Shown: one piece after another, positions 1-64,000 of the stretch
Layout: the number at the start of each line of letters is the position of its first letter
How positions within the stretch are numbered: position 1 is the stretch's first letter
DNA from: Geotoga petraea
GTDB lineage: Bacteria > Thermotogota > Thermotogae > Petrotogales > Petrotogaceae
Length of the DNA: 64,000 nucleotides
Reading direction: 5' to 3'
NCBI RefSeq assembly: GCF_900102615.1
Contig: NZ_FMYV01000005.1
Coordinates: forward strand, 62,001 to 126,000
Program-made: the position numbers and the translations under genes
The notes under the pieces: generated by a model
The model's database searches: none
Seen by the model: only the letters and a program-made list of their open reading frames with translations
What the model was told of the DNA's origin: nothing

Positions 1-197
1 TTTCTTCCTTCGTTCATAACATAATGCATTTTTTCAACGAGGTCTGTATAATCTATACCCATAGATTCCATAATTTCTTCATCTTTTTCAATGATATCTA
101 CTAATTCTCTCTGATCATCTCCAAGAAATCCTTCTGAAGTAATTTCACCAGGCTGCATGTTATCTTTTGCTTTTTTTAGTTCAGGAGTCATTTTCAT
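1..197 (-). CDS. Conserved hypothetical cytosolic protein, 3' end outside window
   Basis: Only the first 65 residues are present; the gene runs off the left edge. The ATG is preceded by GGAGGG with a 6-base spacer. The visible part is soluble, acidic and helical, with a GFLGDD motif at about residues 23-28 followed by a DIIEKDEEIMESMGIDY stretch. From memory it resembles a family of uncharacterised 'cytosolic' proteins in anaerobic Firmicutes and deltaproteobacteria that start with a similar PGxIT-x-GFLGxDxR segment; that match needs a search. It follows nqrF by 15 bases and is probably the last gene or genes of the nqr operon, so an accessory role to the pump is possible but unproven. Confidence 0.6.
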   Translation of the reverse strand, partial: MKMTPELKKAKDNMQPGEITSEGFLGDDQRELVDIIEKDEEIMESMGIDYTDLVEKMHYVMNEGR

Positions 198-212
198 AAT
201 TATCCCTCCAAA

Positions 213-1328
213 TTATGCAAACTTATCGTAATAAATTTTATCTTCTTTCATTTGGTTATCTTTCATCACATTTATACAAGCGTTCAGCATTCCAGGGCTA
301 CCACAAAGATATCCTTCTTTCTCTTTTTCATTATCAATTTGATTTTTAAGGTATTTATCCAAAACATCAGTTATTAGGCCTGTTTCTCCTTCCCATTTAT
401 CTTCTGGTTCAGGGTCTGATAATGCAGGGATAAAGTGAAGATTTTTCATTTTTTTCTCCATTTCTTCAAAATATTCAACATAGTAGAGATCTTTTTTTGA
501 ACGAGCCCCAAAAAAATACCAAATTTCTCTATCAAACATTTCTTTTTCATACATGTCTTCAATTATAGATTTTATAGGAGCCATACCAGAACCTCCTGCA
601 ACACAAACCATTGTAGCGTCTGTATCTCTTCTGTAAAAATCTCCAAAGGGACCAACTATGTTTAGATTCTGGCCTTCTTCTAAATGTTCATGAACATATG
701 TTGTAGCAATTCCACCCGGTACCAATCTTATCAAAAATTCCAGATGGCTTTTATCTGACGGTACCGAAGATATAGAGTATGCTCTCTGAGTTTGTTCTTT
801 TATTTTCCCGTATTTTGGAATTATCAATTGTGAATATTGCCCAGCTTTAAAATCAATTGATTCTGGTTCTAAAAGTTCGAGTCTAACTTCTTTTATATCG
901 TGTGTCATATCTTTTATAGATTCAATTTTAGTTTTAAATTCTCTAACATTGAATAATTCTTCTGGTATTTCTATTTTTATATCTTCTTTCACTTTTATCT
1001 GACACGAAAGTCTTATTCCCTCTTTTTTTTCATTTTCTTCAAGCAATGGGGCTTCTGTTGGAAGTATTGGCCCAATATCAGAAAGCACTTTCACTTTACA
1101 TGCACCGCAACTACCCCTACCTCCACAAGCTGAAGGTATAAATATTCCTTGTTCACTAAGTGTAGTTAAAAGAGGATTACCCCCATCGACTTTTATTTTT
1201 TTTGAACCTTCGTTTATATCTAATTCAACTTCTCCATAATTGTTTACTAAGGAGTCAACAACAGTTATAATAGCAGCCAATATTGCAGTAAGTATGGCAA
1301 CTATTAATGGAGCTGCAAAATATCCCAT
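213..1328 (-). CDS. nqrF: Na+-translocating NADH oxidoreductase subunit F (NqrF)
   Basis: 371 residues. This is the NADH-oxidising subunit that takes electrons through FAD and a 2Fe-2S centre into the membrane pump. An N-terminal membrane anchor spans about residues 6-28. Plant-type ferredoxin ligands are C68, C74, C77 and C109, close to the spacing in well-studied NqrF. The FAD site is R182-AYSISS and the nucleotide-binding loop is GGSGMAP at 245-251. The fusion of ferredoxin and reductase modules is Nqr-type, not Rnf-type, because Rnf uses separate RnfB and RnfC. Start ATG with GAGGTG upstream, 11 bases after nqrE. Last Nqr subunit in the operon. Confidence 0.93.
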   Translation of the reverse strand: MGYFAAPLIVAILTAILAAIITVVDSLVNNYGEVELDINEGSKKIKVDGGNPLLTTLSEQGIFIPSACGGRGSCGACKVKVLSDIGPILPTEAPLLEENEKKEGIRLSCQIKVKEDIKIEIPEELFNVREFKTKIESIKDMTHDIKEVRLELLEPESIDFKAGQYSQLIIPKYGKIKEQTQRAYSISSVPSDKSHLEFLIRLVPGGIATTYVHEHLEEGQNLNIVGPFGDFYRRDTDATMVCVAGGSGMAPIKSIIEDMYEKEMFDREIWYFFGARSKKDLYYVEYFEEMEKKMKNLHFIPALSDPEPEDKWEGETGLITDVLDKYLKNQIDNEKEKEGYLCGSPGMLNACINVMKDNQMKEDKIYYDKFA

Positions 1329-1339
1329 ATATTATCACC

Positions 1340-1933
1340 TCACTGAACTGCTAACATGCCTGAAAATCCCATAAAAGCAATTGCCATAAAACCAATTGTA
1401 ATTAAAGTTATTCCAGGTCCTTTTAACCCTGCTGGAACTGGTGCTCTGTCTGTCTTTTTCCTTATAGCGGCAAGAGCCATTATTGCTAACCACCAACCAA
1501 GGCCTGAACCAAATCCAAATATTATTGATTGAATAAAATTATAGTCTCTTAATTGCATGAATAATGCAACACCAAGTATTGCACAATTAACTGTGATCAA
1601 TGGTAGAAATATTCCCAATGCCATATATAAATTCATTGAAACTCTTTCTATTATCATTTCTAATACTTGCACAGTTGCAGCAATGACAATTATGAATACA
1701 ATATATCTCAAATATTCTATTTCAAAAGGAACTAATATGTAATTATAAACCAACCAGTTAATAGCGGTTGTAATTGTCAAAACAAATGTAACGGCCATTC
1801 CTAAACCATTTGATGAATTGTAGTCTTTAGACACAGATATAAAAGAACACATTCCCAAAAAGTTAGCTAATAATATATTACTTGTGAATATAGAAGCAAA
1901 AAATAGTATAAAAGGACTAATATCAGGTGCCAT
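1340..1933 (-). CDS. nqrE: Na+-translocating oxidoreductase subunit E (NqrE/RnfA)
   Basis: 197 residues with six predicted transmembrane helices. NqrE and NqrD are paralogues with opposite membrane orientation; together they hold an iron centre inside the membrane. The two expected cysteines are present: C29 in the LGMCSF motif and C117 in ITVNCAIL. The start overlaps the nqrD stop by one base (TAATG), which implies translational coupling. The family cannot by itself distinguish Nqr from Rnf; the call rests on the neighbouring nqrF. Confidence 0.93.
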   Translation of the reverse strand: MAPDISPFILFFASIFTSNILLANFLGMCSFISVSKDYNSSNGLGMAVTFVLTITTAINWLVYNYILVPFEIEYLRYIVFIIVIAATVQVLEMIIERVSMNLYMALGIFLPLITVNCAILGVALFMQLRDYNFIQSIIFGFGSGLGWWLAIMALAAIRKKTDRAPVPAGLKGPGITLITIGFMAIAFMGFSGMLAVQ

Positions 1934-2544
1934 TATTTAGCCTCCTTTTTTTCCATAATGCCTTTGAAAACCCAAATCAAAATAGCCAGCATGAAAAATG
2001 CGCTTGGTGGCATTACCATTATTGTCCATTTTATGAAACTTTCTGGTAAAACATTCATCCCAAAGATGGTTCCAAATCCTAAAAGTTCCCTTACAAAAGC
2101 TATAATCAATAAAACATACATGTAACCTGCTCCAGAAGTTATTCCATCCCAGAACGATATAACAGGTTTGTTTGATTGTGCAAAAGCTTCTGCTCTACCC
2201 ATGATAATACAGTTAGTTATAATCAACCCAACATAAGGACCTAAAGCTCTACTTATTTCAGGGAGATAGGCCTTTAAAATTATGTCTACAATTATAACGT
2301 AAAAAGATATAATCAAAGTTTGAACGATCATTCTTACCTTCCTTGGAATCAAAGATTTTATAATGGATACTGTAAGGTTTGTGAAGCCCATTACCAATAT
2401 AACTCCAATTGCCATTATTAGTGTATTTTCCAATTTGTTGGTAACAGCTAAAGTACTACATATTCCTAAAATCTGAACAAATATCGCATTATTTGTCCAC
2501 AAATTATCTTTTAAAATTCCTCTTGCAGTATTATTAGCCATCAT
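1933..2544 (-). CDS. nqrD: Na+-translocating oxidoreductase subunit D (NqrD/RnfE)
   Basis: 203 residues, six predicted transmembrane helices. It is partner of NqrE in the intramembrane iron site, with cysteines at C29 (LGICST) and C112 (IITNCIIMG), the same positions as in the studied Vibrio protein. It begins inside the end of nqrC (ATGATG overlapping the TGA), so translation is coupled. Of the alternative starts two ATGs in a row are available; the first is used here. Part of the pump that links NADH or ferredoxin oxidation to sodium export. Confidence 0.92.
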   Translation of the reverse strand: MMANNTARGILKDNLWTNNAIFVQILGICSTLAVTNKLENTLIMAIGVILVMGFTNLTVSIIKSLIPRKVRMIVQTLIISFYVIIVDIILKAYLPEISRALGPYVGLIITNCIIMGRAEAFAQSNKPVISFWDGITSGAGYMYVLLIIAFVRELLGFGTIFGMNVLPESFIKWTIMVMPPSAFFMLAILIWVFKGIMEKKEAK

Positions 2545-3146
2545 TCATCACTCCCAAGAAGATCCTTCAATTTTTTTATTGCATTGTTTATTATAGTTTT
2601 CATTGATTGAGACGTGTTAGTTGCACCAGTTATAGAGTCGAATTCTGAATTTTCATGATTATAATCTCCATCTCCACCAATGTTTATTGATATTCCATTT
2701 TCAGAGATTTTCTCATTTCTAAACTGATCCCTAAACCATTTTTCTTCTATTCTTCCACCTAATCCAGGTGTTTCATTATGAGAAATAATATCCAGCCCAA
2801 TGACTCGTGTGACGTCCTCATTTACGGCTAATACTCCATTAACAGTTCCCCAAAGAGCATTACCGCTAAATCGGTATGCATATATTTTTTCATTTTCAAC
2901 TGTAGTTGAATAGAGGGTTGTTTCTTTTATTTTTTCTTCGGTTAACCCTTCAAAAATGTCTAATGCTTCTTCATCCGTACCATAAACAATATCCATAGCG
3001 TTCAAAAAAGCCCTAACCTCAAAAAGTTTTTCATTAATTTCAACCCTTTCTTTCGTTACATCGTTAGCAAAAGCCAAAACAAAAACAAATACAAAACTCA
3101 CTATGAAAGTAAATATTATTGTGTATAGTTTTCCTTGTTTATTCAT
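2541..3146 (-). CDS. nqrC: Na+-translocating oxidoreductase subunit C (NqrC/RnfG), covalent FMN
   Basis: 201 residues: one N-terminal membrane anchor (about 8-28) and an extracytoplasmic FMN domain. The flavinylation motif D170-SITGAT fits the Dxx(S/T)GAT pattern recognised by ApbE, with T176 the expected FMN-bearing threonine. No apbE gene is in this window, so the flavin transferase must be elsewhere. The start codon overlaps the nqrB stop (ATGA). At about 200 residues it is closer in length to RnfG than to the roughly 260-residue proteobacterial NqrC. Confidence 0.92.
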   Translation of the reverse strand: MNKQGKLYTIIFTFIVSFVFVFVLAFANDVTKERVEINEKLFEVRAFLNAMDIVYGTDEEALDIFEGLTEEKIKETTLYSTTVENEKIYAYRFSGNALWGTVNGVLAVNEDVTRVIGLDIISHNETPGLGGRIEEKWFRDQFRNEKISENGISINIGGDGDYNHENSEFDSITGATNTSQSMKTIINNAIKKLKDLLGSDE

Positions 3147-4030
3147 GACTTCACCTTCTTTTTTAGATTAATTTGGTCTAAAAGAGAAGCGAAAGTGTTT
3201 CCCATTAAAATGCCAAAACTTGTCCCTTCTGGAAATAGAGAAAATGTTCTAACAAGAACAGTTGTAACCCCAATTATCATTCCATAAAACCACTGAGATG
3301 AAGATTTTTTTGGAGCCGAAACAGGATCTGTAGCCATAAAAACTGTTACAAAAATTAATGAGCCAGACATTAAAGCCTGAATAGGCGGTAATGCACTATC
3401 TACTCCTGCCCAATAAAGAGCACCAGTTAATACTGCTGCTGATAAGAACGTAGATAGTATGATTCTCCAACTCGCTGTTTTTGTCCATATTAAGTATATT
3501 GCAGCTAAAGCAATTAGCAATATCGAACTCTCACCAAAAGAACCGGCTCTTATTCCAAAAAACAAATCCATATTTGAAACCTGTTCTCCAGCCCTTAACA
3601 AAGATAAAGGTGTTGCAGAAGTTACTGCATCAACTCCAAAGTTTCCTGGTTTTATCCAACCAGATGCCATTACATTTGCAAATGTAATGTAAATAAAAAT
3701 TCTGGCTGTAATTGCTGGATTAAAAATGTTTCTTCCAAATCCACCATAAACTTCTTTACCAAATAAAACACCAAATACAGTGCCTATTACAGCAATCCAC
3801 CAAGGTGTAAGTGGAGGTAAAGATAACACTATTAAAAAACATGTTACTAAAACTGCTTCTGAGACTTTTTTATTTCTTCTTTTTTCCATGATCCATTCTG
3901 TGAAAATACCTGCCCCAAAGACAAAAGCAGATAACCATAAGAGCCTTATCCCATACAGATAAATTGCAAATAGATAAATTGGTATTAATGAGTAGATTAC
4001 TCTTCTCATCATTATCTGTTTTTGAAACAC
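3143..4030 (-). CDS. nqrB: Na+-translocating oxidoreductase subunit B (NqrB/RnfD), covalent FMN
   Basis: 295 residues, about eight to nine transmembrane helices; shorter than typical NqrB (about 410) and near RnfD length. The FMN attachment motif D134-AVTSAT ends at T140. GTG start at 4030 with GGGGGTG five bases upstream. It is the first gene of the operon: no nqrA lies upstream, only a divergent promoter region and pepT. NqrB normally works with NqrA in handing electrons to quinone, so the electron acceptor here is open. A promoter on this strand is seen at 4080-4108. Confidence 0.9.
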   Translation of the reverse strand: MFQKQIMMRRVIYSLIPIYLFAIYLYGIRLLWLSAFVFGAGIFTEWIMEKRRNKKVSEAVLVTCFLIVLSLPPLTPWWIAVIGTVFGVLFGKEVYGGFGRNIFNPAITARIFIYITFANVMASGWIKPGNFGVDAVTSATPLSLLRAGEQVSNMDLFFGIRAGSFGESSILLIALAAIYLIWTKTASWRIILSTFLSAAVLTGALYWAGVDSALPPIQALMSGSLIFVTVFMATDPVSAPKKSSSQWFYGMIIGVTTVLVRTFSLFPEGTSFGILMGNTFASLLDQINLKKKVKS

Positions 4031-4079
4031 TTTTTCACCCCCAAAAATTTTTTAATAAATATTTAATAATCCTCTCTAT

Positions 4080-4108
4080 ATTTTAACATAAAAACAGTAG
4101 TTTGACAA
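4080..4108 (-). promoter_or_regulatory. Predicted sigma-A promoter of the nqr operon
   Basis: On the minus strand TTGTCA (4108-4103), a 17-base spacer, then TAAAAT (4085-4080). It lies 50 bases upstream of the nqrB start and partly overlaps the elements assigned to the divergent pepT gene, so the two transcription units may compete. Read directly from sequence; not tested. Confidence 0.55.
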
Positions 4109-4129
4109 TATTTTGACATTTACATTAGT

Positions 4130-4158
4130 TTGTTTATAAAACTATTTTAAGGTATAAT
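4130..4158 (+). promoter_or_regulatory. Predicted sigma-A promoter of pepT
   Basis: TTGTTT (4130-4135), 17-base spacer, perfect TATAAT (4153-4158). A second possible promoter sits just upstream: TTGACA (4113-4118), 16 bases, TATAAA (4135-4140). Both face pepT and lie in the 181-base divergent region between nqrB and pepT. Confidence 0.6.
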
Positions 4159-4211
4159 TTTAATGTTTTAACTTATTTATAATTAGAAATTTATTTTGGA
4201 GGATGATAAAA

Positions 4212-5420
4212 ATGGAAAAATTGATCGATAATTTTTTAAAATTTGTACAAATTGAAACCACATCTGATGATTATTCAAATTCTTTTCCAAGCACCAGTTC
4301 TCAAATAGCTTTTGCCAAAATATTGAAAAAGTATTTAGAAGAGATTGGTTTGGAAGATATAGATTTGGATAATAACGGATATTTGATGGCTACTTTACCT
4401 TCTAATAATCCAAATGCAACTGATGTAATAGGTTTTATATCCCACATGGACACTTCCCCAGATATGTCAGCAAAAAATGTTAATCCTAAAATTATCGATT
4501 ACAAAGGCGGAGACATAGTTTTAAACGAAGAAAAAGATATTGTTTTAAAAGAAGTCGATTATCCAGAAATAAAAAATTATATTGGACAAAAACTGATAAT
4601 TACTGATGGGCTTTCTCTTTTAGGAGCGGATGATAAAGCAGGTATTGTAGAAATTTTGTCTGCATTAGAATATTTTTTAGAAAATCCTGATGAAAAACAT
4701 GGAAAGATAAGGATATGCTTCACTCCAGACGAAGAAATTGGGAAAGGTGCTGATAAATTTGATGTTGAAAAATTTGGTGCTGATTTTGCCTACACAATAG
4801 ATGGAGGACCTATTGGCGAGTTCAGTATTGAAAATTTTAACGCAGCCACTGCAAAAATAGAAGTTTTTGGGAATAGCGTTCATCCTGGAACAGCGAAAGA
4901 CAAGATGATCAACGCTATTTTAGTGGCAAATGAATTTATAAATATGTTTCCTGAATTTGAAAAACCTGAACACACTGAGAATTACGAAGGTTTTTATCAT
5001 TTTGTTAATTTTGAAGGTAAAGCAGAACACAGTTCTTTAACTATGATTATTAGAGATCATGATCAAGATTTTTTTGAACATAGAAAAAAAGAGACTTTAA
5101 AACATGCGGACTTTATAAACAAAAAATATGGAGATGTTTTGAAGATAAACATTACAGATTCTTATTACAACATGAAAAATATAGTTCTTAAGAATAAAAA
5201 TATTATAGATTTGGCTAAAAAAGCTTATGAAAAAAATGATGTTGAATTCAAACAAATCCCTATAAGAGGTGGCACAGACGGAGCTAGACTTTCTTATATG
5301 GGATTACCCTGCCCAAATATTTTTACTGGTGGACACAATTATCACGGAAAATTTGAATATATTCCTATTGATTCAATGAGAAAAGCAAGAGATATAATTA
5401 TTGATATAATAAGAGGATAA
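4212..5420 (+). CDS. pepT: Tripeptide aminopeptidase, peptidase T (M20B)
   Basis: 402 residues. A cytoplasmic dinuclear zinc exopeptidase that removes the N-terminal residue of tripeptides. Visible M20 landmarks: SHMDTSPD (first metal-ligand histidine and aspartate), LLGADDKAG (bridging aspartate), PDEEIGKG (catalytic and ligand glutamates), and a C-terminal TGGHNYHGKFE with the last histidine ligand. The start is taken at 4212 rather than the ATG at 4203, because GGAGG (4198-4202) abuts the first ATG but is nine bases from the second. Monocistronic, closed by a strong hairpin shared with iorB. It fits a peptide-fermenting life together with the neighbouring iorAB. Confidence 0.95.
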   Translation: MEKLIDNFLKFVQIETTSDDYSNSFPSTSSQIAFAKILKKYLEEIGLEDIDLDNNGYLMATLPSNNPNATDVIGFISHMDTSPDMSAKNVNPKIIDYKGGDIVLNEEKDIVLKEVDYPEIKNYIGQKLIITDGLSLLGADDKAGIVEILSALEYFLENPDEKHGKIRICFTPDEEIGKGADKFDVEKFGADFAYTIDGGPIGEFSIENFNAATAKIEVFGNSVHPGTAKDKMINAILVANEFINMFPEFEKPEHTENYEGFYHFVNFEGKAEHSSLTMIIRDHDQDFFEHRKKETLKHADFINKKYGDVLKINITDSYYNMKNIVLKNKNIIDLAKKAYEKNDVEFKQIPIRGGTDGARLSYMGLPCPNIFTGGHNYHGKFEYIPIDSMRKARDIIIDIIRG

Positions 5421-5422
5421 AT

Positions 5423-5460
5423 AAGAAAGCCTCGATTTTTAAAAATCGAGGCTTTCTTTT
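5423..5460. terminator. Bidirectional intrinsic terminator between pepT and iorB
   Basis: Perfect 16-bp inverted repeat: GAAAGCCTCGATTTTT at 5425-5440 and its complement at 5441-5456, with a T-rich tail on the plus side and an A-rich flank for the opposite strand. Placed between two convergent genes. Confidence 0.9.
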
Positions 5461-5467
5461 TTAATTT

Positions 5468-6037
5468 TTATTTTTGAAAAATTTTTTTATTTTTTTCTAA
5501 TTTGTTTCCCCCCATTAGATCTTCCATGGCTTTTAAATAGTGCTCTTCTTTTATACCAGGAATTAGTTCATTTTTTGATATGTTTTTTAAAATAACTATA
5601 TTTTGCATTCTTGCATCTTTTAGATCTTTATCAAATATCCTGTATAATTTAATGTTTCTTTTTTTTGCCTCATTTTCTATTTCTTCATGTGTTGTTTCTT
5701 TGTCTTTACCTAACCTTACAAAAACAGTTTGCCAAGAAGTATCATAATATATCAAGGAGCCACCATTTTTAGAAAAATTATTCATCCCTCTTAACGCTTC
5801 AGTTTTTTCCAATGATATTACGAGGTCAGCAGTTCCTTTTCTAATTAAAGAGGCATGTACTTTATCACCTATTCTCAAATGAGATTGAACTGTACCCCCT
5901 CTTTGAGCCAAACCATGAGTATCAACACCTTTTGCATTTAATCCGGCATAATCTGCTGAGCGAATTAATATTTCACTTAAAAGGCCTATCCCTTGGCCAC
6001 CCACACCAATCATATATACGTTGAATACATCATTCAT
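5468..6037 (-). CDS. iorB: Indolepyruvate:ferredoxin oxidoreductase beta subunit
   Basis: 189 residues of the pyruvate-ferredoxin-oxidoreductase gamma-domain family. The nucleotide-like motif GVGGQGIGLLSEIL is at about residues 12-25, and HGLAQRGGTVQSHLRIG follows. With IorA it decarboxylates aryl pyruvates (from Trp, Phe, Tyr transamination) to acyl-CoA and reduces ferredoxin. It starts 17 bases after iorA ends, in the same transcription unit. Possible confusion with other 2-oxoacid oxidoreductase gamma subunits is removed by the adjacent IorA. Confidence 0.9.
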   Translation of the reverse strand: MNDVFNVYMIGVGGQGIGLLSEILIRSADYAGLNAKGVDTHGLAQRGGTVQSHLRIGDKVHASLIRKGTADLVISLEKTEALRGMNNFSKNGGSLIYYDTSWQTVFVRLGKDKETTHEEIENEAKKRNIKLYRIFDKDLKDARMQNIVILKNISKNELIPGIKEEHYLKAMEDLMGGNKLEKNKKIFQK

Positions 6038-6054
6038 ATTTTTATCCCCCTCAA

Positions 6055-7920
6055 TTACATTTTTTCATATTTAATAGCGGTTACTGGACAAGTTTGGATA
6101 CAAGATCCATCACCAATACATAAATCTGGATGAACGTGAATATCTCCATTTTCATCTTTTTGGAATGAAGGACATGCAAAGTCTTCAACACAAACATAGG
6201 AATGATCACAAATCTCTTGATCAATGTAAACTTTATTTCCTTTGAATGTACCCTTTTTTCTCTGTTCTCTTGTAAATTTCAACATACAAGGGTGCTTCGC
6301 AATAATCACGCTAAATCCTTTTTCTTTCGTTGCTTCTTTGACCATTTCATATAATTTTGTTTGAGAGTAAGCGTCAACTTCTTTGACGTTTTTAACTCCA
6401 AAGCCTTCAAGCATTTTTTTAATCTGTATTTTATCTGTTACTTCATTGAAGTTATGACCAGTACCAGGATGGTTTTGATGCCCAGTCATAGCTGTTGTTC
6501 CATTTTCCATAATAACAAGGGTAACATTATGGTTATTGAATACGGCGTTTACTATTCCTGGTAATCCAGCGTGGAATAGTGTTGAATCACCCAAAAAAGC
6601 AACAACTTTTCTTTCGTCGTTAAATAAAGACAATCCTGATGCTGTTCCCATAGAATGCCCCATCGATAAGAGAACTTGTCCCATTTCATATGGAGGCAAA
6701 AATCCGAGTGTATGACACCCAATATCTGCTACTGTAATATCCTCTTTATCTAAAGCTTTTTTGATTGCATAAAAAGCAGATCTATGACCACAACCTGGAC
6801 AAAGTTGAGCTGGTCTTACTGAAACTGATGGTGCGTTTTCCTCATAATTCATTTCTGGAAGTATATCTGGCCATTCATTTCGAAGAACTTCATATACTTT
6901 TTCAGGTGTGTATTCTCCAATCCATTCTTCAAGATCTTTTTTACCTGTTATTTTTACTCTTATGTTGTTTTCATATGCAATTACTTTGACCTCTTTTTCT
7001 ATTACATCATCCAACTCTTCAACTATTTTTACATGATCATGCGTTTTCAAAAAATCAATGATCTGTTTTTCATCGAGTGGATGAATTGCAGCTAATTTTA
7101 AAATATCAGGTTTGTAGTCAGCCTGTTCTAACACGTCAATTACTGACAAATAAGGGACACCCATCGTTATTATTCCTTTTTCTTTATTTCCGTTATCATA
7201 TAATTTATTCAGTTTACTTAGTTTTGGTTTTACTTCTTTTATTTTTTTTAAGGCTTTTCTTTTCATTGGATGTACTTTTTCAGTAATAGGAACATAAGGC
7301 CCATTCTTTGGGTCAAATTTTGGGGTTTTATCGAAAGATTTTTCTTCAAATTTGTGAAAATTGACTTTTTCTTTTGCGTGACAAGTGTGAGTTGTCAATC
7401 TTAAAATTACAGGCATTCTCATTTCTTGTGAAATTTCAACAGCATCTAAGTACATTTCATATACTTCTTGCACATTAGATGGCTCTAAAACAGGCATATA
7501 TGTCATTTTTGCATAATGTCTGTTGTCTTGTTCGTTTTGAGATGAATTGGCTCCTGGATCGTCTCCTATGACGACAACCATCCCTCCAATAAGTTCTAAA
7601 AGAGATAGTTGAACAAATGAATCTGCAGCTACGTTTAATCCAACACTTTTAAAAAATACTGTAGACAAGTGCCCATTAATAGAAGCTCCAAAAGCAAGTT
7701 CCAAGGCTACTTTCTCATTTGTTGAAAACTCGAAATAAAAAGGCCTGTCTTCACGCTTTATTGAACTAATTGCATTTGCAATTTCTGGAGTTGGCGAACC
7801 AGGATAAGCTGATACAACTCTTGTCCCTGCTTCAACCATTCCCCTTACTATAGCAGTGTCCCCAATTACGATCTCAGAAAAATCTTCATTTCTTAACAAC
7901 ATTTCTCCCATGGATTTCAT
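6055..7920 (-). CDS. iorA: Indolepyruvate:ferredoxin oxidoreductase alpha subunit
   Basis: 621 residues. The N-terminal pyrimidine-binding half begins with the GDTAIVRGMVEAG segment; the thiamine diphosphate site is GDSTLFHAG with MENGTTAMTGHQNHP downstream; a ferredoxin-like tail closes the protein. The tail is unusual: C571-x5-C577-x5-C583-P and C601-x2-D604-x2-C607-x3-C611-P. Each motif lacks the usual second cysteine (Ser574 and Asp604 sit in its place), so the clusters may be three-iron or Asp-ligated. GGGGAG lies six bases before the ATG. First gene of iorAB, producing reduced ferredoxin during amino-acid fermentation. Confidence 0.93.
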   Translation of the reverse strand: MKSMGEMLLRNEDFSEIVIGDTAIVRGMVEAGTRVVSAYPGSPTPEIANAISSIKREDRPFYFEFSTNEKVALELAFGASINGHLSTVFFKSVGLNVAADSFVQLSLLELIGGMVVVIGDDPGANSSQNEQDNRHYAKMTYMPVLEPSNVQEVYEMYLDAVEISQEMRMPVILRLTTHTCHAKEKVNFHKFEEKSFDKTPKFDPKNGPYVPITEKVHPMKRKALKKIKEVKPKLSKLNKLYDNGNKEKGIITMGVPYLSVIDVLEQADYKPDILKLAAIHPLDEKQIIDFLKTHDHVKIVEELDDVIEKEVKVIAYENNIRVKITGKKDLEEWIGEYTPEKVYEVLRNEWPDILPEMNYEENAPSVSVRPAQLCPGCGHRSAFYAIKKALDKEDITVADIGCHTLGFLPPYEMGQVLLSMGHSMGTASGLSLFNDERKVVAFLGDSTLFHAGLPGIVNAVFNNHNVTLVIMENGTTAMTGHQNHPGTGHNFNEVTDKIQIKKMLEGFGVKNVKEVDAYSQTKLYEMVKEATKEKGFSVIIAKHPCMLKFTREQRKKGTFKGNKVYIDQEICDHSYVCVEDFACPSFQKDENGDIHVHPDLCIGDGSCIQTCPVTAIKYEKM

Positions 7921-7980
7921 AAGATCTCCCCTTTCTTAAGAATTGATGAAATATTTTAATTTTTCTTTAAATATGTATAA

Positions 7981-7989
7981 ATTATATCA
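7981..7989 (-). promoter_or_regulatory. Extended -10 promoter element for iorAB
   Basis: The minus strand reads TGATATAAT, an extended -10, about 60 bases before the iorA start. No convincing -35 is seen. The same nonamer precedes the 21674 and 56908 genes and, on the plus strand, lgt. Confidence 0.45.
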
Positions 7990-8000
7990 TCATAAATTAA

Positions 8001-8035
8001 ATAAACAAAGAGGATATCTATAAGATATCCTCTTT
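8001..8035 (-). terminator. Intrinsic terminator of the KamA-like gene
   Basis: Stem AAAGAGGATATCT (8007-8019) pairs with 8023-8035 around a 3-base loop, starting just after the stop codon. On the minus strand it is followed by GTTTATTTAA, a moderately T-rich tail. Confidence 0.75.
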
Positions 8036-8038
8036 ATG

Positions 8039-9136
8039 TTAAAATTGATATATTTCTTTTAAATCTTTATAATCATCATACCAATAAGCGTTTGGGTTTC
8101 TTTTATAAACAAAAAACTTTTTATAATTATCTTCATCGACTGCTCTATGGTATCTAAATATTATATTTTCTTTTGTCATTGAAGACACTTCTATTTTTCC
8201 AGTTTTATGTGACATCACAAATCTGGGCCGTTTCGCCAATCCAGAAATAGAAGCTATGGATTTTAAAAATATAGTAAATCCTTTTTCAACTGGAACAATA
8301 AACGGTTTATTACCTTTAACAGGTCTACCTTGAAAAACGTAATAAGGTGGTACTCCATAAAAACTTAGTTTTTTAAATAATTCTGATAAAACTTTTGAAT
8401 TATCGTTAATCCCTTTTACCAAAGGAGTTTGATTGACTGCAATAGCTCCACTTTTTAAAACTTTATCAATCGCTTCGATTGAGGGTTTTTGGATTTCTTT
8501 TGGATGGTTAAAATGCATCATAAAATATATTCTTTTTTCTCTTGTAGAATTTTCTTCGATGAGATCTAACAATGATTCGTCCTCTATAATTCTATAAGGA
8601 TTAAATGAAAATAATTTAGAACCAATTCTTATTATTTTAACATGATCTATTTCTCTAATTTTTGTTATTATATCTTTTAATTTTTTTGTTGATAAAAGAA
8701 GTGGGTCTCCTCCAGTTAACAAAACATTAGTTATCTCTTTATGGTCTTTTATATACTCAATTTCTTTTTCTACATTTCTTGAGACTTCTTCACCAGGGTT
8801 TATAAAAAGTCTTTTTCTAAAGCAAAATCTACAAAATCCCCCACAAACATCGTTTACTAATAACAAAGCGGTATCTCTGTACTTATGCTGAAATCCCCTT
8901 TGAACAGTATAATTCTTTTCAGATGATGAATCTAAACTCCCCCACTCTTCAAGCTCTCCCATCTGTGGAATGATAATTTTTCTAATTGGGTCTTCAGGAT
9001 CTTCCCAATCAACAAGAGATAAATAATATTCATTTGAACGAAATTTATATTTTTGTGTTACTTCTTTTAAAGCAACTTTTTCTTCTTCGGAAAGTTTAGA
9101 TACTTTATCAATATTTATCAAATATTCTGGATACAT
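8039..9136 (-). CDS. KamA/EpmB-family radical SAM protein of unknown substrate
   Basis: 365 residues. The radical SAM cluster motif is C98-GGF-C102-RF-C105, and the surrounding FRKRLF and LLTGGDPLLL segments place it in the lysine 2,3-aminomutase family (PLP plus S-adenosylmethionine). It lacks the DxPGGGGK region that carries lysine-contacting residues in true lysine 2,3-aminomutase; the equivalent part reads RPRFVMSHKTGKIE. It is also longer at the C-terminus than EpmB, ending with a conserved-looking RNPNAYWYDDY. So family is clear and substrate is not. The start at 9136 is set by AGGAGG eight bases upstream; a 29-residue upstream extension has no such site. It stands alone between two terminators. 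Confidence 0.85.
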   Translation of the reverse strand: MYPEYLINIDKVSKLSEEEKVALKEVTQKYKFRSNEYYLSLVDWEDPEDPIRKIIIPQMGELEEWGSLDSSSEKNYTVQRGFQHKYRDTALLLVNDVCGGFCRFCFRKRLFINPGEEVSRNVEKEIEYIKDHKEITNVLLTGGDPLLLSTKKLKDIITKIREIDHVKIIRIGSKLFSFNPYRIIEDESLLDLIEENSTREKRIYFMMHFNHPKEIQKPSIEAIDKVLKSGAIAVNQTPLVKGINDNSKVLSELFKKLSFYGVPPYYVFQGRPVKGNKPFIVPVEKGFTIFLKSIASISGLAKRPRFVMSHKTGKIEVSSMTKENIIFRYHRAVDEDNYKKFFVYKRNPNAYWYDDYKDLKEIYQF

Positions 9137-9203
9137 AATAAAAACCTCCTTAAACAGAAGTATATTACTTTCAATTATATTATAACATATTTGGTAATAC
9201 CAT

Positions 9204-9244
9204 AAAAAAAAAGGAGACTTCATTTCATTTTTAATCTCCTTTTT
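9204..9244 (-). terminator. Intrinsic terminator ending the division superoperon
   Basis: Minus strand: AAAAAGGAGA, a 17-base loop containing the stop codon of the last gene, then TCTCCTTTTTTTTT. The 9-T run makes it a strong terminator. It is the first convincing one I find downstream of the block that begins at 21674. Confidence 0.8.
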
Positions 9245-9731
9245 GCCCCATGTATTTGTTGATAATATTGTCTATTTCCATTTTTAACCTATTCAATAAA
9301 AAAGGATAAGCTAACAGAAAAACATAATAAGCTATATAACCAAATATTTTTAACAAAGCGTTATTAAGTATGAATTGAGGGATCAATTCAGTGAAAAATT
9401 CAAAAATTATATAGTAATTTAATATCGATAATATTAAAGCAATAATTGCATATACTAAAAATTTTTTTAGGTTTTTAAATAATATCAATGGCAACAAAAA
9501 TAAAAAGAATATGGACAATGATTGAATTTGAAATCCAGAAATAAAAAGCAAAAACATGTAAGATACTGAAAAAATAAAACCGTACTTTTTATCTAAGTAT
9601 AATATTGAAATTGGTGTTAATATTGGTATTATTGTTGGGGCTAATCTGATATACTGACTAGATAAATACAATAAATAGAATACTACAACAAAAATAGAAG
9701 TTTTAACTATATTGATTTGATATATTTTCAT
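9231..9731 (-). CDS. Small integral membrane protein, unknown function
   Basis: 166 residues, about five hydrophobic helices, an Ile/Phe/Leu-rich composition and a charged C-terminal tail (about residues 148-166). I recognise no family motif. The overall shape recalls small substrate-binding membrane components or MreD-like proteins, and placement in a block with ftsA and ftsZ would suit an envelope role, but neither is shown by sequence. It starts two bases after the Cys-rich gene ends and is the last gene before the terminator. Confidence 0.7.
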   Translation of the reverse strand: MKIYQINIVKTSIFVVVFYLLYLSSQYIRLAPTIIPILTPISILYLDKKYGFIFSVSYMFLLFISGFQIQSLSIFFLFLLPLILFKNLKKFLVYAIIALILSILNYYIIFEFFTELIPQFILNNALLKIFGYIAYYVFLLAYPFLLNRLKMEIDNIINKYMGQKGD

Positions 9732-9733
9732 GA

Positions 9734-9958
9734 TTAAAAGAAACTACAAATATCTCCACCAAGACATTCACACATAGTATCAGCACAAACAGCACCACCT
9801 AAACATTGCAAACATTGCCCACAATCATTACTTCTATAAGTGTAGTATCCAGATCTGAAATCCTCTACATCTTCTTTGAATTCTTCATCATTTTTATAAT
9901 TTGAATACAAATTGCTTATTTTTCCCTTTTTTAAATCTTCCATCATCATTTTTTTCAT
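9734..9958 (-). CDS. Cys-rich 74-residue miniprotein
   Basis: The N-terminal 45 residues are charged and helical. The last 29 hold seven cysteines in the order [26 protein letters not shown], with two CLGG repeats. No signal peptide is visible. The ATG at 9958 has GGGGGTG six bases upstream; a TTG at 9973 is less likely. It overlaps the DUF5685-like gene by 65 bases in another frame, so the two are probably translated as a pair. Function unknown: a metal-binding partner, a scaffold, or a modified peptide precursor with leader and core are all possible readings. Confidence 0.7.
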
Positions 9959-10778
9959 ATTTTTCACCCCCAACTATTAAATTGGTTATTTCTTTTCTAT
10001 GATATGCTACAGAAAATGCCAAAAGTTTTTTCACCAAATGTTGATTAAAATCAGAAAATTCTTCGTAATTGTCTATAATAATCTTAGCACAAATATCAAA
10101 AGTTGTTAGAATTTTTTCTATTTCCTCTTTTTTTAAACCTCTTAAATCATCGACTTTATAAACTCTTCTTATAGCATTAAAATTGTTCCTCTTTTTGTCC
10201 TTTTTAAAATCATAAATACTATCTATCAAATATATTAAATATCCAATAGTATTAGCAAGTATATAATTCTCTTTTTCTGGAAAGTATAGATTTAATATTT
10301 TTTCTAATATCTTTTCTGAAGGTCTTGCTAATTCATCCATATCCTCTGAATACTTTTCTATTTCTGACTGTTCCTTTATCAGTTTAGAATAATCCAATAT
10401 AAAATCATCATCATATTTTTCATTAATTTTACTTTCAATACCTTTTAAAAAATAATCTGCAATTTTGTGTCCTTCAAATTTATAATCAAGAAGCTTTCCA
10501 TAAACTATCAAAAGATTCAAGTCACTATATTTGTCCATAAAAGAATCGTCTTTTGGTTTATACCTTTTTTGAAATCTCATCAGTGGACATCTAAATTCCT
10601 CTACATTCTTTGCTTCATTTTGCATCATTGCAAATAAAACAACTTCTTTTATTATAGTTGGCCTATAAATATTCCCATAGTTTTTCTTCAAGTTGTGGCA
10701 AATTCCACAGTAATAGTTCAAATACGTTTTTCTCTCTTCATCACTTGGGTGAAAGTATAACGATATATATCCATACAT
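9894..10778 (-). CDS. DUF5685-like protein
   Basis: 294 residues, soluble and mostly helical. Key features are Y22-YCGICH (C24, C27, H28), an EEFRCPL cysteine at C64, and a helix with regularly spaced acids, D186-SIY-D190-FKK-D194, followed by NNFNAI. The overall pattern matches what I remember of DUF5685 proteins in Clostridia. The spaced aspartates resemble the second Asp-rich motif of isoprenoid synthases, but that is only a suggestion. The start is directly adjacent to the previous stop; the 3' end overlaps the Cys-rich miniprotein. No function is known to me. Confidence 0.75.
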
Positions 10779-11981
10779 TTATCTTACCTCTATACTATTT
10801 TGAGTTGTTATAATCTTGCCTTGAACCTCAACAAAAAAGTTTATAAAATACCTCCCTTTTTTGTTTAGCTCTATCTCTTTTACATTCTCAAGATCAAATA
10901 TCTCAGTAGAACCGTATTCTGAGATATATATCCTTGTTGATTCATCATTTCTATAATTGTATAATTCTTCTCCGTTGTATTGAATCCTTATTCCATATGA
11001 ATTCATAATAAGACTTTGAGGATTTTTTACTTTGTTATCCAAATAAGCTTTATAATACAATTTTTGACCCTGTTCAAAAGTTTGTAGTGTAAAATCGTTA
11101 ATAGCTATATTTTCTGGGTTTGAATTAATTTGATTAGCTATATTTAAAGTAGTTATTATCTTTTTATCCATACTCTCTATATCAAACATTACTCTATAAA
11201 TACCACTTTCAAATAGCCTATTAGAAGTTATTTCAAATTGAGATGACTCTAATGGCTGCAATTCTAAAGAACCAAAGTTTATCTGGCGTTCGTATATATT
11301 TTCTCCATCTTTTGAGTAAATAAGCTTACCAAAAACTTCTTTATTGTACATCTCTTTTGAATTATTTTGAAAAGTAACTACAAACTTTGGAGTTTCACTT
11401 TCTAAATAGAAGTTCCTATCTGAATAAAAGTTTAGTTTAAAATCCTGATTGTAATTGAAATCCCTGTTTAGATTTACTTTTTGTCCATTAAACTCAAAGC
11501 TTGTGTTTATTATGTATTTTCCTGATTCTAACTCTGATATCTCTGTCTCTTTTTCAAGATCAAAGATTAATCTCGTTTGATATGGGCTTAAGATTGTAGT
11601 TACAGTTTCATTATGTTCAAAATCGAATATAGTTTCGTTATTTTCTGATTTAATTATTTCATAATAGAAATTGTCTATTTTTATCGTTTTATCATTATTT
11701 GTCGTATTTTGAACATTTACATTTGAAGTTATTTTTTCTGGATATAAAAACTGATCTTCGGTCACCAAGTTAAAACTTATACCATCTATAACTATGTTGT
11801 ATGAAAGGTTAAATCTCGATAATCTTGGACCAAAAAATGTGAAAATCAGAGCCATAATAGCTATAAATATTATTAAATAAGATGTATATTTTCTGATTGT
11901 TTTGTACCTATCTTTTTTATTTTCTCTCTTTTCTTGATCGTACTCTTCCCATTCTTTAGGACTTTTTGAATAATATTTCAT
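10779..11981 (-). CDS. Membrane-anchored protein with repeated beta-sandwich domains
   Basis: 400 residues. A short charged cytoplasmic N-terminus (1-30), one transmembrane helix (about 33-50), then an extracytoplasmic all-beta region. It appears to contain about three repeats of roughly 110 residues, each with a NYDF-like or SYNIV-like strand and an '[13 protein letters not shown]' or '[13 protein letters not shown]' type ending, as in BsuPI or Ig-like domains. No catalytic motif is seen. It lies four bases after the PilB-like ATPase gene, so it could serve an envelope or secretion machine, but that is guilt by position only. Confidence 0.7.
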
Positions 11982-11985
11982 GTTA

Positions 11986-13062
11986 TCATCCTTTATATGA
12001 GCCTATTGTTTCTTGATATGACTCATAACTTATTTGATGTTTTTCTAATAATTTTATTAGTTGATCTTTAAAAGAATAATAGATACCGTCAGGCAATTTT
12101 TTATAATCTTTAAAAATTCCATCAGAAATTCTTAAGTATTCAAATACAGTCACATAACCATCTTGCCCTGTTTGATAGCAATTTTCACAACCACTACCTG
12201 AGCACTGTTGACAGATTTTAGGTATCAATCTTTGATTTATTATAAGATCACAATTACTCAATATTTGTTCTTCGTTTATTCCAAGGCCTTTTAGCCTACT
12301 TAGAGCTTTAAAAACATTTTGAGAATGGAGAGACGCAACCAAAGAATGCCCAGTAACTGCTGATTCGAAAAGCAATTTAGCAAATGATTTTTCGCGTACT
12401 TCACCTATTTGAATGATCTCTGGATCCTGTCTTAATATGTATTTTAATACATCAACTTTATCTTCTTCTTCAACGTTTATTTGAATAATATTTTCGTTTA
12501 TGTATTCTACGGGGCTTTCTATTGAGTGAACTTTAAAATCATCTTTAATCTTGTTTATAATATAAGCCATTGTAGTAGATTTTCCAGCCCCTGTAGGCCC
12601 TGAAAATATTGTTACTTTTGATTTGCTCTTTATTGAATTCAATATTTTCTCTTCTAAATTCTCAGGTATTTTAACCTCAACTTCTTTAATATTTTGTAGT
12701 CTTCTAATAACTAAAGAAATACCGTTTACGGATTTCATAAATGAAACTCTGAAGTTTAATCCGTTATGCTCAAAGCTACCATCTGTGTTTTTGGTATCGT
12801 TTATGATATCTTTCCCGGTTTGTAATAGAATTAAGTTGAGTAATTCGTCATAATTTTCTTTGGTTATAGTCTTAAAGTTCAACAATTTTCCAGAGTATCT
12901 TATTTTTACTCTTACATTCTCTTTCAATGGTTCAAAATGGTAATCTGTTATTCTTCTATCGGAAAAGTTAAAACCTAATTGATCTATTCCACCCTTAAAA
13001 TCATAAGTGTCTAATTCTTCATATAAACTATAAAAATCGTTATTCATAATCACTGTTTTCAT
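11986..13062 (-). CDS. GspE/PilB/PilT-family secretion ATPase
   Basis: 358 residues. The Walker A motif GPTGAGKST has its lysine at K161; the Walker B region reads DPEIIQIGEVRE (usual form DPDIIxVGEIRD); the His box is TGHSLVASLH; a four-cysteine zinc knuckle CQQCSGSGCENC lies near residue 280. These are hallmarks of type II secretion and type IV pilus motors. The N-terminal domain is short. The gene overlaps ftsZ by 23 bases, and no other pilus or secretion gene is nearby. The same neighbourhood is, as I recall, found in Thermotoga. Extension versus retraction role cannot be decided. Confidence 0.88.
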   Translation of the reverse strand: MKTVIMNNDFYSLYEELDTYDFKGGIDQLGFNFSDRRITDYHFEPLKENVRVKIRYSGKLLNFKTITKENYDELLNLILLQTGKDIINDTKNTDGSFEHNGLNFRVSFMKSVNGISLVIRRLQNIKEVEVKIPENLEEKILNSIKSKSKVTIFSGPTGAGKSTTMAYIINKIKDDFKVHSIESPVEYINENIIQINVEEEDKVDVLKYILRQDPEIIQIGEVREKSFAKLLFESAVTGHSLVASLHSQNVFKALSRLKGLGINEEQILSNCDLIINQRLIPKICQQCSGSGCENCYQTGQDGYVTVFEYLRISDGIFKDYKKLPDGIYYSFKDQLIKLLEKHQISYESYQETIGSYKG

Positions 13063-14146
13063 TTAGATATTTGTTTAATTTTGTTATTTCATCAGCAACA
13101 ATTGTTTTTCCAAATTGTCTGTAAAGAGCTGGTTGCTCGTATAAATCTAAATAATTATCTTCTCCTGGTAATTTGTCATAACCTGATGCTACAACAGTAA
13201 CTTTTATTACTTCAGGGGGAAGTTCAACAGTCGATATTCCCATTTTCAATTTGGCATCATCAATGGCATAAGATCTCAAAATTTCGTTAATTATTCTAAC
13301 ATCTTCTGTTGTTGGGTTTTTACCAGCAATATTAACCAATGCAGCGGTTGCATTTCTTACTTGGTCTTCTAATAATTTAGAATTTAAAGCATTTTTTATA
13401 GCTTCTTCTGATCTTCTTTCACCTTTTGCAACACCTATACCAAGCATAGCAGAACCTTTAATTTTCAATACCGATGCCACATCAGCAAAGTCAAGATTTA
13501 TCATTCCTGGTTTAGTAATGAGGTCAGATATACCGGTTATAGCTTGATATAAAATATCATCAGCTTTTTCAAAAGCTTTATCTATAGGGATATTTTCACC
13601 ATTGTCTATTAATTTGTCATTGGATATTTTTATCAAACTGTCAACTGACCTTTTCAAATTTTGAAGCCCGTCAAGAGCCAATCTTTCTTTTGTCGACCCT
13701 TCAAAATGAAATGGCATGGTAACAATAGCAACTGTTAGTATATCCATCTGTGTGGCAAGTTCGGCAATAATGGGCGAAGCTCCTGTTCCTGTTCCTCCAC
13801 CTAATCCAGCTGTAATAAAAAGCAAATCAGTTTCTTGAAGCCATTCCTTTATTTCTTCTTTACTTTCAATTGCAGATTCCCTCCCTTTTGCAGGGTCTCC
13901 TCCAGCTCCAAGCCCTCTGGTTAGTTCTTTTCCAAGTTGTAATTTATTTTCTGCATCCAAATTTTCAAGAACCTGAACGTCTGTATTGGCTGCAATAAGT
14001 TCTACATCGTCAACACCTTTTTTAATCATTCTTTGGATTGCATTGTTTCCAGCTCCGCCAACACCGATTACTTTTATTTTATAATTGGATTTTTTACTAA
14101 ATAAAGGTCCTTTTTTTTGTATTTCATCCATCTCAAAAGGCATCAT
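13040..14146 (-). CDS. ftsZ: Cell division GTPase FtsZ
   Basis: About 368 residues. The tubulin-like GTP site is clear: GVGGAGNNAI near residue 26, the GLGGGTGTGA signature loop near residue 107, and the T7-loop segment NLDFADV. After the core, EQPALYRQFG may serve as the conserved C-terminal peptide that binds FtsA, though it is followed by about 25 more residues. The start is one of two adjacent ATGs (14146 or 14143) behind AGGTGG, inside the end of ftsA. It polymerises into the division ring at midcell. Confidence 0.96.
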   Translation of the reverse strand: MMPFEMDEIQKKGPLFSKKSNYKIKVIGVGGAGNNAIQRMIKKGVDDVELIAANTDVQVLENLDAENKLQLGKELTRGLGAGGDPAKGRESAIESKEEIKEWLQETDLLFITAGLGGGTGTGASPIIAELATQMDILTVAIVTMPFHFEGSTKERLALDGLQNLKRSVDSLIKISNDKLIDNGENIPIDKAFEKADDILYQAITGISDLITKPGMINLDFADVASVLKIKGSAMLGIGVAKGERRSEEAIKNALNSKLLEDQVRNATAALVNIAGKNPTTEDVRIINEILRSYAIDDAKLKMGISTVELPPEVIKVTVVASGYDKLPGEDNYLDLYEQPALYRQFGKTIVADEITKLNKYLNENSDYE

Positions 14147-15446
14147 CTTCACCACCTGTTAGCTTATCAATTAAATTTTTGAAAAAGCCTTTTTGCTTGT
14201 TTTTTTCTTTTCTATTTTTTTCATTATTTTTTTGTTTTGATGATTGTTTTGACGAAATTTCAACTGCTTGTCTTTCATTTTTGTCAATTCTATATCTTTC
14301 TAAAATACCAAACACCGGTATGAATTCAGAATTTGCCTTTAATTCTGGATTAACTTCAAAATGGCTATTGTTTGTTAAAACACCTTTTCTGAAATTGTCC
14401 CCCATTAGTTCTTTTATAGTTTGTTCTATATTTTTAATTTCAGCTCCCCCGCCAGTGAATACTATTCCGCCTTGCCATGTCCCTACTTCTAAAGTTTTTT
14501 CATAGCTTATTTTAGATAGTTCTCCATTCAATCTTGATATTATCTCTCTAACTCTTGCAAAAATAATTTTATTCAACAAGTTTTGAGATATATAAGAATC
14601 GCCTCTTCCTGAAATGGATTCAAAATCAACTTTTTTTATTGTTTTGGTATCTATTAAACACACTCCTTCCTCAATCAATAGTCTGTGTGCTTCTTCTTCA
14701 GATGTTTTAAGAACATTTGAGATGTCTTTTAAAACATATTTAATTCCATAAGGGAAAGCATAATATAGTTTTGGAATTCCATCTTTAAATATAATTATTC
14801 TACACATATGGTATCCAAAATCTATAACTGTAACTCCAATATCTCTATCATTTGCAGTAGTTACAGCATAAGCAGAAGATAGAGTCGTGTCATAAAATGG
14901 TATTTCAGACTCATCAACAATGTTTTTAAATACGTTAACTAATAAAGCAAATGAATTTTCGGTTACCCAAACAACGTTTAAAGCAGTAGACAAAGACCTT
15001 TGGGCAAAGAAAGAAATAGGATTTCTAACACTTTTATCGTCAATTATAAACTTCATAAAATTGGAATCTAAAATAAGTTTACTGTCATCTTCATATTTGC
15101 TAATTATGTTGTTTTTTATTTTCTTCAAATCTGATTCTTTTATTTCAGTTTTTTGATTGTATTCAACTGTAAAATTCTCTTGTGTAATGTATAACGAATT
15201 CGTTGAATAACCAACGACTATATCTATTCCTTTTACTTTTTTTGGAAGGCCTTGTTGTAGTCTATTAATTATCTTCTGAATTGTTTTTCTTATAGTTTCA
15301 ACGTCTTGTATTTCTCCATTTATTATTCCGTCTGTTTTTATTTTTTCATATGCTAACGGAGTGTATTTATCAAATTCTTCTTCAAATAACACCCCTTTAG
15401 TAAAATAACTTCCTATATCAAGTCCAATAATATAGTTCTTAGGCAT
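14133..15446 (-). CDS. ftsA: Cell division protein FtsA
   Basis: 437 residues of the actin/Hsp70 ATPase superfamily. The phosphate-1 motif GLDIGSYFTKG begins at residue 8; phosphate-2 is VTVIDFGYHMCR; the adenosine motif is IVFTGGGAEI. The basic, Lys/Asn-rich linker near residue 390 leads to a C-terminal amphipathic helix (KGFFKNLIDKLTG), the usual membrane-targeting sequence. It tethers FtsZ filaments to the membrane. AGGGGGG precedes the ATG. It overlaps ftsZ at the 3' end, the standard ftsA-ftsZ arrangement. Confidence 0.94.
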   Translation of the reverse strand: MPKNYIIGLDIGSYFTKGVLFEEEFDKYTPLAYEKIKTDGIINGEIQDVETIRKTIQKIINRLQQGLPKKVKGIDIVVGYSTNSLYITQENFTVEYNQKTEIKESDLKKIKNNIISKYEDDSKLILDSNFMKFIIDDKSVRNPISFFAQRSLSTALNVVWVTENSFALLVNVFKNIVDESEIPFYDTTLSSAYAVTTANDRDIGVTVIDFGYHMCRIIIFKDGIPKLYYAFPYGIKYVLKDISNVLKTSEEEAHRLLIEEGVCLIDTKTIKKVDFESISGRGDSYISQNLLNKIIFARVREIISRLNGELSKISYEKTLEVGTWQGGIVFTGGGAEIKNIEQTIKELMGDNFRKGVLTNNSHFEVNPELKANSEFIPVFGILERYRIDKNERQAVEISSKQSSKQKNNEKNRKEKNKQKGFFKNLIDKLTGGEDDAF

Positions 15447-15460
15447 TATACCCCCCCTAT

Positions 15461-15925
15461 TTAGTCTTCTTTTATCAAAACTTCATTTATTAATAGATAG
15501 TTCCCTGATTCTATATTACTCAAATCAAAATTTGCTTTGAAAAATTCTGTCAATTCTTCTTTTTTATAGTATTTTATTCTAACTTTATTATAACAAATAA
15601 TTTCATTTTTGAGAAAATCAATTTTAATAATATTATTTTTCCCTTCTATATTTCGAACAATTTTAATTTCATTATTTATATCATCTGAAAAATTTATGAT
15701 TGGAATATTGGGAATTTTGATGTCATCTACGAAAACTACCCTACCAAAAAAGTCATGATAAAAAAACCTATTTTTATACTCAGTTATATAATAGGGATTT
15801 GCTCTTTCACTTTCTGTAGTATATAAATTATTCCCCCTATTTTTCAGGGGGAATAAGATTAGTATCACACTTGTAATGAACAAAAGTAAAAAAACAATTT
15901 TAGCCATAAAATATGACAATTTCAT
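15461..15925 (-). CDS. Bitopic membrane protein, possible short FtsQ/DivIB counterpart
   Basis: 154 residues: one transmembrane helix (about 9-27) with a short cytoplasmic start, then roughly 125 extracytoplasmic residues that look beta-rich. It occupies the ftsQ position directly upstream of ftsA and has the same topology as FtsQ/DivIB, but it is much shorter than the usual 220-280 residues and I see no clear POTRA motif. The start overlaps the gyrB stop (TAATG). Call by position and topology only. Confidence 0.6.
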   Translation of the reverse strand: MKLSYFMAKIVFLLLFITSVILILFPLKNRGNNLYTTESERANPYYITEYKNRFFYHDFFGRVVFVDDIKIPNIPIINFSDDINNEIKIVRNIEGKNNIIKIDFLKNEIICYNKVRIKYYKKEELTEFFKANFDLSNIESGNYLLINEVLIKED

Positions 15926-17850
15926 TAAATATCTAATTCCTTTACTTTATATGCATTATCTTCTATAAAAGTTCTTCTTAACGATGGATCATCACCCATC
16001 AAAATATTAATAGTTTCATCGGCCATTTCAAGATCTTCTATTTTAACTCTAAGAAGTTTCCTGTTATCCACATCCATGGTTGTTTCCCAAAGTTGTTCTG
16101 GATTCATTTCTCCTAAACCTTTATATCTTTGCAATTTCCATTTTTTATCTTTGTATTTTTCTTTGATCACTTCTAACTCATCTTCTGAAAATAAATAAAT
16201 TTGTTTTCTATCAACTTCAATTCTATAAAGTGGAGGAACTGCTATATATACATTCCCATTTTCTATTAATTTTCTCATATACTTATAAAAGAGAGTGAGT
16301 AATAAAGTTCTAATATGAGCACCATCAACATCGGCATCTGTCATGATGATAATCTTACCATATCTTAGCTTGGAAATATCAAACTCATCACCAATGCTTG
16401 TTCCAAGAGCTGTAGTAATGTTGACAATGGTGTCATTTTTCAAAAGTCTTAAAAGATCTTTTTTCTCAGCATTAACTATTTTACCCCTTAGTGGCAATAT
16501 AGCTTGGAAGTATCTATCTCTTGCTTGTTTAGCATTACCTCCAGCAGAATCTCCTTCGACTATAAATATTTCTGATTCTGAAAGGTCTTTAGAAATACAG
16601 TCGGCTAATTTACCTGGAAGAGTTGAGTTTTCAAAAATTGATTTTCTTTTAACACTATCTCTTGCTCTCTTAGCTGCTAATCTTCTTTTTGTAGCGATTT
16701 TAATTCTTTCAAATATCTGTTTTGATTCTTTTGGGTGTGAATCAAAATATATTGTTAGATATTCATTTACTATTTGATTGACTGCTTCTCTTGCAGCTTT
16801 TGAACCCAATTTACCTTTAGTTTGACCTTCAAAAATGGGTTCCGCCATTTTTAAATGCAAAATAGCTACTAGCCCTTCTCTAACATCATCGCCAGTGAAG
16901 TTTTCGTCTTTTTCTTTCAAAACTCCATATTTTCTCGCATAATCATTACATAATCTGGTTAAAGCAGATTTAAATCCAGATTCATGTTCCCCACCATCAA
17001 TGGTTCTAATATTGTTGACAAATGAAATTATACTCGTTTCATCTGAATTTGTATAAACCATTTCAAGATCTAGTTGCATATCTGGTTCGCCTTTTTTTAC
17101 TTGATATGCACCACTTATACCGATAGATTCTGAAATTGCATTTTTCTTCTTCTTTTTTAAATTGAATTCTAAAAACTCTTTTAAACCCCCAGAAAAATGA
17201 AAAGTGAGATGTTTTTCTTTCTTTTTATCTTCAAATTCTATAGTTAGCTCGGGATTTAGAAAGGCTATTTCTCTTAATCTTGTTTCAATTGAGTGTGCGT
17301 CAACTGCTATTTCTCTGTCTTCAAAAATATCTGCATCAGGTTTAAATTTAATATACGTACCTTTTTTATCTGTATCTCCGATAACTTTTACCGGTTCTTC
17401 AGGCACTCCTTTTAAATATTTTTGATAGTATATTTTCCCATTTTGAAATACTTTTACAATCATATATTCGGATAAAGCGTTAACCACTGAAGCACCAACA
17501 CCATGCAATCCTCCAGAAACTTTATAAGCTTTTTTATCGAATTTACCACCTGCGTGTAAAACCGTCATAACTACCTCTAAAGTAGATCTTTTTTCTGTAG
17601 GATGCATATCTACAGGAATACCCCTACCATCATCTGTTACTTCTACACTATCGTCAGTATTTAACACTACTTTTAGATTTTTAGCATAACCGTTAATATG
17701 CTCATCAATACCATTATCTATAATTTCATACACCATATGGTTCAGCCCAGCTTGAGAAGTAGAACCTATATACATTCCTGGTCTCATTCTAACAGGCTCT
17801 AACCCTTTTAAAACCTTAATTTGTTCACCTGAATATTCATCGTTTAGCAT
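15925..17850 (-). CDS. gyrB: DNA gyrase subunit B
   Basis: 641 residues, a normal length. The GHKL ATPase domain has RPGMYIGST, DNGIDEH, DDGRGIP and GGKFDKKAYKVSGGLHGVG. The TOPRIM domain has EGDSAGGNAK and the metal-binding DADVDGAHIRTLL. The C-terminal RYKGLGEMNPEQLWETTMD is the GyrA-contact signature. It supplies the ATP-driven half of negative supercoiling. The gene overlaps dciA by 14 bases and begins with ATG behind CGGAGGTG. gyrA is not in the window. Confidence 0.97.
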   Translation of the reverse strand: MLNDEYSGEQIKVLKGLEPVRMRPGMYIGSTSQAGLNHMVYEIIDNGIDEHINGYAKNLKVVLNTDDSVEVTDDGRGIPVDMHPTEKRSTLEVVMTVLHAGGKFDKKAYKVSGGLHGVGASVVNALSEYMIVKVFQNGKIYYQKYLKGVPEEPVKVIGDTDKKGTYIKFKPDADIFEDREIAVDAHSIETRLREIAFLNPELTIEFEDKKKEKHLTFHFSGGLKEFLEFNLKKKKKNAISESIGISGAYQVKKGEPDMQLDLEMVYTNSDETSIISFVNNIRTIDGGEHESGFKSALTRLCNDYARKYGVLKEKDENFTGDDVREGLVAILHLKMAEPIFEGQTKGKLGSKAAREAVNQIVNEYLTIYFDSHPKESKQIFERIKIATKRRLAAKRARDSVKRKSIFENSTLPGKLADCISKDLSESEIFIVEGDSAGGNAKQARDRYFQAILPLRGKIVNAEKKDLLRLLKNDTIVNITTALGTSIGDEFDISKLRYGKIIIMTDADVDGAHIRTLLLTLFYKYMRKLIENGNVYIAVPPLYRIEVDRKQIYLFSEDELEVIKEKYKDKKWKLQRYKGLGEMNPEQLWETTMDVDNRKLLRVKIEDLEMADETINILMGDDPSLRRTFIEDNAYKVKELDI

Positions 17851-18157
17851 CGTTACACCTCCGAATTACCTTGATTTCATTTACTATATCTTGACTTAAT
17901 TTTTTGTTGATATTTTCAATGATTTCGTTAGAATTAAAAACTATTTCTTGCATAACAACGTTGTTCTTACAAGAAATAATTAATAATTTATCTCTACTGA
18001 AATAATCTTTTATTTCAGTATCTTCTTTTAAATTTTCATCTGCAATTTCTTCCCAGATTTTTTTTATCTCATTTATCGAATATGACTTTTTTATTATGGG
18101 ATTTTTTTTTGAAAGTCTTTTCAAAAAATCTCCCATTTTTTCTTCCAAGTCAAACAC
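17837..18157 (-). CDS. dciA: DUF721/DciA-family protein, probable replicative helicase loader
   Basis: 106 residues. The fold pattern of the family is visible: an N-terminal helix with IKKIWEEIADENL (the W-x-x-I/V-G position), a strand LLIISCKN, then NVVMQEIVFNSNEIIENINKKL, which matches the aqEL-x(8)-LL-x-x-IN signature of DciA. DciA assists DnaB loading in bacteria that lack DnaC or DnaI. Genes next to gyrB are a common location. The GTG start overlaps the end of the preceding gene; an ATG at 18136 is an alternative. Confidence 0.75.
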   Translation of the reverse strand: MFDLEEKMGDFLKRLSKKNPIIKKSYSINEIKKIWEEIADENLKEDTEIKDYFSRDKLLIISCKNNVVMQEIVFNSNEIIENINKKLSQDIVNEIKVIRRCNDAKR

Positions 18158-18977
18158 CTTCCCAATTTGTTTGATCTTCTAATATATATTCTTTCCAATT
18201 ATCCATAAGAGTTTCTGTTACTAATCCTGGAACAGCAAAAGTGAAATCTGGGAATATTCTTCTAACAGGCACAACCCCCATTGTTGTATGTGTCAAAAAG
18301 ATTTCATCCGCTGAAAGAAGTTCCCATGCTTCAACATTTTGTTTTTCCTCAACTTCCATGCTTAAACTTTTTGCAAGTCCTATTATATTACTCCTTGTTA
18401 TTCCAGGCAATACCCCTGAAGAAATATGGGGAGTTATTAATACATTTGAATTTACATAAAAAATATTTGAATATGTACACTCTGTAACATATCCATACTC
18501 GTTTAGAATTATAGATTCATAAAAATAATCATACTTATTGTGAATATACTTCATAAAACCGTTTAGCGGAGATTTTACGTAATAGGGTATTACAGGAGAG
18601 AAAGGTTTTCTTTCTCTTGCTATATTAACAACAACTCCATCCTCAAAGACTTCATTTTTATGTTCTAATTTCTCTACAAAACAATATACAGTCTTTTTTA
18701 AAGAAGTTTGTGGGGTTACGTATATTCTAAATCTATATTCTGGATAATTATGAACCTTAATTGCTTGGTTGATTATTTCCAGTAAATCACCAAATTCTGG
18801 AATTTCAAAGTTCATAAAATCTGCTGATCTTTTCAATCTTTTATAGTGTTTTTTCATAGCAAATGGAACTTTTGAATAAGTTCTGATAACTTCATAAACT
18901 GAAATTCCACTCATAAAAGCTTGGTCATCGGCATTTATAAGAGGGTATTCTATCCATTCTTTTCCATTAAAAAACAT
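18150..18977 (-). CDS. Class IV PLP aminotransferase (branched-chain / D-amino acid / aminodeoxychorismate lyase type)
   Basis: 275 residues of fold type IV. The catalytic lysine is expected in PYYVKSPLNGF; the PLP-phosphate segments are YVTECTYSNIFYV and SSGVLPGITR, and FLTHTTMGVVPV follows. Length and sequence fit a D-amino acid transaminase, an aminodeoxychorismate lyase or a branched-chain enzyme; the residues visible do not decide which. No folate or branched-chain genes are near. The start has AGGGGTGG upstream and overlaps mtaB by 11 bases. Confidence 0.85.
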   Translation of the reverse strand: MFFNGKEWIEYPLINADDQAFMSGISVYEVIRTYSKVPFAMKKHYKRLKRSADFMNFEIPEFGDLLEIINQAIKVHNYPEYRFRIYVTPQTSLKKTVYCFVEKLEHKNEVFEDGVVVNIARERKPFSPVIPYYVKSPLNGFMKYIHNKYDYFYESIILNEYGYVTECTYSNIFYVNSNVLITPHISSGVLPGITRSNIIGLAKSLSMEVEEKQNVEAWELLSADEIFLTHTTMGVVPVRRIFPDFTFAVPGLVTETLMDNWKEYILEDQTNWEGV

Positions 18978-20244
18978 CTGATGCCACCCCTTCAGTATTT
19001 ATTTGCTTTATTATAACTTCTTTAAAATTATTCTCTTCATTGTTTTGACCGTTAATTTTATGGCTAATGTAATACTCATCGTAACCTTTGTTATTATTCT
19101 CTATTAGAACTTTAACTTTTTTGCCTATCATATTTAAAATATAATCTTTTGATGAATATTTTGAGGCTTCAAATAGAATTTTGTTTCTCTCTTTCTTTAT
19201 ATTCCCTGGAATTTGATTTTCAAGTCTCTTTGCTTTTGTATTAGGCCTTGCAGAAAATCTGAACCCATGTATTTTTTGTAATTTATTTTTTTTCACAAAG
19301 TTAATCAATTCCTGGAAGTCTTCTTCAGTTTCTCCAGGAAATCCAACTATTATATCTGCTGTTATAGAAAAATTTTCATTATATTTTCTTAAATTTTTAA
19401 AGGCATTGTTTATATCTTTTTTTCTATATTTTCTTCCCATATTTTCTAAAACATCATTAGAAACATGTTGAAGAGAAAGATGTACATGATTTTCAAAAAT
19501 ATCCGATTCGTTAACTATTTTAGCAAACTGTTCATCTATCATATCTGGATATAAAGAGCTTATCCTTATTCTGATATTTTTAGTTCCAAATTTTTTTTCG
19601 ATATCTTTTAAAAGACATTTAAAATTATAATCAGTTCTATATCCATAATACCCTAAATTAATTCCTGTTAAAACTATTTCTTTTATCCCTTGATCTATAA
19701 AATCTGATATTTTATCGAATATAATTTCTTTATCTAAGCTTCTAATCTTTGTACCTCTTGAAAATATTATTCTACAATAAGTGCATGCGTTATAGCAACC
19801 TTCCTCTATTGGAAGAAATACTCTTGTTCTATTTCCCATCGGAAAATTAGGAATTTCTATTTTGTCTTGTTTCCTTAGCCAATAGGCTTTATCTACAAAA
19901 ATTCCTTCTTTTTCAATGTTCTGATCAATATATTTTTTTTCTAAGTTTCCCAATACCAGATCTGCCCCAATTTCTTTTAGCTTTTCTGCATCTGTATGAG
20001 AGTAGCATCCAGTAGCAATTATTTTTATATTTGAATTTTTCCTTTTTATTCTTCTGATTGTTTGTCTAATTTTTCTTTCTGCTTCTGCAGTTACGGTGCA
20101 AGTATTTAGTACGTATATGTCACTTCTTCCATCTTTTTCTTCAAATGTTATATTATAGTTAGAATTCAACTTTTCAGCCATTTTTTCTGTTTCAGACTGA
20201 TTTAGTTTACAACCATAAGTTATAAAAGATATTTTTTTATTCAT
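18967..20244 (-). CDS. mtaB: tRNA t6A37 methylthiotransferase MtaB
   Basis: 425 residues. The MiaB-type arrangement is complete: an N-terminal domain with three cluster cysteines (YGCKLNQ, NTCTV, ATGCYSH), the radical SAM motif CYNACTYC, and a C-terminal TRAM-like tail from about residue 370. The YGCKLNQSE opening and the EEGCYNACTYCRI form favour MtaB over MiaB or RimO. It converts t6A to ms2t6A in tRNAs that read ANN codons. It overlaps the upstream CBS gene by eight bases and the downstream aminotransferase by 11. Confidence 0.9.
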   Translation of the reverse strand: MNKKISFITYGCKLNQSETEKMAEKLNSNYNITFEEKDGRSDIYVLNTCTVTAEAERKIRQTIRRIKRKNSNIKIIATGCYSHTDAEKLKEIGADLVLGNLEKKYIDQNIEKEGIFVDKAYWLRKQDKIEIPNFPMGNRTRVFLPIEEGCYNACTYCRIIFSRGTKIRSLDKEIIFDKISDFIDQGIKEIVLTGINLGYYGYRTDYNFKCLLKDIEKKFGTKNIRIRISSLYPDMIDEQFAKIVNESDIFENHVHLSLQHVSNDVLENMGRKYRKKDINNAFKNLRKYNENFSITADIIVGFPGETEEDFQELINFVKKNKLQKIHGFRFSARPNTKAKRLENQIPGNIKKERNKILFEASKYSSKDYILNMIGKKVKVLIENNNKGYDEYYISHKINGQNNEENNFKEVIIKQINTEGVASDVF

Positions 20245-20698
20245 TTTCTTGTATTAATTCACCTCTTGCAGCTTGGCTCAGTAGCCCTATTCTTCTGATA
20301 ATTCCAACCAATCTATTTTGATCATCAACAACGGGGATAATTTTTAATTTGTTCTTTATAATAACATCTGCAACGTGCAAAACAGTGTCATCGACATTTA
20401 CTTTAAAAGGTTTATCCACCATAAAATCAGATACTGGTTTGTAAAGAATTTTGTTCAATCCAGTAAAAAATTGATGTGAATCAGGTATAAAAGCACTACT
20501 CTCCATTAAACTTAGATAACCAGGGAGGGATGCACTTATAATTCCACTTTCACTAAGGTATCCTACTAATTTAAAATTATCATCTACAACAGGCAAGGCT
20601 GATAAACCATGTCTTTTACATATTATAATAAATCTATCTATTGATTCATCTTTCATGATTGCTGTTAAATCTCTTTGCATGATATCTAACGCAGTCAT
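20237..20698 (-). CDS. Two-CBS-domain protein
   Basis: 153 residues that consist almost only of a CBS pair: TALDIMQRDLTAIMKD to VGYLSESGI (about 2-52) and VSDFMVDKPFKVNVDD to LVGIIRRIGLL (about 90-142). CBS pairs bind adenine nucleotides or S-adenosylmethionine and act as energy sensors. With no fused catalytic domain, it is likely a regulator. Its place directly after a sugar-phosphate kinase (13-base gap) suggests it may report adenylate charge to that enzyme or to the block as a whole, which is inference. Confidence 0.88.
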   Translation of the reverse strand: MTALDIMQRDLTAIMKDESIDRFIIICKRHGLSALPVVDDNFKLVGYLSESGIISASLPGYLSLMESSAFIPDSHQFFTGLNKILYKPVSDFMVDKPFKVNVDDTVLHVADVIIKNKLKIIPVVDDQNRLVGIIRRIGLLSQAARGELIQENE

Positions 20699-20711
20699 TA
20701 ATCATCCCTCC

Positions 20712-21674
20712 TTATCTTATTTTTTCTACTTTAAATTTTGATTTGCACATTTCTATTTCTTCTTCAGCCCCTAAAATCTTTCCTATATAATTTGTTGAAG
20801 AAATAGCTGCCGCCATACCAAATTTTGCGGCTTCTAAATAGTCATACCCCTTTTTTATAAGATATGTAACTATTCCAGACATAAAAGCATCCCCGGCACC
20901 AAATAAATGCGATCTTTCAATTTCTTTTGTAGCGGTGAATAACCAAGTCCCATCTTTTGTAAAAACCATATCTCCAAAAACATGATAGCTCATTATAACT
21001 AACCTTGCCCCGTAATCTATTATTTTCTCTCCTACTTCCAGATAGTCTTCAATAGTCTCTAAATTTTTCCCAAGTATTCTTGTGCTTTTTCTCAAGTCGG
21101 GTTTTACTACCATAGGACAATTATTTCTAATAGTCTCTTCAAAATGTGGGCCATTAGCTTCCATGTATGTTGTTTTCCCTTGCTTCTTGGCATAACTTAT
21201 TAAATCAGAATAAATTGTAATTGGTAACCCGGGCGGAATACTACCTGATACCAATACATGATCAACTAAAGAGATAACAGATTTATATCTTTTCATGAAA
21301 TGAGCTAAATCATTTTCATTTATAAAAGGTCCCATTGAATTTATCTCAGTAATTGTATTTTTTAAAGGATCTATGATTTCTATATTCTCTCTTGTTTCTT
21401 CTGTACAATATATAAAATTTGTAGTTATATTTTTTACTATAGAAAGTTTTGATTGAATTACGTTACCTATAAAACCTCCAAGAAATCCCATATTTATAGA
21501 AGAAACTCCGAGGTCAGAAATCATTAAAGATACGTTTATACCTTTACCTCCTGCTTCCATATCTGAATTTGAGGGATTATTTATTCTAAAAAGATTTCCA
21601 CTATCAAAATTTTCTATAACAAATTCTCTATCTAACGATGGATTGAGTGTTAATGCTAGCAGATCGTATTCCAA
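20712..21674 (-). CDS. fruK: PfkB-family hexose-phosphate kinase, probable 1-phosphofructokinase
   Basis: 320 residues. The opening LTLNPSLDREFVIENF is the 1-phosphofructokinase/tagatose-6-phosphate kinase form; GGKGINVS is the substrate-side PfkB motif; SHLFGAGDAFMSGIV holds the catalytic aspartate and anion hole. It should phosphorylate fructose 1-phosphate or tagatose 6-phosphate with ATP. No PTS or tagatose genes are adjacent, so the substrate is uncertain. TTG start with GGAGG eight bases upstream. First gene of the long block, with an extended -10 at 21706-21714. Confidence 0.8.
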   Translation of the reverse strand: MEYDLLALTLNPSLDREFVIENFDSGNLFRINNPSNSDMEAGGKGINVSLMISDLGVSSINMGFLGGFIGNVIQSKLSIVKNITTNFIYCTEETRENIEIIDPLKNTITEINSMGPFINENDLAHFMKRYKSVISLVDHVLVSGSIPPGLPITIYSDLISYAKKQGKTTYMEANGPHFEETIRNNCPMVVKPDLRKSTRILGKNLETIEDYLEVGEKIIDYGARLVIMSYHVFGDMVFTKDGTWLFTATKEIERSHLFGAGDAFMSGIVTYLIKKGYDYLEAAKFGMAAAISSTNYIGKILGAEEEIEMCKSKFKVEKIR

Positions 21675-21705
21675 TTTAAAAACCTCCTTATTTTTGCTTC
21701 TTTAA

Positions 21706-21714
21706 ATTATATCA
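21706..21714 (-). promoter_or_regulatory. Extended -10 promoter heading the fruK-to-9231 block
   Basis: The minus strand reads TGATATAAT, 32 bases before the TTG start of the kinase gene and just after the terminator of the upstream unit. A -35 is poor (TATTAT at 17 bases), as expected for an extended -10. Confidence 0.5.
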
Positions 21715-21742
21715 TATGAATATTAACAATAATATAATATAT

Positions 21743-21768
21743 AAAAAAAAGCCGCATAAGCGGCTTTA
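21743..21768 (-). terminator. Intrinsic terminator of the radical SAM gene
   Basis: AAAGCCGC, ATAA loop region, GCGGCTTT, followed on the minus strand by a run of eight T residues. It separates the tetR/radical SAM unit from the kinase block. Confidence 0.85.
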
Positions 21769-21779
21769 TAATTTAAAAA

Positions 21780-23222
21780 TTATTTTTTATCTAAGGCTAA
21801 TTTTTCTTCGTCTTTTTCATATTTTTTCATTCTTGTTTCATAGTTATAAACGCCTCTTTTTGATGGCCATTTTTCTGAATAACCTTCTTCGTACCACAAT
21901 TTATCAGCGTAGACTTTCCATTCTGCAGCCAATTCATCTAATTCAGGGCCTAATTCATTAACAACTCTTTCAGAACCTGGATGTTGTGGAATAGCGTTGA
22001 ATTTCTTTACCATAGATCTGAATACTTTAGGATTGTCTATAATAGGGCATGGTCTAAACAAGTTATCTGAATATGGAATAGTTCTTTTATATGCTTCAAA
22101 GAATGGAGATTTTAAAATTTCTAAAATTGATTTTTCTCTTATATTGTCAACTGCGAACTGTTGGAAAACACATGGTTCAGCGTATCCTTTTGCATTAATG
22201 TGTAGGTATTTAGAACCTGCTGCTAAACAACCATTAGTTAAGAACCCATGATTCCAGAAATCGGCTACAAAAGAGAATTTGCCTCCAAGTCTTAGTTCTT
22301 CAGTTTTCCTAAACCTTTCTAATCTTTGTTCTGGAGTTGGAACTAATTCTAATGAAGCGTCCGCTCCAACTGGCATAAACTGGAATACCCAAGCAAAAGC
22401 AACACCATGATCTTTTAAATACTCCCAGAAAGAATCGTCCATTATCATTTCGTGATTTTTTCTTGTTGCAGTTATTGAAGAACCAAAGATAACTCCATGT
22501 TTGTTTAGTAATTCCCAAGCATGTTTTATTTTTTCAAATACACCTTTACCTCTTCTCCAATCGGTCATTTCTTCATAACCTTCAACTGATATAGCAAGTG
22601 TTGCATTTCCCAATTCAGCCAATCTCTTAGCATTTTCATCATTTATTAAAGTTGCATTTGTGTAGATCATGAAATAAGAATCGTTAAACTCTTCTAACAC
22701 TTCGAAAAGGTGAGGGTAAACAAAAGGTTCTCCACCAGTTATAACAAAGAAGTATATTCCCAAATCATTGAACTGCTTTATTGTACTTCTTATTTCTTCT
22801 TTTGATAATTGATATTTGTGGCCGTACAATGCGGCATAACAACCAACACACCTTAAATTACAAGCATATGTAGGAGATATAATTGCCAATTTTGGTAAAA
22901 CAAGTTTATGTTCGTGCATTTTTTCTTGCCTAACTTTTTCACCAACTGCAAATTCGTTAATTATTAAATTGTTAATAACTTTTTCGACTACTTTTGGATT
23001 AGCTCTTTGGAAGAGTTCAGACCAATTCTTTATCATTGGATCTCCTCTGTCTGCACCTTCAGCTAAATGCCTTAAACCGCTTTTTGCAGGTTCTTTAGCA
23101 AATTTAGAAAGAGTCCAAAATAATTTACCTAATTGCTCTACATCTGCTTTTCTAACTACATTGGCAACAAGTTTTGATGATTGTTTCATCATCATAGTTT
23201 TCATAGAATCTAAAATATTCAT
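21780..23222 (-). CDS. Radical SAM/SPASM-type protein under TetR control
   Basis: 480 residues. A helical N-terminal domain of about 115 residues leads into the radical SAM motif C-NLR-C-VG-C, then FFVITGGEPFVYP. The C-terminal auxiliary region has GCLAAGSKYLHINAKG, AEPCVFQQF and LFRPCPIIDNP, in SPASM style. This composition matches a widespread clostridial family of unknown function that I recall, which shares the MPVGADASLEL and PTPEQR segments. GGAGGTG precedes the ATG. It lies 22 bases after tetR in the same unit, so its expression is probably repressed until a ligand appears. No candidate peptide substrate lies beside it. Confidence 0.85.
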   Translation of the reverse strand: MNILDSMKTMMMKQSSKLVANVVRKADVEQLGKLFWTLSKFAKEPAKSGLRHLAEGADRGDPMIKNWSELFQRANPKVVEKVINNLIINEFAVGEKVRQEKMHEHKLVLPKLAIISPTYACNLRCVGCYAALYGHKYQLSKEEIRSTIKQFNDLGIYFFVITGGEPFVYPHLFEVLEEFNDSYFMIYTNATLINDENAKRLAELGNATLAISVEGYEEMTDWRRGKGVFEKIKHAWELLNKHGVIFGSSITATRKNHEMIMDDSFWEYLKDHGVAFAWVFQFMPVGADASLELVPTPEQRLERFRKTEELRLGGKFSFVADFWNHGFLTNGCLAAGSKYLHINAKGYAEPCVFQQFAVDNIREKSILEILKSPFFEAYKRTIPYSDNLFRPCPIIDNPKVFRSMVKKFNAIPQHPGSERVVNELGPELDELAAEWKVYADKLWYEEGYSEKWPSKRGVYNYETRMKKYEKDEEKLALDKK

Positions 23223-23244
23223 TATTTACACCTCCACAAAAAAT

Positions 23245-23811
23245 TTATTCACATAATTTTAGAATAATATCTTTTAATTCTTTAGTTAATGTTTCTTTGT
23301 CAAAATCAACACCAAAAACTTTATACAATTGCAGTCCCACCAACATTGATTGAATCATCAAAGCCTTATTTTTTGAATCAAATAAATCTTCAAATTTATC
23401 CAAAACTACTGTAAAATATTTTGTAAATGTACTTTTTAAAGATGAAAAATTCTTTTTGTTATTTACAGAACCAAGAATTATCTCAAATGTTCTAAGTATT
23501 TCTTCTTTTGTCAACGAAGTAAATATTTTTGAATAAATTTCTGAATAAAATTCGGCTTTTTTTTCTATGGCTTGATTCTCATCAACTTCAATATCATCAA
23601 TTCTATAGGTAAATTTATTAATTAATCTAATAAATGCCGATACAATTAAATTATCTTTATTAGAATAGTAATTATATAAAGTTCCTTTAGAATAATCACA
23701 TGATTTGGCAACTTCATCCATTGTTAATTTGGATAGTCCTTTATTAAGTATGATTTCTATTGTCTTGTCAGCTATGATTTCTTTTTTGCTTTTAGCTTTA
23801 GAAATATCCAT
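23245..23811 (-). CDS. TetR/AcrR-family transcriptional repressor
   Basis: 188 residues. The N-terminal helix-turn-helix is typical: KKEIIADKTIEIILNKG, then LTMDEVAKSCDYSKGTLYNYYSNKDNL (positions about 15-60). The rest is the variable ligand domain. The start is set at 23811, where GAGGTG stands ahead of ATG; an upstream extension of 24 residues would run through the operator. Upstream lies a near-ideal promoter with a 14-base palindrome at the transcription start, so autorepression is likely. The next gene, the radical SAM enzyme, is the probable target. Confidence 0.92.
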   Translation of the reverse strand: MDISKAKSKKEIIADKTIEIILNKGLSKLTMDEVAKSCDYSKGTLYNYYSNKDNLIVSAFIRLINKFTYRIDDIEVDENQAIEKKAEFYSEIYSKIFTSLTKEEILRTFEIILGSVNNKKNFSSLKSTFTKYFTVVLDKFEDLFDSKNKALMIQSMLVGLQLYKVFGVDFDKETLTKELKDIILKLCE

Positions 23812-23831
23812 TATTAACACCTCACAACAAT

Positions 23832-23845
23832 TGACTGAACAGTCA
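23832..23845. promoter_or_regulatory. Palindromic operator, probable TetR-family site
   Basis: TGACTG-AA-CAGTCA, a perfect 6-2-6 inverted repeat placed 9 bases downstream of the -10, where a bound repressor would block initiation. The size and TGAC/GTCA ends are typical of TetR-family operators. Confidence 0.7.
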
Positions 23846-23854
23846 CTTACAAAA

Positions 23855-23883
23855 ATTATACTTCTTTTTATTTTTTTAGTCAA
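23855..23883 (-). promoter_or_regulatory. Sigma-A promoter of tetR and the radical SAM gene
   Basis: The minus strand has TTGACT (23883-23878), exactly 17 bases, then TATAAT (23860-23855). One of the best promoters in the window. Confidence 0.8.
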
Positions 23884-24077
23884 CGCTGATATATTTTGTC
23901 GTATTTAAAACAGTTTAATTACTTTATATTTACAATTTTAGCTTATAGTCTTTGTTTAGAAGATTATTAATAAACATTAATTTAGGAGTATATATGTAAC
24001 ATAATTTTAATTATATTGTGTTTAAATGTTTACTTTTTTGATAATAGTCTTTTTCTATACCGATATTAATAGTGTTA

Positions 24078-24086
24078 TGTTATAAT
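24078..24086 (+). promoter_or_regulatory. Extended -10 promoter for thiI operon
   Basis: TGTTATAAT, 31 bases before the TTG start of thiI, with no clear -35. The rest of the 234-base region between tetR and thiI is AT-rich and shows nothing else I can name. Confidence 0.5.
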
Positions 24087-24117
24087 TTTATTGACACTAA
24101 ATATGGAGGTTAATAAA

Positions 24118-25347
24118 TTGGATTTTATTCTTATTAGAACAAATGAAATTTCCTTAAAAAATAAAAATAAGGGAATTTTCATGAATAAACTTAAAGAAAA
24201 TATAGAAAAAATGCTTGAGGGAAAAACTAAGATCAAAAGGATTAACAATAGGTTCTATATAACTCCTAAAAAAAATTTAAAAAGTTATGACAAAGACAAA
24301 ATAAAAGACAATTTAAATAAAGTTTTTGGTATTCATTCTATTTCTTTTGTTCATCTTGTTGATAAGAATATGGAAGATATTAAAAACAAATCTTATGAAT
24401 TAGTTAATGATTATATAGAAAGTCATTCAATTAAAACTTTCAAAGTCGAAGTAAAAAGAGCAGACAAATCTTTCGAATATACAAGCATAGAATTTGCAGC
24501 ATTAATTGGTGAAAAAGTTCTTGAAAAATTTAAAGAGTTAAAAGTTGATGTTAAAAACCCTGACATGATTTTATATATAGACATTCGTCAAGAGGGTGTG
24601 TATTTATACTCTGAAAAAATCAAATGTGCAGGAGGTTTGCCTACAGGAACATCTTCAAAAGGAACTTTGCTTCTTTCAGGAGGAATAGACAGCCCTGTAG
24701 CTGGAACTTTGATGCAGAAAAGGGGTATGGTGATTAATGCTGTTAGTTTTCATAGTCCTCCTTTCACAGGAAGTAAGACGGTTGAAAAAATAATTGAATT
24801 AGCAAAAAAATTATCATATTATAATTCAAACCCTATTGACTTGTACATGGTTCCTTTAACAAAGGTTCAAAAAGCTTACAAAGAAATTGCTGGTAAAAAC
24901 ATAGTAGTTTTACAAAGAAGATCTATGATGAGAATCGCAACAAAAATATCAGATTTAACACAGACAAAATTATTGATAACTGGAGAAAGTTTAGGACAAG
25001 TAGCTTCTCAAACAGTTGAGAATTTGGGTTCTATATCAGATGCTACAGAAAAAATAATACTGAGGCCTCTCATAGGATTTGACAAAGAAGAAACAATAAA
25101 ATTATCTAAATCATATGGTTTTTATGATACATCTATCAAACCTCAAACTGATTCGTGCACTATTTTTCTCCCTTCTAATCCAGCTACAAAATCAAAGATA
25201 CCAGTTTTAGAGAAAATAGAAAATGAAATTGATAATTTATTTTCATTAGAATTAGAGGCATTAAATGAAACAAAAAGATACAGAATTTTCAAAGAAGAAG
25301 TTCAAGAATTAAATGATTTTGAAAATATTTTAGGAGGCACATTATGA
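24118..25347 (+). CDS. thiI: tRNA 4-thiouridine sulfurtransferase ThiI
   Basis: 409 residues. An N-terminal ferredoxin-like and THUMP region (about 1-165) is followed by the PP-loop SGGIDSPVAG and an adenylation domain. It has no C-terminal rhodanese domain, so sulfur must be relayed to a cysteine in the core (as in the short ThiI forms), and the role is s4U8 formation in tRNA and possibly thiazole synthesis. The TTG at 24118 is preferred because GGAGG stands eight bases upstream; the longer reading frame start at 24091 would lie before that site. It heads a six-gene plus-strand unit. Confidence 0.93.
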   Translation: MDFILIRTNEISLKNKNKGIFMNKLKENIEKMLEGKTKIKRINNRFYITPKKNLKSYDKDKIKDNLNKVFGIHSISFVHLVDKNMEDIKNKSYELVNDYIESHSIKTFKVEVKRADKSFEYTSIEFAALIGEKVLEKFKELKVDVKNPDMILYIDIRQEGVYLYSEKIKCAGGLPTGTSSKGTLLLSGGIDSPVAGTLMQKRGMVINAVSFHSPPFTGSKTVEKIIELAKKLSYYNSNPIDLYMVPLTKVQKAYKEIAGKNIVVLQRRSMMRIATKISDLTQTKLLITGESLGQVASQTVENLGSISDATEKIILRPLIGFDKEETIKLSKSYGFYDTSIKPQTDSCTIFLPSNPATKSKIPVLEKIENEIDNLFSLELEALNETKRYRIFKEEVQELNDFENILGGTL

Positions 25348-26084
25348 ATTTTATAAAAAATATTGGCTTGTTTTTCTTAAACTTATATTTTTATATAGTC
25401 ATATTGGTTTTAGTATTTGGTTATGGATCTTACGGCTTATTAAAAGCAAGATTTTTAAAGAGAACTTCAGAAGAGAAATCAAAAGAATTTGTAAGAAAAA
25501 CTGTTGAAAAGTTTGGTAGGATAATCATGAAATCCTTTTTTTGTAAGGTTGAAGTGGATGGAAAAGATAAAATACCTAAAAATGGTCCTTATGTTATAGT
25601 ATCTAATCACCAAAGTTATTTTGATATACCATTGATTTTTGGTTATGTCTATCCAAGTGGTTTTGTTGCAAAGATAGAGTTGGCAAAAATGCCAATTGTA
25701 GGAAAGTATATTAATGCCTTAGATAGTGTGTTGATAAATAGAAAAGATCCTAAATCTGGGGCTGCTTCATTAAGAAAATTTGCTAAAAACCTAAAAAATG
25801 GTTCTATTATAACGGTTTTTCCAGAAGGTACTCGTACTAAAACAGGTGATGTGGGCGAATTCAAAAAAGGTACATTAATGGTACCGTATAGGTATAAAGT
25901 AAACATTTTACCAATATCTATAAACGGTTCTTTCAACCTTAGTAAAAAAGGATCTTTTCTTTTTAAGCCAACAAAGATTAAAATAAAAATTTTCGATGTT
26001 ATTGAACCAGAAAAGTTTGCTAGTGAAAGTGAACTAAGGCAACACATAAAAAGTAACATTTCAACTTCTCTTCAGGAGGGATAA
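25344..26084 (+). CDS. plsC: 1-acyl-sn-glycerol-3-phosphate acyltransferase
   Basis: 246 residues. An N-terminal membrane helix (about 8-28) is followed by the acyltransferase block I motif NHQSYFD (HX4D) and block III FPEGTRTKTG. It adds the second acyl chain to lysophosphatidate to make phosphatidate at the cytoplasmic membrane. The ATG overlaps the thiI stop (ATGA). Confidence 0.93.
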   Translation: MNFIKNIGLFFLNLYFYIVILVLVFGYGSYGLLKARFLKRTSEEKSKEFVRKTVEKFGRIIMKSFFCKVEVDGKDKIPKNGPYVIVSNHQSYFDIPLIFGYVYPSGFVAKIELAKMPIVGKYINALDSVLINRKDPKSGAASLRKFAKNLKNGSIITVFPEGTRTKTGDVGEFKKGTLMVPYRYKVNILPISINGSFNLSKKGSFLFKPTKIKIKIFDVIEPEKFASESELRQHIKSNISTSLQEG

Positions 26085-26085
26085 A

Positions 26086-26589
26086 ATGAAAATAATTAGT
26101 AAAATAACTATGGGGTTGGATAAAGTTTCTAATACTCCAGTTATTTTTTTGTTCCTGGAAAAAACACATTTAGCCTTACCAATTTGGATAGGACCTTGTG
26201 AAGCAGGAATATTGGCTATGGCATTAAAGAAAGAAAAATTTGATAGACCATTAACTCATGATTTATATATAAATACTTTAAAAAAAATGGGCTACAGTAT
26301 AACACAAATTGTTATAACTAAAATTGAAAAAAACATTTATCATTCCAACATTTACCTTAAGAATTCTGAAGAAAAAAGCGTTATTATCGATTCAAGACCT
26401 TCTGACGCTATTATTCTTGCAGTAAAAAATGAAACCTCCATCTTCTTAGATGATGATATAGCTATAAATAACGCTGTAGAAGTTGATTTTTTAGGAGATA
26501 TCGAAGAAGATAGAGATGATCTAAAAAAAATGTTAGATGAATTCAACATAGACAATATGAAAGATTATTTCAATAAAGGCGATGAATAA
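26086..26589 (+). CDS. Bifunctional nuclease family protein (DUF151)
   Basis: 167 residues. The DUF151 pattern is plain: ALPIWIGPCEAGILAMAL near residue 30, RPLTHDLYINTLKKMG near 60 and IIDSRPSDAIILAVK near 100, then an acidic tail. Plant and Thermotoga members have been described as nucleases or solved structurally, but the bacterial role is unsettled. GGAGGG lies in the end of plsC and the gap is one base, so translation is coupled. Confidence 0.9.
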   Translation: MKIISKITMGLDKVSNTPVIFLFLEKTHLALPIWIGPCEAGILAMALKKEKFDRPLTHDLYINTLKKMGYSITQIVITKIEKNIYHSNIYLKNSEEKSVIIDSRPSDAIILAVKNETSIFLDDDIAINNAVEVDFLGDIEEDRDDLKKMLDEFNIDNMKDYFNKGDE

Positions 26590-26617
26590 ATGTATATAAT
26601 TATTTAAGGGGGAAAGT

Positions 26618-27478
26618 ATGGACTTTTTGATCAGTTATAAAAATTATTTCGATAAAAAATTATCTTATTTTATTGAAAATATTAATTTCAATAAAGATAT
26701 TAAAGATTCCTTAAGCTATAGTTTAAAAAATGGTGGCAAAAGACTTAGACCGTGGATAATTTCAGAGATTTCTAATATTTTAAAAATAGATGACTTCGAT
26801 TCAGTAGAAAAATTATGCTTTTCAGTCGAAATTTTACATACAACTTCTTTAATTCATGATGATATGCCTGAAATAGATAATGCCACTTTAAGAAGAGGTA
26901 AAAAGGCCAATCATTTGGTATTCGGAGATTATCTTTCATTGTTATCTGGAGATTATGGTTTTGTTCTTCCCTTAAAGATTGTGTCAGATTTAAAAATAAT
27001 TGATCTGTCAATAAAAAACCAAATTTTTTCACTTTTTTCAAAATCCACATTAACCCTTATAGAAGGTGAAACAGAAGATGTTTTATTTGAAAAATTAGGA
27101 AAAACTCCTTCAAAAGAGGAAATAATAAATATGTACAGGAAAAAAACAGGAGAATTATTTGGTCTTAGTTTTGCTTTGCCTTTTATATTATCCAGTAAAA
27201 AACATGTTGATCAATATTTTGAAGCTGGTGTTGATTTTGGAATAGCATTTCAAATTTATGATGATTTAAAAGATATCCATTCTACAAAAGAGGAATTGGG
27301 AAAAGATATTAATGCTGATAAAAACAAGTCAACAATTATAAAGTTATTGGGAAGAGAAAAATCAAAAATATACGCTGACTCTTTATTTGAAAAAATCGGG
27401 AATCTTTTTATTGAAAATAATTTAAAATCTTTCTATGAAAAATTGTCAAATATTAAGTCTTATATAGAAAAAAAATAG
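26618..27478 (+). CDS. Polyprenyl diphosphate synthase (IspA/GGPP-synthase type)
   Basis: 286 residues. The first Asp-rich motif is HDDMPEIDNATLRRGK and the second YDDLKDI, with GKRLRPW near residue 40 and KNKSTIIKLLG after the second motif. The two residues between aspartates in DDMPEID are the short DDxxxxD bacterial form typical of farnesyl or geranylgeranyl synthases. It condenses isopentenyl units from the pathway that includes IspD at 55365. The product chain length is not decided by what I see. Confidence 0.9.
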   Translation: MDFLISYKNYFDKKLSYFIENINFNKDIKDSLSYSLKNGGKRLRPWIISEISNILKIDDFDSVEKLCFSVEILHTTSLIHDDMPEIDNATLRRGKKANHLVFGDYLSLLSGDYGFVLPLKIVSDLKIIDLSIKNQIFSLFSKSTLTLIEGETEDVLFEKLGKTPSKEEIINMYRKKTGELFGLSFALPFILSSKKHVDQYFEAGVDFGIAFQIYDDLKDIHSTKEELGKDINADKNKSTIIKLLGREKSKIYADSLFEKIGNLFIENNLKSFYEKLSNIKSYIEKK

Positions 27479-27489
27479 GGTGATTATCA

Positions 27490-29961
27490 ATGGCTGAAGA
27501 AAACCAAAATGAAAATAAAGAAAAAAAACAAAACGGATTAAAAAACATCATATCAAGATTAATACTTTCAGTTAAGCGTTTGAGGTATAAGATAAATAGA
27601 AAGGTTATAATTATATCCTCTATAATAATAATTGTAGCTATAGGCGGAATTTTATTAGTGCCAATGATTTTTAACAGTGAAAATGTTTCTTCAACTGAAC
27701 AAAAGGCCAAAGATTTAGAGATTATGATTCCTAAAAGCGCTTATAGTGGGAACAAACAATTTATAATAAAAGAAATACCAGAAGATTCCATAGAGTATCA
27801 AAATCTTACCTCAATGGCGAATTTTCAAGGTAAAATATATTCAGTATTACCAAGTGATGGGGTTGAAGAATCTTCTCTTGTCCCTATGAAAATAAGGTAT
27901 AAGATACCTAATGATTTATATTTTGGAGATAACTTTACCAACTTTTCAATTGCTTATGCTTCAGAAGATGAACCGCCAGTTATAAGTGAACTACCTGGTT
28001 CTAGAATAATTCAAATTGATAACTCGTATTATGTAGAAGCTGAAACTTTTCATTTTTCTAAAATAGGTTTAATCGTAAAATCCCCTCAAGAATCTGATTA
28101 TGGGATGAAAACTTTAACTGAAAAACCGGCTAGCTATAAACCTGATTTGGTGTTAATACCAGGTACAGACGTAAATTTTACCGGTTATCTGTCAAATACA
28201 AATACTTCTGAAAATCCTTATGGGAGTAATTTTTGGTCTGTTTTATTTAAGGAAAGAACAATATGGCAGTATAAATACCCATTAGTCAACACTAAAAGCA
28301 AAACCTATTACGATTCTTATCAGGGGTTCTTAATGAGAACTGGCTCAAAATCTTTTATTGAATTTGAAGCTAAAAGATTCGCCCAAGAGTTAAAAAGGCT
28401 ACCAAACAGAGAGTTTGATATAATAGCTCACGGAGTAGGCGGACTAATTGCAAGATATGCGATTGAATCAGATAAAAGCATTGACAATGTAAGAAATATA
28501 GTTTTGTTATCTACACCAAATGATGGAACAAATTTAGCAAATCCTTTATTTTTTAATTTGATATATGGGAAAGATTCAAATTTACTTATGGAAACACTAA
28601 AAATTGATGAAGAAACGTCATTTAACATTAAGTATAATTCTAATTTCTATCTTGAACAAATAAACAGCTATTATTATGACCTTATTCCTAATTCTGATTT
28701 TTTGAATAAATTGAATTCTTTTGGTATGAGAGAAGATATTAACTATATAACCATAGCCGGTAAAAATAGCGGCATTAAAATGGACCTTAATCAATCTTCC
28801 CTATCAAGACTTTACCCAGAGTTTATAAATGGTGAAGGTGATGGAATTGTTTCTGTTAACAGTGCTTTAATCCCTGAAGCAAAGACTAAACTATTATATG
28901 ATTACAAGTTTTATGATCTTTATTCTAAGCCGGATGTTTTAGAAAACATAAAAAAAATTTTAGAAGATAACTTAGATGCTCCAGACATTAAAGAATTTAA
29001 AGATGATGAATTTATTGAAACTTATGAACAGCTTTATTCACAAAATTCTGATGGAACTAATGTTTCACAAGAAAATAATATTGTAGATCAACAAAACCCA
29101 GAATTCAATTTACCAATAAATTATTCTGAATTTTCTTTAATTAAAAATATTGAATTCCAAAAGGTATTGAATTATGGAAATCCTTCGTTACATACATTTG
29201 ATTCGAAAGTATTAATAAGTACAGATAGTGGAATTTATGACATAAATGGAAATGTTCTTTTGAATACAGAAATTATAAATTCCTACGAATATAAAAATAG
29301 ATTTATTGTGACTTCAAGAGAAGGTGTTTTTGTCTTAGATCAAAATTCTCAAGAATTTATTAAAATTGAAGAAGCATTAATTGAAAGTGATGAAGCTTAT
29401 TATTTGCCTAACTTTGGATTACTAAGGATTTTTCATAATGTTCAAAATTCGACTGTTTATTTAGACAAAGAAATAATTTCAAATAATTCAAAAATTATGG
29501 AAATAGAAGAGTATAATGGAGTAAATTATTTGGTTTTTCAAAATAGAATTTCATTACTAACAAAGGATAATTTGAATGATTTTATCACTAAAGAAAGTAT
29601 TGTGGATATAACTGGGTCTAATTTTGATTATATAAAAAACATTGAAATTATAAATGGTGACTTTTATGTATCCACTAATGATTACAAATTGATATATGTT
29701 AAAGGGGATAGATCTTTTTATCAAATCTTGGGTGATGGAGATGTTGGCAGATTAGATTTAATAACCATCGATGACAATTTATATGTTTTTGGAAGTGATA
29801 CATTAACTTATTTAGACATCCCAAACAAAAATTTCCCCGGAAATTATCAAAGATTTGATTATTCTAATTTTAATTACACTATAATGGGGGATACTGTTTA
29901 TGGTATTCGTCAAACATCAAGGGGCTTTGAATTATGGAAAGGAAATCTAACAAGCTTTTAG
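27490..29961 (+). CDS. Anchored lipase-fold protein with degenerate catalytic site and beta-rich C-terminal region
   Basis: 823 residues: a basic cytoplasmic start, one transmembrane helix (about 37-60), then a large extracytoplasmic part. Residues about 215-490 follow the PGAP1/lipase alpha/beta-hydrolase pattern (VLIPGTDVNF, AHGVGGLIARYAI, VLLSTPNDGT, GEGDGIVSV). The nucleophile elbow should read HSxGG but has G315 in place of serine, and no histidine follows the GDGIV aspartate where one is expected, so activity is doubtful. The last 270 residues look like beta-propeller blades. It ends overlapping the TPR gene by 28 bases. Confidence 0.75.
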   Translation: MAEENQNENKEKKQNGLKNIISRLILSVKRLRYKINRKVIIISSIIIIVAIGGILLVPMIFNSENVSSTEQKAKDLEIMIPKSAYSGNKQFIIKEIPEDSIEYQNLTSMANFQGKIYSVLPSDGVEESSLVPMKIRYKIPNDLYFGDNFTNFSIAYASEDEPPVISELPGSRIIQIDNSYYVEAETFHFSKIGLIVKSPQESDYGMKTLTEKPASYKPDLVLIPGTDVNFTGYLSNTNTSENPYGSNFWSVLFKERTIWQYKYPLVNTKSKTYYDSYQGFLMRTGSKSFIEFEAKRFAQELKRLPNREFDIIAHGVGGLIARYAIESDKSIDNVRNIVLLSTPNDGTNLANPLFFNLIYGKDSNLLMETLKIDEETSFNIKYNSNFYLEQINSYYYDLIPNSDFLNKLNSFGMREDINYITIAGKNSGIKMDLNQSSLSRLYPEFINGEGDGIVSVNSALIPEAKTKLLYDYKFYDLYSKPDVLENIKKILEDNLDAPDIKEFKDDEFIETYEQLYSQNSDGTNVSQENNIVDQQNPEFNLPINYSEFSLIKNIEFQKVLNYGNPSLHTFDSKVLISTDSGIYDINGNVLLNTEIINSYEYKNRFIVTSREGVFVLDQNSQEFIKIEEALIESDEAYYLPNFGLLRIFHNVQNSTVYLDKEIISNNSKIMEIEEYNGVNYLVFQNRISLLTKDNLNDFITKESIVDITGSNFDYIKNIEIINGDFYVSTNDYKLIYVKGDRSFYQILGDGDVGRLDLITIDDNLYVFGSDTLTYLDIPNKNFPGNYQRFDYSNFNYTIMGDTVYGIRQTSRGFELWKGNLTSF

Positions 29962-31157
29962 TTTTATTAATACTGTTCTTGTCTATATTTATTTCTACCT
30001 ACGCTTCTTATAGTGAAGCATATAATTTATATTTGTCAGGACTTAAAGCTTATAGATCAGGAGAATATGAAAGCGCTCAAAATTTTTTGAGTTCTGCTTT
30101 AGAAAAATCCCCAAAAATTGAAGATGAAGTACCTGAAATAAAATTATATTTAGGGCTTTCAGCATTTCAAAATAAAGATTACGATATTTCTTATCAATAT
30201 TTGTCGCTTTTTCCTGATAATGCTTTAGCTAAAGAATCTATAAGAAATATTGAAAACAATACACTTACAGAAGAGCTTAATCTTAATAATTTAATACTAA
30301 GTAGTCCTACAAATGCAGCTACAAAAAATGAAGAAAGTAGTTTTAATTTTGGGAGTTTTATTACAATAACTATTATTATCTTTATAATATCTATTTTAAG
30401 TGCGGTAGCAGTTTGGTTCTTATTAAAAAGATTTTCATCATTTGATTTTTCATCAACCAAAAAAAATGTCGATAATGAAATTGAAGAAGCCGAAAGCACA
30501 GAAGAAATTATCGAACCAATTAGTTTGGAAGAAGTTATCAATCTTAAACTTGATAATTTAGAAACTATTTGGCAAAAATCAAAGGCCCTTAAAAAACTAT
30601 TAGGTGAAATAGATGAAGATTTGTCTTATAATTCTGATGGTTCTTCAGAAGAAGAAAGCAAAACTAATAAACTTAAAAAAATGATTGACGATTCAATTAA
30701 AGATGTAAACTTAGACGAAATTGAAAATATTTTGGACGATTTTGATAACGAATCTCCTGAAGAAAATGAAAATGTTGATGCTTCTGATCAAAATGAAGAA
30801 GATGTTGATAATATAAATATTGATGAAAAACAAAAGGATAATAAAGATGCCCCAGAAAAAGAAATAAGCGAATATATCCCAGAAGAGGTTACTTTAGATG
30901 AAGTAAAAGAAAATTGGGAAGATTCGTCTGACTCAATAAAACCTGATCAAAATTTAAAAAATAAATATAACAAAATAATAAATGAAGAAGAAAATGAAAT
31001 TTTAAGGGAAGCTGAGAATTTTAACGATTTGATCTCTTTAATTGAAGATATAGAAGCTACCAATAAAGATAAAGGACGAAAAGAATATACACAAGCACAA
31101 ATAGAATCCATATTCAAAACAAACTTTTTTGAAATAAACAATGAAAAAATAAAATAA
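29934..31157 (+). CDS. TPR-containing membrane protein with acidic cytoplasmic tail
   Basis: 407 residues. A signal peptide or anchor (about 8-25) is followed by two to three TPR-like repeats (YNLYLSGLKAYRSGEYESAQ, LYLGLSAFQNKDYDISYQYL), a second transmembrane helix (about 143-167), and a long cytoplasmic tail that is very rich in Glu, Asp and Asn. It is co-translated with the lipase-fold protein, which is also membrane anchored, so the two may form an envelope complex. No enzyme motif. The last gene before a strong terminator. Confidence 0.75.
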   Translation: MERKSNKLLVLLILFLSIFISTYASYSEAYNLYLSGLKAYRSGEYESAQNFLSSALEKSPKIEDEVPEIKLYLGLSAFQNKDYDISYQYLSLFPDNALAKESIRNIENNTLTEELNLNNLILSSPTNAATKNEESSFNFGSFITITIIIFIISILSAVAVWFLLKRFSSFDFSSTKKNVDNEIEEAESTEEIIEPISLEEVINLKLDNLETIWQKSKALKKLLGEIDEDLSYNSDGSSEEESKTNKLKKMIDDSIKDVNLDEIENILDDFDNESPEENENVDASDQNEEDVDNINIDEKQKDNKDAPEKEISEYIPEEVTLDEVKENWEDSSDSIKPDQNLKNKYNKIINEEENEILREAENFNDLISLIEDIEATNKDKGRKEYTQAQIESIFKTNFFEINNEKIK

Positions 31158-31186
31158 AGCAGCCTTAAAGGCTGCTTTATTTTATT
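31154..31186. terminator. Intrinsic terminator at the end of the thiI operon and of tRNA-Gly
   Basis: Near-perfect inverted repeat: ATAAAGCAGCCTT (31154-31166), one base, AAGGCTGCTTTAT (31168-31180), then TTTATT. It lies between the plus-strand operon and the minus-strand tRNA, so it can stop both. Confidence 0.88.
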
Positions 31187-31261
31187 GGAGCGGATAACGA
31201 GACTCGAACTCGCGACCCTCAGCTTGGGAAGCTGATGCTCTACCAACTGAGCTATATCCGC
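31186..31261 (-). tRNA. tRNA-Gly (CCC anticodon)
   Basis: 76 bases, full cloverleaf on the minus strand: acceptor GCGGATA with TATCCGC, D-arm GCTC-AGTTGGTA-GAGC, anticodon stem TCAGC/GCTGA around loop TTCCCAA, T-arm with GTTCGAGTC, and an encoded 3' CCA. Anticodon CCC at 31226-31228 reads the rare GGG codon. It is alone, antisense to its neighbours. Confidence 0.97.
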
Positions 31262-31268
31262 AATATGA

Positions 31269-31278
31269 TATAATTATA
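31269..31278. promoter_or_regulatory. Palindromic -10 shared by tRNA-Gly (-) and lgt (+)
   Basis: TATAATTATA is its own reverse complement. On the plus strand it is part of TGATATAAT (31266-31274), an extended -10 for lgt; on the minus strand TATAAT (31278-31273) lies 11 bases before the tRNA 5' end. Neither side has a strong -35. Confidence 0.6.
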
Positions 31279-31311
31279 CCAGAAAAAAATTATATTTTGA
31301 AGGTGATTATT

Positions 31312-32187
31312 TTGATTAAAAAAAATTATTTTGTTTATGTTCTTTCAATATTGCTCTCTTACTTATTGTTAGGCATATTTGTAATTCCAAAAACTTTTTC
31401 TGGTGATGTTTACGTTTCTCCCGTGTTAATAAGTATTGGTAATCTTCAAATAAGATGGTATGGATTTTTAATAGCTTTTTCAATATTAATAGCAACTTTA
31501 ATTGCTGAAAACAGAGCAAAAAAAGAAAACATTTCTCAAGATGATTTTTATTCTGCTGTTATTTTTGGTGTAATTCTTGGTGTGATTGGCGCAAGAATTT
31601 ATTATGTTGTTTTTAACTTAGATTATTTTTTAAGTAATCCTTTTGAAATCATAATGATCAATCATGGAGGAATGGCAATTCACGGTGGCATATTAGGGGC
31701 TATATTATCTGTATATTTATATACTAAATTTAAAAAGAATTCTTCAATTAAATTTTTTCAAGCTCTTGATATATTTACTTTTGTACTACCTTTAGCACAA
31801 GCCATTGGTAGATGGGGGAATTTCTTTAACCACGAAGCATACGGCACCCCTACAAATTTACCTTGGAAAATGTTTGTTGCAATAGAGCATAGGATGCCTG
31901 GATATGAAAATTTTGAATATTTTCATCCGACCTTTTTGTATGAGTCATTAGGAAATTCAATTATATTTTTGTTTTTACTTTATTATATTAACTATAAAAG
32001 AAAAATTAAAGGTGAAGTTACAGCTTTATATTTGATGCTATACTCAGTATTAAGGGGATTCATTGAACTTTTAAGAACAGATAGTTTATATTTCATGGGA
32101 TTAAAAACTAATGTTATAATGAGTATAATCTTGTTTATAATTGGTTTTTCTTTATTTATATATTTAAGAAGAAAAAATAATGAATAA
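31312..32187 (+). CDS. lgt: Prolipoprotein diacylglyceryl transferase
   Basis: 291 residues, seven predicted membrane helices. The Lgt signature GRWGNFFNHEAYG is near residue 165, and the conserved MAIHGGILGA segment is near 120. It transfers diacylglycerol from phosphatidylglycerol to the lipobox cysteine of preprolipoproteins. The start is a TTG at 31312 with AAGGTG six bases upstream; an earlier TTG at 31297 would lie before that site. First of a four-gene unit. Confidence 0.95.
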   Translation: MIKKNYFVYVLSILLSYLLLGIFVIPKTFSGDVYVSPVLISIGNLQIRWYGFLIAFSILIATLIAENRAKKENISQDDFYSAVIFGVILGVIGARIYYVVFNLDYFLSNPFEIIMINHGGMAIHGGILGAILSVYLYTKFKKNSSIKFFQALDIFTFVLPLAQAIGRWGNFFNHEAYGTPTNLPWKMFVAIEHRMPGYENFEYFHPTFLYESLGNSIIFLFLLYYINYKRKIKGEVTALYLMLYSVLRGFIELLRTDSLYFMGLKTNVIMSIILFIIGFSLFIYLRRKNNE

Positions 32188-33010
32188 AAAAATAGTATTT
32201 TCGATTAATCTTATAGTTGTATTGCTGGTATTTTTCCCAATAAATATTGTTATTGAAAACGAAAATAATGAATTAAAGATTTTTTCCACTGGTATCAACG
32301 TAATTTATTTTAAAACCGAGAATAACAATAATTTTGTTGAAGATAAATTTTTATTTTTTAGAAATATTAAATATAAAGATTATTTAATATTGAACTATTC
32401 AAATTATTCTTCCAGATTTACTTATAGTAAAAACAAAATTCAGGATCAATTTAACAGTAAACAAGCCTATTTTTTCTATTCCAAAAATAACTCTTTTTAC
32501 AATCAAGAAAATGTTTTTTTCACTGAAAAATGGATGAAAGAAGCTATTTTTAATTCGATTAAATTCTTTGAAATGTACGTAAACGAATTTATTTTTACAA
32601 ATAAGTATTTTTTGAAGGCAGATAACTTTAGATCTTTTCATGTAAAACCAAATGTAATATTTATAAATGATAAAAAAGATATCATTCATGAAATTACTCA
32701 TGTTATAATTGATAAAAATATAGATCATGAGACTTCAGACATTTGGCCCGAAATTATATCCGAGTCTAACTCAGTTCTATATTTAAAATTAACTAATCAT
32801 CTCAGATACTTAAATGAGATAGAATTAAAACAGATTAATTACTATATTCCACCATATAGTACTGATGTGTTAGATTTTTTAAAAACTTTTGACTATGATA
32901 TAGATAAATACAGTTATTTCTTCAACAATATTTTAGAAAATTTTGATTATATCAACGATGAAATTTTCAATCAATTAGTAAAAACCTATAAGGAGGAGGA
33001 ATTAAAATGA
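32180..33010 (+). CDS. Membrane-anchored putative zinc metallopeptidase (HExxH)
   Basis: 276 residues. An N-terminal hydrophobic segment (about 5-25) works as anchor or signal. The only motif is [12 protein letters not shown], with H170, E171 and H174 forming HExxH, followed after 17 residues by WPEIISESN, whose glutamate could be the third zinc ligand as in gluzincins. The rest is rich in Asn, Phe, Tyr and Lys with no recognised domain. It overlaps lgt by eight bases and UPF0173 by four. A single HExxH can occur by chance, but the spacing to a glutamate helps. Confidence 0.6.
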
Positions 33011-33690
33011 AAATTAAATTTTTTGGGCATTCTTGTTTTAAAATTCAATCTGAAAAGAATTTTATTATCGACCCATTTTTGAAATCAAATCCAGCAGCAA
33101 AATACGACGAGGAAGAACTTCAAGACTTAGACTATATCTTGGTGACTCATGGACATGATGACCATCTGGGAGATACCTTGGAAATATCAAAAAAATATGG
33201 AGCCACCGTAATAAGTAACGCTGAGATCATAAATTATTTGGTAATGAATGGTTTGGAAAAAGGACATCCTATGCATGTCGGAGGAAGAACAAAATTTGAT
33301 TTTGGTACTTTAAAAATGACCAACGCAATTCATGGTTCTGGAATAACTAATAACAACACTATTATCGACGGAGGAAATCCAGGAGGATTTTTAATAAATA
33401 TAGAAGGCAAAAAAATATATCATGCCGGTGACACTGGTTTGACAAAAGACATGGAACTACTTAAAAAAGAGGAAATAGACGTTGCAATGATACCAATAGG
33501 TGGAAATTTTGTTATGGACGTAGAAGATGCAGTTTTAGCAGTTAAAATGATAGAACCAAAAATGGTTATTCCTATGCATTATGATACATGGGATATTATA
33601 AAAGCTGATGTTAAATCTTTTAAAAATAAAGTAGAATCTTTAAATATTAAGTGCGAAATTATGAATCCAGGAGATTCATTAACAATATAG
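33007..33690 (+). CDS. UPF0173 metallo-beta-lactamase-fold hydrolase
   Basis: 227 residues, full length for the family. Metal ligands are in [10 protein letters not shown] (HxHxDH) near residue 48, [10 protein letters not shown] near 141 and the last histidine in IPMHYDTW near 191. It is cytoplasmic, with GHSCFKI at the N-terminus as in YtkL. The natural substrate of the family is not established. GGAGGAGG before the ATG. Confidence 0.92.
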
Positions 33691-33706
33691 TCACGGAGAT
33701 GATTTT

Positions 33707-34906
33707 ATGAAAAAAATTGTATTTATATTTTTGATAACTTTAAGCCTTACAGTTTTTTCGGCTGACTATATTTTCTTTTTTCTTGGGGATGGGATGGGCA
33801 TTAACCATTTAAAATTAGCGAACGAATACTCCATCAAAAAATATGGTAAAACTCTAAATTATAATTCCCTTGAAAATTTATCAATCTTAAATACAGAATC
33901 TTTAGATGGCGTTACTGATTCAGCAGCAGCCATAACCTCTTTTATGAGTTTTGAAAAAACAAACAATAATAAAATAAACATCGATAAAGATGGAAATAAA
34001 CTAAACCCTGTTTCTTACCATTTTAAAGATACAAATTATAAAATAGCTGTTATAACTTCTAATTCAATTGTTGATGCTTCTCCAGCAGGAATATACGCCA
34101 AATCAAATGACAGGAATAACTATATATCTATAGCAAATCAACTTTTAGAAAGCCAGTTCGACCTTTTCATTGGAGGAGGCCGAGCTTTCTTTACCGAAGA
34201 AGAAATATTAAAAAAAGGATATATGTATAAAAGAAAAATTGATATCCAAGCTGTTGAACCTAAAAATGAAATAATTCTGACCTCTTATTCAAACAATCCT
34301 TTTATATTCGACCAGGATGAAAAAGATTATTATGAGAAAGCTATAAAATATTCTCTAAAAAAATTTGAAGGAGAAAAGTTTTTTATTTTTATTGAAGGCG
34401 GAAAAATAGATCACGCTTCTCATGCTCATGATACATTGTCAATGATTGAAGAAATAATTGCTTTTGATAAATCTCTAAAACCAGCCATAGATTTTTATAA
34501 TAAAAATCCAGATAATACAATTATTCTTTTCACTGCAGATCATGAAACTGGTGGTCTTTCTTTGGGTGATGGTTTTATAAATATAAACAACCTGAGTAGT
34601 CAAAAGATATCTTACGATAAACTTATATCAATGATTAATAATAGTGATGATTTTGATGATTTTCAGAAAAAATCTAATGTTTATTTTTTGAATGAAGAAA
34701 ATTATAATGAGGCTCTTTCCGATAATAATGTTTCTTATTTTGATGATTTTGTTCAAAATTATTTTAATCACTATAATGATTTAGCAGGTATTAAATGGTC
34801 AACTTTTGGACATACCATAAATAATGTGGCTTTGTTTTCTAATGGAATTAAATTCGATAAATCAGTTCATTTAACAGATATTTTTTGGGATATAATTAAA
34901 AAATGA
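33707..34906 (+). CDS. Secreted alkaline phosphatase
   Basis: 399 residues with a clear signal peptide (MKKIVFIFLITLSLTVFSA). Alkaline phosphatase superfamily metal and catalytic segments: FLGDGMG near residue 25, DSAAAITSF with the phosphoserine position near residue 72, FIEGGKIDHASHAHD and ADHETGGLSLG in the last third, and a late GHT histidine motif. It hydrolyses phosphomonoesters outside the cytoplasmic membrane. It is last in the lgt unit and is followed by a hairpin terminator. No PHO box was seen. Confidence 0.92.
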   Translation: MKKIVFIFLITLSLTVFSADYIFFFLGDGMGINHLKLANEYSIKKYGKTLNYNSLENLSILNTESLDGVTDSAAAITSFMSFEKTNNNKINIDKDGNKLNPVSYHFKDTNYKIAVITSNSIVDASPAGIYAKSNDRNNYISIANQLLESQFDLFIGGGRAFFTEEEILKKGYMYKRKIDIQAVEPKNEIILTSYSNNPFIFDQDEKDYYEKAIKYSLKKFEGEKFFIFIEGGKIDHASHAHDTLSMIEEIIAFDKSLKPAIDFYNKNPDNTIILFTADHETGGLSLGDGFININNLSSQKISYDKLISMINNSDDFDDFQKKSNVYFLNEENYNEALSDNNVSYFDDFVQNYFNHYNDLAGIKWSTFGHTINNVALFSNGIKFDKSVHLTDIFWDIIKK

Positions 34907-34912
34907 TATCTT

Positions 34913-34944
34913 TTTCATATTTTTTTAAAATATGAAATTTTTTT
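34913..34944 (+). terminator. Intrinsic terminator after alkaline phosphatase
   Basis: TTTCATATTTT (34913-34923), three-base loop, AAAATATGAAA (34927-34937), then seven T residues. Confidence 0.8.
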
Positions 34945-35007
34945 CATTATTTGCTAATAACAGCATATTTTGACTTTAAATCACGTTTAAATAAATATAA
35001 TCGGGTT

Positions 35008-35035
35008 TTGTAAGCTACTTCTAATGAGATATAAT
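35008..35035 (+). promoter_or_regulatory. Predicted promoter of the candidate small RNA
   Basis: TTGTAA (35008-35013), 16 bases, TATAAT (35030-35035). It lies between the phosphatase terminator and the structured region; predicted start about 35042. Confidence 0.6.
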
Positions 35036-35152
35036 TTTATTGCAGAACGCTTGGATGGTTACCCTCCCTCTTGAAGTGTTTCTGTCCCCGGAAAATTTTT
35101 TAGTGAATTAATTTTATTCACTTAATTAAAGGCCTTTTTAGGCCTTTTTTTA
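35036..35152 (+). ncRNA. Candidate structured small RNA, about 110 nt
   Basis: The 309-base gap between the phosphatase and the next gene has no plausible ORF but holds a locally GC-richer segment with three stems. Stem 1 is CAGAACGCTT (35043-35052) with AAGTG-T-TTCTG (35074-35084), ten pairs including one G-U and one bulge; inside it GGATGG and CCCTCC (35053-35067) form a second hairpin. Stem 2 is AGTGAAT/ATTCACT (35102-35122). The third is a terminator. It has its own promoter and terminator, and the next gene has a separate promoter after the terminator, so a free-standing RNA fits better than a leader. I recognise no Rfam family. Confidence 0.55.
35128..35152 (+). terminator. Intrinsic terminator of the candidate small RNA
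   Basis: AAAGGCC, loop TTTTTA, GGCCTTT and a seven-T run at 35128-35151. Confidence 0.85.
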
Positions 35153-35181
35153 TTGTTTTTTTGCTTTAAATATGGTAATAT
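35153..35181 (+). promoter_or_regulatory. Predicted promoter of the ligase-like gene at 35216
   Basis: TTGTTT (35153-35158), 17 bases, TAATAT (35176-35181), immediately downstream of the small-RNA terminator. Confidence 0.55.
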
Positions 35182-35215
35182 ATAAAGGTGTTAAATCACT
35201 TTAGGAGGGATTACT

Positions 35216-37825
35216 TTGAATACAAAAAAAATACCTGGAGATATACTGTTTTTATTTTTAACTTTTTTGCTTGTCCCTTTTGTAATGGTGCCTAATTGGG
35301 TATATGAATATTCTACTCAAAAACATCTTGTTTTTGCTTTTATGATCACTTCGTTATTAATATTTTACCTTTTTAAAAATAGTTATCTCAATAAAATAGA
35401 ACTCAAAATTCCTCATTTGTTGTTTGGAGTTTTTGGTCTCTCTACAATTTTGTCTCTTATTTCAGTATATATTGAAAACCCCCATTATTTTAGGTTTTCG
35501 CTTGAAGTATCTTTATATACTATTATACTTGTATTTTTTTCAATTCTTGTAACCAACAAATTTGGTAAGGACTTCAGTTTTATTGAACATGGATTGTTAG
35601 TTTTCTTGATAACTGGAACAATTATTGCGTTCGACGGTTTACTGAACAAGTTCTTTGGATTTGACCTTTTTTTTGGAAATATTGGAGATCCTTCAGCAAG
35701 AATAAGTTTGAGAACTACTATAGGTAATCCCAACTTTGTTTCAGATTACTTAGCACAATTAATACCGATTTCCATTTATTTCATTTTAAAACCAAATAAT
35801 TCAATTTACTTAAAAATATATTCTTTTATAACTTTATTTATGAGTATTTGGGTTGTTTTATTTGCACAAACTCGTTCAATATATTTAGGTACAGTTGTAG
35901 GAATGATTGTTGCATTAATATCTTTCTTTATAGCTAAAAAAAACAAAGAAGATCTTAAATATTTTAAGTCTAAACAATTTTTAAGCTGGTTTTTTATCGT
36001 AGTTTTTGCTTTTATATTTTTATTTATGATGTTTAATTTTGAAACACCTTTCAATAAAGGTGGGGAAGTAGTTGCTACTGATAGATTTGCTGCTATGAAT
36101 TCTATTTCTTCTTGGGATGAAAGATCTTTGTCCTGGAACGCTGCTATAAAGCAGTTTAGCGATCCAGACCATAATATTCATAAATTTATTGGTTCAGGAA
36201 TAGGGACCTATCCTTTATACGCAATAGAATATATGTCTGAATTACAGCAAGAAGAACCGCAAAGGTATTTATATGCTTGGAATAATTTCAAAAGAGCTCA
36301 TAATGATTATTTACAAGCTTTAGGGGAAACTGGCATTATAGGCTTTTTGGCAATTTCATTATTATTGATATATTTAATTATCTATTTTTTCAAAACTTTA
36401 AGAAATAATTTAGATTTAAATAAATTGTTGTTATTTATTTTATTAGGATGGAGCGTTACTGTAACTGTCGCTCATGCTGGAACAGAATTTGCACTACATA
36501 TGCACCCAAATCTATTATTAGTTTTATTTATTTTATCTATAGCAGTTTCTGATCAGTTTAATGATAAAACTAAATTATTTAAAATTAAAACCAATATAAA
36601 ATATATATTGATACCTATAGTTGTAATAGGTATTGTAGTTACTGTTTTGAAAGTTCAAAGTACTGCTTCTGAAGCATATTTTAAAAAAGCACAGTATCAA
36701 TATAACAAACTAAATGAAATTGATAACGCATTAAAAAATCAATTCCCTACTTTACTTAAAAATCTTGAGCAACAATATAGCCAATACAAAAATGAACTGA
36801 ATAACTATGCACCAGGATCTTTACAATTTACTCAAATCACTCAAACGCTTGATGAGATTGAAGAAAGAGCAAAAGAAGTGCAAAATGCTCAGTCTAATTA
36901 TAGTTTAGAAGCAAGAGATGCATATGAAAAATCTATGGATTTCTTCTTAAAATCTCTTGATTCAAACCATACTTTTGGTAAATCGATGTTTTATTTGGCT
37001 CAACTTTTTGTTGAGACTCCTTATAGATATGATGACGTAAGTTATGATGATTTACCTGATGCTTTTAACTTGAAACAGGATGAATATAGGCATGTAATTG
37101 AAAAATATAAAGGAAGCATAGATCTCATGCCATTTGAAAAAGCATATCTAAGAGAAGATTTGAGTATGATTTATTCAGAGAATATAACCAACGAAAATGT
37201 TAAAACAAAATTAGTCCTTTTACAAGGCATTTTAGATGAAATAACTTATTTGAAAACTTCTTTTGCATATTTTACTGAAAAGAATACATATAAACTAATA
37301 GCTAAATTATATTATAATATGATAATACAATTAGATACATTGATTAATTCAATACCTGATAAAAATCAAGAAATAAGAGAATTAATGGATAAATACTACA
37401 ACTCTTTTAATCACTGGAACATTAAAACCATAGAAATACTACCTGGTGGTTGGAATAGGTTCCCAGAATGGGAAAATACCTACGCAGAAATCATTTCTAT
37501 GAATATAAACCTATTAAAATACATAGATAATGAAAAGATTATGCAAAATATATTTTATTTCATGGAAAGAGATGGTTGGGCTAATTATCACATGGCAAAT
37601 CTGAATAGAGGTATACCAGATAGCTCTTTATCTATTCTACAAGATCTTTATTTCAACATTGAAAATACAAATATCAAAAAATCTTTAGTAGATAATGTTG
37701 TTAATTCTTACAAAGATGTCTATAATTACTACGTTAATTTATCAAAAGATAGCAACGTTTACAATAGATACAAAAATAGAATTGAAAGATTTTTAGAAAG
37801 TTATAGATATTTTCAGAGGCGATGA
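35216..37825 (+). CDS. O-antigen ligase/polymerase-like membrane protein with helical repeat C-terminus
   Basis: 869 residues. The first 470 contain about 11-12 membrane helices; the Wzy_C-type motif lies near RAHNDYLQALGETGIIGF, which matches the conserved H-N-x-x-L-x-x-x-x-E-x-G loop of O-antigen ligases. After about residue 485 comes a long, coiled-coil and TPR-like soluble domain. Such proteins join or polymerise glycans at the outer membrane face; no glycosyltransferase genes are nearby. TTG start with AGGAGGG. First gene of a five-gene unit that ends with rsmD. Confidence 0.85.
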   Translation: MNTKKIPGDILFLFLTFLLVPFVMVPNWVYEYSTQKHLVFAFMITSLLIFYLFKNSYLNKIELKIPHLLFGVFGLSTILSLISVYIENPHYFRFSLEVSLYTIILVFFSILVTNKFGKDFSFIEHGLLVFLITGTIIAFDGLLNKFFGFDLFFGNIGDPSARISLRTTIGNPNFVSDYLAQLIPISIYFILKPNNSIYLKIYSFITLFMSIWVVLFAQTRSIYLGTVVGMIVALISFFIAKKNKEDLKYFKSKQFLSWFFIVVFAFIFLFMMFNFETPFNKGGEVVATDRFAAMNSISSWDERSLSWNAAIKQFSDPDHNIHKFIGSGIGTYPLYAIEYMSELQQEEPQRYLYAWNNFKRAHNDYLQALGETGIIGFLAISLLLIYLIIYFFKTLRNNLDLNKLLLFILLGWSVTVTVAHAGTEFALHMHPNLLLVLFILSIAVSDQFNDKTKLFKIKTNIKYILIPIVVIGIVVTVLKVQSTASEAYFKKAQYQYNKLNEIDNALKNQFPTLLKNLEQQYSQYKNELNNYAPGSLQFTQITQTLDEIEERAKEVQNAQSNYSLEARDAYEKSMDFFLKSLDSNHTFGKSMFYLAQLFVETPYRYDDVSYDDLPDAFNLKQDEYRHVIEKYKGSIDLMPFEKAYLREDLSMIYSENITNENVKTKLVLLQGILDEITYLKTSFAYFTEKNTYKLIAKLYYNMIIQLDTLINSIPDKNQEIRELMDKYYNSFNHWNIKTIEILPGGWNRFPEWENTYAEIISMNINLLKYIDNEKIMQNIFYFMERDGWANYHMANLNRGIPDSSLSILQDLYFNIENTNIKKSLVDNVVNSYKDVYNYYVNLSKDSNVYNRYKNRIERFLESYRYFQRR

Positions 37826-38083
37826 ATGTATAAAATAACTATTTTTTTAACAATAATGAGTCTATCTATATTCTTGATTACATTTACAATTTATAAAAAT
37901 ATAGAAGTTTTAAAAAATGATTCTAACCTTTTAAATTTCTATGTAGAGTATAATAGTATTTCTAAAATATTACCTTATATTGGATCTGATGAAGTTAATG
38001 ATATAATATTAAATGGGTATAAAATTATTAAGATCAACAACATAATAAAAATTGAAAAAATCCAAAATTTAAAGGGGGAATGA
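37826..38083 (+). CDS. Small bitopic membrane protein, unknown
   Basis: 85 residues with one N-terminal membrane helix (about 4-22) and a short Ile/Asn/Lys-rich tail. The ATG follows the ligase stop directly and its stop overlaps the degV region, so it is well embedded in the unit. I recognise nothing in it. It may be an accessory of the large membrane protein upstream. Confidence 0.6.
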   Translation: MYKITIFLTIMSLSIFLITFTIYKNIEVLKNDSNLLNFYVEYNSISKILPYIGSDEVNDIILNGYKIIKINNIIKIEKIQNLKGE

Positions 38084-38088
38084 ATCGA

Positions 38089-38973
38089 GTGAATAAAACA
38101 AAAATTATAGCTGATACTGGCTGTTCTCTTACCCAAGAAATCATAGATAAATACAATTTGAGTGTAATGGGAATGAAAATAGTATTAGATGAAAAAACAT
38201 ATACTGATTATGAAGAATTATCTAAAGGTGAATTTTATAGTAAAATAGAAAATGTAGATGAATTTCATACTGCTCAACCAGCGGTAGGAGAGATACAAAA
38301 ATATTACGAAAAAATTTTTGAGGAAGGTTATGAAAATATAATTGATATACATTTTTCTTCAAAAATGTCTGGGCTGATAGATTCATGTCAAATGGCAAAA
38401 AATACGATGAATAATGGTAATATTAAAATCATTGATACAGAAACTGTTTCTATTGGTTCTTATATGGTTTTAATAAGAATATTAGAACTTTTAGATTCAG
38501 GGAAATCTATTGAAGAAATTGAGGAACTATTACCAAGAATAAAAGAAAATGTGGGTTTTCAGTTTAGTGTACCAAATATAAAATATTTGATAAAAAATGG
38601 AAGAGTGGGTAAGGCAGAAGGTTTAGCAGGGACTCTTTTGAATATTAAACCTATTTTAAGTGTTGATGAAGGACAAATATACCCCTTAGCAAAAATTAGA
38701 GGGATGAAAAAAGTATTCACAGCAATGGCCAAAAATGCTGTAGAATTTTTGAAAGATAGACCCTACAACATAAAAATTTATAAAACATGGGGATTAGATC
38801 ATAACAAACCAGATATGGACAAGATGTTTGATGAATTCATGAGAAGTTTTGAAAAATTGGAATATGATAATTATAAAATTATTGAGGACCAATTACCTCC
38901 TACCATTATTTGTCACAGCGGTCCCGAAGTAATAGGACTTGCTGTATATGGAGAAAAAGAAGAGATAAAATGA
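38089..38973 (+). CDS. DegV-family fatty-acid-binding protein
   Basis: 294 residues. The DegV pattern is clear: DTGCSLTQEII near the start, HTAQPAVGEI, HFSSKMSG, and in the C-terminal part KNGRVGKAEGLAG and IKPILSVDEG. DegV proteins bind fatty acids; as FakB homologues they present them to the kinase FakA, for which I see no gene here. GTG at 38089 is preferred over ATG at 38080 because GGGGG is ten bases upstream of the first and one base from the second. Confidence 0.92.
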   Translation: MNKTKIIADTGCSLTQEIIDKYNLSVMGMKIVLDEKTYTDYEELSKGEFYSKIENVDEFHTAQPAVGEIQKYYEKIFEEGYENIIDIHFSSKMSGLIDSCQMAKNTMNNGNIKIIDTETVSIGSYMVLIRILELLDSGKSIEEIEELLPRIKENVGFQFSVPNIKYLIKNGRVGKAEGLAGTLLNIKPILSVDEGQIYPLAKIRGMKKVFTAMAKNAVEFLKDRPYNIKIYKTWGLDHNKPDMDKMFDEFMRSFEKLEYDNYKIIEDQLPPTIICHSGPEVIGLAVYGEKEEIK

Positions 38974-41312
38974 ATTTAGATTTAGAATCATATATTAAAG
39001 AAATTGAAAATATTTTAAGACAAAAAGATAAAAATATTAAAAGCTGGGATGATATTTATCCCAGTTTTATTTCATTAAGTAAAAAAAATGCGTCACTTAT
39101 TAAGATAAACAATATGGAAGAAGATATTAAAAAGATACTATCTTATGTTAAACCTTTGGGAATTCTTGATACAGAAAGAAAGAACAAAAGACTAAAAGGT
39201 TTAAAAGATGCAGTATTAAAGCTTAAAGAAAAATACTTGGTAGATTCTTTTGAAGAGAGTGTATCAAAATATTCTCTTTTCACCGATATTAAATATGTAA
39301 AAAATGTAGGTACAAAAAGAGCTTCTTATTTGAAAAAATTAGGTATAGAAAACATTTACGATGCAATTTATTTTCCTCCAAGAGACTACGAAGATAGAAG
39401 AAAAATTTCAAAAATTATTTCTTTAGAAGATGGTTATAAATATTTTGTTTTAGGAAAGATAGTAAATTTCCAAGAAAATAAAATTAATAAAGGTTTAACA
39501 ATATATAGTTACGCCGTAGAAGACGACACTGGAGTTATGGAAGTTACTTTTTTCAACCAAAATTATGTTAAATCTTACTTTAAAATTGGTGTCACAGCAG
39601 CTTTTTTTGGAAAAGTAGAAAACAATTTTGGGAAAAAACAAATGAAAGCGCCTGAATTTCAGATAATAAATAACATAAACGAAATTGAGGCTAAGATTAT
39701 GCCTGTTTATCCTTTAACATATGGCGTCTCACAAGCAGTAATGAGAAAAATAACTCAAAATATATTATTACATGATACAAACTATCAAGAATATTTACCA
39801 AAGTTTTTTTTAGATAAGTTTAATATTTTAAATCTAAAAAAAAGAATTAAAGGGCTTCATTTTCCAAAGTCTTTTTACCATAAAAACAGGGCTTTATCGT
39901 CTTTAAAATTTGATGAAGCATTTCTTTTTGAGGTCGCAATTCTTTCGGCAAAAAAACAGTTTGAAAATAACATAAAAGGATTTCCTAAACAGTTTGAAGG
40001 GACACTTTCATCAAAATTTATGAGTTCTTTATCTTTTGTCCTAACTGATTCTCAAAAAAATTGTTACGAAGAAATCAAAAATGATATGAAAGATCCAAAA
40101 CCTATGAATAGACTTTTGCAAGGGGATGTGGGTTCTGGTAAAACAGTCGTTTCTGAGCTTGCTATAATTGACAATTATGAAGCTGGATTCCAATCTTCTA
40201 TAATGGTTCCTACAAGTGTATTAGCAAAACAACAATATAAAAAAATAAAAAATCACATGGACCCCTTAGGTATTAAAGTAGAAATATTATTGGGAGAAAC
40301 CAGCAATAAAGAAAAAGATGAAATCAAAGAAAAACTCTCAAATGGTGATATAGACATTATTATTGGAACACACGCTATAATACAAGAAGATGTGACTTTC
40401 AAAAATTTAGGTTTTGTTGTTATAGATGAACAACATAGATTCGGTGTTAATCAAAGATTAGATTTAATTTCTAAAGGATTTTCACCAGATATTCTTGTTA
40501 TGACTGCCACACCTATACCAAGAACCCTTGCTTTGACTTTGTATGGTGACTTGGATGTAAGTACTATAAGAGAAATGCCAAAAGGGAGGAAATCAATTAA
40601 AACTGTTTTAACTACCGATGGCAAAAGTAATAAAATATACGAATTTATTGAAAAAGAATTGAAAAAAAATAATCAAGCTTTTTTCATCTACCCTTTAGTT
40701 GAAGAGTCTGAAAAAATAGATCTGAAAAATGCAACTGACATGTATAAAAGTTTAAAAAATGTTTTTCCTGATTATAATATAGGTTTGTTGCATGGGAAGA
40801 TGAAACCCGAAGAAAAAACAGAAATTATGGATAAATTTGTTTCCAAAGAATTCAACGTTTTAGTTTCAACAACAGTTGTTGAGGTCGGTGTTGATATTCC
40901 AGATGCAACCGTTATGGTTATAGAACACCCAGATAGATTCGGCCTATCTCAACTTCATCAGTTGAGAGGTAGAGTGGGAAGATCTAATAAACAAGCTTAC
41001 TGTTTTTTAGTTGTAAATGGAAATTTGAATCAAGATACAAAAGACAGGTTACTTGATTTTTCAAATACTTTAGATGGTTTTGAAGTTTCCAACATAGATT
41101 TAAAATGGAGAGGCCCTGGTAAATTTTTTGGTACCCTTCAGCATGGGTTACCTGATTTTAAATTTTTAGATATTATAAATGATTTAGAAATTATAGATGA
41201 AGTGAAAAGAGAAGTTGATAATTTATTAGAAAAAGATTTGGATATGTCTAAAATTAATAAGGAAATAAAAAGAAGATATAAAAACAATATCGACTTGATA
41301 AAAGCATTTTGA
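38970..41312 (+). CDS. recG: ATP-dependent DNA helicase RecG
   Basis: 780 residues, with an N-terminal extension of about 90 residues as in Thermotoga RecG. The wedge domain (OB fold) covers about 105-260; helicase motif I is GDVGSGKTV, II is DEQHRFGVNQR, III TATPIPRTLAL, and the C-terminal RVGRSNKQAYCF carries motif VI. It unwinds and regresses stalled forks and branch migrates junctions. The ATG overlaps the degV stop (ATGA); a 20-residue upstream frame extension is antisense-like overlap with degV and is ignored. Confidence 0.96.
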   Translation: MNLDLESYIKEIENILRQKDKNIKSWDDIYPSFISLSKKNASLIKINNMEEDIKKILSYVKPLGILDTERKNKRLKGLKDAVLKLKEKYLVDSFEESVSKYSLFTDIKYVKNVGTKRASYLKKLGIENIYDAIYFPPRDYEDRRKISKIISLEDGYKYFVLGKIVNFQENKINKGLTIYSYAVEDDTGVMEVTFFNQNYVKSYFKIGVTAAFFGKVENNFGKKQMKAPEFQIINNINEIEAKIMPVYPLTYGVSQAVMRKITQNILLHDTNYQEYLPKFFLDKFNILNLKKRIKGLHFPKSFYHKNRALSSLKFDEAFLFEVAILSAKKQFENNIKGFPKQFEGTLSSKFMSSLSFVLTDSQKNCYEEIKNDMKDPKPMNRLLQGDVGSGKTVVSELAIIDNYEAGFQSSIMVPTSVLAKQQYKKIKNHMDPLGIKVEILLGETSNKEKDEIKEKLSNGDIDIIIGTHAIIQEDVTFKNLGFVVIDEQHRFGVNQRLDLISKGFSPDILVMTATPIPRTLALTLYGDLDVSTIREMPKGRKSIKTVLTTDGKSNKIYEFIEKELKKNNQAFFIYPLVEESEKIDLKNATDMYKSLKNVFPDYNIGLLHGKMKPEEKTEIMDKFVSKEFNVLVSTTVVEVGVDIPDATVMVIEHPDRFGLSQLHQLRGRVGRSNKQAYCFLVVNGNLNQDTKDRLLDFSNTLDGFEVSNIDLKWRGPGKFFGTLQHGLPDFKFLDIINDLEIIDEVKREVDNLLEKDLDMSKINKEIKRRYKNNIDLIKAF

Positions 41313-41321
41313 GGTGAGTAT

Positions 41322-41876
41322 ATGTCATTAAAAATTGAAACTGGTTATATGAAAGGTTTAACTTTTGATACAGTTAAAAGCAGTAAAACCAGATATACTC
41401 CTGGTCAACTAAGAAGGACTTTAACTAATATTTTTGATTTTAATGGTTCTAATATGCTGGAAATATTTTCTGGAAGCGGAGGAGTATCTTTTGAGTTTAT
41501 AAGTAATGGTTTGAATCATTCTCATTTGATAGATGTAAATGGGAAATCCATATCAATTATAAAAAAGAATGCAAATAAATTAAAAGTTACAGACAAAATT
41601 TCTGCAATAAAAGGAGATTTTAGATCTGTTATTCCCTCATTAATTGATAATGCGATGAGTTTTAATTATATTTTTGCAGACCCCCCTTTTAACTTAGGCT
41701 TTTGCAATGAATTGGTTAAGTTTTTAGACGTTAACCATTTGATTCTTAAAGATGGTGGATATTTTATTCTTGAAAGATCTAAGCATGAAAATTATTCTGT
41801 AGATTTTCTTAAACATTTAAAATTAGACGAATCAAGGGATTACGGAGATATTGATATCGACATATATTATAAATAG
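41322..41876 (+). CDS. rsmD: 16S rRNA m2G966 methyltransferase RsmD
   Basis: 184 residues of Rossmann-type methyltransferase. The N-terminal RYTPGQLRRTLTNIF resembles the RPTxxRVREALFN signature; MLEIFSGSGGVSFEF is the S-adenosylmethionine motif; ADPPFNLG is the NPPY-type catalytic loop. The usual neighbour coaD is absent here. GAGGTG nine bases before the ATG. It is last in the unit and convergent with the amidase. Confidence 0.88.
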   Translation: MSLKIETGYMKGLTFDTVKSSKTRYTPGQLRRTLTNIFDFNGSNMLEIFSGSGGVSFEFISNGLNHSHLIDVNGKSISIIKKNANKLKVTDKISAIKGDFRSVIPSLIDNAMSFNYIFADPPFNLGFCNELVKFLDVNHLILKDGGYFILERSKHENYSVDFLKHLKLDESRDYGDIDIDIYYK

Positions 41877-41905
41877 TGCTAAGATGAATCTTAGCACTAT
41901 TTATT
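41871..41905. terminator. Bidirectional intrinsic terminator between rsmD and the amidase
   Basis: AAATAGTGCTAAGAT (41871-41885) pairs with 41888-41902 around a two-base gap, and T/A-rich flanks lie on both sides. Confidence 0.88.
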
Positions 41906-43256
41906 TTATATCAAAATATTCAATTACAGCATCTTTTATTATTTCAGCAAAATCTTCAACATAATCACCATCGTTGAATTTTTTTTCAACAGCTTCATTG
42001 CTTAAAAAATCAAGTTCAAATAGTATTGCTGGGCTCCTTGTGTACCTAAGCACTGCAAACTCGGCTGGCTCAATTCGTCTATTTTTAAATCCTTTATTTT
42101 CTATGTGTTTTTCTAAGATCTCAGCAAAATCAAAACTATCAGAAATTGAAGTTTCTTTAATGTTGGTCCAACTTTCTAACAAATCTTTATCTTTGTTAAA
42201 GTCTAAATTTTCTTTCCAAGCTATCATTCTGGCATAAGTGGATTTTGAAAAATCAAAATAATATAATTCTGATCCCCTTGTTGAAGGATAAGTTGGAAAT
42301 GAGTTTAAATGTATGCTAATGAATAAATCAGCATTTTTATCGTTAGAAAATTTTGCTCTACCGTGTAAATCTATATATTGATCAGAATCCCTTGTTAGAT
42401 ACGTTTCAATAGAATAATTTGCTAACATTTCTTTTGCTCTTTTGGCTACTTTTAAAGTCAAATCTTTTTCAAGTGTTTTTCCTAATCCCACTGCACCTGG
42501 TTCCCAGCCACCATGTCCGGGATCCAAAACCACGACTGGGAATTCCGATTCTTCAAATGCGAAATCCAGTATCAATCTCGAAGGTTCAAATGTTTTTTTT
42601 ACAGAATGTTTTACATTAATTTTGATTTTTATCCAAACAATAGTAGACGTTTGATGATAAGCTGTTATATACTCAATTTTATTGTTATATTCTTTTTCAA
42701 TAAAATTACCTGGAATTTGTGCATTTTCAACTATCACAAGATATCCTGTTTCATTTGTCAAAGGATATATTTTTGGATTAACTTCAGAAGAAAACTCAAT
42801 AATTGTTCTTGCGGATTCTTTTTTAATATAAGTATTAATAGAATCAACTCTTGCTAATGGAATGTTAAAAAATATCCCAGCAGAGGAATTTATTAATTCA
42901 AGGTTAAGTGCCTTTGCAATAATTTCAGCAGATAAATACAACTTACCATCAATGTAATGTTTGTCTTCTTCAGAAAAAGAGTAAGACTCTTGAGAATTTA
43001 TTATCATCATATTATTCTTTGGGAATATGAAAACTTTCCATTTGCCATTCGATATATAATAGAGAGTATCATTATTTACTGTAAGGTTCTTGTTAGCTTT
43101 ATGTGTCATCATTTCTAAATCATAATAATACTTTCCATCCTTTTCAACATAATAATCCTCATCCAAACTTCTCCATTGAAAAAAAACATTCTGAGAAAAA
43201 AGAGTTATCACAGAAAGAAGCATTAGTATGATTAAGATATTTTTTTTTAATTTCAT
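41901..43256 (-). CDS. N-acetylmuramoyl-L-alanine amidase (Amidase_3)
   Basis: 451 residues with an N-terminal signal/anchor. Residues about 20-225 form a beta-rich AMIN-like region with copper-amine-oxidase-like strands. The zinc amidase domain has VVLDPGHGGWEPGAVG (first His), LFISIHLNSF (second His) and ILFELDFLSN (catalytic Glu). It cleaves the amide between MurNAc and the stem peptide during cell separation. Start ATG at 43256 with GGAG six bases upstream, one base after the M23 stop. Last gene of the nine-gene unit. Confidence 0.93.
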   Translation of the reverse strand: MKLKKNILIILMLLSVITLFSQNVFFQWRSLDEDYYVEKDGKYYYDLEMMTHKANKNLTVNNDTLYYISNGKWKVFIFPKNNMMIINSQESYSFSEEDKHYIDGKLYLSAEIIAKALNLELINSSAGIFFNIPLARVDSINTYIKKESARTIIEFSSEVNPKIYPLTNETGYLVIVENAQIPGNFIEKEYNNKIEYITAYHQTSTIVWIKIKINVKHSVKKTFEPSRLILDFAFEESEFPVVVLDPGHGGWEPGAVGLGKTLEKDLTLKVAKRAKEMLANYSIETYLTRDSDQYIDLHGRAKFSNDKNADLFISIHLNSFPTYPSTRGSELYYFDFSKSTYARMIAWKENLDFNKDKDLLESWTNIKETSISDSFDFAEILEKHIENKGFKNRRIEPAEFAVLRYTRSPAILFELDFLSNEAVEKKFNDGDYVEDFAEIIKDAVIEYFDIK

Positions 43257-43257
43257 G

Positions 43258-44085
43258 TTATTCTCCACCCATAGCTAAGTAGCTCTCTTCATATATGTAA
43301 GCATATCTTATATCACCTAAAAAGTTTAATGGATCAAGGGACGAGTTGTATATATTGTTAATTTGATAATGCAAATGATTACCTGTAGATAATCCTGTGT
43401 TTCCAACTTTTCCAATCATATCTCCCTTTTTAACAACCATACCAGGTACAACATTAAATTCACTCATGTGAGCGTAAATATATTTTTTATCAAAACTTTT
43501 TATGATAACATGTTTTCCATATCCACTATCTTCTTTTATTTCCTCTACAATTCCATTTGCAGTGGAAAATATGGGTGTCCCTTTTGGCGCAGCAATATCT
43601 ATCCCCTCATGAAATTTTTTAACTTTATATACCGGATGAATTCTATATCCATAGTTTGATGTCACGTAACCCATAACCGGCCAATTTGAAGAAACATTAA
43701 AACATTCACCAATTTTATCAAATGGTATTTTAAGTTTTTGATTATAAAAAATTTGATTGGGATTTTTTATGTTGTTTGCATGTAGAATCTCTTCTGGTTT
43801 AATGAAAAAATATTTTGAAATTTTATAGATATTGTCTCCATATTTTATTGTATACTCAAAAACATTTTCTTCTGGAATATTTATTTTTTGACCAATTTGC
43901 AAATATTTTTGGTTTAATAAAAATTCATTTTTTTCAACTATAACCTGTATATCAATTCCAGTTTTTTTTGAAATTTTTGTAAGATTATCTCCAGATTGAA
44001 CATAATAGTCATAGGCAAAAATATTTAATGATATTATAAGCAATAATGTTATAATAATTGCTTTTTTCTTTCTTGTAGAATGCAT
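43258..44085 (-). CDS. LysM/M23 peptidoglycan endopeptidase
   Basis: 275 residues: signal peptide or anchor, two LysM repeats (YVQSGDNLTKISKKTG near 28 and YTIKYGDNIYKISKYF near 78), then the LytM domain with YGYRIHPV, FHEGIDIAA (HxxxD) and the GNHLHYQ motif. All four expected zinc and catalytic positions are visible, so it should be an active endopeptidase rather than an EnvC-type activator. It is translationally coupled to the upstream cheB (TAATG) and to the amidase downstream, a natural cell-wall hydrolase pair. Confidence 0.93.
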   Translation of the reverse strand: MHSTRKKKAIIITLLLIISLNIFAYDYYVQSGDNLTKISKKTGIDIQVIVEKNEFLLNQKYLQIGQKINIPEENVFEYTIKYGDNIYKISKYFFIKPEEILHANNIKNPNQIFYNQKLKIPFDKIGECFNVSSNWPVMGYVTSNYGYRIHPVYKVKKFHEGIDIAAPKGTPIFSTANGIVEEIKEDSGYGKHVIIKSFDKKYIYAHMSEFNVVPGMVVKKGDMIGKVGNTGLSTGNHLHYQINNIYNSSLDPLNFLGDIRYAYIYEESYLAMGGE

Positions 44086-45131
44086 TATTTTTCCTCCAAG
44101 ACTTCAATTAATTTCTCGGCTATTTTATGATTTGGTAATATATAATCAGCATAACCGTCTTCTACTACAGCTTTGGGCATTCCATATACCACACATGTCT
44201 CTTTCGATTCAGCAATTATTTTTCCTCCATAATGCTTAATTTTAAAAGCACCTTTAGCACCATCTCTGCCCATACCTGTTAAAATAACACCAACACAACC
44301 TGAATTAAATATCTCTGCAGCTTGATCAAAAGTAAAGTCTGCAGCTGGCCTAACGTTATTAATTTTTTCTGAAGAGTCCAAAAATATTTGTATTTTACCA
44401 GAATTAATTTTTTTCAATCCCATATGATAATTACCAGGGGCAACATAAACATAATTTTTTTGTAATACATCACCATCTTCTGCTTCTTTCACAGTTAGAT
44501 CAGATATTCTGTTCATCCTATCGGCAAGTGACTTTGTGAATCCAGCTGGCATATGTTGAACTACCAAAATCGGAACGTTTATTTCACCAGGCAACTTAGG
44601 GATAACCTTATCTAAAGATCTTGGGCCCCCAGTTGAACTGGCAACTAATAAAATTTTATCTCCTAACAACTTAACAGGTTTTCTTACTTTAGTCTTATCA
44701 GATTTCATTAATTTTAAAGTATCTATATTTATATCCGATGATTCGTTTATCTTTTTTATCAATTCATCTTGAACTTGTCTAAAAGTCCAAGAAGTACTTC
44801 CAGCTGGTTTTTGTATAAAATCTACTGCCCCATTTTCTAAAGATTCTATTGTAATTGAAGCTCCTTCTGAAGTCAAACTACTAACCATTAGAACTTTTGT
44901 AGGTGATTTTTTCATAATAATTTTAAGAGCTTCAAGCCCATTTAATTTAGGCATTTCAACATCTAAAGTAATCACATCAGGTTTTAAATTAGTTGCTTTT
45001 TCTATGGCTTCTAATCCATCCCTGGCCAAACCTATGACTTTCATATTTGGTTGCTTGTCTATTATGTCTTTTAATACCATTCTCATGAATGCAGAGTCAT
45101 CTACGATTAATACTTTAATCATCTTTTCCAC
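44085..45131 (-). CDS. cheB: Chemotaxis response regulator protein-glutamate methylesterase
   Basis: 348 residues. The receiver domain has the acidic pocket VDDS, phospho-Asp in TLDVEMP and the K in QKPAG. The methylesterase domain has the catalytic triad positions in ASSTGGP (Ser), VVQHMPAGFT (His) and LTGMGRDG (Asp). It demethylates receptors in adaptation. GTG start with GGGAGG eight bases upstream; the end of dgkA overlaps. No other chemotaxis gene lies in the unit. Confidence 0.94.
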   Translation of the reverse strand: MEKMIKVLIVDDSAFMRMVLKDIIDKQPNMKVIGLARDGLEAIEKATNLKPDVITLDVEMPKLNGLEALKIIMKKSPTKVLMVSSLTSEGASITIESLENGAVDFIQKPAGSTSWTFRQVQDELIKKINESSDINIDTLKLMKSDKTKVRKPVKLLGDKILLVASSTGGPRSLDKVIPKLPGEINVPILVVQHMPAGFTKSLADRMNRISDLTVKEAEDGDVLQKNYVYVAPGNYHMGLKKINSGKIQIFLDSSEKINNVRPAADFTFDQAAEIFNSGCVGVILTGMGRDGAKGAFKIKHYGGKIIAESKETCVVYGMPKAVVEDGYADYILPNHKIAEKLIEVLEEK

Positions 45132-45564
45132 TACCTTTTCCTCCCTTTTCCCTTGAAAATAGTTTAATTGAGGCCAGGAAAATTATCGCTATAATTATAC
45201 CATATCTCGAACTCAAACCGAAAATAGCGTTACCAAAAATAACTATTCCTATAACTACTGAAAAAACGGCTGCTATCAAAACCATCGCAGCCGATATATC
45301 TTTTATTATCCCTACAACAGGATTATAATCCGGATTAATAAAATCCATTATTTTTTCTATTGTAGTGTTTAACCCTTCCATTACTAAAACAATCATAGTG
45401 GCAAAACTCAACCACATTATTTCATTTCCGGGTAAATCAAGTAGAAATGCCATTATCATGACTAATAACCCAATGTTAGTTTGAATTCTAAAATTTCTTT
45501 GGGATTTATATAATTCTTTTATGCCTTTCAAAGCGTAAGTAAAAGACCTGTAGAACTTTTTCAA
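45115..45564 (-). CDS. dgkA: Undecaprenol/diacylglycerol kinase
   Basis: 149 residues: small three- to four-helix membrane kinase with the signature VLVMEGLNTTIEKIMD and KDISAAMVLIAA. In Gram-positive-like forms this enzyme phosphorylates undecaprenol. It carries a C-terminal extension with an extra helix (about 118-140). TTG start right after the korC stop. Links to the wall hydrolases downstream by function in lipid carrier recycling. Confidence 0.9.
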   Translation of the reverse strand: MKKFYRSFTYALKGIKELYKSQRNFRIQTNIGLLVMIMAFLLDLPGNEIMWLSFATMIVLVMEGLNTTIEKIMDFINPDYNPVVGIIKDISAAMVLIAAVFSVVIGIVIFGNAIFGLSSRYGIIIAIIFLASIKLFSREKGGKGSGKDD

Positions 45565-46176
45565 TTATTCATAACCTCTGCCTAATCTTGTGATTACATT
45601 GTCGGTCTTTATTTTATATTTTTTATCCAATGATTCATATCCTAATCTTAAAGCTTTTTCATCCATTTCATGGTAACTTGACTTTACATTTTCTTTCATT
45701 GTAGCTATTAATGTATCTAAAGAAATAATGTCTGTTACTTTAGACAATATCCCCAATCCAACCATGTTTGCAACGTTTAAGCTGCCTATTTCTTTGTAAG
45801 CTATTTTTGATGCTGAAACTTTAATAATCTTTTTAGTTGTTCTGTTAACTGTTTGAGGCATCTTTTTTACAAATTCATCATCATAAAAAACTATTCCATT
45901 TTTTTTCAAAAATTCTATATGTTCAACTCCTAAATCATGCATTATGTATATTATGTTGAAAATATCAGCTTTAGGGTAATCTATAGGTTCTTCATCATAT
46001 AAAACATCACAATATGATAATCCACCTCTAACCTGAGCACCATAATGTTGTGTCTGCACTACCCAATAGCCTTCTTTTACCAAAGCTTGAGCCAAGACCA
46101 TCCCCATTAAGATGTTCCCTTGTCCGGCTTCTCCTGATATTCTTATAGCTCTAGGATTAGATATTGATAAATTCAT
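45565..46176 (-). CDS. korC: 2-oxoacid:ferredoxin oxidoreductase gamma subunit
   Basis: 203 residues of the POR-gamma domain family: ISGEAGQGNILMGMVLAQAL near the start and TQHYGAQVRGGLSYCDVL near residue 40. Starts within the korB stop (ATGA). It pairs with the beta subunit upstream. I find no alpha subunit or ferredoxin subunit in this unit. Confidence 0.88.
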   Translation of the reverse strand: MNLSISNPRAIRISGEAGQGNILMGMVLAQALVKEGYWVVQTQHYGAQVRGGLSYCDVLYDEEPIDYPKADIFNIIYIMHDLGVEHIEFLKKNGIVFYDDEFVKKMPQTVNRTTKKIIKVSASKIAYKEIGSLNVANMVGLGILSKVTDIISLDTLIATMKENVKSSYHEMDEKALRLGYESLDKKYKIKTDNVITRLGRGYE

Positions 46177-47003
46177 TCCTCATCGCCTCCTTCAGAAAAC
46201 CTTTTCTGAAGTTTTTGATATTCTGAAATATAGTCTCTTTTTTCTTTGTTTACAAACTCTCCAATCACTATTTTATCTTGAAGTTCTTCTTCTGACATGT
46301 CTTTGGCTTTATTCAATGTAATACTATTGTTTTTAAAGTATTCCTGCATTTGATATGGTTTTGGCATATTATTATATCTACCAAAATATGTATGACAGTT
46401 TGTAGCTATTTCTACTACAGACATTCCTTTGTGTTTCAACGCATTTTCAATATATTTTGCCGATTGCATAAAATGATATACAGTTGATCTTGCAACATAT
46501 GTTGCTCCTGAGGTTATTGCAAGTTCTACTGGATCAAATTGATTTTCTAAATTACCATATGGGGCGGTTGAAGCCATTGAATCACTTGGAGTCATTGGAG
46601 AATATTGACCTCCTGTCATACCATAAATAGAGTTGTTAAAAAGTATCACTGTAATATCCATATTTCTTCTACATGCATGAATAAAATGATTTCCACCAAT
46701 AGCTAACATATCGCCATCTCCACCCATAACAACGACATCAAAATCTGGCCGAGCCAATTTTACACCAGTAGCAAATGCAATTGCTCTTCCGTGTAACGTA
46801 TGCATAGTGTTAAAATCCAAATATCCTGTAACTCTTGAAGAACAACCTATTCCAGAAACAACTGCGACTTTATTTTTATCAAGTTGTAATTTGTTAGCTG
46901 CTTCTATGAATGATTTCATTATGATTCCATTTCCACAGCCAGGACACCATACATGCGACATTCTATCTGTTCTTAGATAGTTAAAATATTTTGCTGATGG
47001 CAT
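46173..47003 (-). CDS. korB: 2-oxoacid:ferredoxin oxidoreductase beta subunit (TPP-binding)
   Basis: 276 residues. Cluster and cofactor features: WCPGCGNG near the N-terminus, SGIGCSSR, GDGDMLAIG with NNSIYGMTGGQ as the thiamine diphosphate site. Matches 2-oxoglutarate/2-oxoisovalerate oxidoreductase beta subunits. The start at 47003 is preferred over GTG 47012, as GGAGG is eight bases upstream of it. The usual korA is missing upstream, where a dCMP deaminase sits. Substrate not decided. Confidence 0.88.
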   Translation of the reverse strand: MPSAKYFNYLRTDRMSHVWCPGCGNGIIMKSFIEAANKLQLDKNKVAVVSGIGCSSRVTGYLDFNTMHTLHGRAIAFATGVKLARPDFDVVVMGGDGDMLAIGGNHFIHACRRNMDITVILFNNSIYGMTGGQYSPMTPSDSMASTAPYGNLENQFDPVELAITSGATYVARSTVYHFMQSAKYIENALKHKGMSVVEIATNCHTYFGRYNNMPKPYQMQEYFKNNSITLNKAKDMSEEELQDKIVIGEFVNKEKRDYISEYQKLQKRFSEGGDEE

Positions 47004-47032
47004 TAACTGCACCTCCGTAATTTATTGAAAAG

Positions 47033-47446
47033 TTATCCCATTATAAAAGTTTCAATTTTTGATTTTTCAAAAAAAAGTTTTGTCAAAGAATCTGGATAAG
47101 GGTTCCTATATATAACTTTTTTTATTCCAGCGTTTATAACTAATCTTGCACAAACTGAACAAGGCTGATGTGTCACGTAAATAGAAGCATTATCTGTTCT
47201 AATACCAAATTTAGCAGCTTGCATAAGAGCATTTTGCTCAGCATGCAGACCATAACAAACTTCTTGATGTTCTCCACTTGAAATACCAAGATCATCTCTT
47301 ATACAGCCTATTTCATCACAATGAGGAAATCTACTTGGAGGTTGATTATAGCCTGTAGCCAATATTCTTTTATCTTTGACTATTACAGCTCCAACTTTTC
47401 TATGAGTACAAGATGATCTTTGACTCACAAGAAAAGCAACTTCCAT
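47033..47446 (-). CDS. dCMP deaminase (ComEB type), N-terminus out of frame with its RBS
   Basis: 137 residues as annotated from ATG 47446. The zinc deaminase motif is LHAEQNALM (HAE) and QPCSVCARL (PCxxC), with the ATGYNQPPSRFPHC and HQEVCYGLHAE segments typical of dCMP deaminases. It makes dUMP for thymidylate. The ATG used lies inside the first helix: the codons before it read TWDEYF, the family's conserved N-terminal motif, but no start codon exists in this frame before an upstream stop. A proper RBS and ATG are at 47538, one base out of frame across an A11 tract. See the separate entry. Confidence 0.85.
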   Translation of the reverse strand: MEVAFLVSQRSSCTHRKVGAVIVKDKRILATGYNQPPSRFPHCDEIGCIRDDLGISSGEHQEVCYGLHAEQNALMQAAKFGIRTDNASIYVTHQPCSVCARLVINAGIKKVIYRNPYPDSLTKLFFEKSKIETFIMG

Positions 47447-47538
47447 GAAGTATTCATCCCATGTTTGATTGTTTTTTTTTTTATTTTTTTTATTTTTAAA
47501 TTTTTTAAATGATCTTCAACTCTTTCTGACATTTTCAT
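47425..47538 (-). other. Out-of-frame 5' segment of the dCMP deaminase with A8 and A11 slippage tracts
   Basis: GGAGG (47549-47553) stands ten bases before ATG 47538, which opens a 37-codon frame (MKMSERVEDHLKN...) that stops at 47425. Homopolymers of eight (47484-47491) and eleven (47472-47482) A's on the minus strand lie inside. Insertion of one A joins this start to TWDEYF and the deaminase, giving a 168-residue protein. So the site is either programmed/transcriptional slippage, a real frameshift, or a homopolymer sequencing error. Confidence 0.65.
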
Positions 47539-48674
47539 GTTATCAAATCCTCCAATTCTAATATTTTTACAAAAGAACTTGTGGAGTAATCGAGCCCTTT
47601 TTTGCTTAACCTGACATTTTCATCAACTATAAAAAAATTGTCTTTTTTTAAAAAGTTAACGACTACATCAAAATACTCAGGATATTTATCTTTGATTTTT
47701 TTTAAAGGAATACCATCTATCAATCTCAAACCCATGAATAAGGTCTCTATTAAATCTTCTTTTTTATCATTTTTTTTATAATAATCATAAGGCTTTTTAC
47801 CTTCAGAAACTTGTTTTATATAGTATGAAAAATTTTTCGTATTTACATATCTACTACTATTATAATACCCTCCTGCTGAAACACCAAACCCGATATACTC
47901 CAAATTTTGCCAATAAATCTTATTATGAAGCGACTCTTTGTTAAAAATTGCCCAGCTCGAAATCTCATAACGTTTGTAATCATTTTTCTCAAAGTAATCA
48001 TAAATCAAATCTGCAAAATCTTCAACCATTTCATATTTTGGGAGAGATATTTTTTTATTTTTTATCATTCTGTTAAGTACAGATTCATGATTGTTATCAT
48101 AAATATAATAAGATACGTGTGGAGGATTTTTTTCTGATATGAAATTTAAATTTTTCTCAACAGATTTGATAGTCTCACCTGGTAATCCCAATATGAAATC
48201 TAAATTATAATTATCAAAATATTTTTTTATTTTATTTACTGCATTTTTAGCTGTTTTTGCGTCATTTTGCCTATTTACCATTTTCAGTATATTATTATCA
48301 AGGCTTTGTATTCCAACAGATATTCTATTAACTCCAATTTTTTTGTAATTAGCTAAAATTTCATCTTTAACATCTTCAGGATTCATCTCGATGGTAAATT
48401 CTTCTAAATGTGAAAGATCAAAAGTATTTTCCAATTGTTCTTTTATTTCTTCTATATAATCAAAGCTAACATGGCTTGGTGTTCCTCCACCTATGTAAAT
48501 AGTTTTAACCATTAAATCTGGATTTTCATATAATTTAATTTCCTTTAATAAAGCTTCAAAATAATTTTTTCCCATATTCTTATTCTTTGTAATAACAGAG
48601 GAGTAATCACAGTAAAAACATTTGTTAGAACAAAAAGGAACGTGAACATAAATACCTATATCCCTAAAATTCAA
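47535..48674 (-). CDS. hemW: HemW-like radical SAM protein (coproporphyrinogen oxidase-like)
   Basis: 379 residues. The cluster motif CSNKCFYC is followed by CDYSS, and IGGGTPS and FIEMNPEDV-like segments mark the HemN/HemW family. True HemN carries an extra N-terminal extension, which is absent, so HemW (heme chaperone) is the better name. TTG at 48674 is chosen as start because GGGAGGG lies seven bases upstream, better than the ATG further out. Overlaps the upstream gene by 11 bases and the dCMP deaminase leader ATG by four. Confidence 0.88.
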   Translation of the reverse strand: MNFRDIGIYVHVPFCSNKCFYCDYSSVITKNKNMGKNYFEALLKEIKLYENPDLMVKTIYIGGGTPSHVSFDYIEEIKEQLENTFDLSHLEEFTIEMNPEDVKDEILANYKKIGVNRISVGIQSLDNNILKMVNRQNDAKTAKNAVNKIKKYFDNYNLDFILGLPGETIKSVEKNLNFISEKNPPHVSYYIYDNNHESVLNRMIKNKKISLPKYEMVEDFADLIYDYFEKNDYKRYEISSWAIFNKESLHNKIYWQNLEYIGFGVSAGGYYNSSRYVNTKNFSYYIKQVSEGKKPYDYYKKNDKKEDLIETLFMGLRLIDGIPLKKIKDKYPEYFDVVVNFLKKDNFFIVDENVRLSKKGLDYSTSSFVKILELEDLIT

Positions 48675-49458
48675 AGAATAACCCTCCCGAATTTTCATCA
48701 ATTAAAAATAAAACTGGGAACTTTAAATTTTTATTAACCACATAAATTTCATATCCAAAATCATGTTTAAGTTCAGCTTTTAATCCTATTAAAAAATCTT
48801 GATTAAATATTGGTAAAGTAAAATCAGTAAAGAATACTGGAAAGAAACCAGCGTCATATGAAATGCCTAAGCCCAAACCTTCATTGTTATATTTATCAAA
48901 ATTGACTAACTTTAAATCAATGCTAAAATCGTCAGATCCTGTAATCCTGAATGGAACTTTAAACCATCGCTGAAGTTCTAAATTCAATTTAATAAAAGAG
49001 TTCGTGTCATTTTTTGCCACAAAAAACGAACCTTTTAAATAACTTGGTACAAAAAATTCTAAGAGATTGTAGTCTTTAATGCTATATCCACCAGTAAATA
49101 CCTCTGTTCGTGTAAATTTTAAAGAGTTTACCACTCCAAATAAACTATCTTTCTTTCTTTCTTCATACCCCATGCCAAAAGGCTCGCTGTTTAACGGGAT
49201 ATTTATGAAAAAATTAAAATATCTGAACCCTTTTTTTATTTTTATAGTTCTACCAAATATTTGGTTTTCAGAGTATAAAAAATCATTGTCGTATAAATTT
49301 ATTTGAAAATCATATTTCTGCTCTTTATAATTATATTGAATTGCTGGGCTGAAATTTAAGGAATTCTCTTTTGTTATATCATCTTTAATATTTAGTATAA
49401 TCTGAGAATTTACCAGCAAAGTAAATAACAAAAATAAAGATAAAAAAAATTTTTTCAT
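48664..49458 (-). CDS. Exported beta-barrel-like protein
   Basis: 264 residues. Signal peptide MKKFFLSLFLLFTLLVNSQ, followed by alternating hydrophobic/polar strands and a final aromatic residue (...GGLFFEF), as in outer-membrane barrels. In Thermotogota this suggests a toga protein. I do not recognise the family. The ATG at 49458 has GGAG eight bases upstream. It is first in the unit; a TATAAT at 49484-49479 on this strand lies just downstream of the gatB terminator. Confidence 0.65.
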   Translation of the reverse strand: MKKFFLSLFLLFTLLVNSQIILNIKDDITKENSLNFSPAIQYNYKEQKYDFQINLYDNDFLYSENQIFGRTIKIKKGFRYFNFFINIPLNSEPFGMGYEERKKDSLFGVVNSLKFTRTEVFTGGYSIKDYNLLEFFVPSYLKGSFFVAKNDTNSFIKLNLELQRWFKVPFRITGSDDFSIDLKLVNFDKYNNEGLGLGISYDAGFFPVFFTDFTLPIFNQDFLIGLKAELKHDFGYEIYVVNKNLKFPVLFLIDENSGGLFFEF

Positions 49459-49488
49459 TTTTATCACTCCATTTATTTATTATAAGTG

Positions 49489-49513
49489 AAAACCGGGTGT
49501 TTTAACCCGGTTT
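49489..49513 (-). terminator. Intrinsic terminator after gatB
   Basis: AAACCGGGT, GTTT loop, AACCCGGTTT; the stem overlaps the gatB stop codon. The T tail on the minus strand is short (TTTTC), so termination may be partial. Confidence 0.65.
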
Positions 49514-50939
49514 ATTCGTTTAGTAATTTAACAAATATTTTATTAACTTTGGCAGGATTTGCTTTTCCTTTTGTTTGTTTCATTACCTGCCCTACAAAAA
49601 ATCCCAAAAGATTCGTTTTTCCATTTTTATATTTTTCCACATTCTTTTCATTGTTAGCCAAAATTTCTCTGGCCATATCTTCAAGCATTTTATCGTCATC
49701 TATTTGTTCTAATCCTTTTTCTTTTACAATATCTTCAGGATCTTTTCCATCATAGACTTCTTCAAAAATATCTTTTGCAATTTTTGTTGATATTTTTCCA
49801 TCTTTTATTAGATCAAAGAGTTTCTTAAAATGGTCTGGAGTCAATTTTAAATCTTCCACTTCTTCTTCTCTTTCTTTCATTATCCTGGTCATATCTCCCA
49901 TGAACCAATTACTTAAAAATTTACCGTCTGGAACTTTTTTGGCACACTCTTCATAGAAATCCGCCAACTCTTTTGATGAAACTAATACCCCTGCATCATA
50001 TTCAGGTATGCCATATTGTTCTACAAACCTTTCTTGTTTTTGCTTTGGTAATTCTGGTAAATCTTTTTTTACCTCTTCTATAAACTCATCATCAACCTCT
50101 AAAATTGGTAAATCTGGCTCCGGAAAATATCTATAATCAGCTTCTTCTTCTTTAGTTCTCATTGAAAAAGTTTTCTTATTGTTAGCATCCCAACCTCTGG
50201 TTTCTTGAACCATAGGTTCTTTTTTATCCATTATTTCAATTAACCTTTCTCTTTCGTATTCGAGCGCTTTTTCAACAAATTTAAAAGAATTTATATTTTT
50301 TACCTCAACCCTTTTGCTTGATTCTCCTGTTTCTTCGTTAACTATTGAAATATTCGCATCACATCTAAGAGCACCTTTTTCCATATCTCCACTGGATATG
50401 TTTGCATATCTCAAAATATTCCTTAGTCTTTCCATAAATTCTCTGGCTTCTGAAGGAGACTTTATATCTGGTTCAGTAACGATCTCTATTAAAGGTATTC
50501 CAGCTCTATTATAATCTATCAAACTTTCTGAAGCTGAAGAAATGGCATCACCTTCATGCAACATTTTACCAGTATCTTCTTCCATATGTATTCTCTTTAT
50601 TCTTATTTTGTGGCCATTTATTTCAATAAAAGCGTCTTCTATTATTGGAGTAAAATACTGGGTTATCTGATATCCTTTTGGAAGATCTGGATAGAAATAA
50701 TTTTTTCTATCAAATTTAGAAATCTTGTTGATTTTACCATTTAATGCAACCCCTGCCATAACAGCAAGTTTAACAGCGCTTTCATTCAAAACTGGAAGTG
50801 AACCTGGTTGGCCAGAACACACTGGACAAACGTTTTTGTTTACTTCAGTTTCAAAGTGATCAGCTGAACAGTTGCAAAAAGCTTTTGTTTTAGTTAATAA
50901 CTGTGTATGAATTTCTAGTCCAATTACTGTTCTATACAT
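49512..50939 (-). CDS. gatB: Asp-tRNA(Asn)/Glu-tRNA(Gln) amidotransferase subunit B
   Basis: 475 residues. GLEIHTQLLTKTKAFC opens the kinase/transamidation domain, zinc cysteines CNC and CPVC follow, FDRKNYFYPDLPKGYQITQ is the family signature, and the C-terminal YqeY-like tail binds tRNA. Two bases after gatA. The third subunit gatC is not in the window. It amidates mischarged Glu-tRNA(Gln) and/or Asp-tRNA(Asn). Confidence 0.96.
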   Translation of the reverse strand: MYRTVIGLEIHTQLLTKTKAFCNCSADHFETEVNKNVCPVCSGQPGSLPVLNESAVKLAVMAGVALNGKINKISKFDRKNYFYPDLPKGYQITQYFTPIIEDAFIEINGHKIRIKRIHMEEDTGKMLHEGDAISSASESLIDYNRAGIPLIEIVTEPDIKSPSEAREFMERLRNILRYANISSGDMEKGALRCDANISIVNEETGESSKRVEVKNINSFKFVEKALEYERERLIEIMDKKEPMVQETRGWDANNKKTFSMRTKEEEADYRYFPEPDLPILEVDDEFIEEVKKDLPELPKQKQERFVEQYGIPEYDAGVLVSSKELADFYEECAKKVPDGKFLSNWFMGDMTRIMKEREEEVEDLKLTPDHFKKLFDLIKDGKISTKIAKDIFEEVYDGKDPEDIVKEKGLEQIDDDKMLEDMAREILANNEKNVEKYKNGKTNLLGFFVGQVMKQTKGKANPAKVNKIFVKLLNE

Positions 50940-50941
50940 TT

Positions 50942-52294
50942 TTATTTCACCTCTCCTTGGATTTCTTTTTCAAAAGAATTTGCAATAGCAAGCATTTTTT
51001 GATCTTCAAATCTTTTTCCAACAAATTGAAATCCAAAAGGTAGATTATCTATTTTCCCTGCTGGTACGCTTATAGCTGGTAATCCAGCTAAATTAGCAGG
51101 TATAGTAAATAAATCCATCATATAATAATCCAAAGGAGTTAATTTTTCATTTAATTTTGGAGGTAAAACTGGAACTGTTGGTAGTATAAAACTATCGTAA
51201 TCTTTCAATATTTCATCCATCTTTTTTTCGATTATTTTCCTTACTTTTGAAGCTTTAGAAAAATAAGCGTCGTAATAAGCTGAGGAAAGGTTAAAAGTCC
51301 CCATCATAATTCTTCTTTTTACCTCTATACCAAAACCATCATCCCTTGTTTTTTGGTACATTTCAGTTAAGCCCTCTGCATCTGTTCTTGAACCATATCT
51401 TGCTCCATCAAACCTTGATAAATTTGATGAGGCTTCAGAGGTAGCAACAATGTAATATACAGAAATAGAGTATTCCAACTCTTTTAAATCCACTACATCA
51501 ACAATTGCTCCTTTTGATTTTAACATTGAAATAATCTTATCAAAATGTTCTATTATCTTTTTATCTGCATTTTTGTTGTATACAAATTTTGGTACTACAA
51601 ATTTTTTGCCTTCTAACTTTTCGTCGTTAATATTTTCTAATAAACTCTTGTTAAAATCTATTGTAGTCGAATCTTTTTCATCTTTACCTTTCATAATATC
51701 AGTAATTAGAGCAACATCCTTCACATTTTTACTAAATACTCCTATTTGATCTAATGAGGAAGCAAAGGCTGTTAACCCATATCTTGAAAGAATTCCATAA
51801 GAAGGCTTATAACCAACAACACCACAAAAAGATGCAGGTTGTCTAACAGATCCTCCAGTATCTGAACCCAAAGAAAACGGCACCATGTCTGCTGCAACAG
51901 CTGCAGCAGAACCTCCAGAACTTCCACCAGGTACTCTTTCTAAATCCACTGGATTTTTTACTGGACCAAAAGCTGAATATTCGTTAGAACTACCCATTGC
52001 AAATTCATCTAAATTTGTCTTTCCTATAACAGAAAAACCTTTTTCTAATAACTTTTTAACAACTGTGGCAGTATAAACCGAGTTGTAATTTTTCAATATT
52101 TTAGAGGCACAAGTTGTTTTAGTTCCCTCTATATTCATGTTGTCTTTAACAGCAAAAGGTATTCCATAATAAGGACCTTCTTTATTTCCCTCAACAAAAA
52201 CATCGCTAATAAAGGCGTTTATTTCAGAATTTTTTTGTTCTAAAACTTTTTTGTATTCATCTATTTTGTTAGTTCCCTTTATCTCTTCAAGCAT
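50942..52294 (-). CDS. gatA: Asp-tRNA(Asn)/Glu-tRNA(Gln) amidotransferase subunit A
   Basis: 450 residues, amidase signature family. The Lys-cisSer-Ser triad is visible: FAVKDNM, VPGGSSGGSAAAVA and GSDTGGSVRQPA. It releases ammonia from glutamine or asparagine for use by GatB. The start overlaps hslO by eight bases. Downstream gatB is co-transcribed. Confidence 0.96.
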   Translation of the reverse strand: MLEEIKGTNKIDEYKKVLEQKNSEINAFISDVFVEGNKEGPYYGIPFAVKDNMNIEGTKTTCASKILKNYNSVYTATVVKKLLEKGFSVIGKTNLDEFAMGSSNEYSAFGPVKNPVDLERVPGGSSGGSAAAVAADMVPFSLGSDTGGSVRQPASFCGVVGYKPSYGILSRYGLTAFASSLDQIGVFSKNVKDVALITDIMKGKDEKDSTTIDFNKSLLENINDEKLEGKKFVVPKFVYNKNADKKIIEHFDKIISMLKSKGAIVDVVDLKELEYSISVYYIVATSEASSNLSRFDGARYGSRTDAEGLTEMYQKTRDDGFGIEVKRRIMMGTFNLSSAYYDAYFSKASKVRKIIEKKMDEILKDYDSFILPTVPVLPPKLNEKLTPLDYYMMDLFTIPANLAGLPAISVPAGKIDNLPFGFQFVGKRFEDQKMLAIANSFEKEIQGEVK

Positions 52295-53159
52295 TTTTAC
52301 TCCCCTTCCCTACAATTATTTCTTCTAAATCTTTTTCATCAATATTATATTCTTTTGAACACCATTCACATTTAACTTTTATTCCACCTTGTTTTTTCAT
52401 GTCTTCTAATTCTTCTATATCAAAACTTACCAAAGAATTTTTTACTCTTTCATCATTACAATCACATTTGTATTGGGCATTTTTTTCTTCAATGTAATCC
52501 GATTCTCCAAAAATATTTATCAAATCTCTTAAGTCATTGCCTTTATCAAGATAAGAAGTAATAGGGGGTATACTCATAAACCTTTTTTCATAATCTATAA
52601 GTTCATTTTCGTTCATTGATTGATCAAGAATTTGAAGCATTATTCCGCCAGAAGCCCTGACTCCATCTTTATCCAAAAGAACCCCCAAGGAGACTGCAGA
52701 AGGTATCTGTTCTGCTTGATTCATATAATAAGCAATATCTTCTGCTATTTCCCCAGAAATGATCTCCACATTAGAAGTAACTGGATCCTTTAATTCCATA
52801 TCCCTAATAACGTGAAGATTCCCTTCGCCTATTGCTTTTTGAACATCAAAATGGCCGTTTTCTTTAAACATGGCTTCTATTTTTTTATTTTTAATATAAG
52901 ATTTTACATTTAAATTGTTATCTGATTTTGCAACTACTTCACCAGCTGGACCATCTCCATCAAAAAATATAGATACTTTTTCTTTTTCACTCATCCAAGT
53001 CCCAAGAAGTATGGCAGCAGTTGAAACCCTACCTAAGATAACAGTTGACATTGGATACAAATCATGTATTTTCTGCATATGAATTGTCATATTTGTTGAA
53101 TCTACGGCAACAACTCTTACTTTATTATTTGCGAATCCAGCTTGAATAACTCTATTCAC
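52287..53159 (-). CDS. hslO: Redox-regulated chaperone Hsp33
   Basis: 290 residues. The C-terminal zinc switch has KCDCNDERV and CEWCSKEY (CxC...CxxC), the four cysteines that release zinc upon oxidation. The N-terminal domain has the TVILGRVSTAAILLGTWMSE helix. GTG start with GAGGTGG upstream. An anaerobe would use it against oxygen stress. The 206-base region upstream contains no gene. Confidence 0.94.
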   Translation of the reverse strand: MNRVIQAGFANNKVRVVAVDSTNMTIHMQKIHDLYPMSTVILGRVSTAAILLGTWMSEKEKVSIFFDGDGPAGEVVAKSDNNLNVKSYIKNKKIEAMFKENGHFDVQKAIGEGNLHVIRDMELKDPVTSNVEIISGEIAEDIAYYMNQAEQIPSAVSLGVLLDKDGVRASGGIMLQILDQSMNENELIDYEKRFMSIPPITSYLDKGNDLRDLINIFGESDYIEEKNAQYKCDCNDERVKNSLVSFDIEELEDMKKQGGIKVKCEWCSKEYNIDEKDLEEIIVGKGSKNA

Positions 53160-53365
53160 TTTACCACCTCGTTGTAAATTCAACTCCCTAATTTTAGAGG
53201 GATTAAATTGTTTTTTATATTTTTCTTTTTACTTATTTTATGTAATTTTTGAAAATTGATAAAAGATTACTTTATATAAATTTACAAGTTTAATATTTAG
53301 TACATGCCTCGCAAAATATAGACTTTTAGCATGAAAAATGCCGTTAATTTGTAGATCATCTCCAA
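53160..53365. other. Intergenic region upstream of hslO, no gene seen
   Basis: AT-rich, with two weak inverted repeats (TCCCT/AGGGA near 53190-53205, GCAT/ATGC near 53328-53342). I see no good promoter, CIRCE element or terminator, though the hslO-gatA-gatB promoter should be here. Confidence 0.4.
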
Positions 53366-54037
53366 TTAAAATGTTATAAAATCAAATATTATTAAAGCTA
53401 TAAAACTTGCTCCTACAACTCCTATTAACAAATAATGTATATATCTCCAAATCCTCCAAGAAGAGGTGGAAAATCTTATTGGTGTCAACCACCCAAAAGT
53501 AAACCCCGCGGCAAGACCGCCTATATGGGCAAAATTGTTTATACTTTGTGACGTAAATCCAAGAAAAACATTAATTAAAATTATTGGTAATAATGCAGTT
53601 CCCGTCATTCCTCTTAGCATTGTCGGTGTGTCATCTCTAAAACCAGCTCCAAACAAGAGACCTATTAACCCAAATATAGCTCCAGATGCACCAACTGAAA
53701 AACTACCTGGTATAATTAATTGTGTTAAAATATTTCCAACAACACCTGATATAATGAAAACAGAAAAATATTTATAAGGCCCGTATACTTTTTCCACTAC
53801 ATTTCCAAAATAAAATAAAGCAAACATATTAAACAAAATATGTAAAAATCCACCGTGAACAAACATACTCGTTATCAACCTTATCCATTGCCCTTCTGCT
53901 ACCAGCGGACCGTATTGAGCACCAAAAATCAAAAGAATTCTTGGATCGTTGAACGCTGAAAGACCTCCGAATACAAACATTAAAATAAATATTAATACAT
54001 TTGCTCCGATTAAATAATTAGTTATGGTTCTTTGCAT
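53366..54037 (-). CDS. Rhomboid-family intramembrane serine protease
   Basis: 223 residues, six or seven membrane helices. The catalytic serine is in VGASGAIFGLIG (GxSG) and the histidine in NNFAHIGGLAAG; FVHGGFLHILFNM is the helix-2 H-x3-H-x3-N motif of rhomboids. It cleaves membrane proteins within the bilayer. It overlaps the ROK kinase stop by one base (TAATG). Confidence 0.94.
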   Translation of the reverse strand: MQRTITNYLIGANVLIFILMFVFGGLSAFNDPRILLIFGAQYGPLVAEGQWIRLITSMFVHGGFLHILFNMFALFYFGNVVEKVYGPYKYFSVFIISGVVGNILTQLIIPGSFSVGASGAIFGLIGLLFGAGFRDDTPTMLRGMTGTALLPIILINVFLGFTSQSINNFAHIGGLAAGFTFGWLTPIRFSTSSWRIWRYIHYLLIGVVGASFIALIIFDFITF

Positions 54038-54987
54038 TATTTCTCCTCCCTTGTTTGAAAAATAGCTGCAGATGCTGCTCCCAATATTCCTGCATTTTCT
54101 ACTAAATCTGACTGTTCAATTCTATAAGTATCAATAAAACTTCTCATAATGTATTTCTTTACCCTTTCTCTTAAAGGCTTAAAAAGCGTTTCTCCTGCTT
54201 TTGACATTCCCCCACCTACTACTATCATTTCTGGGTTGAATATGTGTATGTAAGCGCCAAAAGCTCTTGCCATAGCATCTATTGTATCTTGTACGACAGT
54301 TTTTGCAAGATAATCCCCTTGTTCAAAAGCTTTAAAAACATGTTTAGATTCAATGTTTTCTATTGTTTGGGCCATTTTAAGAACCAAAGAATCTGGGTAT
54401 CTTATAGCAAGTTCTTTTGCATGTCTTGCTACGGATTTTGCAGAAGCTATTGACTCAAGACAGCCTCTATTTCCACAACCACATAAAGGGCCATTTGGAA
54501 TAACTACAATATGACCTAATTCTGCACCAATTCCGTCATTTCCTGTCATAAAAACCCCATGAGTAACTACGCCTGATCCAACCCCAGTTCCTAATGTTAT
54601 AGCAACAAAGTTTTTCATCCCCTTTGCCTTGCCAAAATACCATTCGCCTAAGGTAAATGAATTTGCGTCATTTTCAACAAACACATCTTTGTTTGTTAGT
54701 TTATTTAGTTTTTTGGATAGTTTAAAATCATGCCATTCGGGAAAATTTGGAGAGAATCTTACTATACCCTTTTTTCTATCTATAGAACCTGGTGATCCTA
54801 TTCCAATTGCATCTATATCAAGATCAGGAGAAAGACTTTTTACTACTTCATAAATATTTTCAACAATTTTATCAGGCCCTTTGTATACTTCTGTAGGCCT
54901 GCTTGTTTTCTTTAAAAGGCCTTTATCTTCATCAACAAGACCAGCCTTTATTTCTGTTCCTCCTAAATCTATTCCTATTAATTTCAT
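54037..54987 (-). CDS. ROK-family glucokinase
   Basis: 316 residues. ATP-binding opening GIDLGGTEIKAG; ENDANSFTLGEWYFG with the catalytic aspartate; GIGAELGHIVV and the zinc motif CGCGNRGCLES, all ROK family hallmarks. It is most likely a glucokinase. ATG at 54987 is favoured by GGTG six bases upstream. Between a small membrane protein and rhomboid; no sugar transporter nearby. Confidence 0.9.
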   Translation of the reverse strand: MKLIGIDLGGTEIKAGLVDEDKGLLKKTSRPTEVYKGPDKIVENIYEVVKSLSPDLDIDAIGIGSPGSIDRKKGIVRFSPNFPEWHDFKLSKKLNKLTNKDVFVENDANSFTLGEWYFGKAKGMKNFVAITLGTGVGSGVVTHGVFMTGNDGIGAELGHIVVIPNGPLCGCGNRGCLESIASAKSVARHAKELAIRYPDSLVLKMAQTIENIESKHVFKAFEQGDYLAKTVVQDTIDAMARAFGAYIHIFNPEMIVVGGGMSKAGETLFKPLRERVKKYIMRSFIDTYRIEQSDLVENAGILGAASAAIFQTREEK

Positions 54988-55002
54988 CTTTATCACCATC
55001 CA

Positions 55003-55275
55003 TTATCTTGTTTTTTTAAAATCTTTTATGAAAGCTATAATTATGGAAATGAAAGAAGAAAAAAAGTACAAAACTGTTTGTACAAAATATTGAAAAATAT
55101 ATTCTGATTGCGGATCACTCATTTTAGTAAAAAAATAGGTTGTGAAAACAAAACCTATTATTGAAGGAATATACTTATATAACGGAGAAATATCTTCGAT
55201 TTTTGAAATTTTAACAGTTGCAATGACCAAAAAAGAAACCACTAATATGTTTAAAGCTAAAACTGCAATTATCAT
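55003..55275 (-). CDS. Small three-helix membrane protein, unknown
   Basis: 90 residues, three hydrophobic helices (about 1-20, 34-49, 60-83) and a short basic C-terminus. GAGGTG before the ATG. Fifteen bases upstream of the ROK kinase gene and probably co-transcribed with it. I recognise no family. Confidence 0.6.
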   Translation of the reverse strand: MIIAVLALNILVVSFLVIATVKISKIEDISPLYKYIPSIIGFVFTTYFFTKMSDPQSEYIFQYFVQTVLYFFSSFISIIIAFIKDFKKTR

Positions 55276-55288
55276 TTTTTCACCTCAA

Positions 55289-55316
55289 TTGTTATAATTA
55301 TCATATACATTATAAT
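55289..55316 (+). promoter_or_regulatory. Promoter of ispD with a symmetric -10
   Basis: TTGTTA (55289-55294), 16 bases, TATAAT (55311-55316). The -10 lies in ATTATAAT (55309-55316), which is self-complementary, so it also gives a TATAAT facing the divergent gene at 55275. Confidence 0.6.
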
Positions 55317-55364
55317 ATATTTTTATTAATTATTAAAAACTTTTTTAAAAAGGAGGTATTAACG

Positions 55365-56045
55365 TTGAATATCGGATTAATTATGTCAGCTGGGAGAGGA
55401 GATCGTTCGGGTTTAAAATACCCTAAACAATTTTATAGGATAAAACATAAATCTATATTAAAAATATCTGTAGAAAAACTTTTTTACAACAAAAATATAG
55501 ATGAAGTTATCATAGTCACCAATGACGAATTTTACAAAAAAACAGAAGAAGAGATAAGAAATATGGGAAATATAAAATTAGTAACAGGCGGAAAAACTAG
55601 ACAAGAAAGTGTATTCAACGGTTTAAAATACATTAAAGAAAATTATAATAATGTAAAATTTGTTTTCATTCACGATTCAGCAAGACCTTTTATCAGTGAA
55701 AAACTTTTGAATAATGTATATCGAGGAGTTAAAGAAAATGATTCTGCCATTCCTGTTATAGATGCTACTGAAACTTTATCTTTTGTGGAAAAAGGGATAA
55801 TTAAAAAAATGATCGATAGGAATAAAATCAAGATTCACCAAACGCCACAAGCCTTTAATTTTGAAAAAATTTTTTCGGCTTATGATGAATTAGATGGAAA
55901 TTTACACAATTTCACTGATGATGCTTCAATATATTTGAATAAATATAATTCCGTTTATACTGTTAAAGGTGACAAAATGAATGTAAAATTAACTACTCCA
56001 GAAGACTTTGCTATTGGTGAGGTAATAGTAGACAAGAGAATTTAA
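55365..56045 (+). CDS. ispD: 2-C-methyl-D-erythritol 4-phosphate cytidylyltransferase
   Basis: 226 residues. Nucleotidyltransferase opening MSAGRGDRSGLKYPKQF (the GxGxRxG and K-P-K-Q pattern), HDSARPFI and the late TDDASIY and MNVKLTTPEDF segments match IspD. TarI-type ribitol enzymes look similar, but the QTPQAF and VKLTTPEDF endings favour IspD. It is the third step of the MEP isoprenoid pathway. TTG start with AGGAGG upstream. Monocistronic. Confidence 0.88.
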   Translation: MNIGLIMSAGRGDRSGLKYPKQFYRIKHKSILKISVEKLFYNKNIDEVIIVTNDEFYKKTEEEIRNMGNIKLVTGGKTRQESVFNGLKYIKENYNNVKFVFIHDSARPFISEKLLNNVYRGVKENDSAIPVIDATETLSFVEKGIIKKMIDRNKIKIHQTPQAFNFEKIFSAYDELDGNLHNFTDDASIYLNKYNSVYTVKGDKMNVKLTTPEDFAIGEVIVDKRI

Positions 56046-56063
56046 AAAGAGGCGATATATAAA

Positions 56064-56092
56064 TTAAAACCCGCATAAATGCGGGTTTTGTA
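56064..56092. terminator. Bidirectional intrinsic terminator between ispD and the 56093 gene
   Basis: AAAACCCGCAT (56066-56076), AA, ATGCGGGTTTT (56079-56089), between two convergent genes. Confidence 0.88.
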
Positions 56093-56908
56093 TTAAAAAG
56101 CAACTCCTATATTGACGTCTAATTTTAAACCTGTTATTGTTTCTGGTAATTGAGCTGTTGGTTCAGCAACCCAGTTAAAATGATATTCTAAACCACCGTT
56201 TACTATAAATCTGTTGTTTATCAAATAATAGTATGATATTCCTGGTTTTAAAGAAAATATGACATGTTGAGAATCCGGGTCAACATTATTTGTGGTTTCT
56301 TCAACGTCTAAAGCAATTAAGTTGTCCCTACCCATACCAACAAGAGCTTTTATCATTATCCCTTCGAATATGTTTTCAAAACTATAAAATACCCCAATTC
56401 TATAAAAAGCGTGTTTTACATGAGTAGAGCTGAATTCATCATCGTATACTTCAAATTCGTGCATCCAACCGCCGTTATCCATACTATTTGAAAAGGTCAA
56501 CAAATCAATTTTAACATGCTTGTTTAGTAACAAGGCTAATGGATCTACCGCTATAGCTGTAGTTCTTCTTTCGAGCCCTCTTCTTTTTAAATCATCTATA
56601 AGTTCTTGAGGAATGAGTTGTGGTTCTACTTTTGGCTTTTGTTGAACAACTTCAGATTTTTCTTCTGGTTCAGAGGGATTCAAAAGAGCATTTATTTCTT
56701 CTACAGTTAAATCTTTTTCTGATATTTGAAAAATATCGTCTCTATCTATTTGATAACGAAACCCGTCAATAATTGCAACTATGTTTTCCTCATTTTCTTC
56801 TTCTATCTCCCCAATAAAATACATCCCATCTTCGAGTATTATCGTTGCTGAAAAACTGACCATTGTTAATAGAAGTACTATAAAAATTACTAAAAATGTT
56901 TTTTTCAT
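56093..56908 (-). CDS. Exported outer-membrane-like protein
   Basis: 271 residues. Signal peptide MKKTFLVIFIVLLLTMVSFS, then a small domain that resembles a regulator strand pair (about 22-60), a Pro/Glu-rich linker (78-100), and a beta-strand-rich C-terminal half ending in aromatic Phe (NIGVAF), a barrel-type end. Not recognised. GGGGGT before ATG, with an extended -10 TGATATAAT at 56939-56931. In the Thermotogota a toga location is likely. Confidence 0.65.
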   Translation of the reverse strand: MKKTFLVIFIVLLLTMVSFSATIILEDGMYFIGEIEEENEENIVAIIDGFRYQIDRDDIFQISEKDLTVEEINALLNPSEPEEKSEVVQQKPKVEPQLIPQELIDDLKRRGLERRTTAIAVDPLALLLNKHVKIDLLTFSNSMDNGGWMHEFEVYDDEFSSTHVKHAFYRIGVFYSFENIFEGIMIKALVGMGRDNLIALDVEETTNNVDPDSQHVIFSLKPGISYYYLINNRFIVNGGLEYHFNWVAEPTAQLPETITGLKLDVNIGVAF

Positions 56909-56930
56909 AAAATACCCCCTTTTTTAACAC

Positions 56931-56939
56931 ATTATATCA
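56931..56939 (-). promoter_or_regulatory. Extended -10 promoter of the 56908 gene
   Basis: Minus strand TGATATAAT, 22 bases before the ATG, no clear -35. It lies in the 63-base gap after the lysine operon, where no terminator is evident. Confidence 0.45.
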
Positions 56940-56971
56940 TAATATTTACTTTTTATTTATAATTTTATCAG

Positions 56972-58087
56972 TCAAATGTTTTTTATTATCTTTTGAAATA
57001 TATCTATGCCAATATTTATCACTTTTGAAGAAGGTAAGAATTGTGGATTGTGTAAACCAAATTGTTGCCCTTCGTTTGTTCCAAGCCAAAACATAAAAGA
57101 AGGATATTTTTGGGTAAAAAATCCAAAATCTTCTCCTGTAAATTTGAATCCTACATCAGTTATTTTATATTCGTCTTTCAAAATTTCTTCTACCTTGTCA
57201 TATAATTCCGCATCAACAATGACTTCTTTATAAAATGAGCCCATATCAAATGTTGTTTCAACACCTGTTATATTTTCTATCCCATTTAGAATATTTTTCA
57301 TATTTTCTCTATACTTTTCACAAGATTTTGAATCTGTACTTCTTAAAGTTCCTTCAATTTTAGCCGTAGGAGCAATTATGTTTCTAACATTACCTGCTTG
57401 CATTTTACCAACACCAACAACCAAAGGAATTTCTGGATTTTTTGGCATTTTTTCTATTTGGTCTAAAAACATTCTTGCTGCGTCTAAAGCGTTTTTGCCT
57501 TTATCTGGTCTGGCACAATGAGCTGCAACTCCCTTGAAATCAACATCAAATTCCATGGCAGAAGCAAACAATGTTCCTTTTGTGGATGAAATAGTACCAA
57601 GGTCGTATTCATCAGTAACATGCAACGCAAAAGCGTTTTTTATTTTATATTTATCAAGAAAACCTGTTTTTAATATTTTTTCTGCACCACCACCATGCTC
57701 TTCAGCAGGCTGAAAAACAAATATTAGATTCTTTTTAATGTCATTCTTCATAACTTCTAAAATAGTTCCATAAAGAATAGATGAATGCACATCATGTCCA
57801 CATGCATGCATGTTGTTGTTTTTAGAAGAGAAATCTACACCTGTTTTTTCTTTTATTGGAAGAGCGTCTATATCTGCTCTAAAAAGAGTGTATTCTTCTC
57901 CTAAATTTTGTGTATACACGCATATCAAACCAGTTTCAAGAAGACGAAATAGTTCTAAGTTGGAGTTGTATTTTTCTTTTGCCTTTCTTATGTTATCTAC
58001 TATAAATTGTGTTGTTTTATATTCGTTAAAAGCGACTTCTGGAATTTTATGCAATTCTTCCCTAAATTCTTTTGGAGATAATATCAT
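56972..58087 (-). CDS. M20D amidohydrolase, probable N-acetyldiaminopimelate deacetylase
   Basis: 371 residues. M20 metal ligands are in MHACGHDVHSS and VFQPAEEHGGGAEKI; TGEDFGFF and the late LHNPQFLP histidine are also present. M20D covers N-acyl-amino-acid deacylases; in an operon with DapH and a class III aminotransferase the natural substrate is N-acetyl-L,L-2,6-diaminopimelate. ATG at 58087 behind GAGGTG overlaps the aminotransferase stop (ATGA). Last gene of the lysine operon. Confidence 0.85.
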   Translation of the reverse strand: MILSPKEFREELHKIPEVAFNEYKTTQFIVDNIRKAKEKYNSNLELFRLLETGLICVYTQNLGEEYTLFRADIDALPIKEKTGVDFSSKNNNMHACGHDVHSSILYGTILEVMKNDIKKNLIFVFQPAEEHGGGAEKILKTGFLDKYKIKNAFALHVTDEYDLGTISSTKGTLFASAMEFDVDFKGVAAHCARPDKGKNALDAARMFLDQIEKMPKNPEIPLVVGVGKMQAGNVRNIIAPTAKIEGTLRSTDSKSCEKYRENMKNILNGIENITGVETTFDMGSFYKEVIVDAELYDKVEEILKDEYKITDVGFKFTGEDFGFFTQKYPSFMFWLGTNEGQQFGLHNPQFLPSSKVINIGIDIFQKIIKNI

Positions 58088-59202
58088 AATATACACCTCA
58101 ATCTTTCTACAATTTTGTCTATCTCAGAATAAGTTATATTCAAAGCTGGAAGAAGTCTAATTACTTTATTCTGCAAAACATTTATTAATAGACCATTTTT
58201 TATTCCTTTTTCAATTAAGCCTTCATCACTCTCTTTTAACTCTATCCCTACCATTAAACCTTTGCCCCTTATTTCTTTAATTTTATCAGATTTAATTGTT
58301 TCTAATTTTTTAATTAAATAAGTCCCTTTTTCATTTATTTCTCCATTTATTTTTTGAAGTTCTTCTAAAACAATTTTTGAAGCTGCGATGGCCAAAGGAT
58401 TCGGGGCAAAAGTAGAACCGTGATCTCCTTTTTCAAGATGTTTTGCTATCTTATCTTTCATAACAACTGCACCAAGGGGTATCCCCCCACCAAGTGCTTT
58501 AGCAAGGGTAATTATATCTGGTTCTACATCAAATTCCTCGAAAGCATACTTGTATCCTGTTCTGTACAGTCCGGATTGTATTTCATCTGCAATTAAAATA
58601 GAATTATTTTTTAATGAATATTCACGTATTAAATCAATAAAATCTCTATCTATTAGTTTTATTCCTCCTGAACCTTGGATCACTTCAAAAACAATAGCCT
58701 TTATATCTTTAATTTTAGAAAATATATTTTTCAATTCTTCTAAATTGTTGAACTCACATTTTATTGTGTTTGGCAATAAAGGTTTAAATGGCTTAGTTAA
58801 ATTTTCAAATCCATTCACAGACAATGCCCCCAGTGTTCTTCCATGAAAAGAGTTTGAAAAATAAAGAATTTTTGAATCACCAATTATCTTTTTAACAGTT
58901 TTTAGCGCAAATTCCATTGACTCTGTACCCGAATTTGTAAAAAACACCTTTTCATCTTTATCAGTGAGAAGTTCAGCAACCTCCTCTGTGTTTTCATCGA
59001 GGAAAAAATTAGACAAATGAGAATGTTTTTTTAGTTTTTTTATTATAGCCTCATTAACTTTTTTGTTTGTGTGTCCAAGCGCCATTACACCTATTCCGGA
59101 GAATGTGTCTATATATTTATTTCCATTAATATCATATATATATATTCCTTCAGCACTTTTTACATTTATTTTATATGGAGTGTACATTTCTAAATATCTC
59201 AT
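58084..59202 (-). CDS. Class III aminotransferase, probable N-acetyl-L-2-amino-6-oxopimelate aminotransferase
   Basis: 372 residues of the acetylornithine aminotransferase family. FSNSFHGRTLGALS, ADEIQSGLYRTG and LAKALGGGIPLGAVV (PLP lysine in the last) are clear. HGSTFAPNPLA differs slightly from the usual HGSTFGGNPLA. Its sequence alone would read as ArgD-like, but the operon context supports the acetylated diaminopimelate branch. Start overlaps lysC stop by four bases. Confidence 0.82.
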   Translation of the reverse strand: MRYLEMYTPYKINVKSAEGIYIYDINGNKYIDTFSGIGVMALGHTNKKVNEAIIKKLKKHSHLSNFFLDENTEEVAELLTDKDEKVFFTNSGTESMEFALKTVKKIIGDSKILYFSNSFHGRTLGALSVNGFENLTKPFKPLLPNTIKCEFNNLEELKNIFSKIKDIKAIVFEVIQGSGGIKLIDRDFIDLIREYSLKNNSILIADEIQSGLYRTGYKYAFEEFDVEPDIITLAKALGGGIPLGAVVMKDKIAKHLEKGDHGSTFAPNPLAIAASKIVLEELQKINGEINEKGTYLIKKLETIKSDKIKEIRGKGLMVGIELKESDEGLIEKGIKNGLLINVLQNKVIRLLPALNITYSEIDKIVERLRCIL

Positions 59203-60389
59203 AATTCAAATTCCTCAGTTAATTCTTTTACTGCTTTTTCTTTATATTTTTCTTCTATCAAGCAAGAAATTTTTATTTCCGAAGTAGTAACCAACTTTAT
59301 TGGAATGGAATTCAGTCTACTAAAGAACCTATATGCCACTCCTTTTTCTTTTTTCATTCCCAATCCAACTATAGATAATTTAGTGAGTTTATCTTTATAT
59401 TCCACTGTTATTCTATCATGTTCTGATGTGTATTTATCTAAATAATTTTTTACTTCTTCTATGCTTTCATCTACTACAGAAAACGACATATCAATACTTT
59501 TTTCATGGTATATGATACTTATCATATCTATGTTTATATTGTATTTTGATGCCGATTCGAAAATATCGTTTACAAATTTATAGTTATTTGGTAAATTCAA
59601 AACATTTACTTGTATTTGGTTATCGTCAAGGCTCAATCCTGTTACCACAGGAGCTTCAAAACCTACATCCATTATTACACTTCCTTTTTCATCGCTAAAT
59701 GATGCTCCACAATATATCTTAGTTTTGTATTTTTTTGCCAATTCAACTGCTCTTGAATGCAACACTTTAGCTCCTAATTTTGACATTTCCAACATTTCAT
59801 CATATGAAATAACAGATATCTTTTTTGCTTTAGGGTATTCTTTTGGATCAACTGTGTATATACCTGGGAAATCAGAGTATATCTCACAATCTGTGTTAAA
59901 TATAGAGGCTACAGCTACTGCTGAAGTATCTGAACCGCCTCTGCCCAAAGTGGTGTAATCTCCATCATCTGTAACCCCCTGAAAACCTGTCAAAACAAGA
60001 ATATCGTTATCCTTTAAATGCTTTTCTATTTTATTTTTATCAAAATCTTGTATTATAGCCTTTGTATATGATTCATTTGTGGTAATCCCAGCATGATGAG
60101 CGTTTATAGATTTTGCTTTTAAACCTAAGTCAGATAATGCTATGGACATTAATGATGCTGTTATTTGCTCTCCAGTAGTTAACAACATGTCCATTTCTCT
60201 GGGGTTTTTAGAATCTGAAATTTCTTTAGCTAAATTTGTTAACTCATCAGTTGTTTTTCCCATGGCAGAAACAACAATTATCATTTTTTCGTATTCTTCG
60301 AACCTTTTTGATATTTTTTTTGCTATAGCTTTAATTTTATCAGCAGATGAAAGTGAGCTTCCACCATATTTTTGAACTAATATATTCAA
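59199..60389 (-). CDS. lysC: Aspartate kinase
   Basis: 396 residues. KYGGSSLSSADKI is the kinase opening (KYGGSS form), LTTGEQITASLMSIAL and LGRGGSDTSAVAVA follow, and two ACT domains occupy the C-terminal third (about 265-396), so lysine feedback is likely. First step of the aspartate family pathway. 11 bases after dapH. Confidence 0.94.
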   Translation of the reverse strand: MNILVQKYGGSSLSSADKIKAIAKKISKRFEEYEKMIIVVSAMGKTTDELTNLAKEISDSKNPREMDMLLTTGEQITASLMSIALSDLGLKAKSINAHHAGITTNESYTKAIIQDFDKNKIEKHLKDNDILVLTGFQGVTDDGDYTTLGRGGSDTSAVAVASIFNTDCEIYSDFPGIYTVDPKEYPKAKKISVISYDEMLEMSKLGAKVLHSRAVELAKKYKTKIYCGASFSDEKGSVIMDVGFEAPVVTGLSLDDNQIQVNVLNLPNNYKFVNDIFESASKYNINIDMISIIYHEKSIDMSFSVVDESIEEVKNYLDKYTSEHDRITVEYKDKLTKLSIVGLGMKKEKGVAYRFFSRLNSIPIKLVTTSEIKISCLIEEKYKEKAVKELTEEFEL

Positions 60390-60400
60390 ATTAACACTCC

Positions 60401-61099
60401 CTATAACTGCCTCAAACTTAAAATCATTTGAGTTTTTGCCTTTGTTTTCATGTCTATTTTTTTTATTTCTTTTGCAGGGACTCCTGCAACCAAGGTATTT
60501 TTTGGAACATCGTTTACAACAACAGATCCCGCTGCCACAACAGAACCTTTACCTATTTTCACACCTTCTAAAACTACTGCATTGGCACCAATCAAAACAT
60601 CATCTTCAACCACTACTGGATCAGCGCTGGGAGGTTCTATAACTCCTGCCAAAACAGTTCCGGCTCCTATATGGCAATTTTCCCCTACAGTGGCCCTACC
60701 TCCCAAAACAACGTTCATATCGATCATAGTGTTTTTACCAATTTGAGCACCAATATTCAAAACAGCTCCCATCATTATCACACAGCCATCACCAATTTCA
60801 ACCATATCTCTTATGTGTACTCCAGGTTCTATTCTTGCGTTAAATTTAGAATAATCGGCCAATGGAATAGCAGAATTCAATCTATCCATTTCAACTCTAT
60901 AGCTATCTAAATCATCTTTTAAAGATTCCTTTATTTCTGCCAAATCTTTATACTCGCAAAAAACAACTCCCGAAATTTCATCTCCATAGTATTCGTATGT
61001 AGATAATATTTTATCCAAATTTTTTCCTCTTATATAGAGTTTTATTGGCGTTTTCTTCTCTGAGTTTGATATAAAATCTATTATTTCTTTTGAGTTCAT
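60401..61099 (-). CDS. dapH: Tetrahydrodipicolinate N-acetyltransferase
   Basis: 232 residues. A DapH-type N-terminal domain with [21 protein letters not shown] precedes left-handed beta-helix hexapeptide repeats ([32 protein letters not shown]). The N-terminal module and RIEPG segment separate it from DapD (succinyl type). It commits the operon to the acetylase variant of the diaminopimelate pathway. 12 bases after dapB. Confidence 0.93.
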
Positions 61100-61111
61100 A
61101 ATTATTCTCCT

Positions 61112-61762
61112 TTATCTCATTAAAATTTCTTTGAATGTATATAGTCCATTTTCTAAATTATTTATTCTTTTGGCACTTAATAACACACCTTTTGTAAAAG
61201 CTTCTCTTGAATATGCTCTGTGTGTTAGTTTTATTATTTCCCCAGTGGTTGCAAATTCAATTTCATGTTCACCAAATTCCGAACCAAGTCTTTTAGAATG
61301 GATTTCTTCAACCTCTTTATCTATAATGTTTTTTAACAAAATAGCTGTTCCAGATGGTTTGTCTTTTTTGAACCTATGATGAGTTTCGGTAATCTCAATA
61401 TCATAAGAATCGTCAATAAAGTCGTTCATCTTTTTCAAAAGTTCTGTCATAATGTTTATACCTATTGAAAAGTTAAAGCTCTGTATGACAGGTACTTTTT
61501 TTGATATTTCCCTTAGTTTTTCAAAATCATTTTCATCTAATCCCGTTGTCCCAATTATTAGAGGGACTTCTTTCTCTTCTATAATTCTTAGCGTTTCTAA
61601 AAAAGCACTTTTAATCGAAAAATCTATTATTATTTCAGGTTTTTCTATTTCTTCTTCCTTTTCAGAATCTTTCCAATAAACTAATTTATGCCCATTTTTA
61701 TCAAACAGTTCCTTTATAGCTTTTCCCATTTTCCCAGAATAACCTATTAGACCGTATTTCAT
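61112..61762 (-). CDS. dapB: 4-hydroxy-tetrahydrodipicolinate reductase (short form)
   Basis: 216 residues, shorter than the usual 250-270 but, from memory, the same length as in Thermotoga. Nucleotide motif GYSGKMGKAI, then the substrate motif ETHHRFKKDKPSGTA with the catalytic histidine and lysine. Overlaps dapA stop by four bases. Confidence 0.95.
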   Translation of the reverse strand: MKYGLIGYSGKMGKAIKELFDKNGHKLVYWKDSEKEEEIEKPEIIIDFSIKSAFLETLRIIEEKEVPLIIGTTGLDENDFEKLREISKKVPVIQSFNFSIGINIMTELLKKMNDFIDDSYDIEITETHHRFKKDKPSGTAILLKNIIDKEVEEIHSKRLGSEFGEHEIEFATTGEIIKLTHRAYSREAFTKGVLLSAKRINNLENGLYTFKEILMR

Positions 61763-62634
61763 ATCATTCCCAACTTTCTCATTTCTTGTAATATTAACTC
61801 TTCTTTTTCTTTTGATAATTTAAATAAAGGTTTTCTTAGATTGTTGTTTGACAATCCAATTTTTGACATCGCAAATTTTATTGGAATGGGGTTTACATCT
61901 ATAAACATCAAATTCATCAAATTCAAATATTTATAAAAAATTTCTCTTGCTTTTTGATAATCGCTTTCAAATATATTAGTTGTTATCTGTTTCATAGCTT
62001 TTGGAGCCAAATTTGAAAATACTGATATAACTCCGTCTCCTCCTGAAAGAATTAGAGGAAAAGCTTGATCATCGTTACCAGATAAAACCTTCATTTTGGA
62101 AGAACAAAGATTTATTGTCTTCAAAACCTGGCTCATATCACCACTTGCTTCTTTAATTGCCACTATATTTTCTATTTTGGATAGTTCTTTTGCAGTTTCA
62201 GGCAATATGTTAACCCCTGTTCTTGAAGGGACATTGTAGAGTATTATTGGTAGACTTGTATTTTCTGCTATATAGTTATAATTTTTTACAAGTCCTGCTT
62301 GATTTGTTTTGTTGTAATAAGGGGTTACAATTAACAAACCATCTGCTCCATCTTCCTCAGCTATTTTGTTGAGCTTAAGTACTTTTTCGGTGTCATTTGA
62401 ACCTGTCCCAACTATAACTGGTACTTGACCATTGGACATTTTGACAGCTATCTTAGTTAATTCTCTTCTCTCTTCAATTGAAATTGTTGGAGATTCTCCA
62501 GTAGTTCCTAAAACTATCAAAGCATCTATTTCATTCTGTATTTGAAATTCAAGCAAAGCTTCGTATTTTTTGTAATCTATTTCCCCATTGTCTTTAAAAG
62601 GGGTTATTAAAGCTGTTCCAACACCTCTAAACAT
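61759..62634 (-). CDS. dapA: 4-hydroxy-tetrahydrodipicolinate synthase
   Basis: 291 residues, TIM-barrel lyase. GTALITPF at the start, GTTGESPTIS, catalytic tyrosine in YNVPSRTGVN and the Schiff-base lysine in VAIKEASGD. Condenses pyruvate with aspartate semialdehyde. One base after lysA. Confidence 0.96.
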   Translation of the reverse strand: MFRGVGTALITPFKDNGEIDYKKYEALLEFQIQNEIDALIVLGTTGESPTISIEERRELTKIAVKMSNGQVPVIVGTGSNDTEKVLKLNKIAEEDGADGLLIVTPYYNKTNQAGLVKNYNYIAENTSLPIILYNVPSRTGVNILPETAKELSKIENIVAIKEASGDMSQVLKTINLCSSKMKVLSGNDDQAFPLILSGGDGVISVFSNLAPKAMKQITTNIFESDYQKAREIFYKYLNLMNLMFIDVNPIPIKFAMSKIGLSNNNLRKPLFKLSKEKEELILQEMRKLGMI

Positions 62635-62635
62635 A

Positions 62636-63859
62636 TTAAAGACCTCCTATAATTGTTTTTGTATAATCCTCGTAAGTTTCGTCTCTTCTTATTTTTTTTA
62701 TCTTTTTATCTTTGGTATATAGATATTCCGCGTGCCTGAGTTTCCCATTATAGTTAAACCCCATGGAATGTCCATGTGCACCTGTATCGTGTATTGCCAG
62801 TAAATTTCCTTCTGAAGTAAATGGAAGAACCCTACTTACAGCAAATTTATCGTTGTTTTCACAAAGTGACCCGACAACATCGTATTTCTCTTCTTCATTA
62901 GTTTCAAAGGATAGATTGGTTATATGGTGATAACTACCATACATCCCAGGCCTCATGAGATCTGCCATTGTAGCGTCAACCCCCAAAAAATTTTTAAAAG
63001 TTTTCTTTTTCTTTATCACCTTTGTTACTAAGTATCCTGAATCACCTGTTACATATCTTCCGGATTCTGTAAATATTTTTGGTTTTTTATCAGTATGTTT
63101 AAAAAATTTTTCGTAGTTTTCTTTTATGCTTAAGGAAATTTCTTCCAAGTCTATTTTTTCTTCTGGCTTGTAAGGAATTCCAATTCCACCACCTATATTT
63201 ACAAAGTCAATTATTATTCCACATTCATCTTGAATATCTTTTGCAAACTCGAATATTGATTCTGTATAGTTTGAAAACATCTTGGGATTTTTTTCATTTG
63301 AAACTACCATTGTGTGTAACCCGATTTTTTCAAAACCTTTTTTATAAAGAAAATTTACTGCCTTTTTAATTTGCTCTTTTGTTGATCCAAATTTTGATTC
63401 TGTAGAATCTCCTATTATCTTGTTTTTAACGCCACCTGGATTTAATCTAAAACTTATTTTTTTTGGGGTCATCTTTTTTTCAAAAAGTTCAAAAATATCT
63501 TCATACCAATCGATATTTATTATACAGTTGTTTTTAATTGCAAATTCGTATTCTTCCAATGTTGTAAGGTTTGAAGTGAACATGATGTCTTTACCTTCAA
63601 ACCCTGAATCTATTGCTAATTTTATCTCATTAATAGATGCTGCGTCGACTCCACATTTATTTTCTTTCATTATTTTTAGTATGTGTGGGTTAGGATTCGC
63701 TTTAATGGCAAAAAATTGCTTGTAATCAGCCCAAACAAAAGCATTTTTTAGCTTATCTATTTTACTTAATATAGTACTTTCATCGTAAATGTTGAAAGGT
63801 GTTCCATTTTTATTTGCTATTTCAGACAGAACATCTTTTGGGATGCTTACATCTTTCAT
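62636..63859 (-). CDS. lysA: Diaminopimelate decarboxylase
   Basis: 407 residues, alanine-racemase-like PLP fold. FFAIKANPNP has the PLP lysine; NIGGGIGIPY is the glycine loop; ESGRYVTGDSG is a variant of the usual EPGR; SLCENNDKF carries the active-site cysteine and aspartate; HDTGAHGHSM is the C-terminal domain motif. It forms L-lysine from meso-diaminopimelate. It starts inside the asd stop (ATGA). In Thermotoga, as I recall, lysA is at the other end of the cluster and dapF is in this place. Confidence 0.93.
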   Translation of the reverse strand: MKDVSIPKDVLSEIANKNGTPFNIYDESTILSKIDKLKNAFVWADYKQFFAIKANPNPHILKIMKENKCGVDAASINEIKLAIDSGFEGKDIMFTSNLTTLEEYEFAIKNNCIINIDWYEDIFELFEKKMTPKKISFRLNPGGVKNKIIGDSTESKFGSTKEQIKKAVNFLYKKGFEKIGLHTMVVSNEKNPKMFSNYTESIFEFAKDIQDECGIIIDFVNIGGGIGIPYKPEEKIDLEEISLSIKENYEKFFKHTDKKPKIFTESGRYVTGDSGYLVTKVIKKKKTFKNFLGVDATMADLMRPGMYGSYHHITNLSFETNEEEKYDVVGSLCENNDKFAVSRVLPFTSEGNLLAIHDTGAHGHSMGFNYNGKLRHAEYLYTKDKKIKKIRRDETYEDYTKTIIGGL

Positions 63860-64000
63860 AAATCTACTCCATTTATTTCAATGTGTTTTTTCATTATTCT
63901 TACAGCATTTGTTGCTGCACCAACTCTAACGTTGTTCGCCATGACCCAAATTAAAAATGTTCTTTCGTTTAACTGTCTCAACCGTGATACATAAGTCATT
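63856..64000 (-). CDS. asd: Aspartate-semialdehyde dehydrogenase, 5' part outside window
   Basis: Only the last 47 codons and the stop are inside the window. The fragment includes VSRLRQLNERTFLIWVMA and RVGAATNAVRIMKKH, matching the C-terminal end of Asd. First visible gene of the lysine operon; its promoter and any lysine riboswitch lie beyond the right edge. Confidence 0.85.
   Translation of the reverse strand, partial: MTYVSRLRQLNERTFLIWVMANNVRVGAATNAVRIMKKHIEINGVDL

Follow-up and report, generated by a model that had tools for sequence, protein, structure and literature searches.

Results

Organisation of the intergenic region

The window analysed here is a stretch of 64,000 nucleotides from Geotoga petraea. 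Within it, a 309-nt gap (34907-35215) separates an alkaline-phosphatase-family gene (33707-34906) from an O-antigen-ligase-like gene (35216-37825), and a promoter, a bulged stem, a second stem and an intrinsic terminator all lie inside this gap (Table 1). An earlier sequence-only reading had proposed a free-standing small RNA (sRNA) with these elements and offered no function for it; the targets and regulon described below come from the present analysis. Each of them was recovered, as was the separate promoter claimed for the next gene, while the main stem was found to contain 11 pairs with a bulged U rather than 10 pairs. The same reading took the gap to be the only one above 300 bases, which does not hold with the gene calls used here (another, of 306 nt, lies at 23812-24117). 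This other gap is just longer than 300 nt when open reading frames of at least 90 amino acids are called, and it has no Rfam match in the scan of the window.

Table 1. Features of the sRNA locus (window coordinates) and copies of the upstream palindrome in the window's genome (contig coordinates)
Feature	Position	Strand	Evidence
sRNA promoter, TTGTAA-16-TATAAT	35008-35035	+	Motif match; TATAAT invariant in 12 homologues, -35 region conserved
sRNA, putative transcript of ~109 nt (predicted start 35042, end in terminator T-run)	35042-35150	+	Conservation, fold, promoter, terminator
Main stem-loop, 35042-35052 with 35074-35085, bulged U at 35079	35042-35085	+	Fold, alignment
Loop motif UACCCUCCCUC, anti-Shine-Dalgarno	35060-35070	+	Invariant in 12/12 homologues; complementary to ribosome-binding sites
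Tail motif CUGUCCCCGGAA, partly in stem 3' arm, predicted second pairing site	35082-35093	+	Invariant save one position in 12 homologues
Second, A+T-rich stem, 35102-35108 with 35116-35122	35102-35122	+	Only in the window's branch
Intrinsic terminator, hairpin 35128-35147 and T-run	35128-35150	+	Sequence-varying terminator hairpin 3' of the RNA in 12/12 homologues
Separate promoter of gene 35216-37825, TTGTTT-17-TAATAT	35153-35181	+	Conserved in G004 and G001
Palindrome ATGAAATTTTTTTCAT, candidate operator of the sRNA	34932-34947	.	Identical upstream of the RNA in G004 and G001; copies elsewhere
Copies of palindrome ATGAAATWTTTTTCAT, window's genome	C1 46103, 75386, 142719, 296669, 303706, 311564; C2 178876, 220985; C3 165630, 253078		

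The sRNA promoter matches the consensus at ten of 12 positions. Promoter-like sites are not rarer here than in shuffled sequence (2 found against 2.4 expected); a TATAAT with a TTGA/TTTG-type -35 element at the same spacing is kept across 12 homologues. The terminator is the sole one in 450 bases, where 0.2 would be expected by chance, and the fold of the region is more stable than that of any of 200 shuffles (z = -4.4). As had been pointed out, the sequence stands out from its AT-rich background: the RNA core, with its C-rich blocks CCCUCCC and CUGUCCCC, has 51% G+C compared to 29.5% for the window. The promoter of the downstream gene is kept in the two relatives that share this gene order.

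Conservation of the RNA within one bacterial family

Clear homologues were found by blastn in a search of 61 relatives, and a covariance model was built from eight homologues. This model detected a single copy of the RNA in each of 12 genomes, out of 21 in the family and spanning six of its eight genera, and none in the others among the 103 genomes searched in the class; further weak matches fell on the opposite strand of the same loci. Conservation in relatives, named as a check by the sequence-only reading, was thus borne out, with loop UACCCUCCCUC and tail CUGUCCCCGGAA nearly invariant in the alignment of the homologues while the stem drifts. Covariation in the main stem, another check named there, fared less well. 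Pairing is kept in 98.8% of the stem cells of the alignment, but only one pair shows changes in both partners, a count reached by 55 of 500 shuffles, and four show a change in one partner. This covariation is modest to weak, and the conservation of promoter, terminator and motifs is the stronger argument for the RNA: 12 genomes, with two gene contexts between them, retain promoter, RNA core and terminator.

No diverged copy was detected near the syntenic genes of three genomes without the RNA (G015, G013 and G007), with filters off. A pattern scan of the whole collection returned three matches, of which only a Thermotogota MAG contig (equivalent to G009) is real; those in Woesearchaeota and Ruminiclostridium lack a promoter, stem or terminator and are chance matches. 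The scan of viral contigs returned none. Judged from these comparisons, the RNA has persisted over a long span of evolution within a single bacterial family.

The RNA is free-standing and belongs to no curated family

Searching the gap with covariance models gave no Rfam match at the gathering threshold, and the weak matches (E ~1) are attributable to chance. Across the whole window only a tRNA reached its cut-off, with the best matches of the gap falling far below theirs. Membership in a curated Rfam family (6S, SRP, tmRNA, RNase P, riboswitches or others) was rejected on this basis, in agreement with the earlier statement that none of these cores is recognisable, Rfam being empty at both thresholds. 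Nor does the RNA appear to be a small protein gene: reading the homologue sequences revealed no frame common to them, and a possible ATG at 35055 is absent in most.

The gene context differs between the two branches of the family. The O-antigen-ligase-like gene comes next after the RNA in the window's branch (the window's genome, G004 and G001). In the Petrotoga branch (nine of the 12 genomes) its place is taken by an rsmD-like gene in convergent orientation, and the ligase-like gene lies kilobases away. This change of downstream gene means that the RNA cannot be a leader of the 35216 gene. The phosphatase gene upstream is a constant neighbour on the same strand, and its strong orthologs occur in exactly the 12 genomes that carry the RNA. 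In one draft assembly (G016:C8:5688-6587) the phosphatase frame contains internal stops and both RNA and promoter are intact, which indicates that the RNA is independent of that protein. Between the two branches the operons on either side have been rearranged, and the RNA and the phosphatase gene sit at the breakpoint.

Taken together, the conserved promoter and terminator of its own and the two gene contexts support the proposed intergenic RNA, and on sequence grounds the stretch is a real, free-standing sRNA gene. The gene, its conservation and its independence from the downstream gene are all directly visible in the genomes compared.

Two C-rich motifs complementary to the glnA leader

Both invariant motifs are C-rich anti-Shine-Dalgarno sequences, the loop being the reverse complement of GAGGGAGGGUA and the tail of UUCCGGGGACAG. 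The RNA presents an invariant, unpaired C-rich motif complementary to ribosome-binding sites, as is characteristic of anti-Shine-Dalgarno RNAs. Loop complementarity alone was rejected as a target predictor, as it scored equally well in G015, which lacks the RNA. Since the loop alone matches ordinary ribosome-binding sites, leaders were ranked instead by co-fold energy, a measure that includes the cost of unfolding both RNAs. The leaders came from sampled stretches covering ~58% of the window's genome, 18% of G012 (Petrotoga branch) and 16% of G015.

In the sampled ~58% of the window's genome, glnA ranked first of 1144 leaders by co-fold energy at both 37 and 55 °C. Its leader contains, in order, CGGGGACAG, a short spacer, a hairpin, AGGAGGG and the start codon, and includes a perfect 9-nt complement to the tail. 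In the predicted duplex the tail, the 3' arm of the stem and the loop are all engaged, with the mRNA hairpin held between them. Shuffled RNAs do not select the glnA leader, and the glnA leader of the RNA-less G015 gives only -3.3 kcal/mol. Both elements are present upstream of glnA in G001 (CGGGGAAUAAGGAGGG), where the energy is weaker and gives rank 19 on the same scale.

The leaders of rpsJ, eno and a PTS gene in the window's genome also score well. Tail 8-mers are mildly enriched in the leaders of this genome (P 0.04; for 7-mers P 0.2). A simple motif search of the sampled 58% found no match to Hfq. The strong hairpin of the glnA leader (contig C4, ~57500-57640, minus strand) is followed by ACTTTTT just before the ribosome-binding site, and could be an attenuator placed between two predicted sRNA sites.

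Predicted targets in the Petrotoga branch

Scored against 352 sampled leaders of G012, metQ, gltB and proA took ranks 1-3 by co-fold energy at 37 °C. Sites are kept in the orthologous leaders of gltB (5 genomes), hom (9), homocitrate synthase (9), proA (6), metQ (3) and glnA (2), with energies that vary from strong to weak (the weak ones include homocitrate synthase of genus g4 and hom of some genomes). The hom leader of genus g4 contains GGAGGGUAAC, a perfect 10-nt complement to the loop, with CGGGGA upstream. Among the surroundings read in G012, two-element matches at the ribosome-binding site were found for proA, metQ and hom. Matches to argG and ilvB were discarded since they lie inside coding sequence, and a high-scoring G012 aminotransferase leader was set aside because it is sticky to shuffled RNAs too.

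Across whole genomes the two-element pattern shows no excess over a reversed control, and genome-wide motif enrichment alone is weak. The target lists differ between the two branches, partly owing to the absence of hom, gltB and homocitrate synthase from the window's branch. We therefore treat the list of predicted targets as a supported hypothesis rather than a result.

Two of these leaders have further features. In nine genomes the homocitrate synthase leader has a ribosome-binding site AAAGGAGGG(A/T)GGGT, then a conserved hairpin of ~35 nt, then the start codon; the hairpin sequence differs between genera and the pairing is kept. Initiation of this gene may need the hairpin to unite ribosome-binding site and start codon. 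Upstream of G012 metQ (866-977 of its locus, minus strand) lies a SAM-I riboswitch (91.5 bits) with a terminator, followed by the predicted sRNA site, and this leader may have two layers of control.

An upstream palindrome shared with amino-acid catabolic genes

The palindrome ATGAAATTTTTTTCAT, identical in G004 and G001, is centred ~102 nt upstream of the predicted RNA start. The form ATGAA-W6-TTCAT occurs 8 times in 1.25 Mb of the window's genome compared to 0-2 times for each of seven control palindromes; all 8 copies are intergenic and most lie beside amino-acid catabolic genes. With one mismatch allowed there are twelve intergenic copies, one of them at the RNA. Their neighbours include arginine deiminase, the urocanate hydratase operon, gcvT, glutamate dehydrogenase, indolepyruvate oxidoreductase and a glutamine-synthetase-like gene. 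One copy lies by an acetate CoA-transferase operon in which, judging from the protein sequences, genes for 3-keto-5-aminohexanoate cleavage and for lysine 2,3-aminomutase come next, and another by glyA and an aminotransferase followed by butyrate-kinase-like genes. The remaining copies adjoin a second aminotransferase, a solute-binding transporter protein and a membrane protein. Few copies were found in G012 and G015, and several of these likewise neighbour aminotransferase or transporter genes. The Petrotoga branch has only degenerate palindromes, one of which, GAGAAAAAAATTTCAT (14/16), overlaps the spacer between the -35 and -10 elements of the RNA promoter.

From the identity of its neighbours, ATGAAATWTTTTTCAT looks like the mark of an amino-acid-fermentation regulon comprising arginine deiminase, genes for lysine fermentation, for histidine and for glycine cleavage, an aromatic oxidoreductase, glutamate dehydrogenase and aminotransferases. 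The palindrome is a line of evidence independent of the pairing analysis, and it too implicates amino-acid metabolism. Since the palindrome lies upstream of the promoter, its position suggests, as a guess, an activator in the window's branch. No described regulator with a matching palindrome was found in the literature.

Discussion

Proposed role of the RNA

The RNA probably belongs to a network controlling amino-acid breakdown, and would block the start signals of genes for glutamine and amino-acid synthesis, including glnA in the window's genome. On balance, we favour a trans-acting non-coding RNA that is co-regulated with amino-acid fermentation and would silence nitrogen assimilation and amino-acid synthesis or uptake by pairing with mRNA leaders; here we infer transcription, the sign of regulation and pairing in the cell.

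An RNA of ~109 nt would be made from its own promoter, probably switched on together with the amino-acid fermentation genes. Its control would lie with a putative transcription factor binding ATGAAATWTTTTTCAT, whose identity and sign we infer. The loop UACCCUCCCUC and tail CUGUCCCCGG would pair, in antiparallel order, with ribosome-binding sites and the G-rich elements immediately preceding them, and this pairing would prevent translation from starting on mRNAs for nitrogen assimilation and for amino-acid synthesis or uptake. The candidate targets comprise glnA in the window's genome and, in the Petrotoga branch, gltB, proA, metQ, hom and homocitrate synthase. During amino-acid fermentation, ammonia and amino acids would be in ample supply and the catabolic regulon would be expressed along with the RNA, which would then lower glutamine synthetase and amino-acid synthesis or uptake.

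A bolder model, which we put forward tentatively, is that the RNA constitutes the repressing arm of a new amino-acid-fermentation regulon of the Thermotogota. Here, a factor for arginine, lysine, histidine, glycine and aromatic breakdown would make the RNA, and two-site pairing, with an mRNA hairpin between tail and loop, would shut off glutamine synthetase and amino-acid synthesis.

Alternative explanations

The RNA could act in trans as an anti-Shine-Dalgarno RNA with other main targets, such as carbohydrate, energy or stress genes, in which case the nitrogen and amino-acid theme would be partly a selection of striking cases. The many ribosome-binding sites matched by the loop, and the good scores of the rpsJ, eno and PTS-gene leaders, are in keeping with this. 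We nevertheless consider it rather unlikely, given that glnA came first in an unselected ranking, that sites are kept in orthologous leaders, and that the independent palindrome evidence also indicates amino-acid metabolism. The loop and tail might instead be contacts for a protein, the RNA serving for example as a sponge for a CsrA-type protein or as a housekeeping RNA. Both motifs are conserved beyond the need of pairing to diverse targets, and there is one conserved GGA in the tail; a CsrA sponge, however, would need several loop GGA motifs, and this one is the only unpaired GGA conserved. A housekeeping role is disfavoured by the absence of an Rfam family match, and protein binding leaves the perfect glnA complement unexplained. 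This explanation appears improbable.

Action in cis is less probable still. The RNA always lies just downstream of the phosphatase gene on the same strand and shares its distribution, as would a 3' untranslated element or a processed tail of the phosphatase mRNA. Against this, a conserved promoter stands between gene and RNA, the RNA and promoter of G016 are intact beside a broken frame, and the conservation of loop and tail suits pairing in trans; we regard such an origin as very unlikely. We give almost no credence to a leader or attenuator of the O-antigen-ligase-like gene. The RNA is upstream of that gene in three genomes, but in the other nine the gene is elsewhere and the RNA faces a convergent one, and where the two are adjacent a conserved promoter of the gene's own follows the terminator.

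Comparison with known systems

In Thermotoga maritima, of the same phylum, transcriptome data yielded 12-13 putative non-coding RNAs without defined structure or function (PMC3636130); the present RNA was not found outside its family. One Rfam sRNA family has been counted in Thermotogota (PMC9029176). We found no report in the literature of a mechanism for any Thermotogota sRNA. Few sRNAs are annotated in this phylum, and for the one described here targets and an operator can be predicted and a circuit put forward for testing, which would link amino-acid fermentation to nitrogen assimilation in a deep-branching lineage.

RoxS/RsaE and other C-rich RNAs of Firmicutes use single-stranded C-rich motifs to pair with the ribosome-binding sites of metabolic genes. 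The RNA described here differs from RoxS/RsaE in structure and predicted targets, and has no Rfam match. Another parallel is NfeR1 of rhizobia, a member of the alpha-r14 'cuckoo' sRNA family. NfeR1 takes part in the nitrogen stress response, where it silences ntrBC by acting on the translation initiation region, and it folds into three hairpins, each with CCUCCUCCC (PMC10746234). Like NfeR1, the present RNA is free-standing, has a conserved sigma-70 promoter and exposes unpaired C-rich anti-Shine-Dalgarno motifs that are ultraconserved while the stems vary (PMC10746234). Unlike NfeR1, it has one such hairpin, with loop UACCCUCCCUC, and a different tail motif, CUGUCCCCGG; it belongs to another phylum, has no sequence match to NfeR1, and its predicted targets are the enzymes themselves. 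Membership in alpha-r14 was rejected, as that family has three CCUCCUCCC hairpins. The resemblance to a rhizobial anti-Shine-Dalgarno nitrogen RNA suggests independent evolution. By sequence and architecture the RNA falls in neither NfeR1 nor RoxS/RsaE, and is a new family of a known kind.
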